From positions 1 to 41,222 of the forward strand of contig CACWKD010000011.1 in assembly GCA_902761345.1 (NCBI GenBank): DNA of 41,222 bases. Direction: 5' to 3'. The translations under genes and the position numbers were made by a program. Each line of letters begins with the position of its first letter. Positions within the stretch are counted from its first letter, which is position 1. The stretch is from an uncultured Ruminococcus sp. (GTDB lineage: Bacteria; Bacillota; Clostridia; Oscillospirales; Acutalibacteraceae). Shown one piece after another: positions 1 to 41,222 of the stretch. The notes below the pieces were generated by a model, which was not told the DNA's origin, made no database searches, and saw only the letters and a list, made by a program, of their open reading frames with translations.

Positions 1-8
1 TGAGAACA

Positions 9-854
9 GTGATAGATAAGCTATTTACATATATGCAGTATCCTTTTGTAAGGTATGCTTTGATAGTTGGAGTTCTTATAGCACTGTGTTCATCTCTTTT
101 GGGTGTTACGCTTGTGTTAAAGAGATTTTCGTTTATAGGAGACGGATTGTCGCACGTTGCGTTTGGTGCAATAGCGATAGCAAGCGTTCTGAAAATAAGC
201 AACAGTATGATAATAGTTCTTCCGATAACGGTAATAAGTGCAATTCTTCTTTTGTGCGGAGGAAAGAAGATGAAGATAAAAGGCGATGCGTCGATAGCTA
301 TGATCTCGGTAGGATCGCTTGCATTTGGTTATCTTCTTATGCACGTTTTTTCAACATCGTCAAATCTATCGGGAGATGTTTGCAGTACGCTCTTCGGTTC
401 AGCCTCAATTCTTACGTTAACATTGTCGGAGGTATGGCTGTGTGTAGGTTTGTCAGTGGCAGTTGTAGTGATATTTGTAATGTGTTATAACAAAATATTT
501 GCAGTAACTTTTGATGAAGATTTTGCAAGAGCTTCGGGAACAAAGACAAGTGCATATAATCTTATGCTTGCAACAATTATTGCGGTAATAATCGTACTTG
601 CTATGAACCTTGTAGGATCGCTGCTTATATCTGCTCTTGTAATATTTCCTGCACTTTCAGCTATGAGAATTTTCCGAAGCTTTAAGGCGGTAACAGTATT
701 TTCCGCAGTGCTGTCGGTAATTTGTGCCTTTAGCGGAATAATAATTTCAATACTTGCTTCTGCTCCCGTAGGCTCAACAATAGTAGCAGTAGATGTTGTA
801 ATGTTTGCATTATGCTGTCTGTTCGGTAAGCTTGTAGGAGGTAGTACAAGATGA
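9..854 (+). CDS. znuB: Zinc/manganese ABC transporter permease (ZnuB/ABC-3 family)
   Basis: This is a polytopic inner-membrane permease of the ABC-3 family, which imports Zn2+ or Mn2+ with an ATPase (ZnuC) and a solute-binding lipoprotein (ZnuA), both presumably upstream of the window. About eight hydrophobic segments fill its 281 residues. Family landmarks are the GDGLSHVAFG stretch near residues 45-55 and the NLVGSLLISALVIFPALSA stretch near 200-220. The first in-window start is GTG at 9. However, the frame continues back to a codon ending in TG at positions 1-2, and TGA at 1-3 looks like the stop of the preceding gene. The true start is therefore probably an xTGA overlap one base outside the window, adding three residues. 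The metal cannot be told from sequence. Family assignment is firm; the symbol is moderately sure. Confidence 0.87.
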   Translation: MIDKLFTYMQYPFVRYALIVGVLIALCSSLLGVTLVLKRFSFIGDGLSHVAFGAIAIASVLKISNSMIIVLPITVISAILLLCGGKKMKIKGDASIAMISVGSLAFGYLLMHVFSTSSNLSGDVCSTLFGSASILTLTLSEVWLCVGLSVAVVVIFVMCYNKIFAVTFDEDFARASGTKTSAYNLMLATIIAVIIVLAMNLVGSLLISALVIFPALSAMRIFRSFKAVTVFSAVLSVICAFSGIIISILASAPVGSTIVAVDVVMFALCCLFGKLVGGSTR

Positions 855-1885
855 AGCGTTTTTTAGCGGCTTTAATTATAGCGGTGACAGTTATTTTTGC
901 AGCAGGCTGTTCTTCTGAAAATAATACTATTCAGGAAGAACCATATAAAAGGGAACTGTTTGCGTTAGATACAATAATAGATTTTACTATATACAATGAA
1001 AAAGCGGAAGAAATATCAGATTTATCCGAGGCAAGGATAAAAGAACTTGAAAAGCTGTTATCGGTAACAGACGAAAACAGCGAGATAAGTCGTATAAATA
1101 ATTCAAGCGAACCTGTAAGTGTAAGCCGTGACACATTTAATGTAATGAAAATCGCCTGTGAAGTGAATGAACTGTCACAGGGAAGCCTTGATCCGACAAT
1201 ATACCCGATAGTGAAGCTCTGGGGATTTACGACGGGAGAAAATCGTGTGCCAACCTCGGATGAAATCAGCAAAACATTACCGTTAGTAAATGCTTCTGAG
1301 ATAATTTTAGATGAAAGCAATTTAACAGTAGCCGTTCCCGAAGGAACAGAAGTTGATCTTGGTGCTGTTGCAAAGGGATATATATCTCAGGAAGTTAAAA
1401 AAATGATGAAAGAAAACGGTGTAGAAAGTGCAGTTTTGTCGTTTGGAGGAAATATTCAGACAATAGGATCAAAAAACGGCGAAAGCTGGAAGATAGGTGT
1501 TAAATACCCTTTTACGCAGGATAGCTTTATTATACTTCATCTTGGCGAAACAGCCGTAATAACATCGGCAACAGACCAGCGCTTTTTTACACAGGACGGA
1601 AAACAATATCATCATATCATAGACCCGTCAAGCGGTTATCCTGCCGATAACAGCACTTTATCTGTAACAGTGATATGTGAGGACGGTGCAAAAGCAGACG
1701 CATTATCAACAGCATTGTTTGTTATGGGACGAGAGAGGGCAGAGAAGTTCTGGAAAAATAATAACGATTTTGAATATATATTGCTTGACGATAATTCAAA
1801 TGTATATGTAACATCCGGTCTTAAAGACAAAATGAGGCTTGCCGATGGGTATGATTTTATTAATTTGAATTATATAGAAAAATAA
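851..1885 (+). CDS. apbE: FAD:protein FMN transferase, ApbE-family lipoprotein
   Basis: ApbE enzymes use FAD to attach FMN covalently to Thr/Ser of extracytoplasmic flavoproteins, such as Rnf/Nqr subunits and FMN-binding-domain reductases. The protein begins with a lipoprotein signal (MKRFLAAL... AAGC, lipid Cys at residue 20). It then shows the family signatures GSLDPTIYPIVKLWGF, VDLGAVAKGY, SFGGNIQTIG, a HHIIDPSSGYPA metal/FAD-binding segment and DALSTALFVMG, in the usual order and at usual length (344 aa). Its ATG overlaps the znuB stop as ATGA, with GGAGG at 837-841, so it is translationally coupled to the metal transporter. ApbE needs a divalent metal (usually Mg2+), but the reason for this pairing is unknown. 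A terminator follows directly. Confidence 0.93.
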   Translation: MKRFLAALIIAVTVIFAAGCSSENNTIQEEPYKRELFALDTIIDFTIYNEKAEEISDLSEARIKELEKLLSVTDENSEISRINNSSEPVSVSRDTFNVMKIACEVNELSQGSLDPTIYPIVKLWGFTTGENRVPTSDEISKTLPLVNASEIILDESNLTVAVPEGTEVDLGAVAKGYISQEVKKMMKENGVESAVLSFGGNIQTIGSKNGESWKIGVKYPFTQDSFIILHLGETAVITSATDQRFFTQDGKQYHHIIDPSSGYPADNSTLSVTVICEDGAKADALSTALFVMGRERAEKFWKNNNDFEYILLDDNSNVYVTSGLKDKMRLADGYDFINLNYIEK

Positions 1886-1900
1886 CCGTACAATGCAAAC

Positions 1901-1945
1901 AAAAAAGACTTCTTGAAAATTAACTTCAAGAGGTCCTTTTTTTTA
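1901..1945 (+). terminator. Intrinsic terminator after apbE
   Basis: An 11-bp stem (1907-1917 with 1925-1935, one wobble) and a 7-nt loop are followed by a run of eight T residues. It ends the znuB-apbE transcript and isolates the two-component operon downstream. Confidence 0.9.
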
Positions 1946-1974
1946 CTAAAATTGATAATCGTTATCTAAAGATA

Positions 1975-2003
1975 TTGCAATGAGTTTAATTTTATTTTAT
2001 ACT
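1975..2003 (+). promoter_or_regulatory. Predicted sigma-A promoter of the two-component operon
   Basis: TTGCAA (1975-1980), a 17-nt spacer and TATACT (1998-2003) lie about 70 bases upstream of the response-regulator start and just after the apbE terminator. Confidence 0.6.
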
Positions 2004-2075
2004 ATAATTATAAAATGTTGATTTAGCTGTATTTGTGATAGTGAAGTAAAAAAATTGTATATTAGGATGGTTTGT

Positions 2076-2750
2076 ATGTATAGGATATTGTTAGTTGAGG
2101 ACGATGAAAATATTCAAACTTTGATTTATAATTATTTTACAAAGAAAGAAACAGACGCTTTTACAGTCGAGATAGCCGCAGACGGAGAAACAGGACTTGA
2201 AAAAGCGTATGAGAACCGTTACGATTTATTACTGCTGGATATTATGTTGCCTGAGTTAGACGGTTTTGCCATTTGCAGGGAAATAAGAAAAGAAAGCGAT
2301 GTGCCTATTATTTTTATTACTGCAAGGGCGAACGAAACAGATATTCTTAACGGTTATGCAATTGGCTGTGACGATTATGTAGTCAAGCCGTTTCCACTGC
2401 CTGTTCTGTATCAGAAAGTGAACGCTCTGATAAAACGCTCCAAAGGATTGGTACGTTCAAAGATATTCAGCGCGGGAAATCTGTCGCTAAACCCCAATAA
2501 CGGTATGGTTATATGTTCAGGTCAGGAGATAAAGCTAACGGCAAAGGAGTATGCGATATTAAAAGTATTGCTCGAAAACAAAGGAATGATAATAAGCCGT
2601 GACAGATTAATTGATATAGTATGGGGCTATAACAGTGGTACAGACGAAAGAGTACTTGATACTCATATGAGAAACCTAAGAAAAGCATTGGGTGCAAACG
2701 GCAAACAAATAAAGACGGCGATCAGACGAGGATATAAGATAGAGGATTAG
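2076..2750 (+). CDS. OmpR/PhoB-family response regulator
   Basis: A 224-residue DNA-binding response regulator. The receiver domain (about residues 1-115) has the acidic pocket D9/D10, phosphoacceptor D55 (LLLLDIMLPELDGF), the T/A position ITAR and K104 (VVKPF). The C-terminal winged helix (about 125-224) has LTAKEYAILKVLLENKG and the typical RVLDTHMRNLRKAL recognition helix. The frame opens with a TTG at 2055 and an ATG at 2067. I prefer ATG 2076 because the AGGATGG ribosome site at 2064-2070 lies six bases upstream and MYRILLVEDDE is the canonical family start. It forms an operon with the kinase that starts four bases after its stop. Targets are unknown; the adjacent sugar cluster is the obvious candidate. 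Confidence 0.93.
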   Translation: MYRILLVEDDENIQTLIYNYFTKKETDAFTVEIAADGETGLEKAYENRYDLLLLDIMLPELDGFAICREIRKESDVPIIFITARANETDILNGYAIGCDDYVVKPFPLPVLYQKVNALIKRSKGLVRSKIFSAGNLSLNPNNGMVICSGQEIKLTAKEYAILKVLLENKGMIISRDRLIDIVWGYNSGTDERVLDTHMRNLRKALGANGKQIKTAIRRGYKIED

Positions 2751-2753
2751 TGA

Positions 2754-4415
2754 ATGGAAGCTAAACTAAAAAAACAGAAAAAGAGACTGCTTTTGCGTGT
2801 AGTGCTGATTTTGTTTGCAGTATGGATATCAGTATCAGCGGCGTTCTGTACTATATTACTTTACAGCGAAAAAAACAAAGTACAAAATAACGAGCTTGCA
2901 AATTTATCATATGAAGAGCAGCAGATATCCGAGGCAACACACTCCTATAATTATTATGAATATGTTTATAATAGCTTGACTGATTTTCTGTATTTTAATA
3001 ATAGTACAAAAAGGAATTGGAATGCTCAGGTTATTTTGATTGACACAGAAAGCCAAGAGACTGTTGTAAATACAGATAAGAAAATTATAGTAAACTATGG
3101 TTTTAAAGCAAGAGCAGACGCACCGTCAAGCACTTACTGTTTTCTTGACTATGATACAGTTCGTAATTCTCTGAACATAGAACAGCGTGAAATGATTACG
3201 AAGTGGCTTAAGACAAAGCGAGATGATGAAAAAAGCTATGAATTGATATGTACTGAATTTCAAATATGGTATGAAAATATTATTCCTCTGGAACTGCAAA
3301 TTGTCCTTACCGGAAATGAAAAAAGCTGGTTTATATCAGATGAAGTTATAGAAACAATTAGCTTGGAAAAAAACATAATTTCAGATGAAGATGTCTATGT
3401 CTGTAATGAAATGCAGCGAAATATTATACCAAAAGATTTTTTTCTCAGCGAACTTGGAACAAACGATTTGATAAGCCTGCTTACACCCGAACAGCAAAAC
3501 AGTACAGCAGAAATGGTACGGATAAGTATGTTTGAATATGTTTTTTATACATCAGATTACATATCTTATTATGATGAGTTTTATAATAACGATTTTACAG
3601 GTTTAAACGAAAGCCCCATATTACTTATTATAAAATATGCAAAGAAAATTGATATGTGGGAGATATGCAAGACAAAGCTTGCAGTCGGAGTATCTTTGAT
3701 ATTTGTTTTCTTTTTGATAATTGCACTAATAATGTATTTTATGATATGGAAAATGATTAAAACCCAGGCATTACAGGAACAGAACCGTATTGACCTTACC
3801 AATGCACTTGCGCACGATATTAAAACGCCGCTGTTTGTTATAAGCGGTTATGCGTATAGCTTGAAAGAGAATATTGACGAAGAAGAGCGTGATACATATT
3901 TAGAGAAAATTATAGAACAAACAGATAGGATCAATGATATGGTGCATAAAATGCTTGATCTCAGCAAGCTTAGTTCCTATAATATGACGTTAAACCGTAC
4001 TGATTTTAATTTGTCTGAGTTGGTTAAAGAAATACTTGACGATTATACAGTGCTGCCCGACGGAAAGGTTATTTTGGAGAAGTTTAGCGGAGAATGTACA
4101 GTAAACGCAGATAAAGACCTAATCAGAACAGCCCTGCAAAATCTTATTGATAACGCTGTAAACTATTCTCTGCCTGAAACAGAAATAAATATCGAAATTA
4201 TTGATAAGACTGTAAAGGTTTCAAATCAGAGCGAACCGCTTACAAAAGCAGACCTCAAACAAATATGGCATCCGTATGTTCGCAAGGACAAGAGCCGACA
4301 TAAAAAGGGAAACGGCTTGGGACTTTCAATCGTAAAATCAATCTTTGATCTACACGGTGTAAAATGCGAGTTGAATATGAAAGATACAACATTTATATGT
4401 AGTGTTTTGTTTTGA
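2754..4415 (+). CDS. Sensor histidine kinase
   Basis: A 553-residue membrane kinase, partner of the preceding regulator. A membrane segment near residues 13-33 and another near 305-332 bracket an extracellular region of about 270 residues that matches no sensor domain I recognise. The cytoplasmic part has the H-box with phospho-accepting H354 (ALAHDIKTPL), the N-box NLIDNAVNYS and the G-box KGNGLGLSIV. No HAMP domain is evident between the second membrane segment and the H-box; only a short linker is present. The large private sensor region suggests an envelope or small-molecule signal, which is inference. ATG follows the regulator's TAG by three bases. Confidence 0.93.
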   Translation: MEAKLKKQKKRLLLRVVLILFAVWISVSAAFCTILLYSEKNKVQNNELANLSYEEQQISEATHSYNYYEYVYNSLTDFLYFNNSTKRNWNAQVILIDTESQETVVNTDKKIIVNYGFKARADAPSSTYCFLDYDTVRNSLNIEQREMITKWLKTKRDDEKSYELICTEFQIWYENIIPLELQIVLTGNEKSWFISDEVIETISLEKNIISDEDVYVCNEMQRNIIPKDFFLSELGTNDLISLLTPEQQNSTAEMVRISMFEYVFYTSDYISYYDEFYNNDFTGLNESPILLIIKYAKKIDMWEICKTKLAVGVSLIFVFFLIIALIMYFMIWKMIKTQALQEQNRIDLTNALAHDIKTPLFVISGYAYSLKENIDEEERDTYLEKIIEQTDRINDMVHKMLDLSKLSSYNMTLNRTDFNLSELVKEILDDYTVLPDGKVILEKFSGECTVNADKDLIRTALQNLIDNAVNYSLPETEINIEIIDKTVKVSNQSEPLTKADLKQIWHPYVRKDKSRHKKGNGLGLSIVKSIFDLHGVKCELNMKDTTFICSVLF

Positions 4416-4485
4416 AGAATTTGATGCTATATTTGCTAAATTGATATAAAAAGTTGAAACAGGAGAAAATCTTTGATCTTTACAC

Positions 4486-4514
4486 TTGTTAAACTGAGAT
4501 AGTTATGGTAAAAT
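4486..4514 (+). promoter_or_regulatory. Predicted promoter of the sugar cluster
   Basis: TTGTTA (4486-4491), a 17-nt spacer and TAAAAT (4509-4514) lie about 50 bases before wecE. The -10 is imperfect, so an activator may be needed. No terminator separates this from the kinase gene, so read-through is possible. Confidence 0.5.
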
Positions 4515-4565
4515 ACAAATAGTGCAATTTTGAGTACAGTTTTTTAATAATGGAGATGTTCAAAA

Positions 4566-5696
4566 ATGATACCCTTTAATACCCCTCCTTTTGTGGGAAA
4601 AGAACTCGACTATATGAAACAGGCGATAGAGTCTAAAAAAATTTGCGGCGACGGAGAGTTTACAAAAAAGTGTCACAGATTACTCGAACAGCAGACGGGC
4701 TGCGAAAAGGTTCTGCTGACAACATCGTGTAGTCATGCACTTGAAATGGCTGCGTTGCTAACTGAGATAAAGCCGGGTGACGAGGTTATCATGCCGTCAT
4801 ATACATTTGTATCCACAGCTAATGCTTTTGTACTGAGAGGTGCAGTTATAGTATTTGTAGATATTCGTCCCGATACGATGAATATTGACGAAACCCTTAT
4901 AGAGGACGCAATCACTTCAAAAACAAAAGCGATCGTTCCTGTTCATTATGCAGGAGTTGGCTGCGAAATGGACAAGATTACAGAAATTGCAAAAAAACAC
5001 AATTTGCTTGTAGTTGAGGACGCCGCACAGGGTGTAATGGCATACTATAAAGATCGTGCTCTTGGAACTATCGGAGATGTTGGCTGCTATTCCTTCCATG
5101 AAACAAAGAATTACAGTATGGGAGAGGGCGGCGCTGTTCTTGTAAATAATAGAGAAATGCATGAGCGTTCTGAAATTGTTCGTGAAAAGGGAACTAACCG
5201 CAGTCGTTTTCTCAGAGGACAGATAGACAAATATACCTGGGTAGATGTAGGCTCATCATATCTTCCAAGTGATATGAATGCGGCATATCTTTATGCGCAG
5301 CTTGAAATGGCAGAAGAGATCAATAATAATCGTCTTGCGTCATGGAACAAGTATTATGAAGCATTTGAGGAACTTGAAGAAAACGGTCTTGTACAGCGGC
5401 CGTTTATTCCTGATGAGTGCCGTCACAATGCGCATATGTTTTATCTTAAAGTGCGTGACATAGAGCAGCGAAGCGAGCTTATTGCTTACCTGAAAACAAA
5501 AGGGGTAGCTGCTGTGTTTCACTATATACCTCTTCATTCTGCTCAGGCGGGTCTTCGTTTCGGACGTTTCCACGGAGAGGATAAATATACAACTAAGGAG
5601 AGCGAGCGTTTGCTGCGTATTCCTATGTATTATGGTCTTACAGATAAAGAAATTAATTATGTTGTTGAAAGCGTTTACAGCTTTTTCAAAAGGTGA
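4566..5696 (+). CDS. wecE: dTDP-4-amino-4,6-dideoxygalactose transaminase
   Basis: A PLP-dependent DegT/DnrJ/EryC1/StrS aminotransferase, 376 aa. It closely matches E. coli WecE/RffA as I remember it, from the N-terminus (MIPFNTPP.VG.ELDYM) through GDEVIMPSYTFVSTANAFVLRGA and RPDTMNIDETLIE to FHGEDKYTTKESERLLR. The Schiff-base lysine is K181 in SFHETKNY. The expected reaction is dTDP-4-keto-6-deoxy-D-glucose plus glutamate to dTDP-4-amino-4,6-dideoxy-D-galactose (dTDP-Fuc4N) plus 2-oxoglutarate. The substrate is the product of RmlA and RmlB, encoded 3 kb downstream in the same cluster. The closeness to WecE makes this isomer more likely than the perosamine or viosamine types. Confidence 0.93.
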   Translation: MIPFNTPPFVGKELDYMKQAIESKKICGDGEFTKKCHRLLEQQTGCEKVLLTTSCSHALEMAALLTEIKPGDEVIMPSYTFVSTANAFVLRGAVIVFVDIRPDTMNIDETLIEDAITSKTKAIVPVHYAGVGCEMDKITEIAKKHNLLVVEDAAQGVMAYYKDRALGTIGDVGCYSFHETKNYSMGEGGAVLVNNREMHERSEIVREKGTNRSRFLRGQIDKYTWVDVGSSYLPSDMNAAYLYAQLEMAEEINNNRLASWNKYYEAFEELEENGLVQRPFIPDECRHNAHMFYLKVRDIEQRSELIAYLKTKGVAAVFHYIPLHSAQAGLRFGRFHGEDKYTTKESERLLRIPMYYGLTDKEINYVVESVYSFFKR

Positions 5697-5726
5697 ACTC
5701 AGATAAATAACAAACGGGGGTTATAA

Positions 5727-6254
5727 ATGGAGAACAGAGTTAGTATCAGAAAAATAACAGAAGAAGATACCGATAATATTATAAAATGGCGTAACAGTCC
5801 CGATGTTAATATCAATTTTATATATCGCCGCCCCTTAACAAGGGAAGATCATCTGAGTTGGCTTCACAATAAGGTTGATAAGGGCGAGGTTGCACAGTTT
5901 ATAATACATTCCGATGAATTGGAAAAAGATGTAGGTTCGGTATATCTCCGAGATATAGATTACAATTATCAAAAAGCAGAGTATGGTATCTTTATAGGCG
6001 AGGAGACTGCAAGAGGACATGGAATAGGAGCGGCAGCAGGAAAGCTTATACTCGAATATGGGTTTGAAGTGCTGAACCTTAACAGGATCTTTCTCAGAGT
6101 ATTTGCCCGCAACGAGCGTGCTATTAATTCGTACAAGAAAGCAGGCTTTGTGTATGAGGGATTGTTCCGCCAAGATGTAATTATTGACGGAGTTAAAGAA
6201 GACGTAGTTTTTATGTCGATACTGCGTGAAGATTACGAAAAATCAAAAGTTTAA
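5727..6254 (+). CDS. GNAT N-acetyltransferase, probable dTDP-Fuc4N acetyltransferase
   Basis: A 175-residue RimJ/RimL-type (Acetyltransf_3) GNAT protein. The acetyl-CoA loop is ETARGHGIGAAAGKLIL near residues 93-109, followed by the NLNRIFLRVFARNERAINSYKKAGF stretch in two halves that forms the CoA-side helix and strand. It sits 30 bases after wecE, with GGGGG ahead of its ATG. Position and family suggest that it acetylates the 4-amino group of dTDP-Fuc4N, the job WecD/RffC does in enterobacteria. It is not an obvious WecD orthologue in length or N-terminus, so the assignment rests on context; another amino-sugar substrate is possible. Confidence 0.82.
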   Translation: MENRVSIRKITEEDTDNIIKWRNSPDVNINFIYRRPLTREDHLSWLHNKVDKGEVAQFIIHSDELEKDVGSVYLRDIDYNYQKAEYGIFIGEETARGHGIGAAAGKLILEYGFEVLNLNRIFLRVFARNERAINSYKKAGFVYEGLFRQDVIIDGVKEDVVFMSILREDYEKSKV

Positions 6255-6278
6255 TATATACAGGTGGTTTTAAAAATT

Positions 6279-7250
6279 ATGAAAACAAAGCTTTCTTTTG
6301 TAATACCTTGTTACCGTTCTGAAAAAACTATCGGCATAGTTGTAGACGAGATCAGAAACACAGTTAATACAAGAAAAGAACTTTACGATTATGAGATAAT
6401 TCTTGTCAGCGATCATTCTCCCGATGATGTTTTTTCGGTTATCGAGGAACTTGCAAAAAAAGATAAACGCATATTGGGAATAGAGCTTGCAAAAAATTTC
6501 GGTCAGCATTCGGCTATTCTTGCAGGATTTCGTCATGTTACAGGAGATATTATTGTATGTATGGACGATGACGGTCAAACTCCACCTAATCAGATGTTTA
6601 AGCTTATAGACAGTCTTGATGATGAGTGTGACGTTGCGTTTGCACGATATGAGAGCAAAAAACATTCGCCGTTCAGAAATTTTGGCAGTCATATTAATGA
6701 TCTTATGGCACGTTACTTGATAGACAAGCCGAAAGAACTTAAGATTATGAGCTACTTTGCCTGCAAGCGTTATGTTGTTGATGAAGTAGTACGTTATGAT
6801 AACCCCTATCCTTATATGTCCGGACTGTTGCTTCGTACTACAAAGAATATAAAGAATGTTACAATTAAACATCGTGACCGTATAGAGGGCGAGTCGGGAT
6901 ATAAGTTTGGCAAGCTGATCAGTTTGTGGGTCAATGGATTTACGTCTTTTTCAGTAAAACCTCTGCGTGCGGCAACTGTTGTAGGCGCAACAAGCTCAGT
7001 GATTGGATTTATCTATGGAATTTATATTATTATAAATAAGCTGATAAACCCCTTAACGCCGCTCGGATACAGTTCAATGATGGCAGTTTTCCTTTTTATT
7101 GGCGGTATAATAATGATAATGCTTGGAATAATCGGCGAGTATGTAGGTCGAATATATATATGTTTGAACGAGGCACCACAGTATGTAATTCGCCGCAAGG
7201 TGTCTTTTCCCGATAATAATGATGGAGCAGATAAGAAAAATGACAGATAA
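6279..7250 (+). CDS. GT2 polyprenyl-phosphate glycosyltransferase (GtrB/ArnC/CsbB-like)
   Basis: A family-2 glycosyltransferase of 323 aa. The GT-A domain has the N-terminal SFVIPCYRSEKT strand, LVSDHSPDD and the metal-site MDDDGQTPP (aspartates near residues 92-94). Two membrane helices at the C-terminus (about 225-260 and 265-295) are typical of GtrB, ArnC, CsbB and DPM1-type enzymes, which load a sugar on undecaprenyl phosphate at the cytoplasmic face. The frame has a GTG at 6264, but ATG 6279 gives the family start and follows an AGGTGG site. Two SMR-like genes directly follow, the arrangement seen for carrier-lipid flippases, so the predicted product is polyprenyl-phosphate-Fuc4NAc. The sugar identity is inferred. 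Confidence 0.88.
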   Translation: MKTKLSFVIPCYRSEKTIGIVVDEIRNTVNTRKELYDYEIILVSDHSPDDVFSVIEELAKKDKRILGIELAKNFGQHSAILAGFRHVTGDIIVCMDDDGQTPPNQMFKLIDSLDDECDVAFARYESKKHSPFRNFGSHINDLMARYLIDKPKELKIMSYFACKRYVVDEVVRYDNPYPYMSGLLLRTTKNIKNVTIKHRDRIEGESGYKFGKLISLWVNGFTSFSVKPLRAATVVGATSSVIGFIYGIYIIINKLINPLTPLGYSSMMAVFLFIGGIIMIMLGIIGEYVGRIYICLNEAPQYVIRRKVSFPDNNDGADKKNDR

Positions 7251-7596
7251 GAAAAAAAGTTCTAATATAAAAAGCTTAATATTTCTACACATAATATTGC
7301 TTATTTATGTAGGCAGCAGCGTTATGTCAAAGTTAGCGTCGGGACAGCAGTTTTTATCATTTAAATTTATCTTGATGTACGGGGGCGTAGTATTGCTTTT
7401 GATGGTATATGCTGTTTTATGGCAGCAGGTACTGAAACGGCTGCCGCTAACAGTTGCGTTTGCAAATAAATCAGCGGTAATGATATGGGGAATGATAATT
7501 GGTGCGATAATGTGGCATGAGAAGATCACATGGCTGATGATAGCAGGAACAATTATAATAGTTATAGGAGTATGTCTGGTGGTGATGGAGGATTAA
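7240..7596 (+). CDS. SMR/EamA-like small membrane protein 1 (putative lipid-sugar flippase half)
   Basis: A four-helix hydrophobic protein of 118 aa with the fold pattern of EmrE, ArnE and ArnF: helices near residues 12-30, 40-60, 68-88 and 94-114. It has a conserved-type LPLTVAFAN loop and an MWHEKITW turn before the last helix. Upstream in-frame ATGs at 7219 and 7222 exist, but GGAG at 7224-7227 favours ATG 7240, which overlaps the glycosyltransferase end by 11 bases. Together with the next gene it resembles the ArnE/ArnF pair that flips undecaprenyl-phosphate-aminoarabinose. Role in flipping polyprenyl-P-sugar is inference from position; a drug-efflux role cannot be excluded by sequence alone. 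Confidence 0.78.
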   Translation: MTDKKKSSNIKSLIFLHIILLIYVGSSVMSKLASGQQFLSFKFILMYGGVVLLLMVYAVLWQQVLKRLPLTVAFANKSAVMIWGMIIGAIMWHEKITWLMIAGTIIIVIGVCLVVMED

Positions 7597-7966
7597 TCTT
7601 TCGGTTGTTTTTATATTTATATTTTTAGGATCGGTTTTTCTTTCATCAATATCGCAGGTAATATTAAAAAAGAGTGCGAATGAGAAACACGAGAGTCTGA
7701 TAAAAGAATATTTGAATGTACGAGTAATAACAGCGTATGCAATGTTTTTTGCGTCAACGATAATTACGGTATTTGCCTATAAGTATGTGCCGTTATCGTT
7801 AGGACCCGTACTCGAATCGTGCGGATATGTCTTTGTAGCAGTATTATCATATATTTTTCTGAAAGAGCGTCTAAAAAAGAAACAGATAATAGGTCTTGTA
7901 CTTATCACTGTCGGAGTTTTGATAGTTTCTTTCGGACGATATTTTAAGCAAATTGCCGAAGAATAA
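7592..7966 (+). CDS. SMR/EamA-like small membrane protein 2, start codon non-canonical
   Basis: The second SMR-like gene. The first standard start in frame is TTG 7712, which would give only 84 residues and lose helix 1. The frame is open from 7586, and 7598-7711 encodes a convincing first helix ([20 protein letters not shown]) and an ILKKSANEK loop, so the full four-helix protein of about 124 aa begins near ATT 7592. That codon overlaps the TAA of the preceding gene, as ATG does in coupled genes, with GGTGG nine bases upstream. Either ATT is used as a rare start, or an ATG was lost by mutation or sequencing error. The 3' end abuts rmlA abnormally (see that entry). Proposed partner of SMR1 in a heterodimeric flippase. 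Confidence 0.65.
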
Positions 7967-8813
7967 AGGCACACGTCTTTATCCCATGACTAAGGTTGTG
8001 TCTAAACAGCTTCTTCCGATTTACGACAAACCGCTTATATATTATCCGTTGTCGGTTTTAATGCTTGCAGGAATAAATGATATTCTTATAATATCGACGC
8101 CTAACGATATTTCGCTGTATAAAAAGCTTTTTGAAGATGGAAGCCGACTTGGTATCTCTGTAAGCTATGCCGTACAGCCCGAACCGAAAGGCTTAGCTGA
8201 AGCTTTTATAATAGGCGAAGAGTTTATCGGAGATGATTCGGTATGCTTGATACTTGGAGATAACGTGTTTTTCGGACAGTATTTTACAGATATTCTGGAG
8301 AAAACAAAGAGAGAGTTAAACGGTGCCGCAATATTTGGTTATGTGGTAAAAAATCCTAAAGAATTTGGTATCGTTGAGTTCGACAAAGATAATAATGTTA
8401 TTTCGATTGAAGAAAAGCCTAAGAAACCAAAGTCGAATTATGCAGTACCGGGTCTTTATTTTTATGATAATCAGGTAGTAGAGATAGCGAAAACAATAGA
8501 GCCGTCTGCAAGAGGGGAACTTGAGATTACAGCGGTAAACAACGCCTATCTTGAAAAAGGAATGCTCAAAGTATCTCTGCTTGGCAGAGGAATGGCGTGG
8601 CTTGATACGGGTACACCGTCGGGAATGATGAAAGCATCTCAGTTTGTAGAGAATGTTCAATCAAGACAGGGATTTTATGTTTGCTGTCCCGAAGAGGTAG
8701 CTTGGAGAAAAGGGTTTATTACAACTAAGCAGCTTGTTGATATCGGGCAGGAGCTTTCGATGACAGAGTACGGACAGTATTTGCTTTCACTTTCCGAAGA
8801 GAATATCGGTTAA
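7953..8813 (+). CDS. rmlA: Glucose-1-phosphate thymidylyltransferase, 5' end damaged
   Basis: RmlA makes dTDP-glucose from glucose-1-phosphate and dTTP. From [17 protein letters not shown] onward the protein is a near-perfect family match, including [40 protein letters not shown] and [10 protein letters not shown]. The family N-terminus, M-K-G-I-I-L-A-G-G-x-G-T-R-L, is missing. The frame runs back through L-P-K-N-K before GTRLYP, with a stop at 7923-7925 and no ATG. Only a weak TTG at 7953 is available, inside the SMR2 gene. The Gly-Gly of the dTTP-binding loop is thus lost. This looks like a small deletion joining the SMR2 end to about codon 10 of rmlA, or an assembly fault. As written, activity is doubtful. 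The remaining 3' end is complete. Confidence 0.85.
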
Positions 8814-8834
8814 TTAAGAGGAGTTTTTTGTAAT

Positions 8835-9887
8835 ATGAAAAATGTATTAGTTACAGGCGGAGCAGGGTTTATCGGTTCTAATTTTGTAAATTATATGCTT
8901 GATAATACAGACGCATTTATAGTAAATCTTGACGTGCTAACATACGCAGGAAATCTTGAAAATCTCAAAGATATAGAAGATAATAAAAATTATCGTTTTG
9001 TAAAGGGAGATATTAGAGATAAGGATCTTGTTGCTCAAATTTTTACAGAATATGATATTGACACCGTTGTAAATTTTGCAGCAGAATCGCACGTTGACAG
9101 GAGTATAGTTGAGCCGGAGATTTTTCTCACAACAAATGTAATAGGAACACAAGTACTTTTAAATGCGGCTAAGCAGCGCTGGAATCTCAGACCCGATGAT
9201 AAATATTCAAGAGAGTATAGAGCCGGTGTAAAATATCTTCAGGTATCTACTGATGAAGTGTATGGAGCACTTGGCAAGACAGGTATGTTTACAGAGGAAA
9301 CGCCGCTTTCCCCGAACTCACCTTACTCTGTTTCAAAGGCGAGTGCAGATATGCTTGTAAAAGCATATAACAACACATTCGGACTGCCTGTTGTGATTAC
9401 ACGCTGTTCTAATAACTACGGACCGTACCAGTTTCCGGAGAAACTAATTCCTCTTATGATAAACAACTGTTTAAACGATAAGCCGCTTCCTGTATATGGT
9501 GACGGTATGCAGATAAGGGATTGGCTTCATGTAAAGGATCACTGCAGTGCGATCGCAACAGTTCTTCAAAATGGCAGAATTGGGGAAGTATATAACATTG
9601 GCGGTAATAACGAGAAAGCCAATATAGAAATAGTTAAGCTTATTATCGGTACAATGGACAAGTCAGAAGGTCTGATTACTTATGTTAAGGATCGTCCGGG
9701 TCATGACCGCCGTTATGCGATTGACAATACAAAAATTACAAGTGAGCTTGGCTGGTCACCGTCATATACTTTTGAGCAGGGTATAGCTGAAACGATCGAG
9801 TGGTTTTTGAGTCACCGTGAATGGATAGATAAGATTATTTCAGGCGATTATCTCAGTTACTACGATAAGATGTATAGCATTGATTAA
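8835..9887 (+). CDS. rmlB: dTDP-glucose 4,6-dehydratase
   Basis: An extended short-chain dehydrogenase/reductase of 350 aa with NAD-binding GGAGFIGSNF at residues 8-17, STDEVYG with its catalytic threonine/aspartate, and the active-site YSVSKASAD (Tyr, Lys). Further matches are NNYGPYQFPEKLIPL, RDWLHVKDHC and RPGHDRRYAID. It converts dTDP-glucose to dTDP-4-keto-6-deoxyglucose, the substrate for WecE. It lies 21 bases after rmlA with a GAGGAG site. rmlC and rmlD are absent here, so the keto-sugar is more likely to go to an amino-sugar than to rhamnose. Confidence 0.96.
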   Translation: MKNVLVTGGAGFIGSNFVNYMLDNTDAFIVNLDVLTYAGNLENLKDIEDNKNYRFVKGDIRDKDLVAQIFTEYDIDTVVNFAAESHVDRSIVEPEIFLTTNVIGTQVLLNAAKQRWNLRPDDKYSREYRAGVKYLQVSTDEVYGALGKTGMFTEETPLSPNSPYSVSKASADMLVKAYNNTFGLPVVITRCSNNYGPYQFPEKLIPLMINNCLNDKPLPVYGDGMQIRDWLHVKDHCSAIATVLQNGRIGEVYNIGGNNEKANIEIVKLIIGTMDKSEGLITYVKDRPGHDRRYAIDNTKITSELGWSPSYTFEQGIAETIEWFLSHREWIDKIISGDYLSYYDKMYSID

Positions 9888-9890
9888 AAA

Positions 9891-9924
9891 AAGGCAGGAG
9901 TGAAAAAATACTCCTGCTTTTTTA
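9891..9924. terminator. Bidirectional intrinsic terminator between rmlB and the VWA gene
   Basis: An 8-bp GCAGGAGT stem (9894-9901 with 9910-9917) has T runs on the plus-strand side and, read on the minus strand, eight T residues. It serves both convergent genes. Confidence 0.88.
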
Positions 9925-9946
9925 TTAATGATTATATAAAAGAAAA

Positions 9947-11242
9947 TTACTGTTTGTACTCATTTACAATGTCTATAATTATATCATACAAACTTTGAAC
10001 TTCATAGTATCCTATGATGGGTTCGAGATGTGAGTCGCCTATACCCGAATCATCGGTAAGGAATACATACTTACCGTTTGTGGTTATAGCAAGTGCTCTG
10101 CCGAAAAGCTCGGTTTCTCTTTCAGAGTTTGATGATACCACAGGGATAATATGAATACCTTTTGCCGAGGCTTCTTTGATTGCAGAGTTAATAGTATCTT
10201 CCGTACCGTAATGAGGAGGAGCGTCGAAGATAAGAAAAGCAAGCTTTACAGATTGTTCGTCCCAGTCGCTTTCAAAGATAGATTCTTTTAAAATATCAGC
10301 GACTGCCTCCGGAGTATCTCCGCCGCCTTGTGCAGATTCGGCATTCAAAGCGTTTTGAAGATCTTTAATATTTGAAGTAAAGCTGTTGCATTTGGTAACG
10401 TACTCATCGCCCTCATCACGATAGAAGTTCACAGCGTATCGAGTATTATCAGTTCCCAGCTTATCTGTAATAGCTGTAAATTCACTTTGCAGGAAAAGCA
10501 TTTCATCAGACATTGATCCTGTTGCATCGAGAATAAACATTATATCGGTTTTTTTATAGAGATTTTCTTTGCTGTCAAAAGTCACTTCGGTAACGCTGTC
10601 GGAGGATTTACTGTCAGACTGTGAATTATTGTTAGCCTTTTGAATTTCACAGGTTTGTTTTTGTCCGTCAAGTTCGATTTCAGCGGAAACACCCTCGTTT
10701 CCTTCCGGGGCAAACAAGTATGCGATACCGTTTTTATCTGTCAGGGAAGTCCATAGAGTATTATTCTTGCTGTCTAAAAGGGAGACAAAGGCATTGGGAA
10801 GAGGCTTACCCTCGCTGTCCTTTACATTAACAACAGTACGAAAACAAGGATCAATACCATAACTTGGAAAAGAAATAAGATCGGTGTTTACAAGGTTTGT
10901 AAAAAATCCCCAGTTATCGTTATCGTCCCAAACGCCTGCCGTTAGCTGTCCTGCGGCCGGTGGTTGAGTTGGCGGTTCGCTTACTTCAGAGGAAGGGTCA
11001 AATGTAGCGGCAGGATTAGTGGTTGAAGCGGGAGCGGTATCATAAGCGCCTGCCGCAGGTTCTGCATATTCATCTCCTCTGCCATCATAGTCATATCCGT
11101 CACCGTCAACAGCTTCACCGTATAAAATATCATCTGATTTGTTTAAAGGTGTATCATTTACGGTTTCTTGTTGACCGCAGCCGTAAAACGTAGCAATCAA
11201 AGCAACAATCAGTATAGAAAGCATTATCTTTTTGTGTTTCAT
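9947..11242 (-). CDS. Lipoprotein with carboxypeptidase-regulatory-like fold and VWA domain
   Basis: A secreted, lipid-anchored protein of 431 aa. After the signal (lipobox ATFYGC, Cys about residue 22) comes a Pro/Thr/Ala-rich low-complexity stretch to about residue 110. Next is a short beta domain of the regulatory type (TVVNVKDSEGKPLPNAFVSLLDS... TDKNGIAYLFAPEG). A von Willebrand A domain follows from about 235 to the end, with the MIDAS motif DATGSM and an AQGGGDTPEAV segment. The longer frame starts at 11302, but ATG 11242 has AAAGGAGT eight bases upstream and gives a proper signal peptide. It sits alone on the minus strand. Surface adhesion or scaffolding is plausible; function is not known. 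Confidence 0.85.
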   Translation of the reverse strand: MKHKKIMLSILIVALIATFYGCGQQETVNDTPLNKSDDILYGEAVDGDGYDYDGRGDEYAEPAAGAYDTAPASTTNPAATFDPSSEVSEPPTQPPAAGQLTAGVWDDNDNWGFFTNLVNTDLISFPSYGIDPCFRTVVNVKDSEGKPLPNAFVSLLDSKNNTLWTSLTDKNGIAYLFAPEGNEGVSAEIELDGQKQTCEIQKANNNSQSDSKSSDSVTEVTFDSKENLYKKTDIMFILDATGSMSDEMLFLQSEFTAITDKLGTDNTRYAVNFYRDEGDEYVTKCNSFTSNIKDLQNALNAESAQGGGDTPEAVADILKESIFESDWDEQSVKLAFLIFDAPPHYGTEDTINSAIKEASAKGIHIIPVVSSNSERETELFGRALAITTNGKYVFLTDDSGIGDSHLEPIIGYYEVQSLYDIIIDIVNEYKQ

Positions 11243-11270
11243 AAGCGTCAACTCCTTTATGCTTTTAATA

Positions 11271-11299
11271 ATTATATCAATAGTTATACAACAATTCAA
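11271..11299 (-). promoter_or_regulatory. Predicted promoter of the VWA lipoprotein gene
   Basis: Read on the minus strand: TTGAAT (11299-11294), a 17-nt spacer and TATAAT (11276-11271), about 30 bases before the chosen ATG. Confidence 0.7.
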
Positions 11300-11406
11300 C
11301 AATTAAACATAAAGTTTTACAAATTTAACAATATGTTTAAAGTCTTTTGCTCGTAATTATATATACATAAATACGGAAATTGAATAGATACTAAATATTT
11401 AAAGAC

Positions 11407-11445
11407 CAAGAAATAAGCGGCAAGAATTTCCTGCCGCTTAGCAAT
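11407..11445 (-). terminator. Probable terminator after metK
   Basis: An 11-bp stem (11414-11424 with 11430-11440, one wobble) lies just past the metK stop. The following minus-strand T stretch is interrupted, so efficiency is uncertain. Confidence 0.6.
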
Positions 11446-11451
11446 ATTAAG

Positions 11452-12645
11452 TTATTTGGATAATTCAGCTACAACCGTTTTAAGCTGTTCTATTTTATTC
11501 AGCTTTTCCCACTCGACATCGAGATCCTCTCTGCCGATATGACCGTAGCTTGCAAGCTGTCTGTATATAGGTCTTTGGAGTTTCAGATTTTTGATAATAG
11601 CGCCGGGTCTTAAATCGAAAACCTTGCTAACTGCACTTGAAAGAACCTCATCTGAAACCGAACCTGTTCCAAAAGTGTCTACCATAACGGAAACAGGTTT
11701 TGCAACGCCTATTGCATAAGCAATTTGCACTTCGCACTTTTCGGCAAGACCTGCGCCTACAATATTTTTAGCAACGTGTCTTGCAGCATAAGCAGCGCTT
11801 CTGTCAACCTTAGTGGGGTCTTTTCCGCTGAAAGCACCGCCGCCGTGACGTGAGTAACCGCCGTATGTATCAACGATTATTTTTCTTCCTGTAAGACCGC
11901 TGTCACCGACAGGACCGCCTATAACAAATCTGCCTGTTGGGTTAATGAAGTATTTAGTGTTTTCGTCGAGCAGATTTTCAGAGATAATCGGCTTAACAAC
12001 ATTTTCGATAAGGTCGCCTCTTATTTGATCCAAAGTTACATAAGGGTCATGCTGAGTAGAGATAACGATAGTATCAATTCTGACAGGCTTGTCACCGTCA
12101 TATTCAACGGTAACCTGAGTTTTTCCATCGGGTCTGAGATAGGGGAGAGTACTGTCTTTTCTTACTTCGGCAAGTCTTTTTGCAAGCTTGTGAGCAAGCG
12201 AAATAGGCATAGGCATAAGTTCGGGGGTTTCATTGCATGCAAAGCCGAACATCATACCCTGATCTCCTGCACCAATTCTGTTATTGTCGTCCTCTTCACC
12301 GTCACGAAGTTCAAAGCTTTCATTAACGCCCATAGCAATATCGGGAGATTGGTTGTCAATTGATGTAAGAACAGCACAGGTGTTGCCGTTAAAGCCGCAT
12401 TCGGGGCTGTCGTAACCGATACTGTTGATAACATCTCTTGCAATTGTGTTAATATCTACATAGCAGTCTGTTGAGATCTCGCCCATAACGTGAACCATTC
12501 CTGTTGTAGCAGTAACCTCGCAGGCAACGTGAGCGTCACTGTCCTGTCTGAGAATTTCGTCAAGAATAGCGTCGGAGATCTGATCGCAGACTTTATCGGG
12601 GTGCCCTTCCGTAACCGATTCGGAGGTAAATAATTTACGAGCCAT
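11452..12645 (-). CDS. metK: S-adenosylmethionine synthase
   Basis: Methionine adenosyltransferase: ATP plus methionine to SAM, a cytosolic tetramer. The 397-aa protein carries [16 protein letters not shown] at the N-terminus, the [12 protein letters not shown] active-site loop and the phosphate-binding [19 protein letters not shown]. The frame could begin at 12654, but ATG 12645 gives the usual [18 protein letters not shown] start and has AGGA eight bases upstream, while the earlier ATG overlaps that site. It is transcribed alone from a strong promoter. The leader is only about 60 bases, too short for a SAM riboswitch, which many Firmicutes place here. Confidence 0.97.
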
Positions 12646-12712
12646 TTTTATCATCCTTTCTTTTCTATATTATTTTATTAAAACTAAAATTTCGTATCAT
12701 AGTACAGCTTAT

Positions 12713-12741
12713 ATTATATCTGTTATTGGCGAAAAAGTCAA
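12713..12741 (-). promoter_or_regulatory. Strong promoter of metK
   Basis: On the minus strand: TTGACT (12741-12736), a 17-nt spacer and perfect TATAAT (12718-12713). The predicted start near 12706 gives a leader of about 60 bases. Confidence 0.82.
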
Positions 12742-12824
12742 TAAGAACATAAGAGGTTGTTTTATTGTTGAGGAAATTACATTTTACATTATTAAAATTT
12801 TGTAATAACTTTTTTGATTTTTTG

Positions 12825-12853
12825 TTGCTATTTTATCGAAATAATAATATAAT
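12825..12853 (+). promoter_or_regulatory. Predicted promoter of the murD operon
   Basis: TTGCTA (12825-12830), a 17-nt spacer and TATAAT (12848-12853), about 70 bases before murD and divergent from the metK promoter. The 270-base metK-murD gap holds nothing else that I see. Confidence 0.68.
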
Positions 12854-12924
12854 ATTATCTTAGAGAGATATGTCAAATTTTCTTACTTTAATTACAACAA
12901 ACCATATAAAGAGAGGTTATATTT

Positions 12925-14316
12925 ATGGATAGCAGAACAGAACGTTTCTTGAAAAGTCTCAGCGGAAAACGTATAGCATTATGCGGTATCGGACGCAGTA
13001 ATCTTCCCCTTATTTCACTGTTTAAGAAATATGGTGCAGTGATCACTGCCTGTGACAGAAGAACCGAGGAGCAGCTTGGAGATATGGCACAGCAGGCAAA
13101 GGACGCAGGCGCAAAGCTTAGTCTTGGAGATAGTTATCTTTCACACCTTGATGTGGATATAGTTTTCAGAACTCCGGGTATGCGTTACTATATGGACGAA
13201 TTGTCCGATATGAGAAACAGAGGAATTGCAGTGACGTCTGAAATGGAGGTTTTCTTTGATCTTTGCCCATGTAAGATTATTGCCGTAACAGGCAGTGACG
13301 GTAAAACTACCACCACTACTGTTATTTCCGAAATGCTGAAAGCAGACGGAAAAACTGTGCACCTCGGAGGAAACATCGGCAAACCGCTTCTCCCTGAGAT
13401 TGAAACTATCTCACCCGATGATTACGCAGTAGTAGAGCTTTCAAGTTTTCAGCTTATCTCAATGAGAAACAGTCCCGATATAGCGGTGGTAACAAACCTT
13501 GCTCCAAATCATCTTGACGTTCATAAGGATATGCAGGAGTATATCGATTCCAAGAAGAATATAGTTCTTCATCAGAATGCTTTTTCAAAGAGCGTACTTA
13601 ATCTTGATAACGATATTTCTAATTCATTCTCGGACGATGTTAGAGGCAGATTGCTGAAATTCTCTCGCAGACAGAGTGTAGAGAACGGAGCATATATGAG
13701 CGAAAACGGAGATATTATCTATGCAGAAAACGGTGCAGAAATTTTTGTTATGAATAAGAACGATATAAAAATACCGGGACTTCACAATGTTGAGAATTAC
13801 CTTGCCGCAATTTGTGCAGTATGGGGCGAGGTGTCAAAGGATAGTATCGTAAAGGTTGCAAAGGAATTCGGAGGAGTAGCACATCGTAATGAATTTGTAC
13901 GAGAGATAGACGGAGTAAAGTATTACAACGACTCTATTGCTTCAAGTCCGACAAGAACAGCACTTGGAACATTATCTCTGTATGATGAGAAGATAATAGT
14001 AATTCTTGGCGGTTACGACAAACACCTTGACTATATGGAATTGGGCGAGCTTATTGTAAAAAAGGTCAAGACCGCTGTTATTATGGGCGCAACCGGTCCG
14101 AAAATCGAGAAAGCGATAAGAGAAGCAAAAGAGTACAGTGAAAACAATCCAAAGATAATAAGAGTTGAAAATATGGAGCAGGCGGTTGCAGCGGCAAAAG
14201 CTAATGCAGTACCCGGAGATATAGTATCAATGTCGCCTGCAAGTGCAAGCTTTGATCTTTATAAGAACTTTGAGGAGAGAGGCGAGCATTTCAAGAAGAT
14301 AGTAAACAGTCTTTAA
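12925..14316 (+). CDS. murD: UDP-N-acetylmuramoyl-L-alanine--D-glutamate ligase
   Basis: A Mur ligase of 463 aa adding D-Glu to UDP-MurNAc-L-Ala in the cytoplasmic stage of peptidoglycan synthesis. An N-terminal Rossmann domain (GIGRSNLPLI, residues about 20-30) is followed by the ATP loop VTGSDGKTTTTTVI near 115-130, VVTNLAPNHLDVH, the NVENYLAAI segment, and AHRNEFV...YYNDSIASSPTRT of the ligase core. The C-terminal domain ends with DIVSMSPASASFDLYKNFEERG, typical of MurD. AGAGAGG precedes the ATG. It is first gene of an operon with two M42 peptidases and a GNAT gene, not in a classical mur/fts cluster. Confidence 0.95.
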   Translation: MDSRTERFLKSLSGKRIALCGIGRSNLPLISLFKKYGAVITACDRRTEEQLGDMAQQAKDAGAKLSLGDSYLSHLDVDIVFRTPGMRYYMDELSDMRNRGIAVTSEMEVFFDLCPCKIIAVTGSDGKTTTTTVISEMLKADGKTVHLGGNIGKPLLPEIETISPDDYAVVELSSFQLISMRNSPDIAVVTNLAPNHLDVHKDMQEYIDSKKNIVLHQNAFSKSVLNLDNDISNSFSDDVRGRLLKFSRRQSVENGAYMSENGDIIYAENGAEIFVMNKNDIKIPGLHNVENYLAAICAVWGEVSKDSIVKVAKEFGGVAHRNEFVREIDGVKYYNDSIASSPTRTALGTLSLYDEKIIVILGGYDKHLDYMELGELIVKKVKTAVIMGATGPKIEKAIREAKEYSENNPKIIRVENMEQAVAAAKANAVPGDIVSMSPASASFDLYKNFEERGEHFKKIVNSL

Positions 14317-14328
14317 GGAGGATAATAA

Positions 14329-15339
14329 ATGACAGATTTACTAATTACCCTGTGTACAGCGAAAGGTGTATCGGGAGATGAGTTTTCAGTAAGCCGAATT
14401 ATAAAAGATGAAATGTTAAAGTATGCGGATACGGTTGTAATCGACAAAAATAATAATGTACTTGCTGCAATAGGAGATACGACTGAGCATAATATTATGG
14501 TTGACGCACATTTAGACGAGATAGGTTTTGTTGTTACATATATAGACGATGACGGATTTATTAAGGTATCGTCAAGCGGCGGAATGGATTACAGAGTTGT
14601 ACAAGATACAAGGTTTAAAATCCTTACCGAGAAAAAGGAGATAAGTGCAGTAGTATGCTGTATGCCGCCGCACCTATCGGACGGAGGAGAGGATAAAGCT
14701 CCTTGCGCTGACAGTATTTACCTTGATACGGGACTAACTGCTTCAGAGGTAAAATCTATGGTTTCCCCGGGAGATTTTGTGGCATATGATGTTACGCCTA
14801 TAAAACTATTGAATAACCGTTTTAGCTGCTGTTCAACAGATAACAGGGCAGGTTGTGCGGTGTTACTCAGAACAGCACAGATGTTAAAGGAAAATCCTGT
14901 GAATACAGGCGTTACGTTTGCTTTTACCTCACAGGAGGAAACATACGGTAAAGGTGCGATGACTTCGGCATATTCAGTTAATCCCGATGAGGCTATCAGT
15001 ATAGATGTAAGCTTTGCTATGCAAAAAGGCGTTTCGGAAACCGAGAGCGGCAAGCTTGGAGAGGGTGCGATGATATGTATATCTCCTGTATTGTCAAAGA
15101 AAATGTACAATAGGCTTATAGCAGTATCAAAGAAGTATGAAATACCGTATCAGCTTGAGGTGACAGGGGGACTAACTGGAACTAACGGCGATAAAATATC
15201 GGTTACACGCAGCGGTATTCCAACGGCAGTAGTATCAGTACCACAGCGTAATATGCATACTCCTGCTGAAATAATCAGTCTTGACGATATTGAGAACACA
15301 GCAAAGCTTTTGTATGAATACATAAGAGAGGCATATTGA
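14329..15339 (+). CDS. M42-family metallo-aminopeptidase (FrvX/TET-like), copy 1
   Basis: A cytosolic di-metal aminopeptidase of 336 aa. The expected ligand and catalytic set is complete: H61 and D63 (DAHLDEIG), bridging D171 (TDNRAG), catalytic E203 with metal ligand E204 (SQEETYGKGA), D226 (SIDVSFA) and H310 (RNMHTPAE). Such enzymes form large tetrahedral dodecamers that trim short peptides. It starts 12 bases after murD with AAGGAGG, and is followed 12 bases later by a diverged paralogue. Exact substrate preference (neutral, acidic or aromatic N-terminus) cannot be read from sequence. Confidence 0.92.
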   Translation: MTDLLITLCTAKGVSGDEFSVSRIIKDEMLKYADTVVIDKNNNVLAAIGDTTEHNIMVDAHLDEIGFVVTYIDDDGFIKVSSSGGMDYRVVQDTRFKILTEKKEISAVVCCMPPHLSDGGEDKAPCADSIYLDTGLTASEVKSMVSPGDFVAYDVTPIKLLNNRFSCCSTDNRAGCAVLLRTAQMLKENPVNTGVTFAFTSQEETYGKGAMTSAYSVNPDEAISIDVSFAMQKGVSETESGKLGEGAMICISPVLSKKMYNRLIAVSKKYEIPYQLEVTGGLTGTNGDKISVTRSGIPTAVVSVPQRNMHTPAEIISLDDIENTAKLLYEYIREAY

Positions 15340-15351
15340 GGAGGAAAAATT

Positions 15352-16380
15352 ATGGATATGAAATTACTCAAAAAGCTATGTCTTACAAATGGTGTTTCAT
15401 CAGGTGAAGAGGAACTGCGTAGTATAATAATAAAAGAGATAGACGGTCATGCAGATGAAATGTATGTAGATAAAAGCGGAAATCTTATTGTATATAAAAA
15501 GGGAAAAGAGCGTGCAGAAAATAAACTTCTGTTGTCCGCACATATGGACGAAGTAGGCTTTATCGTAACAGGTGTAAACGCAGACGGTACACTTACAGTA
15601 GATGAGGTAGGCGGTATAGACAGACGAATAATTGCAGGTAAGAGGGTTCATCTGTGTACCTCTGGTATTGACGGAGTGTTTGGTATAAAGCCTATTCATC
15701 TTTCAAAAGGAGACAGCAGAAACGATATTCCTAAGCTTTCCGATATGTACATAGATATAGGAGCGAAAGATAAAAAAGACGCAGAAGAAAACATTACAAT
15801 AGGTGAGCTTGCAGCCTTTGAGGGCAGATATGAGGAAACTGATACCTCTATTATAACAAAGGCACTCGATGATAGGGCAGGCTGTTTAGTCTTGATAGAG
15901 ATGATAAAATCAGAACTGCCATATGATATGTATTTTTCATTTGTTGTACAGGAAGAAGTAGGACTGCGAGGAGCAAAAACTGCCGCATATTCCGTAGACC
16001 CCGATTTTTCGATAGTAGTAGAAACTACCACAGCCGCAGATATTCCCGATAACGATGATAGTAAAAAGGTATGCAGATTAGGCGAGGGTGCTGTAATATC
16101 ATTTATGGACAGACGAACTCTTTACGACAGAGAATTGTACAAGAAAGCGTTTTCGGCGGCAGAAAACGCAGGAGTAAAAGCACAGGCGAAGCAAGCAGTT
16201 GCAGGAGGAAACGACGCAGGTGTAATCAGTACATCGAGAGGCGGTGTAAGGACGATAGCCGTATCCTTACCGTGCAGATATCTTCATGCTCCAAACACTA
16301 TTGCAAATAAATCAGACCTAAATGCAGTATTCAAAACTGTATCGGAACTTGCAAATATAATAGCAGGCGGACAGGTATGA
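15352..16380 (+). CDS. M42-family metallo-aminopeptidase, copy 2
   Basis: A tandem paralogue of the preceding gene, 342 aa. Ligands are H64 and D66 (SAHMDEVG), D173 (LDDRAG), E201/E202 (VQEEVGLRGA), E224 (VVETTTAAD) and H312 (RYLHAPN). The position-224 ligand is Glu where copy 1 has Asp, a difference associated in metallopeptidase clans with altered substrate class. The two copies are clearly diverged and probably differ in specificity or mix in one oligomer, which is inference. ATG 15352 follows GAGGAGG; the stop overlaps the next gene as ATGA. Confidence 0.92.
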   Translation: MDMKLLKKLCLTNGVSSGEEELRSIIIKEIDGHADEMYVDKSGNLIVYKKGKERAENKLLLSAHMDEVGFIVTGVNADGTLTVDEVGGIDRRIIAGKRVHLCTSGIDGVFGIKPIHLSKGDSRNDIPKLSDMYIDIGAKDKKDAEENITIGELAAFEGRYEETDTSIITKALDDRAGCLVLIEMIKSELPYDMYFSFVVQEEVGLRGAKTAAYSVDPDFSIVVETTTAADIPDNDDSKKVCRLGEGAVISFMDRRTLYDRELYKKAFSAAENAGVKAQAKQAVAGGNDAGVISTSRGGVRTIAVSLPCRYLHAPNTIANKSDLNAVFKTVSELANIIAGGQV

Positions 16381-17165
16381 TATATATAAATGATTTCAGT
16401 AGGAAATTTGAGCTTAGTTTAAGTGAAATATGCAGTCATTCGCCTAACGGTGCGAGAATAATGACCTACCATAATTCGTACCACGGAACAAAATATAATT
16501 TCCTTGATTTTTGGCTTCAGAAAAATTCTATGGGAAAACCGTTATGTGCGATATGCAGATATTATTCAACACTGATCATATGCGGAGAACGTTGTGATGA
16601 GAATGAACTTCATGATTTTGTGTGTATGCTTTCTCCGGAGAAAATAATGTGCGACCGTGAATACAATTTTCCTCATAGATATGTTTGTTTAAGCGGGGAG
16701 ATAATGGTATGCAGAGAAGTATTGCCGATTGCACGAGAAACTCATATAATACACCGTTCTCTGAGTGATATGTCGTATCTTAGGAAAATATATGATCTGC
16801 TTTGCAGGACAGATGACAGAATATCTCCCGATAGCTTTGAAGAATATCTTCTTGATATGTCGCATAAAATACGTCACGCTGCGGCAGAGGTATATTCAAT
16901 ATATGATAAGAACACACCTATCTCAACAGCCGCTGTAACAGCACTTAGTGATACTGTCGCAGTGGTTGGCTGTGTTGCAACAGATTTTGAAAACAGAAAT
17001 AAAGGGTGTGCGTCTGCCTTGGTACATTATATTACCGAAAAGCATTTAAGACAAGGCAGGGAAGTATTTTTACAGAGAGAACGGTATATTGGATTATATG
17101 AAAAAATAGGTTTTTCTGTATGCGGTGTATGGTACGAGTACAGAATTATATCAAATGAACAATAA
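16377..17165 (+). CDS. GNAT acetyltransferase with unassigned N-terminal half
   Basis: A 262-residue protein. The C-terminal third is a GNAT fold: VVGCVATDFENRNKGCASALV (acetyl-CoA loop, given in two parts: strand then RNKGCASALV) and a closing LYEKIGFSVCG. The first about 150 residues contain paired short Cys-rich strands (ICRYYSTLIICGERCDENEL) and match no family I can name; they may be a degenerate N-terminal GNAT-like half. The ATGA overlap at 16377-16380 couples it to the M42 gene, so a role in peptide or amino-acid handling is possible. A terminator follows six bases after the stop. Confidence 0.8.
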   Translation: MIYINDFSRKFELSLSEICSHSPNGARIMTYHNSYHGTKYNFLDFWLQKNSMGKPLCAICRYYSTLIICGERCDENELHDFVCMLSPEKIMCDREYNFPHRYVCLSGEIMVCREVLPIARETHIIHRSLSDMSYLRKIYDLLCRTDDRISPDSFEEYLLDMSHKIRHAAAEVYSIYDKNTPISTAAVTALSDTVAVVGCVATDFENRNKGCASALVHYITEKHLRQGREVFLQRERYIGLYEKIGFSVCGVWYEYRIISNEQ

Positions 17166-17170
17166 TAAAA

Positions 17171-17212
17171 GACAGCCTGCCGATGAGAAAATCGATCAGG
17201 CTGTCTTTTTTA
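17171..17212. terminator. Bidirectional terminator between the murD operon and comF
   Basis: A 9-bp GACAGCCTG stem (17171-17179 with 17197-17205) is followed by TTTTTT on the plus strand. The minus-strand reading ends in TTTT, so it also serves comF, whose stop lies inside its flank. Confidence 0.87.
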
Positions 17213-17833
17213 TCTGTTGATTGCTGCACAATATACAGCTTTTGCACCGTTTTCAAGCAAAATATCCGCACATTCGGAGAGCGTTGCCCCTGTTGTAACA
17301 ACATCATCGATCAGCAGGATAGTTTTGCCTGTTATGTTGCATTTATTAGAAAAAGCGTATATGTTTTTTGCGTTAAGTTTGCGTTCTGCGGCTGAAAGAG
17401 AATGCTGTGATTTGTTATTTTTAGTCTGAATTAAGAGAGGTTTATATTTGCAGTGTTTTAAATCGGCTGAATTTACCGCAATAAGCCTAGTTTGGTGATA
17501 ACCTCTCTTTTTGATTTTATCCTTATGAGTCGGTACAGATGTATAATAATCAAACTTAATATCGCCCCATACTTCATTAACTATAATATTGATAACAGCC
17601 GCATAGTTTTTATAATAGTATTTTTTATTGTCAAATTTATAATCAAGCATATATTTTCTGTATTTTCGGCTGTGGTCAAATGCAGACACACACAAACAAC
17701 CATTTGGGATCGTTTGGATATACGGTTCGATTGAAAAAGAGTTGCTGCAATTATCGCATACAGGTTTGTCTATTTCGATAACATTGCCGCAGATAAGGCA
17801 TCTGTTTGGAAACAGCATATTCCATAATATCAT
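17210..17833 (-). CDS. comF: ComF-family phosphoribosyltransferase-like protein
   Basis: A 207-residue ComF/GntX protein. An N-terminal four-Cys zinc ribbon (CLICG near 12-16, CDNCS near 26-30) precedes a type-I phosphoribosyltransferase fold with the PRPP loop ILLIDDVVTTGATL near 170-183 and the SVPTHKDKIKKRGYHQT helix region. In naturally competent bacteria ComF works in the cytosol with DNA-uptake helicases and PriA; elsewhere its role is unclear. Its ATG overlaps the recD2 stop (ATGA), which supports a joint DNA-processing role. Confidence 0.92.
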   Translation of the reverse strand: MILWNMLFPNRCLICGNVIEIDKPVCDNCSNSFSIEPYIQTIPNGCLCVSAFDHSRKYRKYMLDYKFDNKKYYYKNYAAVINIIVNEVWGDIKFDYYTSVPTHKDKIKKRGYHQTRLIAVNSADLKHCKYKPLLIQTKNNKSQHSLSAAERKLNAKNIYAFSNKCNITGKTILLIDDVVTTGATLSECADILLENGAKAVYCAAINR

Positions 17834-20049
17834 AACTCCTCATCTCCGTTTTCAATAAGGAAATCCTTTAACCCTGTAAAGCGTGTAGTTTTCTTGTAAT
17901 TGTCTATCATACTCATCATAGCGTCAACTGAACCGATAAGTATAAGCAAACGCTTTGCACGAGTAACGCCTGTATAAAGCAAATTTCTATACATAAGCTG
18001 TTTAGGGCTTTGATACATAGGAATAATAACAGCTTCAAATTCGTTGCCTTGACTTTTATGTATAGTACAGCAGTAGGCGAGTTCAACATCTTGAATATCC
18101 TCATAAGTATATTTTGCTTCTTTATTATCAAATGAGATTATTATTTGCTTTTGAATTGTATCAATGGAGCGTAGTATACCAATGTCACCGTTGAAAATAC
18201 CTTCTCCCACAGTTCCGTCGCTTGCAGTCCACGGAATATTGTAATTATTTTTACACTGCATAACCTTGTCCCCGATACGCAGAAGCTTATCTTTAAAAGT
18301 AATCTGTATTTTGTCCTGCGTTTGAGGATTAATTGCCTGCTGCATAGCTTTGTTTATTTCTGTTGTACCAAGGGCACCGATTTTGCTTGGAGAGAGTATC
18401 TGAATATCTTCAAAAGGGGAATAACCGTAAGACTTCGGCAACCTTCTTATACACAGGTCAACTATCGTGTTTAAAACGACTTTGGGATTTTCATTTTTGA
18501 GAAAGAAAAAATCATTATCCTTGACATCAATAATAGGTTTTTCTCCACGGTTTATTTTATGGGCATTAATTATAATAAGACTTTGCATAGACTGGCGAAA
18601 TATTTCGTTCAAAACTACTGTGGGAATGATTCCGGACTCTATCATATCGCCAAGTACATTTCCCGCACCGACAGACGGAAGCTGGTTATTATCGCCTACA
18701 AATAGCAATCTGCACCCCAGCGGAACAGCTTTAAGCAGGCTTTCAAAAAGTAACGAATCTACCATTGAAACCTCATCTAATACTAAAGTGTCACACCTGA
18801 GGTTATGCTGTTCGTTTCTTGTAAATATAGGTCTGTCGCCCTCATTCCATTCTACCTCAAGTAGTCGGTGAATAGTTTTAGCATCACAGTTTGTAACTTT
18901 ATTCATTCTCTGGGCGGCGCGTCCCGTAGGAGCGGCTAACAATACTCTTTCTCCATTATTTTTTAGAATTTTGATGATAGCGTTTAGTGTTGTGGTTTTT
19001 CCTGTACCGGGACCTCCTGTAAGTATCAACACTCCTTTGGTTAAAGCCATACGGATAGCTTCTTTCTGGAGGTTTGCATATTTAAACCCAACAGATTTTT
19101 CTATATTTTCAATTTGAGCGTCAATATTTTGTATTTCCGAGGGAGGGTATCGGAGCAGCATTTTTATGCGTGCGGCAATATATGTTTCGGCTTGATAATA
19201 TATCGGAAGATAAATATATTCATCTCCGCTCTCCGAATTTATGGTTTTATACACAGAGTTATCGTCTGTCATTTTTTTCAGTATATCGGATACAAATTCC
19301 TGTTCTTCATGAATATAAGCCGAGCATACTTCAATAAGTTTATCAGACGGAACGCAGGTATGTCCGTTATGTGTATTATGACTGATAGTATGAAGAATAG
19401 CTGCCCGTGTACGGGGTTCTCTGATAAGATCTTTGTCGTGTGATAGAGCTATTTCGTTTACACGTGAAAAGGGAATTTCTACACCGTTTTCACAAAGAAC
19501 GAACGGATTTTCTTCAATAAGCTCTTTTGATTTAATACCGTAAACATTCCAGATCCGAACTGTTTCCTCGGGAGTAATATTATATTGTTTCAAATAAACA
19601 AGCAAATCGCTGAACCCGTTTGCTTGTTTTACTTCATCATGGATTTTCATAGCTTTTTGAATTGTTATACCTCTGATTTCAGTTAGTCTTTCAGGGTGGT
19701 TTTCTATAATATCAAAGGTTTTTTCTTGGAAAATATCTACAATTCTTTGTGCGGTCAAAGGACCGATACCCTTAATAGAACGGCTTGATAAGTAGTTTAG
19801 TATTGCACTTGTAGTTTTTGGTTTACATCTTTCACAGTCTTTCACAACAAACTGTTCACCGTATTTAGGGTGATGAGTGTAGTATCCTGTAACTTTTAAT
19901 TGATCGCCCACTCCAACTCCGGGCATAGTTCCGACTGCTGTAATCAGAATATCCTCTGCGTCTAAACGCAAAATTGTATATCCGTTTTTACTGTTGGCGT
20001 ATATCATAGAATCAACAACGCCTGTAATTTCTTGGGAAATTTTTTCCAT
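17830..20049 (-). CDS. recD2: RecD2-type SF1B 5'-3' DNA helicase
   Basis: A 739-residue stand-alone RecD-like helicase not tied to RecBC. An OB-like N-terminus (ITGVVDSMIYANSKNGYTILRL) is followed by helix-hairpin-helix motifs (SIKGIGPLTAQRIVDIF near 90-106). The ATPase core starts with Walker A LTGGPGTGKTTTLN near 343-356, then TGRAAQRM, Walker B LVLDEVSMVD, GDNNQLPSVGAGNVLGD and a UvrD-C2-like end with TIHKSQGNEF and TGVTRAKRLLILIG. RecD2 acts in mismatch and replication-fork repair in Bacillus and Deinococcus. The overlap with comF suggests co-expression. Confidence 0.95.
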   Translation of the reverse strand: MEKISQEITGVVDSMIYANSKNGYTILRLDAEDILITAVGTMPGVGVGDQLKVTGYYTHHPKYGEQFVVKDCERCKPKTTSAILNYLSSRSIKGIGPLTAQRIVDIFQEKTFDIIENHPERLTEIRGITIQKAMKIHDEVKQANGFSDLLVYLKQYNITPEETVRIWNVYGIKSKELIEENPFVLCENGVEIPFSRVNEIALSHDKDLIREPRTRAAILHTISHNTHNGHTCVPSDKLIEVCSAYIHEEQEFVSDILKKMTDDNSVYKTINSESGDEYIYLPIYYQAETYIAARIKMLLRYPPSEIQNIDAQIENIEKSVGFKYANLQKEAIRMALTKGVLILTGGPGTGKTTTLNAIIKILKNNGERVLLAAPTGRAAQRMNKVTNCDAKTIHRLLEVEWNEGDRPIFTRNEQHNLRCDTLVLDEVSMVDSLLFESLLKAVPLGCRLLFVGDNNQLPSVGAGNVLGDMIESGIIPTVVLNEIFRQSMQSLIIINAHKINRGEKPIIDVKDNDFFFLKNENPKVVLNTIVDLCIRRLPKSYGYSPFEDIQILSPSKIGALGTTEINKAMQQAINPQTQDKIQITFKDKLLRIGDKVMQCKNNYNIPWTASDGTVGEGIFNGDIGILRSIDTIQKQIIISFDNKEAKYTYEDIQDVELAYCCTIHKSQGNEFEAVIIPMYQSPKQLMYRNLLYTGVTRAKRLLILIGSVDAMMSMIDNYKKTTRFTGLKDFLIENGDEEL

Positions 20050-20114
20050 AACGCAAAATCCTCTTAAAGGTATATTTATTTAATTATTTAGAATACTATT
20101 AATGTCGCTGTAAT

Positions 20115-20142
20115 CTTTGAATAAGTACAGTAGAAATATAAT
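20115..20142 (+). promoter_or_regulatory. Possible promoter of the DUF1540 gene
   Basis: CTTTGA (20115-20120), a 16-nt spacer and a perfect TATAAT (20137-20142), only 18 bases before the ATG, so the leader would be about 10 bases. Confidence 0.4.
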
Positions 20143-20160
20143 AAAAAGGAAGAAACAATT

Positions 20161-20364
20161 ATGAGTAATCATTCAGCTTCTGATGCAAACTTCAGCATTA
20201 AATGTTCGGTAGGGGAATGCGAACATCACTGCGGATCAAAGAACTATTGTTCTCTTAACTGTGTAACGATCGGCACACATGAATCCAATCCTACACAGTG
20301 TCAGTGCGTAGACTGTGAATCCTTCAAACTCAGAGAGAATAAGACGCCTGAGCAGTACCGATAA
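20161..20364 (+). CDS. Small Cys-rich DUF1540-type protein
   Basis: A 67-residue protein with nine cysteines; the CSVGECEHHCGSKNYCSLNC block plus the later CQCVDC pair fit the DUF1540 pattern common in Clostridia. GGAAGAA precedes its ATG. The cysteines suggest metal binding, but no function is established. It is a single gene between two bidirectional signals, not part of either neighbouring operon. Confidence 0.85.
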   Translation: MSNHSASDANFSIKCSVGECEHHCGSKNYCSLNCVTIGTHESNPTQCQCVDCESFKLRENKTPEQYR

Positions 20365-20377
20365 AAACGCTGTTCTA

Positions 20378-20420
20378 AAAAAGTCGCAGACGGGATTAAC
20401 TGTCCGTCTGCGACAGATTT
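20378..20420. terminator. Bidirectional terminator between the DUF1540 gene and smsB
   Basis: A perfect 11-bp stem (20383-20393 with 20404-20414) has A/T runs on both sides (AAAAAA before, ATTTTTATTTT after), so it can stop transcription in both directions. Confidence 0.9.
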
Positions 20421-21338
20421 TTATTTTAAAAAACCTGATATTATCTGTTCTTCTGCCTGCTTTTCCGTAAGTCCGAGCGTCATAAGCTTAATAAGCTGTT
20501 CACCTGCGATTTTACCGATAGCGGCTTCATGTATAAGGCTTGCCTCTGTACTGTTAGCTTGGAGTTCGGGCGTTGCAAGAACGCTTGCCTTATCCATAAT
20601 GATAGAGTCGCATTCAGTGTGTCCGGAACAGACGTTGTTGCCATTTAATCTGCTGGTAAAATGCTGTGTACTGCTGTCCTTGGCAACCGTTCTGCTAACA
20701 ATATTGCAGCTGCAGTTTTCGCCGTTTAAATCTGCTGTAAACTCCGATACTGCATTTTGAACACCCGTAGTCATAACGCTCTCGTTAATCTCAAGCTTAG
20801 CGTCGTTTCCGAGATATGCTTTGGTATTTCTCAGAGTATCGTCAATTCCTGCTATCTGTGAGGCTTGCATTTCCATTTTTGCTCCGTCCTCAAGGTGGAT
20901 AACAGTAGTAGGGTTCATAAGTCTTTTACCTCTGCCTTCGCCCTCGCCGTAATGTTTTTCAACATACTTCACTTTGGCATTTTTCCCTACATAGAATGTA
21001 TGAATACCGTTATGTGCGCTGTCGCCGTTACCGCAGTTATGAATACCGCAGCCGGCAATGATAACAACATCACTGTTTTCGCCGATATAAAAATCGTTGT
21101 AAACAAGTTCGGTAAGCCCTGTTTCAGAGATAATAACAGGAATATGAACACTTTCATTTACAGTGTTTGGTTTTATGATAATGTCGATACCCGATTTATC
21201 TTCTTTAGTAACGATTTCGATATTTGCGGTAGAATTTCTTGCGGCAGACTTTCCGTTTGCACGAATATTGTAAGCTCCTACGGGTAAAGCGTCAAGATCG
21301 GCTACCTCGTGAAGAATTTTCTTTTGTATTGGATCCAT
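20421..21338 (-). CDS. smsB: SufB/SufD-like Fe-S scaffold of the minimal SMS type (SmsB)
   Basis: A 305-residue beta-helix protein of the SufBD superfamily, about two thirds the length of SufB. Matches are GCGIHNCG, HNGIHTFYVGKNAKVKYVEKHYG (in parts), NPTTVIHLEDGAKMEM, the ECDSIIMD block equivalent to SufB QCDSMLIG, and LIHEAAIGKI equivalent to the SufB VEHEA segment with functional His-Glu. With the adjacent ATPase it forms a two-gene system like SmsCB, proposed as a minimal ancestral Fe-S assembly machine. A TTG at 21359 opens the frame, but ATG 21338 has GGGGGTG seven bases upstream. No cysteine desulfurase, SufU or SufD lies nearby. Confidence 0.85.
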   Translation of the reverse strand: MDPIQKKILHEVADLDALPVGAYNIRANGKSAARNSTANIEIVTKEDKSGIDIIIKPNTVNESVHIPVIISETGLTELVYNDFYIGENSDVVIIAGCGIHNCGNGDSAHNGIHTFYVGKNAKVKYVEKHYGEGEGRGKRLMNPTTVIHLEDGAKMEMQASQIAGIDDTLRNTKAYLGNDAKLEINESVMTTGVQNAVSEFTADLNGENCSCNIVSRTVAKDSSTQHFTSRLNGNNVCSGHTECDSIIMDKASVLATPELQANSTEASLIHEAAIGKIAGEQLIKLMTLGLTEKQAEEQIISGFLK

Positions 21339-21355
21339 ATAAAACACCCCCGTAA

Positions 21356-22045
21356 TCAATCAGCGGTAATGCTGTCTAAAAGCTGCGGAAGAATTTTCTC
21401 CCTAACGTCATACTGTGCGATAGTACCGTCTTTAAGGTATATTATCTTATCGGCGATATTGAGTATTCTTTCCTGGTGGCTGATAATAATAACATTACCT
21501 TTAGTTTGTTCTACCATTTTTTCAAAGATACCGATAAGCTTCTGGAAACTCCACAAATCTATACCTGCCTCAGGCTCGTCAAATAGGCTGAGCTTAGATG
21601 ATCTTGCAAATATCATAGCAATTTCTATTCTTTTAAGCTCTCCGCCCGATAGACTTGCGTCAAGGCTTCTGTTGATATAGTTTTTAGATTGTAAACCAAC
21701 CTCGTTCAGCATTTCGCAGAGTGTGGAATATGGAGTTTCTTTACCTGCCGATAATCTCATCAGATCCTTTACTGTCAACCCCTTGAAACGAACAGGCTGT
21801 TGAAAAGCGTAGCTTATACCTTTGTTGGCACGATCTGTAATAGACAGTTCGGTAATATCTTCCCCGTCAAGAAAAATCTTGCCGCTTGTAGGCTGTAAAA
21901 TGCCTGCAATTATTTTAGCAAGTGTAGATTTTCCGCTGCCATTTGGACCGGTTACGGCAACAAAGTGATCATCTATTTTTAAGTTTATATCTTTAAGTAT
22001 AGTTTTTCCGTCAATTTCATAACTGACATTTTGTAATTCAAGCAA
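21356..22045 (-). CDS. smsC: SufC/SmsC-type ABC ATPase
   Basis: A soluble ABC ATPase of 229 aa, SufC-like. Walker A is GPNGSGKST near residues 34-42, then YAFQQPVRFKGLTVKD (Q-loop), signature LSGGELKRIEIAM, and Walker B LSLFDEPEAGIDLWS, whose EPEAGID resembles SufC EPDSGLD. The switch histidine is in ISHQERIL. Its start is TTG 22045 with GAGGT seven bases upstream; no better start exists. It is encoded 17 bases before smsB. It powers conformational change of the SmsB scaffold during Fe-S cluster assembly (family knowledge). Confidence 0.88.
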   Translation of the reverse strand: MLELQNVSYEIDGKTILKDINLKIDDHFVAVTGPNGSGKSTLAKIIAGILQPTSGKIFLDGEDITELSITDRANKGISYAFQQPVRFKGLTVKDLMRLSAGKETPYSTLCEMLNEVGLQSKNYINRSLDASLSGGELKRIEIAMIFARSSKLSLFDEPEAGIDLWSFQKLIGIFEKMVEQTKGNVIIISHQERILNIADKIIYLKDGTIAQYDVREKILPQLLDSITAD

Positions 22046-22072
22046 TTTGATACCTCTATTCTTACATTTTTA

Positions 22073-22107
22073 GTGTGATTTGTATGCTAAAATGCTTTTC
22101 ATCACAC
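22073..22107 (-). promoter_or_regulatory. 5'-end hairpin in the smsCB leader
   Basis: GTGTGAT (22073-22079) and ATCACAC (22101-22107) are perfect inverted arms of 7 bp around a 21-nt loop. On the minus strand they begin at about the predicted transcription start, so the mRNA would open with this stem. It could be an operator or an mRNA-stabilising hairpin. Confidence 0.5.
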
Positions 22108-22115
22108 TCTTAATC

Positions 22116-22144
22116 ATTATAACACCAATTGACAATTATTACAA
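22116..22144 (-). promoter_or_regulatory. Predicted smsCB promoter with extended -10
   Basis: On the minus strand: TTGTAA (22144-22139), a 17-nt spacer and TATAAT (22121-22116), preceded by TGT to give an extended -10. Predicted start near 22109. Confidence 0.65.
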
Positions 22145-22151
22145 GAGATTT

Positions 22152-23906
22152 TTACAATGCAAATTGACTATTGTAGAGATTTGCGTAAAATCCGTTTTTC
22201 TCTATCAGCTGTTCGTGAGTACCTTGTTCTATAATATTGCCGTCTTTCATTACAAGTATAACGTCTGCCGAACGAATGGTAGATAGTCTGTGGGCAACGA
22301 TAAAGCTTGTACGTCCTTTCATCATTTCAGCAAAGGAGTGTTGTATCTGTTTTTCTGTGCGTGTATCAATAGAAGATGTTGCTTCATCAAGTATAAGCAT
22401 TGGCGGAATACTGAGCATTATTCTTGTAATACACAAAAGCTGTTTTTGTCCCTGTGAAAGTCCTGAGTTTGAGTCGCTGATAATTGTATCATAGCCGTTT
22501 GGAAGTCTTTTGATAAAATTATGTGCATAGGTAGCTTTTGCGGCGGCAATTACTTCCTGTATATCAGCATCGGGTTTTCCCATGGTAATATTATCTCTGA
22601 CAGTACCCTTCTTTATCCATGTTTCCTGTAAAACCATACCATAATTTTTTCTCAGCGACTCTCTTGTAATATCGTCCGCAGCAACTCCGTCAATACTTAT
22701 TACACCGCTGTTTACGTCATAAAATCGCATAAGCAGATTGATAAGTGTAGTTTTTCCGCAGCCCGTAGGGCCTACGACAGCAATTCTTTGTCCGTTTTTT
22801 ACAGAGAGATTAAAGTGTTCAATAAGCTTTTTATTTGAAACATAGGAAAAGCTTACATCGTCAAGCGTTACCTGACCTTTTACATTATCGAGCCTGATTG
22901 CCGTGGATCTATCGGGTGTCTGAGGCTTCTCTTCTATCAACTCAAAAATTCTTGCAGCACAAGAGATCGCATTCTGAAGTTCTGTTATTACTCCGGAAAT
23001 TTCATTAAACGGTTTAGTATATTGATTGGCGTAGCTTAAAAAGCAGGTAAGTCCGCCAACAGATAATCCGCCCTTAATTACCGATAATGCACCTGTCAAG
23101 CCTACCGCTGCATAAATCAGACTGTTGATAAATCTTGTAGTGGGATTGGTAAGCGATGAGAAGAACACCGCTTTGACAGAGGCTTTTGTAAGCTTTTCGT
23201 TGATCTCGTTAAATCTCTCGGAGGCTTTATCTTCATAAGAAAAAGCTTGTACGATTTTTTGATTGCCGATCATTTCGTCGATAAGAGCTGTCTGACTGCC
23301 CCTTATTTCCGATTGAGTTTTAAAATAACCGTAAGTTCTGCTTGCAATAAACTTTGCCGCAAAAAAAGATAGGGGAGTAAGAAAGACAACTAAAACAGTA
23401 ATTTTAATATCAATAGAAAGCATAAATGCAAGTGTACCAATTATAGTAACTACTCCTGTAAAAAGCTGTGTAAATCCCATAAGCAAACCATCGGCAAACT
23501 GATCAACATCAGCTATCAGGCGGCTTACAAGCTCACCGTGCTGATGAGAGTCGATGTACGATAGGGGAAGTTCTTGCAGATGAGCGAACGCTTCGTCACG
23601 AATATCCTGAACAACACTGAATGTTACACGATTATTGATAGTGTTCATAAACCACTGAATAACAGAATTAACTGCAATCATTATTCCAATATAAAATAAT
23701 ATTTTCCCTATGGCGTTAAAGTCCACATTATTTTTGCCTACGATCATATCAATAGCGTTTCCGATAAGAATAGGCATATAAAGCGTTAAAGCGGAGCTTA
23801 CAGCGGCAAAAATCATAGATATTATGATCAAAAGCTTATATTTGGAGATATAAGCCAGTACACGTTTCAAGGTTTGTTTTTTAGTATTGTCACGTACCTT
23901 TTTCAA
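22152..23906 (-). CDS. ABC exporter half-transporter, canonical-ATPase subunit
   Basis: A 584-residue type IV ABC exporter: six membrane helices (about 25-310) fused to an ATPase. Walker A GPTGCGKTTL is near residue 377, signature LSQGQKQL near 482, and Walker B LILDEATSSID near 505 with catalytic Glu; the switch His is in VAHRLSTI. The partner upstream has a degenerate site, and the non-standard LSQGQ here is the match expected in heterodimers such as TM287/288, LmrCD and BmrCD. It starts at TTG 23906 with GGAGGA seven bases upstream, two bases after the partner's stop. Likely exports drugs, lipids or peptides; substrate unknown. Confidence 0.93.
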   Translation of the reverse strand: MKKVRDNTKKQTLKRVLAYISKYKLLIIISMIFAAVSSALTLYMPILIGNAIDMIVGKNNVDFNAIGKILFYIGIMIAVNSVIQWFMNTINNRVTFSVVQDIRDEAFAHLQELPLSYIDSHQHGELVSRLIADVDQFADGLLMGFTQLFTGVVTIIGTLAFMLSIDIKITVLVVFLTPLSFFAAKFIASRTYGYFKTQSEIRGSQTALIDEMIGNQKIVQAFSYEDKASERFNEINEKLTKASVKAVFFSSLTNPTTRFINSLIYAAVGLTGALSVIKGGLSVGGLTCFLSYANQYTKPFNEISGVITELQNAISCAARIFELIEEKPQTPDRSTAIRLDNVKGQVTLDDVSFSYVSNKKLIEHFNLSVKNGQRIAVVGPTGCGKTTLINLLMRFYDVNSGVISIDGVAADDITRESLRKNYGMVLQETWIKKGTVRDNITMGKPDADIQEVIAAAKATYAHNFIKRLPNGYDTIISDSNSGLSQGQKQLLCITRIMLSIPPMLILDEATSSIDTRTEKQIQHSFAEMMKGRTSFIVAHRLSTIRSADVILVMKDGNIIEQGTHEQLIEKNGFYANLYNSQFAL

Positions 23907-23908
23907 GC

Positions 23909-25630
23909 TTATTCCTCCTTGCTGAATTGCGAGTCATATATTTCTCTGTAAATATTACAGTTGTTCAAAAGCTGTTTGTGAGTACCTATACCGACAGCTT
24001 TTCCGTCATCGAGTACGATTATCTTATCTGCGTACTGTATTGATACTGCTCTTTGCGACACAATAAATACAGTAGGGGAGTAGTCTGAGTTTCTGAGTGC
24101 CTTGCGAAGCTTTGCGTCTGTGGCGTAATCGAGTGCGGACGAACTGTCATCAAGTATCAGAATTTCCGGCTTTTTGACTAATGCTCTTGCAATAGTTAAA
24201 CGCTGTCTTTGACCGCCGGAGAGATTTTTTCCCTCCTGCTCGATAATATAATCAAGACCTCCGTCTTTAGCTGTGATAATATCTTCTGCCTGAGCTGATT
24301 TTATAGCCTGCATTATTTCCTCATCTGTTGCGTTTATGTTACCCCATTTTATATTATCTCTTATACTTCCCTTGAACAGTACGGCTTTTTGAGGTACGAT
24401 ACCTATCATACTTCTGAGAGTTTGCAGGGAATAATTCTTGACATTATGACCGTTTACAATAACCTCTCCGTTCTCAACGTCATAAAATCTGCAAATGATG
24501 TTTACAAGAGATGTTTTTCCCGAACCTGTACCGCCGATAATGCCTATTGTTTCACCACGTTTTACAGACAGATCAATGTTTTCAAGCGAATACTCGGCGG
24601 CGTCCTTATATCTCAGACAGGCATTTTTTAATTCAACAGAATATTCTGATACAGATATATCTTCAGACAAAGCACCGGATACTACACTTGAGTTTATTTC
24701 AAAAACAGCTTGTACTCTGTTACCGCAGGCAACGGCTTTTGTCATAGTAATTATAAGGTTAGCAAGTTTAATGAGTTCAACGAGTATCTGTGACATATAA
24801 TTGTACAGTGCAACAACCTCGCCTTGTGTAAGATTTCCCGAGTTGACCTGTATTGCCCCTGAGTGTATAAGTATGATAACAGCAAAGTTGATGATAATAA
24901 ATGTAAGCGGGTTCATAAGCGCCGAAATTCTTCCTGCAAATCTCTGTGATTTAGTCAACAGCAGATTAGACTTTTTAAATTGTTTAGTTTCACTATCCTC
25001 TTTGCAGAAAGCCCTGATAACTCTCACACCCATGAGATTATCTCTTGTAATATCGAGAATATTATCAAGCTGAGATTGTATTTTATTATACAGCGGAATA
25101 CAGCCAACTATTATTCCAAAAACAACAACGCTGAGAAGTACAATAGCAGCTGCAAAGATGAGGGCAGACCTGGTATCAATGGTAAATGCCATAATCATAG
25201 CCCCAAACACAATGAACGGAGAACGCAGAAACAACCTGAGCGTCATATTTACACCATTTTGTATCTGGTTCATATCGCTTGTCAGTCGAGTGATAAGGGT
25301 AGATGTACCAATGCTGTCAAGCTCACTGTAAGAAAGCGTTTGGATATGGTCAAACAAGCTTTTTCTTACTTTTGATGTAAAATTTATTGCCGCCTTTGCA
25401 GAAAAGTATTGTGCTGTCAGAGAACCTGTAAGTGCAAAAACAGCAAGCCCCGCAAGGATAAGGCACATTCTGATTATATAATCAACATCATTGTTTCCGA
25501 TACCTTTATCTATGATAGAAGCGACAACCATAGGTACAAACAGCTCAAGCAGAGCTTCAAGCATTTTAAAAAGAGGAGCCAAGATACATTCGATCTTATA
25601 ATCCTTTAAATATTTGAGCAGCTTTCTCAA
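23909..25630 (-). CDS. ABC exporter half-transporter, degenerate-ATPase subunit
   Basis: The first gene of the pair, 573 aa: six-helix membrane domain plus ATPase. Walker A is GGTGSGKTSL near residue 365, signature a full LSGGQRQRL near 468, and Walker B LILDDSSSALD near 492, where Asp replaces the catalytic Glu. The switch position is SQRAVSI, with Gln for His. These two substitutions mark the non-hydrolysing site of a heterodimeric exporter, completed by the LSQGQ of the other subunit. The start is TTG 25630 with AGGAG eight bases upstream. No regulator gene is adjacent. Confidence 0.93.
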   Translation of the reverse strand: MRKLLKYLKDYKIECILAPLFKMLEALLELFVPMVVASIIDKGIGNNDVDYIIRMCLILAGLAVFALTGSLTAQYFSAKAAINFTSKVRKSLFDHIQTLSYSELDSIGTSTLITRLTSDMNQIQNGVNMTLRLFLRSPFIVFGAMIMAFTIDTRSALIFAAAIVLLSVVVFGIIVGCIPLYNKIQSQLDNILDITRDNLMGVRVIRAFCKEDSETKQFKKSNLLLTKSQRFAGRISALMNPLTFIIINFAVIILIHSGAIQVNSGNLTQGEVVALYNYMSQILVELIKLANLIITMTKAVACGNRVQAVFEINSSVVSGALSEDISVSEYSVELKNACLRYKDAAEYSLENIDLSVKRGETIGIIGGTGSGKTSLVNIICRFYDVENGEVIVNGHNVKNYSLQTLRSMIGIVPQKAVLFKGSIRDNIKWGNINATDEEIMQAIKSAQAEDIITAKDGGLDYIIEQEGKNLSGGQRQRLTIARALVKKPEILILDDSSSALDYATDAKLRKALRNSDYSPTVFIVSQRAVSIQYADKIIVLDDGKAVGIGTHKQLLNNCNIYREIYDSQFSKEE

Positions 25631-25651
25631 TATAAAAACTCCTGTCTTTCA

Positions 25652-25697
25652 GATAAAAAATCAAACAGCACTATAAAAATAATGCCGTTTGGTTTTT
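25652..25697 (-). terminator. Terminator after the O-antigen-ligase-like gene
   Basis: A 9-bp stem (25662-25670 with 25683-25691) that pairs fully only in the minus-strand transcript, where the mismatch becomes G-U, followed on that strand by ATTTTTTATC. It separates the ruvX operon from the ABC exporter operon. Confidence 0.8.
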
Positions 25698-25707
25698 TAT
25701 AACTGTT

Positions 25708-27366
25708 TTATTCTTTATTTGTTTGTTTTTCCTTAACCTTTTTTTCTAAAGGTATACGTCTGATAATACCCTCACTAAGTGCGATGAAAAGGAACAGGAA
25801 CGGTGTTACGATCGGAGTGAACAGGCTAAACATAGACTGAGCGCAATATGAGATGATAACAAGTGTAGTAATGAGTGCGCCGATTGAATATTCAAATCTT
25901 CTCATACCCTTTACAACAACAGAGACAAGTACAGTTACATAAGAGAGAAGTCCCAAAGCGCCGATAGTTACGAGGTAAGTGAGAAACTCGTTGTGTGCGC
26001 TGTCGAACACACTGCCGTGACGTTTTATCATATCCTCACGGTAGTATTTTTTCATAACTTGTCCGAATGTATCCGGTCCCGAACCGACAAGCATATTTTT
26101 GATACCGTTAGTTTTAAACAGAATTACACTTCTGATCCAAGCGTAACCTCTGTGTGTACCCCATTTATCATTAAGACGAAGATAATTTGATAATTTGCCA
26201 AGATCGGTGGTTGTGTCAATAGCGCTGAAATATACAAACAGACCGATTACCGATAAAACGGATAATGCAACTAAAGAGGCTACAGTGATCTGAACTGCTT
26301 TTGGTGAGGGTCTATCGTTGTATTTCTTCTGAATAAAATAAAACAAAACTGAAAGACCGCCGAATACAGCAATGAGAATATATATTTTATTATTGAAGAT
26401 GAGGGTTTTTGGGATAGTATCAAGACGCTTATAATTATCTTTAAATACCAGTGAGAGTAATCTGAAAATCTTACACGATAGAAGCATAAGGAAAACACAG
26501 AATACAAACTTAAACATTCTCTGAGCATTTTTGCATGAATATACGAACAGTATAGACATAAATGCTGCAAGTCCAACATATCCGCTGTCACTGTTTGCAA
26601 CAAGTAATCCCATAAATGAAATGCATACTCCTATACTATAAAAAACGGTGGATGGAATATCCTTAGAGGTGACGAGCAAAGCTGCTATAACGGGCATAGA
26701 AACACATATAAAGCATGAGAAGATATTAATGTTTCCAAAAGTAGAAATAAAAATCGTTTGCTGGCTTTCAGCTATTTCTGTAAGCAAATTAAACGGATCA
26801 ATATAGAACTCATGCAGAATAGCGATTATAACTACAATAGCCGAGGATACGACAAAAATATCATAAGGAAGCTTGTGATATTTGTAATACCTTGAAACTA
26901 CAAAATAGCACAATACATATCCTGCCATAATTATCAAACCGCTGTCACGTCCCTCAGAGCCTGTAACAGCTTCCATACCGTATTCAGATAAAGCTGTAGA
27001 GATGACGCTTACGATCAAAAAGCACAACATTCCAATATCTTCAACAGTTGGCTTGAAAATGTTTTTTACCCACTTCTTTTTATCAATACCACAAAGATAG
27101 GTGGCAATAACAAAGAAAAGAAGAACGATTGTAGTTCCTACGAAGTAGTGAAGTCTGTCTTTTCTGAGATTGAAAAGTTTATCAGTCATAAATACAGGGA
27201 ACAGTGTAAACATTCCTATTACATACAGATTGGTAAACTTTTCGTGCATAGAGAGAGTATCGTTAAGTGTCGGTGCATATGATGATTTTGTTTTCTTGAC
27301 TTCGCTTTTTTTGCCGGTTGAAGCATTTGAGTTGTTTTCTTTATTTGAACTTTTGTTTTTACTCAC
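25708..27366 (-). CDS. O-antigen ligase / Wzy-polymerase-like membrane protein
   Basis: A 552-residue membrane protein with about 12 hydrophobic segments after a charged, Ser/Lys/Asn-rich cytosolic N-terminus of about 45 residues. The large extracytoplasmic loop and hallmark SVFDSAHNEFLTYLVTIGALGLL (in parts: SAHNEFLTYLVTIG, residues about 460-475) fit the Wzy_C/O-antigen ligase family, which joins glycans from a polyprenyl carrier. GTG 27366 is the start, with GGAGG eight bases upstream, overlapping the ruvX stop as GTGA. In Firmicutes such proteins serve capsule, teichuronic acid or protein glycosylation. Substrate unknown. Confidence 0.85.
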   Translation of the reverse strand: MSKNKSSNKENNSNASTGKKSEVKKTKSSYAPTLNDTLSMHEKFTNLYVIGMFTLFPVFMTDKLFNLRKDRLHYFVGTTIVLLFFVIATYLCGIDKKKWVKNIFKPTVEDIGMLCFLIVSVISTALSEYGMEAVTGSEGRDSGLIIMAGYVLCYFVVSRYYKYHKLPYDIFVVSSAIVVIIAILHEFYIDPFNLLTEIAESQQTIFISTFGNINIFSCFICVSMPVIAALLVTSKDIPSTVFYSIGVCISFMGLLVANSDSGYVGLAAFMSILFVYSCKNAQRMFKFVFCVFLMLLSCKIFRLLSLVFKDNYKRLDTIPKTLIFNNKIYILIAVFGGLSVLFYFIQKKYNDRPSPKAVQITVASLVALSVLSVIGLFVYFSAIDTTTDLGKLSNYLRLNDKWGTHRGYAWIRSVILFKTNGIKNMLVGSGPDTFGQVMKKYYREDMIKRHGSVFDSAHNEFLTYLVTIGALGLLSYVTVLVSVVVKGMRRFEYSIGALITTLVIISYCAQSMFSLFTPIVTPFLFLFIALSEGIIRRIPLEKKVKEKQTNKE

Positions 27367-27812
27367 GTTTTAGCCTCCTTAATTTCTTGATCGGTATTAG
27401 AATTTCTGAGATAATCAATATAGCTTTGCAAAATGATAGCGGCAGCGGCAGCGTCAATTGTTTTTTTGCGTTTTTTCCCTCTTGTATTGCTGTCGTTAAG
27501 ATACCTGTGAGCGATCATAGTTGTACATCGCTCGTCATACAGAACTACCGGGATATCGGTAATGCCGGAGAGCATTTGGGCAAACTCCCTTGCGGAAACA
27601 GCGCTCTCACCCTCGGAGCCGTCCATATTTCTGGGCAAACCTACAACTATTCTCTGCGCCTGTTTTTTACCTGCAATTTGAGCTACCTTGTTTATTACAT
27701 TTTCACGGCAGCGGTCATCAATAACAAGCAGAGGAGATGCAAGAAACATACTTTTGTCACAGACAGCAAGCCCTGTTCTTGCTTTTCCAATGTCCACAGA
27801 GAGTATTACCAT
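27363..27812 (-). CDS. ruvX: Putative Holliday junction resolvase RuvX/YqgF
   Basis: A 149-residue RNase H-fold nuclease of the YqgF/RuvX family, involved in 16S/23S rRNA maturation and possibly junction resolution. The first catalytic Asp is in ILSVDIGKARTGLAV; a VVGLPRNMDGSEGE loop, YDERCTT (Glu) and KKTIDAAAAAIILQSY (Asp) complete the set. The frame opens at 27854, but ATG 27812 gives the family start and follows GGAAG by eight bases. It is followed by the O-antigen-ligase-like gene with a four-base overlap. Confidence 0.93.
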   Translation of the reverse strand: MVILSVDIGKARTGLAVCDKSMFLASPLLVIDDRCRENVINKVAQIAGKKQAQRIVVGLPRNMDGSEGESAVSAREFAQMLSGITDIPVVLYDERCTTMIAHRYLNDSNTRGKKRKKTIDAAAAAIILQSYIDYLRNSNTDQEIKEAKT

Positions 27813-28156
27813 ACACATCACTTCCATTAAAATATTGCATAAAACCCACAACATCTATAATAAAAATTTGAAAATTGTATTTACAATTAACGAATTAAGT
27901 GCTAAAATAAAAATAGAAATTATAAGAATATTAAAGATGTAAGTGGGAAAATTACTGCTATACGCATTGATAGGTAACAGCCAACTTTTATTTTAGCATA
28001 CTTTTTTGCTTTTGTACAGAAAAGAAACAACATTTTAACAACTATTTTAATGAAGTATTGATTTTGAGAATGATATTTTTATTGTATGCAGTAATAGTAT
28101 CTGTTTTCAAGATTAAAATTAACCGGTAAATTACATAAAGTAATGGAGAGATTATA
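27813..28156. other. Gene-free AT-rich interval between ruvX and the XRE gene
   Basis: 344 bases without a credible gene, between divergent transcripts. It holds a possible ruvX promoter on the minus strand (TTGTAA 27886-27881, 18-nt spacer, TATTAT 27862-27857), a 14-base palindrome ATTGTA-TT-TACAAT at 27874-27887 overlapping that -35, and a 13-bp inverted repeat described separately. No confident promoter for the XRE gene was found. Confidence 0.6.
27900..27998. repeat. 13-bp perfect inverted repeat flanking 73 bases
   Basis: TGCTAAAATAAAA at 27900-27912 is exactly complementary to TTTTATTTTAGCA at 27986-27998. The enclosed 73 bases are non-coding. No target-site duplication is visible outside the arms. 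It could be a tiny MITE remnant or a regulatory structure. Confidence 0.6.
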
Positions 28157-28585
28157 ATGAATAATACTAAATTTTCATTGGTTTTAAGACAATGCAGAGA
28201 AAATGCCGGTTTAACGCAGAAGCAGGTATCCGATGCATTGGGAGTAGAGAGATCGACTTATGCATACTATGAAACAGGCACAACCAGACCGAGCGGCTCA
28301 ATGATAATTAAGCTTGCGAATATATTTAACATTAATTATTCTATATTTATGGAAGCTGTGTCCGATGTTGAGTTCGACAATTCGGAGGAAGACGAAAGCT
28401 TTACTACACTTACCGATGTCTCGTGGAGAGACAGAGAAAGAATGTATGCAATTGCTAAAGACGAGCAGAATATGCTGCTTTTGTACCGAATGCTTACAAG
28501 TGATCAAAAGAGCAAAGTGCTTGATCTGATAAAAAAGTATCGTGCAGAGAACCTTGACAGAGATAAAAAAGTAAAAAAATCATAA
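28157..28585 (+). CDS. XRE-family helix-turn-helix regulator
   Basis: A 142-residue protein with an N-terminal Cro/C1-type HTH (residues about 8-62: LRQCRENAGLTQKQVSDALG, then RSTYAYYETG and the SMIIKLANIFNI helix). The C-terminal half is acidic then basic (SEEDESFTTLTDVSWRDRERM... YRMLTSDQKSKVLDLIKKY) and resembles short dimerisation tails. GGAGAG precedes ATG 28157. It stands alone between ruvX and rpsO. No phage or toxin partner is adjacent, so it is probably a chromosomal regulator. Targets unknown. Confidence 0.87.
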   Translation: MNNTKFSLVLRQCRENAGLTQKQVSDALGVERSTYAYYETGTTRPSGSMIIKLANIFNINYSIFMEAVSDVEFDNSEEDESFTTLTDVSWRDRERMYAIAKDEQNMLLLYRMLTSDQKSKVLDLIKKYRAENLDRDKKVKKS

Positions 28586-28593
28586 AAACACAC

Positions 28594-28622
28594 TTTACAA
28601 ATAACTATTATTATGATATAAT
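28594..28622 (+). promoter_or_regulatory. Strong promoter of rpsO
   Basis: TTTACA (28594-28599), a 17-nt spacer and TATAAT (28617-28622). It lies just past the XRE stop and about 120 bases before rpsO, leaving a long leader. Confidence 0.8.
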
Positions 28623-28628
28623 ATCAAG

Positions 28629-28731
28629 GTACTGTGTAAAACAGTATCGGTAATACCCCTTTTCACGGTTGCAGGATTCACCTTGACCGCATACTGTGAG
28701 ATGTCCGTAATGGGTAAATTTATATTAAAAG
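28629..28731 (+). promoter_or_regulatory. Structured rpsO leader, candidate S15 autoregulatory RNA
   Basis: The leader can fold into a TACTGT/ACAGTA hairpin (28630-28635 with 28641-28646) and a second hairpin with CGGT/ACCG (28666-28669 with 28686-28689) plus AGG/CCT (28673-28675 with 28681-28683). A long-range TACCC/GGGTA helix (28654-28658 with 28712-28716) closes about 10 bases before the ribosome site. S15 represses its own mRNA through leader structures in several bacteria; assignment here is inference. Confidence 0.55.
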
Positions 28732-28743
28732 GTGGAAACAAAA

Positions 28744-29007
28744 ATGACAAAAGCAGAAAAGACAGCCATTATGGCAGAGTATGCTACACATGAGGGCGAT
28801 ACAGGTTCTCCTGAGGTACAGATTGCAGTTCTTACAAAGAGAATTAACGATCTTACCGAGCACCTCAAGACACATAAGAAGGATCATCATTCACGTCGTG
28901 GTCTTCTTAAAATGGTTGGTAAAAGAAGAAATCTCCTCAACTATCTCATAAAGGTTGACATTGAGAGATATCGTTCTATCATTGCGAGACTTGGTATTCG
29001 TAAATAA
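28744..29007 (+). CDS. rpsO: 30S ribosomal protein S15
   Basis: An 87-residue uS15 with the conserved [18 protein letters not shown]-terminal helix, [23 protein letters not shown] and NLLNYL. It binds the three-way junction of 16S rRNA early in 30S assembly. A GTG at 28732 could extend the frame, but ATG 28744 gives MTKAEKTA and is served by AAAGGTGG (28728-28735). Its stop is followed by a hairpin and then pnp, the widely conserved rpsO-pnp arrangement. Confidence 0.97.
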
Positions 29008-29021
29008 TTCAACAAAAGAAA

Positions 29022-29049
29022 GGGGACAGATGTTTATTCGTCTGTCCCC
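29022..29049 (+). promoter_or_regulatory. rpsO-pnp intergenic hairpin lacking a U tract
   Basis: A perfect 9-bp GGGGACAGA stem (29022-29030 with 29041-29049) and 10-nt loop, but no T run follows. It is thus better read as a processing site or mRNA 3'-end stabiliser than as a full terminator; pnp mRNA is controlled by cleavage in this region in E. coli. The remaining 150 bases to pnp hold no clear promoter. Confidence 0.6.
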
Positions 29050-29201
29050 ACAAGTTCAGTTAAACAAGTGTTAAATCACTTAAAATAAAAGATGAGCAGC
29101 GCAGATATATTTAGCGGTAAAATATGTGTTTTCAGAACGATCTGTGAATGTATATTTTATTGCTAAGTAACTGCCGTGCTTTTTAAAAAGGAGATGTAAA
29201 A

Positions 29202-31415
29202 ATGGCTAATTCAATGAAAACATTTGATAAGTTCAGAGTTTTTGAAACAGAATTTGCAGGCCGTCCTCTTGTTGTAGAAACAGGAAAAATGGCACAGCTT
29301 GCAAACGGATCATGCCTTGTGCGTTACGGTGATACAGTAGTACAGGCGGCAGTAACAGCAGCTTCAAAGCCGAGAGAGGGCGTAGATTTCTTCCCATTAT
29401 CGGTAGATTATGAAGAGAAGCTTTACGCAATAGGAAAGATCCCCGGTTCATACCTCAAGAGAGAAGGAAAGCCGTCTGAGAAAGCAATACTCACATCAAG
29501 AGTAATAGACAGACCGATAAGACCGCTTTTCCCGAAGGATATGAGAAACGACTGCTCAATAGTAGCAACAGTAATGTCGGTAGATCCCGATTGTTCACCT
29601 GAGATCACAGCAATGGTTGCAACATCAATAGCGCTTTCTATTTCAGATGTTCCGTGGAACGGCCCGGTAAGCAGTGTTTCTGTTGGCTATGTTGATGGAG
29701 AGTATGTAATAAACCCGAATAAAGAGCAGAGAGCAGTAAGCAAGATGGCGGTAACGGTAGCTTCAACCGATTCTCGTATTGCAATGATCGAAGCAGGTGC
29801 AGACTGTGTTTCAGATGAGGTTATGTACAACGGTATCATGGCAGGTCATGAAGCTAATCAGAGTATAATAGAGTTTATCAAGGGTATCCAGGCAGAAATA
29901 GGCAAGGAGAAGTTTGAGTATCCGAGCAATGAACCAGATCACGATATGTTTGAAGCAATAAAAGCATTTTGTGAAGAAGATGTAAAAATTGCTCTTGATA
30001 CAGACGATAAAACCGTAAGAGATGAAAGATTGAAGCCTATTTATGAGGCAGTACACGAGAAGTTTGATGAAATCTATCCCGAGATGGAAGCGCAGATAGA
30101 TGATTGCCTTTACAAGACACAGAAGTTTATAGTTCGCCGCTGGCTGCTTGACGAACAGAAGCGTGTTGACGGCAGAGGTATGAATGATATACGTCCGCTT
30201 GCTTCCGAGGTAGGTATTCTTCCAAGAGTACACGGTTCGGGTCTTTTTACAAGAGGACAGACACAGGTTCTTACAATAACTACTCTCGGTCCTGTATCAG
30301 ACAAGCAGCTGCTTGATGGTATTGATGACGAGATTGAAAAGAGATATATTCACCACTATAACTTCCCAAGCTATTCTGTTGGCGAAACAAAGCCGAGCAG
30401 AGGTCCGGGACGCAGAGAAATTGGACACGGTGCACTTGCAGAGAGAGCACTTTTACCTGTAATTCCTTCAGTTGAAGAGTTTCCGTATGCAATTCGTCTT
30501 GTAAGTGAGGTTGTATCATCAAACGGTTCAACATCACAGGGTTCTGTATGCGGTTCAACGCTTTCACTTATGGATGCAGGTGTTCCGATCAAAGCACCTG
30601 TTGCAGGTATTTCATGTGGTCTTATTACAGAGGGTGACCGTTGGATGACCATGGTAGATATTCAGGGACTTGAAGATTTCTTCGGAGATATGGATTTCAA
30701 GGTAGCAGGTACAAAGGACGGTATTACAGCTATACAGATGGATCTTAAGATCAGCGGTCTTACACCTGAAATGGTTAAAGACGCACTTGAAAAGACACAC
30801 AAGGCTCGTAATTATATTCTTGACGAGGTTATGCTCAAAGCAATTCCCGAACCGAGAAAAGAGCTTTCACCGTATGCTCCAAAGATGTATAATACAGTTA
30901 TACCTGCCGATAGGATAAGCGAAGTAATCGGTAAGAGTGGTAAGGTTATAAAAGAGATACAGGCACAGTTTGAAGTAAAAGTAGATATTGAGGAAAATGG
31001 CGAAACAGGTAATGTATTTGTTAGCGGTATGGACGCTGATAAGTGTAAAGGAGCAGTATCTGCGATCGAATTGATAGCAAACGGCCCTGAAATAGGAGCA
31101 ATATTCTACGGCAGAGTAACAAGAATAATGGATTTTGGTGCTTTTGTAGAGATTGCACCGGGTATGGAAGGCTTGTGCCATATTTCAAGACTTGATGTAA
31201 AACGTACAGAGCAGGTAACAGATGTTGTTACAGAGGGAGATACGATTATTGTCAAGGTTCTTGAGATTGACGACAAGGGCAGATTAAACCTTTCGAGAAG
31301 AGATGCTTTGATAGAGGTAGAGGGCTTAAAGCCTGAGAACGATCTTCCTCAGACATCAAGAAAGCAAAAGAGCGGCAGCGACAAGAGATTTGGCAATAAG
31401 CGTCCTAAGAATTAA
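29202..31415 (+). CDS. pnp: Polyribonucleotide nucleotidyltransferase (PNPase)
   Basis: A 737-residue phosphorolytic 3'-5' exoribonuclease. Two RNase PH-like domains (first about 15-145, with FFPLSVDYEEK and LKREGKPSEKAILTSRVIDR split across two strands; second about 325-545, with RGQTQVLTITTLG, GPGRREIGHGALAERAL and the catalytic-region DIQGLEDFFGDMDFKVAGT) flank an alpha-helical linker. A KH domain (VIPADRISEVIGKSGKVIKEIQ) and an S1 domain (FYGRVTRIMDFGAFVEIAPG) follow, then a short basic tail. AAGGAG precedes the ATG. Full family length. Confidence 0.97.
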   Translation: MANSMKTFDKFRVFETEFAGRPLVVETGKMAQLANGSCLVRYGDTVVQAAVTAASKPREGVDFFPLSVDYEEKLYAIGKIPGSYLKREGKPSEKAILTSRVIDRPIRPLFPKDMRNDCSIVATVMSVDPDCSPEITAMVATSIALSISDVPWNGPVSSVSVGYVDGEYVINPNKEQRAVSKMAVTVASTDSRIAMIEAGADCVSDEVMYNGIMAGHEANQSIIEFIKGIQAEIGKEKFEYPSNEPDHDMFEAIKAFCEEDVKIALDTDDKTVRDERLKPIYEAVHEKFDEIYPEMEAQIDDCLYKTQKFIVRRWLLDEQKRVDGRGMNDIRPLASEVGILPRVHGSGLFTRGQTQVLTITTLGPVSDKQLLDGIDDEIEKRYIHHYNFPSYSVGETKPSRGPGRREIGHGALAERALLPVIPSVEEFPYAIRLVSEVVSSNGSTSQGSVCGSTLSLMDAGVPIKAPVAGISCGLITEGDRWMTMVDIQGLEDFFGDMDFKVAGTKDGITAIQMDLKISGLTPEMVKDALEKTHKARNYILDEVMLKAIPEPRKELSPYAPKMYNTVIPADRISEVIGKSGKVIKEIQAQFEVKVDIEENGETGNVFVSGMDADKCKGAVSAIELIANGPEIGAIFYGRVTRIMDFGAFVEIAPGMEGLCHISRLDVKRTEQVTDVVTEGDTIIVKVLEIDDKGRLNLSRRDALIEVEGLKPENDLPQTSRKQKSGSDKRFGNKRPKN

Positions 31416-31432
31416 CTCATAGATTGTATTGA

Positions 31433-31478
31433 GTGCATAAGTTTTGATGTATATCGGACTTATGCACTTTTATTTTTT
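31433..31478 (+). terminator. Intrinsic terminator after pnp
   Basis: A perfect 9-bp GTGCATAAG stem (31433-31441 with 31459-31467), 17-nt loop, then TTTTATTTTTT. Confidence 0.88.
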
Positions 31479-31487
31479 GTAATGAAA

Positions 31488-31539
31488 AATACCTTGCAGC
31501 AAAGTCTGTATGTTACATACTCAATTACTGCAAGGTATT
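31488..31539 (-). terminator. Long-stem terminator for the phosphoglucomutase-lipoprotein operon
   Basis: A perfect 12-bp AATACCTTGCAG stem (31488-31499 with 31528-31539) encloses a second perfect palindrome, GTATGT-T-ACATAC (31508-31520). The minus-strand transcript continues into TTTTTCATT, so it ends the operon just after the lipoprotein stop. Confidence 0.75.
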
Positions 31540-31554
31540 ATTTATTGTGAGTTA

Positions 31555-32031
31555 TTATTTATCAGAGTTCTCAGTGGATATCGTATTCTTAAAATAATAT
31601 CCGTCAATAACTGTCCAGTCATTCTCTTGATTGTATTCGCAATGTATGACTAAATCGTCAACCAAATAGTCACCGCAAAAAGTGAAAATGTGTGCATAGG
31701 TATCGTTATATGTGTAATAAGCTTTACATTTCATACCTTCTAATGACAAATAATCACACTGCTTAATTCTGCCCTGTTCGTCATATTGTAAAACAACATT
31801 TTCGATATAAGGTTCGGGTGTATCCTCTTCTACGACAAAAGAGAAAGCAGGACGGGTAAAACCTTTAATTGCACTTCTGAATTCAGCGTCAGCACTATCA
31901 GTGTCAGAAACAACAGGCTCAGACTGCACTGAAGTTTCGCTTTGTGTATCAGAAACATTATTGTCACTGTTACAGCCTGTTATACCAACTGTAATAACTG
32001 CAATAAGTGCCGATATAAAAAACTTCTTCAT
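31555..32031 (-). CDS. Small lipoprotein of unknown function
   Basis: A 158-residue secreted lipoprotein: signal MKKFFISALIAVITVGITGC with the lipid Cys at residue 20, then a Ser/Asp/Thr/Val-rich linker to about residue 50, then a beta-rich domain (NVVLQYDEQGRIKQCDYLSL... YYTYNDTYAHIFTFCGDYL) reminiscent of YD-type or MORN-like antiparallel strands. Two Cys in the domain could pair. It is 14 bases after the phosphoglucomutase gene with GGAGAAG as ribosome site and is probably co-transcribed. No family recognised. Confidence 0.82.
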   Translation of the reverse strand: MKKFFISALIAVITVGITGCNSDNNVSDTQSETSVQSEPVVSDTDSADAEFRSAIKGFTRPAFSFVVEEDTPEPYIENVVLQYDEQGRIKQCDYLSLEGMKCKAYYTYNDTYAHIFTFCGDYLVDDLVIHCEYNQENDWTVIDGYYFKNTISTENSDK

Positions 32032-32045
32032 ATGACTTCTCCATA

Positions 32046-33779
32046 TTAATTTTCGGGGAAGAAAATCTTGGAGTTTTTCACATAATCTATGAGGTCGTTA
32101 GTAACTCGCACAGCGTCCTCTTTGTCTGTTCCAACTCCTGTGAAATAGATCTTGATCTTAGGCTCTGTACCCGAAGGTCTAACGATAATAGCGTTTCCGC
32201 CTTCAAGAGAGAACGAGATTACATTTGACTTAGGAAGCTTGATCTCTGTTGTAGTACCCTTGATGTAATCCTTTTCAAACGACAAGAGGTAGTCTGCTTG
32301 CTTTACAATGCTGAAACCTGCCATTTCGGTAAGCTCGCAGTTTCTCAAGCTATCCATAATATTCTTCATTGTCTGCATTCCCAATGCGCCGTCAAACTCA
32401 AAGCTTAGTGTTGTGTTGTTATAGAAACCGTACTCCTTATAAAGTTCATCGATAACATTTGCAAGAGTTTTACCCTGACGCTTGTAATAAGCTGTCATTT
32501 CCGCAATAAGCATAGATGCCACAACAGCGTCTTTATCTCTTACATAAGTACCTGCAAGATAGCCGTAGCTCTCCTCAAAACCAAATACATAGCGGTTTTC
32601 TTCATTTTTCTGCTCAAGTTCAAGGATCTGTTCGCCGATATACTTAAAGCCCGTAAGAACGTTTTTGAGTTCACAGCCGTACTTTTGAGCAACCTTTTCC
32701 ATAAGAACACTTGTAACAACAGTCTTTACAAGAACAGGGTTTTCGGGAAGTGTACCGAGTGCCTTGCGGTTGCTGAGAATGTAATTGGAGAGCATAATAC
32801 CGGTTTCGTTACCTGTGATAAGACGGTAATCGTCACCATCGGGTACTGCTATACCAACTCTGTCTGAGTCGGGGTCTGTTGCAAGGAGAAGATCGGGTTT
32901 AACTTCACGGCAAAGCTTAAGTCCCTCTTCAAGAGTTTCTCTGATTTCGGGATTAGGATAAGGGCAGGTGGGGAAGTTTCCATCGGGCATTTCCTGCGAT
33001 TTAACGATATGTACATCCTTCACACCGGTTCTGTCGAGTATTTTTCTTACAAGCTTGTTGCCTGCACCGTTGAGGGGAGTATAAACAACTCTAAGACCGG
33101 AACCCTCGCAAATACCCTTATTTACAGCCTGTTCCTCAACTTTTGTAAGATAGGACTCGTAAAACTCATCTTTAATGTATTCGATAGAACCGTCAGCCAA
33201 AGCTTTATCAAAGTCGCAGAGCTTAACATCAGTAAAACAATCAAGCTTAATAATTTCGTTGTAAACAGCCGTTGCATCGTTGTCTGTCATCTGACATCCG
33301 TCTGAACCATAGCACTTGTAGCCGTTATACATAGATGGGTTATGGCTTGCTGTTACCATAATACCTGCTTGGCTCTTGTGATATCTTACTGCATACGATA
33401 ACACAGGAGTAGGCTGAAGTTCGGTTGAAAGATAAACCTTAATGCCGTTTGCGGCAAGAACTCTTGCTGCCTCTGCTGCAAAAAGATCGGAATTTATTCT
33501 TGAATCGTAAGAAATAGATACAGAAGAGGAATCATATTTTTTAAGCAAATAATTTGCAAGTCCCTGTGTAGCCACTCTTACAGTGTAAATATTCATTCTG
33601 TTAGTACCTGCTCCGAGTATGCCTCTCAAGCCTGCTGTACCAAACTCAAGTGATCTGTAAAAACGATCATAAATAGCGTCATCATCATTCTTAATGTTTT
33701 CCAGTTCCGAAATAAGATTGCTGTCATCGGATGCGTTTTTTAGCCACTCCTCATACAGCTCTTTGACCTTTAACTCCAT
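32046..33779 (-). CDS. pgcA: Phospho-sugar mutase (phosphoglucomutase, PgcA-like)
   Basis: A 577-residue alpha-D-phosphohexomutase interconverting glucose-6-P and glucose-1-P, the latter being the substrate of RmlA and of glycogen synthesis. The active-site phosphoserine is in VTASHNPSMYNGYK, the Mg loop in LLATDPDSDRVGIA, the sugar-binding loop in FGFEESYGYL, and the phosphate-binding C-terminal loop in IVRPSGTEPKIKIYF. Length fits the long Gram-positive PgcA type. GTG 33785 is possible but ATG 33779 has AGGAG eight bases upstream. Confidence 0.94.
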   Translation of the reverse strand: MELKVKELYEEWLKNASDDSNLISELENIKNDDDAIYDRFYRSLEFGTAGLRGILGAGTNRMNIYTVRVATQGLANYLLKKYDSSSVSISYDSRINSDLFAAEAARVLAANGIKVYLSTELQPTPVLSYAVRYHKSQAGIMVTASHNPSMYNGYKCYGSDGCQMTDNDATAVYNEIIKLDCFTDVKLCDFDKALADGSIEYIKDEFYESYLTKVEEQAVNKGICEGSGLRVVYTPLNGAGNKLVRKILDRTGVKDVHIVKSQEMPDGNFPTCPYPNPEIRETLEEGLKLCREVKPDLLLATDPDSDRVGIAVPDGDDYRLITGNETGIMLSNYILSNRKALGTLPENPVLVKTVVTSVLMEKVAQKYGCELKNVLTGFKYIGEQILELEQKNEENRYVFGFEESYGYLAGTYVRDKDAVVASMLIAEMTAYYKRQGKTLANVIDELYKEYGFYNNTTLSFEFDGALGMQTMKNIMDSLRNCELTEMAGFSIVKQADYLLSFEKDYIKGTTTEIKLPKSNVISFSLEGGNAIIVRPSGTEPKIKIYFTGVGTDKEDAVRVTNDLIDYVKNSKIFFPEN

Positions 33780-33865
33780 AAACACATCTCCTAAAATAAA
33801 TTGGTAATGCTCTCTTGATGCATTAGATCACGATGTCATTTCTCAACATTACATTATTATACTGT

Positions 33866-33894
33866 ATTATACCACAAATTTTAAAATTTGACAA
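33866..33894 (-). promoter_or_regulatory. Promoter of the pgcA operon
   Basis: On the minus strand: TTGTCA (33894-33889), a 17-nt spacer and TATAAT (33871-33866), about 80 bases before the pgcA start. Confidence 0.78.
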
Positions 33895-34255
33895 ACTTTT
33901 GAGTTAATATTTTTTTGGAAATTCAGGGTATTAATTTATTAAATCAGAATTATAATATGCCTTAGCTTAATTAATCATTACTCTATTATCACAAAAATTG
34001 TGCAATGTTACAAATAATTTATTAGAATAATTTTTAACATTGTTGATAATATAGAAATTATTAATAAAAATCTAATAATATCCGTATATTGCTGAAAACG
34101 ATTAATAGTATTTTTTTCAAAAAAATTTAAAATAAAAAGGTTATGCAAAGAAAATTTTATAAATAAACTATTAAATTACACTTTGCTTTCATTCATTTTA
34201 TAAAAAAAAAAAAAAAATGTATGATAAAAGATGAATTTTATATTTGAATGAGTTA
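33895..34255. other. Gene-free, very AT-rich interval
   Basis: About 360 bases between divergent promoters, with no open frame worth reporting. It contains a run of 16 A residues at 34202-34217 and many A/T tracts that could bend DNA upstream of the dockerin gene promoter. Nothing else recognised. Confidence 0.7.
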
Positions 34256-34284
34256 TTGCTAAAAATTCAATAAAAGGTTATAAT
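34256..34284 (+). promoter_or_regulatory. Promoter of the dockerin-protease gene
   Basis: TTGCTA (34256-34261), a 17-nt spacer and TATAAT (34279-34284), about 65 bases before ATG 34349. The long A tracts just upstream may act as UP elements. Confidence 0.7.
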
Positions 34285-34348
34285 ATACTTATACTTTTTA
34301 AATAGAGTTAAAATTTTGTGTAATGTGTTTAATGTAACGGAGGAAACT

Positions 34349-37300
34349 ATGAAAGCGATATTTAAAAAAATAGTAAGTATGGTTCTTTCAGCTACGGTAA
34401 TAGGCTCGGGCTTTTCTGTAATGCAGGCAGGTGCAGAACAGTCTGATTACCCTGAAGAATACATATTGGGAGATGTTAATTGTGACAAAAAAATCTCTCT
34501 TAAAGATGCGTCACTGATTCAAAGGGCACTTTTGTCATTAGAGGATATAAACGAAGTGCAATATATGCTTGCCTGTGTTGACGGAAGTGAGTTTTTATCG
34601 CTAAAGGACGCATTTATTATACAGAGATATGCTTTGAACATAATTGATGAATATGCGGTGAATTCAAAAGGAAAAATTATCGGAGATACTATTTATTTTG
34701 ATACAGACAGCGATACGGAAAGTGACAATATTAACACAGAAAGCGACACTGCAGCGGATACCGAAACAGATACAGTTACAGATAGTGAAACCGATTCGGC
34801 AACAGATACTGCAACGGATAGCGAAATTGATACAGTAACTGATACTGCAGAGGATAGTGAAATCAATACTGAAACTGACAACACAACAGATAGTACAATT
34901 GATACAGTAACGGATAGCGAGAGTGAAACCGACAGTGCACTTTCAGATACAGACACAGCCGACACTGAAAATGAAAAGGGCTGCAAAGCTACTTTTAAAT
35001 GTACAAATACCGATGCGATCATTTATTATACAAGAGATTTCACAGACGGAGTATTAGCCGCTGACGAAGATGTCTATGCAAGAAACGGAGTAACGGGTCA
35101 TATAGACAGTACAGGAGAGGGTGAAATAAACTTCGAGCTGTACAATCACGGAATGATGATAGTTACCGAAATCAAAATTGAAGGCGAGTATTCTGAGCTT
35201 ATTACTGTTGACAAAGATAATTTCCGTTACAGAATAACAGGTGTTAAGAGCGATCTTACAATAAATGCAGAAGGTTTCTATGGCGGTTTAATCGAAACAG
35301 ATACCGAAAGTGAAGAAGACACAGACAGTGTAGAACCTTATGATATATTGCCTATGGAAGATATACAGTATATGCTTGACGGTAATTTTGAAAGAGGAAC
35401 ACAGTTAGGAGATACATGGAAGCAAGGACTGCGAACAAAGAGCGACAGTGTAGTTATTGAGAGCGGTTCACGCACAGATGGTTCAAAATGTTTGAAGCTT
35501 ACTACTACGAGTGATTATGCTACATTTGCATACAACAGTTTGCATGGCTTGAAGCCTGAACATACATATAAGCTAACCGTAAAGGCATGGGGTAACGTAT
35601 CGGAGTGTGACGAGCATCATAACGGAATTTATCTGAATGTTGGACAGCTTTCAGGTTTGGGTGCTCCGTATGTTGATGAAAACGGAAAATCAATTAGCGG
35701 TTGGGGTGCATACTTTGATTGCTATAACAACTGGATACAGAAAGATTGTGATGTCACAACAATTACAGTATATTTTGAATCAACAAGCAGAGGTCTTGCA
35801 GATATAGAGTGTGTTTTGTGGGGCAAGGGTACAGCGTACTTTGATGATATGACGATTGAAGAAGTTGATTATGACAGCGAGCCTCGTGACAAAACAAGAG
35901 TAATGACTGAAAACATAGGACTTGTACTTATGAACAGCGATGTAGAGGGACTTACAGTTGAACAAATGCAGGAATGGTGCGAGGACGTAGAGTGGAGCTA
36001 TCAGAAGATGAATGACCTTATGGGAGTGGCTCCTTATAAGGGTGACAGAATTTATCTTATATCTGTCTACGAGCCGTATATGACAGGATTCCAGGCACTC
36101 AGCGGAAACAGAGTTATCAAGTGGAGAGGCGATTACATGGGACCTGCCTGTGTTAGATTCTGTACAGAGGGAATATGGTCTGACGTAGCGTATCATGAGA
36201 TAGGACATCTGTATGATTTCCTTGAAGAATATCAGTGGTGTTATTACAGCTCGGAAATGGGAGCGGAATTCAGAAAACTTTATTGTCTGCTTGAGCATGG
36301 AGAAGGCAAATTTAAGAACCACGGTTGGGGTATGGAGCTTGCATACGACCAGTTATATGAATACACAAAGAGTATAAGCGGAGAATGCTATGATAAAACA
36401 ATAGCTGTAAGAAGCGGAACAATGCATTACGATAATATGAATTACGTTCTTACAAGAGCTGTCAATGCAGTTGGCTGGGATATAGCAAGAGATACTTTCC
36501 ACGGCTTTGCAAAATATTATGATCCACGCTACAATACAGGCAGAGCAAAGTTTGAGTATTTGATGATGTCTTTGCAGAGAAGTTATAATAAGAAACACCC
36601 CGAAGCAACAGGTTCTGAAGTTTATGATACATTCCCGCAGGGTGAGTTTGATTATATAGGACAGCTTATGAACCCAACCTCTGCCGAAGGAGAAAAAATA
36701 TGTAAGGTACAGTTTATGGATCCCGATGGACAGAAACTGTGGTTTGAGTTTGTACCTGAGGGAGAGGGGGCAAATCCGCCTCAACAGTCAGCGTCCGAAA
36801 AGTACGGTGCATTTACAGGCTGGGATATGGATATAACAAACATAACGTCCGATATGGTGGTAACTGCACAGTATGAGAACTACAAACCGTTTGGTTCAGC
36901 GTCTGTTACAACAGGCAGTGAAACAATATATGAGGGTGAATATGCGACTGTAAAAATTGACGTACCGGAATCAGGCACATACAAGTACAATATAATCTGT
37001 ATGAGCGGATCAGATACGATTTTTGAGAGCGGGTATACAGACAGCAATACAGCAAGTTTCCTTTTAAGCAAATCAGGCAGCTATGTAGTTTACGCTAAGG
37101 TAAAGACTGCCGATGGAACAGAGTATAACACACAGAAAAAACAGTTCAGTGCAGAGAGAGCGGTTGTTGTTTATTATAGTGGATACTCCTCACCGAATAT
37201 ACATTATAAGGTAGGTTCGGGTACATGGACAACGCCTCCGGGAGTAAAGATGACGCCAAACAGCGATGTCTCCGGATATTCATTTAAATATGTAATACCT

Positions 37301-37438
37301 CTTGACGCAAAGAGTTCTATAGTAAAATGCTGCTTTAACGATGGCAATAATAATTGGGATAACAACGGTGAAAAGGATTACAGCTTGTCAGAAGGTGCAG
37401 TAGGTGTAAAGAACGGTGTAGTTACACAGCTGCAATAA
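34349..37438 (+). CDS. Secreted dockerin / gluzincin metalloprotease / CBM25-like protein
   Basis: A 1029-residue extracellular protein. The signal peptide ends near residue 29. A type-I-like dockerin (41-97) has one good calcium loop (D42, N44, D46, S50, D53) and one degenerate loop. A 90-residue Asp/Thr/Ser/Glu-rich linker (118-209) follows. Two beta domains come next, the second with the look of a CBM4/9-type module (MLDGNFERGTQ... YFDDMTIEEV). A gluzincin-type protease carries HEIGH at 616-620 with a candidate third ligand at E636 or E640, M60-like in pattern. After an InlB-like repeat, residues 936-1029 resemble a CBM25 starch-binding module (CCFNDGNNNWDNNGEKDY). The frame opens at TTG 34316, but ATG 34349 has GGAGG. 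It would bind a cohesin on an amylosome-type complex. Protease subfamily is uncertain. Confidence 0.88.
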   Translation: MKAIFKKIVSMVLSATVIGSGFSVMQAGAEQSDYPEEYILGDVNCDKKISLKDASLIQRALLSLEDINEVQYMLACVDGSEFLSLKDAFIIQRYALNIIDEYAVNSKGKIIGDTIYFDTDSDTESDNINTESDTAADTETDTVTDSETDSATDTATDSEIDTVTDTAEDSEINTETDNTTDSTIDTVTDSESETDSALSDTDTADTENEKGCKATFKCTNTDAIIYYTRDFTDGVLAADEDVYARNGVTGHIDSTGEGEINFELYNHGMMIVTEIKIEGEYSELITVDKDNFRYRITGVKSDLTINAEGFYGGLIETDTESEEDTDSVEPYDILPMEDIQYMLDGNFERGTQLGDTWKQGLRTKSDSVVIESGSRTDGSKCLKLTTTSDYATFAYNSLHGLKPEHTYKLTVKAWGNVSECDEHHNGIYLNVGQLSGLGAPYVDENGKSISGWGAYFDCYNNWIQKDCDVTTITVYFESTSRGLADIECVLWGKGTAYFDDMTIEEVDYDSEPRDKTRVMTENIGLVLMNSDVEGLTVEQMQEWCEDVEWSYQKMNDLMGVAPYKGDRIYLISVYEPYMTGFQALSGNRVIKWRGDYMGPACVRFCTEGIWSDVAYHEIGHLYDFLEEYQWCYYSSEMGAEFRKLYCLLEHGEGKFKNHGWGMELAYDQLYEYTKSISGECYDKTIAVRSGTMHYDNMNYVLTRAVNAVGWDIARDTFHGFAKYYDPRYNTGRAKFEYLMMSLQRSYNKKHPEATGSEVYDTFPQGEFDYIGQLMNPTSAEGEKICKVQFMDPDGQKLWFEFVPEGEGANPPQQSASEKYGAFTGWDMDITNITSDMVVTAQYENYKPFGSASVTTGSETIYEGEYATVKIDVPESGTYKYNIICMSGSDTIFESGYTDSNTASFLLSKSGSYVVYAKVKTADGTEYNTQKKQFSAERAVVVYYSGYSSPNIHYKVGSGTWTTPPGVKMTPNSDVSGYSFKYVIPLDAKSSIVKCCFNDGNNNWDNNGEKDYSLSEGAVGVKNGVVTQLQ

Positions 37439-37467
37439 AAAAATAATTATTCAATGACCTTTAAGGT

Positions 37468-37509
37468 AAGGCACATAACCGAGTAAATATACGGTTGTGT
37501 GCCTTTTAA
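37468..37509 (+). terminator. Terminator after the dockerin gene
   Basis: A 14-bp stem (37468-37481 with 37492-37505, one G-T wobble), 10-nt loop, then TTTT. Confidence 0.82.
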
Positions 37510-37581
37510 ACATTAAGTGAATAAAAAAGCTTATCAGAAATATTTATAAGAAAAACTTATTATTTTTATTAATATTTTGAA

Positions 37582-37610
37582 TTGATTTATCTAATAGACT
37601 ATTGTATAAT
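37582..37610 (+). promoter_or_regulatory. Distal promoter candidate upstream of the LysR gene
   Basis: TTGATT (37582-37587), a 17-nt spacer and TATAAT (37605-37610), 173 bases before the LysR start. The 344-base gap to the dockerin gene otherwise holds the terminator, two palindromes and a proximal promoter. Confidence 0.55.
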
Positions 37611-37662
37611 TATACCAATGAATGAATATAAAAGATAAATTTTATGTAAAAATTCTTGTTAT

Positions 37663-37694
37663 CTATTACTTAAGCAATAGTGATAAGTACTTAT
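37663..37694. promoter_or_regulatory. Tandem palindromes, candidate LysR operator
   Basis: An 18-base quasi-palindrome centred on CTTAAG (37663-37680, arms CTATT/AATAG) is followed at once by a perfect 12-base palindrome, ATAAGTACTTAT (37683-37694). Both lie 45-75 bases upstream of the proximal promoter, the usual place for LysR-type autoregulatory sites. Confidence 0.5.
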
Positions 37695-37737
37695 GTAGAT
37701 CTATAAAGATTATTGCTAAAGATAACGCTGAGTTTAT

Positions 37738-37746
37738 TGTTATAAT
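37738..37746 (+). promoter_or_regulatory. Proximal extended -10 promoter of the LysR gene
   Basis: TG-T-TATAAT at 37738-37746 is an extended -10 with no good -35 at the right distance. It is 36 bases before the start codon and could depend on an activator. Confidence 0.45.
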
Positions 37747-37782
37747 TGAATGTAGTAAACTAACTAAATAATAGGTGATTAT

Positions 37783-38676
37783 ATGCTCAAACAAATCAGA
37801 TACTTTCAATCGGTAGTACGTTTAGGAAACTTTACTGCGGCTGCCGAAGAGCATTTTATTTCTCAATCGGCAATATCACAGCAAATTAAGGCTCTTGAAA
37901 ATGAGCTTGGAGTGGAGTTGCTGCAGCGAAAAAAACGCAGCTTTACATTGACAAAGGCAGGAGAATTTTTCTACAAGAAAAGTCTTGTTTTAGTTGCCGA
38001 TTACGATGCTGTTTGCCGAGAACTTCATCATCTCTCGGGTGAAAGCGAGCAGCACTTGAAAATAGGAGTTTTGAGGGGATACAGCGGAAACGAATTTAGG
38101 ATTGCGGTTTCTGATTTTTCTGCTAAAAATCCCGATATTTCCGTTGAGATAACAACAGGTAATCACGAGGAGCTGTACAACGACCTTCGCAGCGGAAAAA
38201 TAGATATTGCGCTTAACGACCAACGCAGAGCATTCTCAGATGAATACATTAATATTGTACTCGATATGCAGGAGTACTGTATAGAGTTATCGGCAAATAA
38301 TCCTATTGCACAGCTTGATTCGGTGAATGCGGAGGATCTAAAAAATATTCCGTGTATATTGCTTGCAAGCGAATCTCAGCAGGAAACGGAGCAAATGTTT
38401 TATCGGGAATATTTCGGTATTCGCAGCGAGATAAGATTTGCAGATAATATAGAGAACGCTCGTATGCTGCTTATTCAGGGCAAGGGGTATATGCCGATAG
38501 AGGGCGGCGAGAAGTATGTCGGAGGAGAGATTACAAGCAAAATTAAGCTTACAAAAAACGACAAACCGATTATCCGCCGATACTGTGCATTCATTAAGTC
38601 GGACAATTTTACAAACCATACAGAGGAGTTCCTGAATATTTTAAAGGAACAATTTTTTTATAAATTGGAATTTTAA
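37783..38676 (+). CDS. LysR-family transcriptional regulator
   Basis: A 297-residue LTTR. The winged HTH (residues about 1-60) reads MLKQIRYFQSVVRLGNFTAA, then HFISQSAISQQIKALENELG and LLQRKKRSFTLTKAG. A linker helix and the periplasmic-binding-protein-like effector domain (about 88-290) follow: LKIGVLRGYSGNEF, then the GKIDIALND hinge. Effector unknown. It is followed by the VOC gene 11 bases later and the aldo/keto reductase 500 bases later, all on the same strand, so they may form an inducible unit. Its ligand may be related to the AKR substrate. Confidence 0.94.
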   Translation: MLKQIRYFQSVVRLGNFTAAAEEHFISQSAISQQIKALENELGVELLQRKKRSFTLTKAGEFFYKKSLVLVADYDAVCRELHHLSGESEQHLKIGVLRGYSGNEFRIAVSDFSAKNPDISVEITTGNHEELYNDLRSGKIDIALNDQRRAFSDEYINIVLDMQEYCIELSANNPIAQLDSVNAEDLKNIPCILLASESQQETEQMFYREYFGIRSEIRFADNIENARMLLIQGKGYMPIEGGEKYVGGEITSKIKLTKNDKPIIRRYCAFIKSDNFTNHTEEFLNILKEQFFYKLEF

Positions 38677-38687
38677 GGAGCAGTAAA

Positions 38688-39110
38688 ATGAAACTCGGTA
38701 CTTTTTACATCATTGTGAAAGATATTGAAAAATCAATTGACTTTTATAGAAAACTATTGCAGGAAGAACCGCTATACAGAAACGATGATCGGTGGGTACA
38801 ATTCAGCAATTCTATTGCACTATACAATAGCTCATATGATAAAAAAATCATTAGTAACGAAACTGCTGAAATGTTTAATCAAGCATATATTGAATATTTC
38901 TTGGCTGATAAAGGAGCACCTAAAAATAATATAGTTATCTTTAATTTCGAGGTTGAAGATTTGATGGATGAATATATAAGACTAAAAGATTTGAGTATTG
39001 GAGAAGTTTCAAATTTAATGTATGTTAATGTTAATATGCCATACTGGTATTTTAATATCGTAGATCCAGATGGGAATGTAATCGAAATCACAGGAAAATA
39101 CAAACAGTAA
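38688..39110 (+). CDS. VOC-superfamily (glyoxalase/bleomycin-resistance-like) protein
   Basis: A 140-residue single protein built of two beta-alpha-beta-beta-beta units: GTFYIIVKDIEKSIDFYRKLL opens the first and the terminal YWYFNIVDPDGNVIEITGKY closes the second, with Glu (VIEITG) as a likely metal ligand. It lacks a His in the usual first position (FYII), so metal binding may be partial. VOC members include glyoxalase I, dioxygenases and resistance proteins; function not determinable. AAGGAG precedes its ATG. Its DNA is more AT-rich than the genes on either side by eye, suggesting separate origin. Confidence 0.85.
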   Translation: MKLGTFYIIVKDIEKSIDFYRKLLQEEPLYRNDDRWVQFSNSIALYNSSYDKKIISNETAEMFNQAYIEYFLADKGAPKNNIVIFNFEVEDLMDEYIRLKDLSIGEVSNLMYVNVNMPYWYFNIVDPDGNVIEITGKYKQ

Positions 39111-39176
39111 AGTCTGATTTTTCGTAATGATAATATCCTTTCAGCATATAACATAATCACAGGAGGTTTTGAATTT

Positions 39177-40628
39177 ATGGATAAGGTTAAGAAAAAGCTT
39201 GCATTCGGCTGTTTGCGTCTGCCTATGAAGAACGGCAAGGTAGACGAGCCGCAGTTCTGCAAAATGGTTGACCGTTTCATTGAGGAGGGTTTCAATTATT
39301 TTGATACGGCTCACGGATATATCGGCGGTCAGAGTGAAACGGCAATTCGTTCTTGTGTGACATCACGTTATCCGAGAGAGAGCTACCTTCTCACCGATAA
39401 GCTTACTGACAGCTATTTCAACAAACAGGAGGATATTCGTCCGTTCTTTGAAAACCAGCTGAAGTGGTGCGGAGTTGACTATTTTGATTTTTACCTTATG
39501 CACGCTCAGGGTGCAGGAAATTACGGTAAATTCAAGAGGTGTAAAGCCTACGAAACTGCATTTGAGCTGAAAGCCGAGGGCAAAATAAGACACGTAGGAA
39601 TTTCCTTCCACGACACCGCAGAGGTTTTGGAGCAGATACTAACAGAGTACCCGCAGATAGAGGTTGTTCAGATACAATTTAATTATCTCGATTACAATGA
39701 CCCTGCCGTGCAGAGTCGAAAGGTTTACGAAGTCTGTCGGAAGTATAATAAGCCTGTACTTGTTATGGAGCCTGTAAAGGGCGGTAATCTTGTAAATCTT
39801 CCCGACGATGCAAAAAGTGTTTTAACCGAGCTTAACGGCGGCAGTCCTGCAAGCTATGCGATACGTTTTGCCGCAGGATTTGATGGTATGCTTTGTATCC
39901 TTTCGGGAATGAGCAGCATTGAACAGCTTGAGGATAACATCGGTTATATGAAAGATTTTCAGCCTCTCAATGATACGGAGCTTGCAGCGGTAAACAGGGT
40001 AGTTGATATTCTTCACTCCAAAAAGCTTATTGCCTGCACAGCCTGTCGCTACTGTACAGCAGGCTGCCCGATGAAAATATCAATTCCCGACCTGTTCTCT
40101 TGTATGAATACAAAGGAGCTTACCCATGACTGGAACCCCGACTATTATTACAATCAGAGTCCAGGCGACTTAGCTGGCTACAGCGTACCCCTTGTAGCCA
40201 TCAAGAGTGCCGAGCTTGACAATCTGGCTCAGGCAACAGCCCGTCTGCTCAGCACCATCCCCGACAAGCTGACCCCCGAAGGCAACTTCAATTTCAAGGG
40301 GACCTGCCACTATGCATATAGTAATTACATGTATGCCTACGACATCTATCATACCCTTAGTATGAACACGTCGGAGAGTGACTTCAACAGCTGGAAGCCT
40401 GCCTTTAAGAGTGCGGTGCCCTACAGCCGTTTCTCTGCCAAATGGCTCACAGGATTTTCAGAGCTGATGTACGACATGAACAATTTCAACGTAAAGGCCG
40501 ACGAATGTGGCGTAGTCAGCATGTTCTTCCCCCGTACCCTCTACAAATCGACAACCCCCAATTGGAATACCGCCATCCAGGATTTCCAGTGGAACAACAT
40601 CATCCGCTGGCAGCAATACGGTTGGTAA
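39177..40628 (+). CDS. Chimeric frame: aldo/keto reductase joined to a clostripain-like C-terminus
   Basis: Residues 1 to about 325 are an aldo/keto reductase of the ferredoxin-tailed type: FDTAHGYIGGQSE (catalytic Tyr), LLTDKL (Lys), FYLMHAQ (His), HVGISFHDT, and a 4Fe-4S motif CTACRYCTAGCP. Normal members go on to a second Cys cluster (CIxCGxCExxCPQ), which is absent. From about position 40,150 the frame continues without a stop into LAGYSVPLVAIKSAELDNLA and NNIIRWQQYGW, which I recognise as the C-terminal part of a Bacteroidota-type clostripain (C11) protein. AGGAGG precedes ATG 39177. The full-length product is very probably not real; the AKR is truncated. Confidence 0.8.
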   Translation: MDKVKKKLAFGCLRLPMKNGKVDEPQFCKMVDRFIEEGFNYFDTAHGYIGGQSETAIRSCVTSRYPRESYLLTDKLTDSYFNKQEDIRPFFENQLKWCGVDYFDFYLMHAQGAGNYGKFKRCKAYETAFELKAEGKIRHVGISFHDTAEVLEQILTEYPQIEVVQIQFNYLDYNDPAVQSRKVYEVCRKYNKPVLVMEPVKGGNLVNLPDDAKSVLTELNGGSPASYAIRFAAGFDGMLCILSGMSSIEQLEDNIGYMKDFQPLNDTELAAVNRVVDILHSKKLIACTACRYCTAGCPMKISIPDLFSCMNTKELTHDWNPDYYYNQSPGDLAGYSVPLVAIKSAELDNLAQATARLLSTIPDKLTPEGNFNFKGTCHYAYSNYMYAYDIYHTLSMNTSESDFNSWKPAFKSAVPYSRFSAKWLTGFSELMYDMNNFNVKADECGVVSMFFPRTLYKSTTPNWNTAIQDFQWNNIIRWQQYGW

Positions 40629-41222
40629 CCATTTCGCCACATAAACAACCAGCGCCAAATGATGGTACAATAACGTTTTGTGGAACTCATCGCGTCTGTG
40701 GCGGCTGGCAGTGACGACGATATCTCTCAGACGATCTTGAAGCGGATGCGGAAGGCTCGCTCATGCTCGTCCCAATTAGTGCCAAGCATCTCGAAGCGGC
40801 CTATCTGAGAGGTGCTCCTGACATGCTTGCCGATGCAGGGACAGACGTCGTAATCGCCGATGCGCACCAACCGAATGGTTTCGGAGGCATCCTCGGGCAG
40901 ACGGCTGGGATCGACCTCCTCCGGGAGTTCATCGCGAGTGACGAACTCGAAGGTGACAGGCAGGTCGGCGTCGATCAACTCATTCATGCGACGCTCTATC
41001 TCCTTCTCTTCCTGACGCGTGGGCTTATGATCGACATGGAAGCTCATCTTGCTCTTCTTACGCTCGATATGGGCGTTGAAAGAGCGCTCGCAGCCAAAGA
41101 GGCGGATCATCGTCTGGTTCAGCAGATGCTCCGCCGTATGGGCTGGCGGGAACTCTTCCTTGTTGTGCTCGTTTAAGATATAGTCTGCCATACGTTACTA
41201 TGCCTTGAATTTCAGAACGACA
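40150..41222. other. Foreign-looking tail: composition break and probable assembly chimera
   Basis: From about 40,140-40,165 onward the DNA is clearly richer in G and C, and the codons favour C/G at third positions, unlike everything to the left. Gene content changes to Bacteroidota-type (clostripain-like C-terminus on the plus strand, convergent AlaX-like gene on the minus strand). No insertion sequence, integrase, tRNA or repeat marks the joint. The interval 40,629-40,726 between the two genes holds no clear terminator. Confidence 0.75.
40727..41191 (-). CDS. AlaX-like alanyl-tRNA editing-domain protein
   Basis: A 154-residue protein related to the second additional (editing) domain of threonyl/alanyl-tRNA synthetases. 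Zinc ligands are visible: H18 and H22 in PPAHTAEHLLNQ and a CPCIGKHV Cys/His pair. Such proteins hydrolyse mischarged tRNA(Ala) (Ser or Gly) in trans. ATG 41191 is the only good start, 31 bases from the window end. The gene lies in the GC-richer tail and is convergent with the clostripain fragment. It probably belongs to a different organism than the rest of the window. Confidence 0.82.
   Translation of the reverse strand: MADYILNEHNKEEFPPAHTAEHLLNQTMIRLFGCERSFNAHIERKKSKMSFHVDHKPTRQEEKEIERRMNELIDADLPVTFEFVTRDELPEEVDPSRLPEDASETIRLVRIGDYDVCPCIGKHVRSTSQIGRFEMLGTNWDEHERAFRIRFKIV

Follow-up and report, generated by a model that had tools for sequence, protein, structure and literature searches.

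Multi-component (three-component) transmembrane glycosylation systems of Gram-positive bacteria, such as CsbB-GtcA-YfhO and GtlA-GtcA-GtlB (PMC8035078), resemble the locus described here in that a membrane GT2 forms a lipid-phosphate-linked sugar, a small flippase follows, and a GT-C enzyme transfers the sugar outside the cell. The sugars in Table 1 of that review are Gal, Glc, and GlcNAc, with two entries given as unknown; its flippases are GtrA- or Wzx-type, and the word "SMR" is absent from its main text (PMC8035078). In contrast to these systems (PMC8035078), our cassette pairs two SMR proteins and brings its own nucleotide amino-sugar pathway. The pentofuranose three-component systems also share a lipid-phosphate sugar, a small EmrE/ArnE-related exporter and a GT-C, but are distinguished, in the accessible portion of the report, by pentofuranoses, an epimerase step, and O-antigen acceptors (PMC11127046).

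The Arn system of E. coli (ArnC-ArnE/F-ArnT) likewise has an ArnC-like GT2, paired SMR halves, a GT-C and a 4-amino sugar, but it uses UDP-Ara4N made by ArnA/ArnB, whereas the cassette would use dTDP-Fuc4N made by WecE. The Arn system also has the formyl chemistry of ArnA/ArnD, where the cassette has a GNAT. The window proteins score below the Arn equivalog cut-offs (ArnB: 201 vs. 631 bits; ArnC: 167 vs. 529 bits; ArnE, with SMR1: 25 vs. 92 bits). The RmlA, RmlB, and WecE functions recur in the enterobacterial common antigen branch (RffH/RffG/WecE/WecD), but the acetyltransferase of the cassette is not orthologous, and none of the E. coli locus neighbors WecA, WecB, WecC, WecF, WzxE, and WzyE is among the seven genes of the window. 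In Clostridium butyricum, the accessible parts of two reports describe predicted Fuc4N capsule and flagellar clusters, and thus dTDP-Fuc4N genes in a clostridium, but there these genes adjoin a TagGH-like exporter or flagellin genes, and an ArnC-SMR-GT-C cassette is not mentioned in those parts (PMC12342839, PMC13317340). We found no description of WecE, GNAT, an ArnC-like GT2, an SMR pair, and a GT-C in combination in the available portion of the open-licence literature.

The window (the whole 41,222-nucleotide stretch analyzed, from an uncultured Ruminococcus sp.) carries seven tightly packed genes on one strand (+, 4566-9887) that encode WecE, GNAT, GT2, two half-transporters, RmlA, and RmlB; all those named in the first-pass annotation are present, and their families were matched in profile searches. 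The locus is probably a transmembrane glycosylation cassette for Fuc4NAc, its reactions, carrier, flipping, GT-C activity, and acceptor being predicted from sequence. RmlA and RmlB would yield dTDP-4-keto-6-deoxyglucose, WecE would aminate it at C4 to dTDP-Fuc4N, and the GNAT would acetylate dTDP-Fuc4N at N-4. The ArnC-like GT2 would then load Fuc4NAc onto undecaprenyl phosphate, the SMR1-SMR2 pair would flip the lipid-linked Fuc4NAc, and a GT-C-like enzyme, whose gene relatives carry between SMR2 and rmlA, would transfer Fuc4NAc to an acceptor outside, which may be a Gram-positive surface polymer.

To judge by the WecE score and by an order kept in same-genus genomes and in relatives, the gene set is not due to chance. 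The arrangement WecE-GNAT-GT2-SMR1-SMR2 is common to three same-genus genomes (that of the window, G091, and G196). A neighborhood search of the kind that the first-pass annotation had proposed returned this exact order in 9 of 80 WecE loci, G091 and G196 among the nine; the 80 loci are the top hits from a search for close relatives rather than a random sample. A GT2 over threshold is missing from 32/80 loci, and SMR2 was undetected within 7 kb in 56/80; WecE by itself therefore does not imply the export route.

WecE (4566-5696, +), the predicted 4-aminotransferase acting on dTDP-4-keto-6-deoxyglucose, exceeds the cut-offs of NF008687 (656.6 bits, cut-off 375) and TIGR02379 (653.6 bits, cut-off 434.85) with protein positions 1-374 covered, and shares 66% identity with E. 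coli WecE. In the PDB it matches the WecE-type entries 4PIW (569 bits) and 6BLG (559 bits), the next among those listed scoring 168. These results uphold the identity first assigned to it, which makes Fuc4N its likely product. Among 391 genomes sampled from the window's class (Clostridia by matching record names), 35 had a WecE above the cut-off, and among 200 genomes of its family, 18 had a full-score WecE. These counts stand against a survey from 2020 that covered 12,939 genomes and, in its accessible portion, confines Fuc4NAc to Gammaproteobacteria (PMC7725333). If the proposed chemistry is true, a surface sugar considered an enterobacterial trait is also borne by gut and rumen Clostridia, its export relies on a small paired transporter of a type unnamed in the Gram-positive review (PMC8035078), and Gram-positive wall decoration becomes testable through an amino sugar easily tracked by mass.

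The GNAT (5727-6254, +) matches Acetyltransf_3 (73 bits), and its closest kin are PseH/SpeG-type GNATs, the nearest solved relatives being spermidine acetyltransferases. BLASTP against E. coli WecD, run among GNATs for the window protein only, gave no significant match (E = 0.27) and rules out WecD. Because the acetyltransferase is not WecD, the WecE/WecD logic proposed earlier is valid at most functionally, and a WecD-based search would presumably overlook the gene.

The GT2 (6264-7250, +), predicted to load the sugar onto undecaprenyl phosphate, belongs to PF00535 and shares 30% identity with E. coli ArnC across 315 columns. Its closest solved structures are ArnC (9HWJ, 9BHC, and 8VXH), followed by sll0501 (5EKP) and DPMS, so that it falls in the membrane-linked ArnC/GtrB/DPMS type, in agreement with its first description as GtrB/ArnC-like. 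ArnC-like GT2s are scarce in the window's genome (three full-length matches in 2.09 Mb). By eye, ATG 6279 is a possible alternative start. The two half-transporters that follow are a putative flippase pair, to judge by their families. SMR1 (7219-7596, +), EamA/ArnE-like, reaches 36 bits with EamA. SMR2 (about 7592-7966, +) reaches 41 bits with EamA on a shorter scan ORF (7712-7966, 84 residues) without the first helix; its frame stays open upstream as far as about 7592, a stretch that offers no ATG, GTG, or TTG, and its tail beyond SFGR is unlike that of relatives, those compared ending within about eight residues of that point. We also considered the SMR pair and GtrA as interchangeable flippases but found no support for mutual exclusion: both occur in 3/80 loci (Fisher P = 0.37, kinship ignored).

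A membrane protein of about 485 residues (MP484) is encoded directly 3′ of SMR2 in seven of the nine exact-order loci, followed by RmlA in five. The gene lies between SMR2 and RmlA in five genomes (L067, L068, L069, L070, and L087). In the same-genus G196, the GT-C-like gene lies on two contig ends that flank a contig break, one beside SMR2 and the other beside an intact RmlA. A search with the profile of this gene detected no copy in the window's genome or in G091. The first-pass annotation was right that the window has no GT-C gene, but a candidate stands at the SMR2/RmlA boundary in relatives. This protein resembles a GT-C enzyme only weakly in its predicted structure (mean pLDDT 70.5, built from eight sequences): its seven top PDB fold matches are ALG12, EmbB/EmbA, PglB, and ALG9 entries, with E from 0.06 to 0.95 (none <0.001) and query-normalized TM-scores between 0.23 and 0.42; from E = 0.95 upward, unrelated proteins appear. 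The suggested search for an orphan GT-C found PF13231 in four genes of the window's genome, one of which a domain scan identified as PMT_2, and neither distinguished nor excluded any as the partner. With three of them as queries (C6, C8, and C7), the best matches were 65-90% identical in both same-genus genomes, each of which has a further relative at C90 level (C90, the fourth gene, was not itself among the queries). A Lachnospiraceae membrane protein encoded beside WecE (MP617; model poor, with pLDDT 58.5 and pTM 0.47) matched no Pfam family in the single member scanned (L103), and profile comparison did not relate it to the cassette GT-C.

It is very improbable that the two SMR proteins merely export drugs or guanidinium and sit here by accident. 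SMR2 scores slightly better with EbrA/EmrE models than with ArnF, all under cut-off, and a single SMR1 row out of 24 carries Glu at the EmrE Glu14 position; but that position is Tyr in 19/24 SMR1 rows, the window included, and Ser/Ala/Thr in 25/25 SMR2 rows (Ser in the window), so that both window proteins lack the EmrE-type glutamate, in keeping with the half-transporter pair first proposed. Moreover, SMR1 and SMR2 are side by side in 23 of the 24 loci with SMR2, and a GT2 is present in 19 of these 24, so drug efflux without conservation beside the GT2, which the first-pass annotation had named as grounds for abandoning its reading, was not what we found. An end sugar other than Fuc4NAc, owing to a different WecE product or GNAT substrate (e.g., unacetylated Fuc4N or some other 4-amino sugar), with the lipid export unchanged, is less easily dismissed and still unlikely. 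The aminotransferase superfamily has many products, and the GNAT, which is not WecD, gets its best score from the PseH model, under its cut-off (TIGR03585, 89.6 vs. 93.1 bits); however, WecE matches the two WecE-type PDB entries about 400 bits better than the other listed solved aminotransferases, and exceeds the WecE cut-offs by a large margin.

Another reading concerns the strain rather than the pathway: the locus may be a decayed remnant, in which a real deletion that took out the GT-C gene together with the start of rmlA has left the pathway dead, or, as a variant, in which only the rmlA start was lost from a G091-like form. We hold this to be quite possible, if on the doubtful side. Alignment with G091 and G196 reveals a junction (7935-7967, +) that lacks the relatives' GT-C gene, which occupies this place in L067-L070 and L087 and at both contig ends in G196, and the rmlA 5′ end, i.e., about the first nine RmlA residues, glycine loop included. 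The remaining RmlA (7953-8813, +), a glucose-1-phosphate thymidylyltransferase, scores 444.9 bits with TIGR01207 (cut-off 360.65) but matches from model position 9, so that it has no counterpart of positions 1-8, which include the loop GG; relatives start with MKGIILAGG, where the window has LPKN ahead of KGTRLYP. The genome assembly contains no second RmlA over the cut-off and no GT-C of the MP484 type, as decay would have it. Against decay, the remaining frames are open, WecE, GNAT, GT2, RmlA, and RmlB are 89-94% identical to those of G196, the assembly is a 99-contig draft that is 89% complete, and the G196 contigs break within the same GT-C-like gene, which hints at assembly trouble at that place. 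With the GT-C gene and rmlA start absent, the window copy may therefore be nonfunctional or misassembled. The dTDP-glucose 4,6-dehydratase RmlB (8835-9887, +) follows with 506.5 bits against TIGR01181 (cut-off 365.1). The RmlA damage and the position of the GT-C gene in relatives had been overlooked in the first-pass annotation.

Returning to the Fuc4NAc cassette, we offer one extension tentatively, as rather unlikely: WecE-made Fuc4N would be a common surface amino sugar of Clostridia, its N-4 group being set by a swappable enzyme with which the GT2 co-varies. The GNAT would give acetyl in one set of loci, and an L-amino-acid-ligase-like ATP-grasp enzyme would give an aminoacyl or other acyl group in another; if so, the exchange of one module yields surface-sugar diversity. 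The Fisher values ignore kinship among loci because tests that took phylogeny into account (GNAT/GT2 and GNAT/ATP-grasp, 49 loci) had just two supported independent pairs and hence no power, and the profile scores by which GT2s partnered with GNAT are told apart from the others depend on a model whose seed contained many GNAT-type rows. On the GT2 tree (no bootstrap), GNAT partnership required 3 changes vs. 13.6 in shuffles, a sign of clustering only. GNAT occurs together with an ATP-grasp gene in 0/80 WecE loci. In favor of the Fuc4NAc cassette itself, a GT2 is present in 32 of 37 WecE loci with GNAT, and in all 20 GNAT loci having 6 kb on both sides. In 5/80 WecE loci, distinct from the nine with the exact order, GNAT and GT2 are fused into one protein, the domains being confirmed by Pfam in one of these loci (L103).

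The first-pass annotation had named WecE, a GNAT acetyltransferase, a GT2 glycosyltransferase, an SMR pair, RmlA and RmlB, and all are present as seven consecutive plus-strand genes at 4566-9887, in the order WecE, GNAT, GT2, SMR1, SMR2, RmlA, RmlB (SMR1 and SMR2 are EamA/SMR half-transporters; the GT2 is ArnC/GtrB-like). WecE scored 656.6 bits against an equivalog cut-off of 375 and shares 66% identity with the E. coli enzyme; its best solved structures are of the WecE type (4PIW, 569 bits; 6BLG, 559 bits), the next aminotransferase scoring 168. GNAT matched Acetyltransf_3, with PseH narrowly below cut-off; compared directly with E. coli WecD it gave no significant match, and the suggested WecE/WecD logic would apply at the level of function at most. 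Directly upstream (2055-4415, plus strand) lie a response regulator and a histidine kinase, retained at 92% and 74-75% in G196, one of the two other same-genus genomes; none was seen at the cassette of the other, G091, whose neighbours differ.

Most likely, RmlA/RmlB, WecE and GNAT would make dTDP-Fuc4NAc, the GT2 would put the sugar onto undecaprenyl phosphate, SMR1-SMR2 would carry it across the membrane, and a GT-C would transfer it to an acceptor on the far side; all of these steps are predicted from family membership.

We scanned for WecE and obtained at least 590 stretches encoding a relative, of which the best 80, a set biased to close relatives, were kept as loci. Custom profiles were used to count neighbors on both strands up to 7 kb from WecE: GT2 48/80, GNAT 37/80, SMR2 24/80, SMR1 23/80, ATP-grasp 17/80, GtrA 16/80, RmlB 16/80, RmlA 14/80, and cassette-type GT-C 8/80. 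Contig ends shorten some of these loci; among the 42 flanked by 6 kb at each end, all 20 with GNAT also carry GT2, while 14 show no GT2 and 29 no SMR2. The gene-neighborhood search proposed earlier found WecE-GNAT-GT2-SMR1-SMR2 in exact order in nine of the best 80 loci, two of them same-genus. GNAT and GT2 are fused as a single protein in five of the 80 (L089, L103, L112, L128, and L142; both domains confirmed by Pfam in L103), a strong hint that the two enzymes act successively in the pathway.

GNAT and ATP-grasp never shared a locus (0/80 best loci; Fisher P = 4e-6, ignoring kinship), and the kinship-corrected test, with two pairs, was without power. The closest solved relatives of the ATP-grasp protein in locus L134 are 4DIM, the L-amino-acid ligase 3VOT, and BacD. 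Given this mutual absence and the ligase-like relatives, a bolder reading is that the N-4 group of the sugar might be exchanged by exchanging one enzyme. A hexapeptide-repeat acyltransferase-like gene lies between GT2 and SMR1 in L072 (10075-10746) and L116, at the spot that GNAT or ATP-grasp takes in other loci; the family occurs in 4/80 best loci, two of them also with ATP-grasp. Several Lachnospiraceae loci, among them L109, L127, and L129, have WecE between two large membrane proteins (~590 and ~620 residues), together with GNAT, GT2, and often GtrA, perhaps a related route using a different flippase; the L103 pair matched no Pfam family.

SMR1 and SMR2 are adjacent in 23 of the 24 SMR2-bearing loci. 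At the position of EmrE Glu14, SMR1 has Tyr in 19/24 rows and Glu in one, and SMR2 has Ser, Ala, or Thr in 25/25 rows (window included in both); ArnE and ArnF likewise lack this glutamate. These replacements make drug efflux unlikely, and the context suggests lipid-sugar flipping, the role that the first reading had proposed. In the three same-genus genomes, by eye, the SMR2 frame has no ATG, GTG, or TTG ahead of the first helix (window 7592-7600, L037, and L038), and the three share a conserved ATT that overlaps the stop codon of SMR1 (ATTAA) and may be a coupled, unusual start; SMR2 starts with ATG in relatives such as L068.

The GT-C had been placed outside the window. It is indeed missing from the window cassette, but a candidate sits inside the cassettes of relatives: a membrane protein of 483-492 residues lies between SMR2 and RmlA in L067, L068, L069, L070, and L087, and follows SMR2 in L065, which has no RmlA up to the contig end. 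In L067 (11343-14268) the gene stands twice in tandem within one cassette. No Pfam family exceeded its cut-off in the two members scanned. An AlphaFold model from eight sequences (mean pLDDT 70.5, pTM 0.77) gave as its top seven PDB fold matches, by rank, chains of ALG12, EmbB, EmbA-EmbB, PglB (twice), EmbB again, and ALG9, which are GT-C folds (E = 0.06 to 0.95; TM-scores over query 0.23 to 0.42; probability < 0.3 for both PglB matches), and unrelated proteins from rank 8 onward. The model thus supports, without proving, a GT-C nature.

At the window's own SMR2-RmlA junction, the SMR2 tail diverges from relatives past SFGR, and the RmlA family match begins only at model position 9. RmlA in relatives starts with MKGIILAGGKGTRLYP or nearly so; the window start differs and, without these N-terminal residues, RmlA is missing the glycine loop (~9 residues). 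The window is the entire contig C11 of a 2.09 Mb draft genome (99 contigs, completeness 89%), in which no second RmlA above cut-off was found. In G196, one contig reads response regulator, histidine kinase, WecE, GNAT, GT2, SMR1, SMR2, and then a membrane protein inside which it stops; a second starts within a matching membrane protein and continues with an intact RmlA and RmlB, after which the genes match those that follow RmlB in the window: one for a VWA protein and others taken by eye as MetK and MurD. We infer that the two contigs adjoin. In G091, SMR2 directly adjoins an intact RmlA, and no membrane protein of this type was found in that genome. Since G196 has the membrane-protein gene and G091 does not, the window ancestor could have resembled either: a G196-like cassette that lost the GT-C-like gene, or a G091-like one with a small loss at the junction. 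Misassembly would account for the junction as well, from either origin, and tandem GT-C-like copies, as in L067, could disturb short-read assembly.

The Arn system resembles the cassette in its ArnC, SMR pair, and GT-C architecture and differs in that the cassette genes do not reach the Arn equivalog cut-offs. PMC7389260 already counts SMR transporters, such as ArnE/ArnF, among the transporters of lipid intermediates, where they form a third class; a review of transmembrane glycosylation (PMC8035078) gives Gal, Glc, and GlcNAc as sugars and GtrA- or Wzx-type flippases. PMC7725333 restricts Fuc4NAc to Gammaproteobacteria; WecE exceeded its cut-off in 35/391 genomes of the class (among listed matches with E no higher than 1e-120) and 18/200 of the family. 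Clostridial Fuc4N has been predicted before: two papers (PMC12342839, PMC13317340) predict it in C. butyricum capsule and on flagellin. In the open-licence literature searched, no description was found of a WecE cassette that carries a dedicated acetyltransferase, an SMR pair, and a GT-C.

The cassette holds no polymer genes. Elsewhere in the window, a 552-residue Wzy_C (O-antigen ligase-like) membrane protein (25708-27366, minus strand; 39.9 bits, cut-off 31.7) is a possible surface-glycan gene. A 1040-residue protein (34316-37438, plus strand) has a dockerin-like stretch near its N-terminus by eye, without a Pfam dockerin match, and a C-terminal CBM25.
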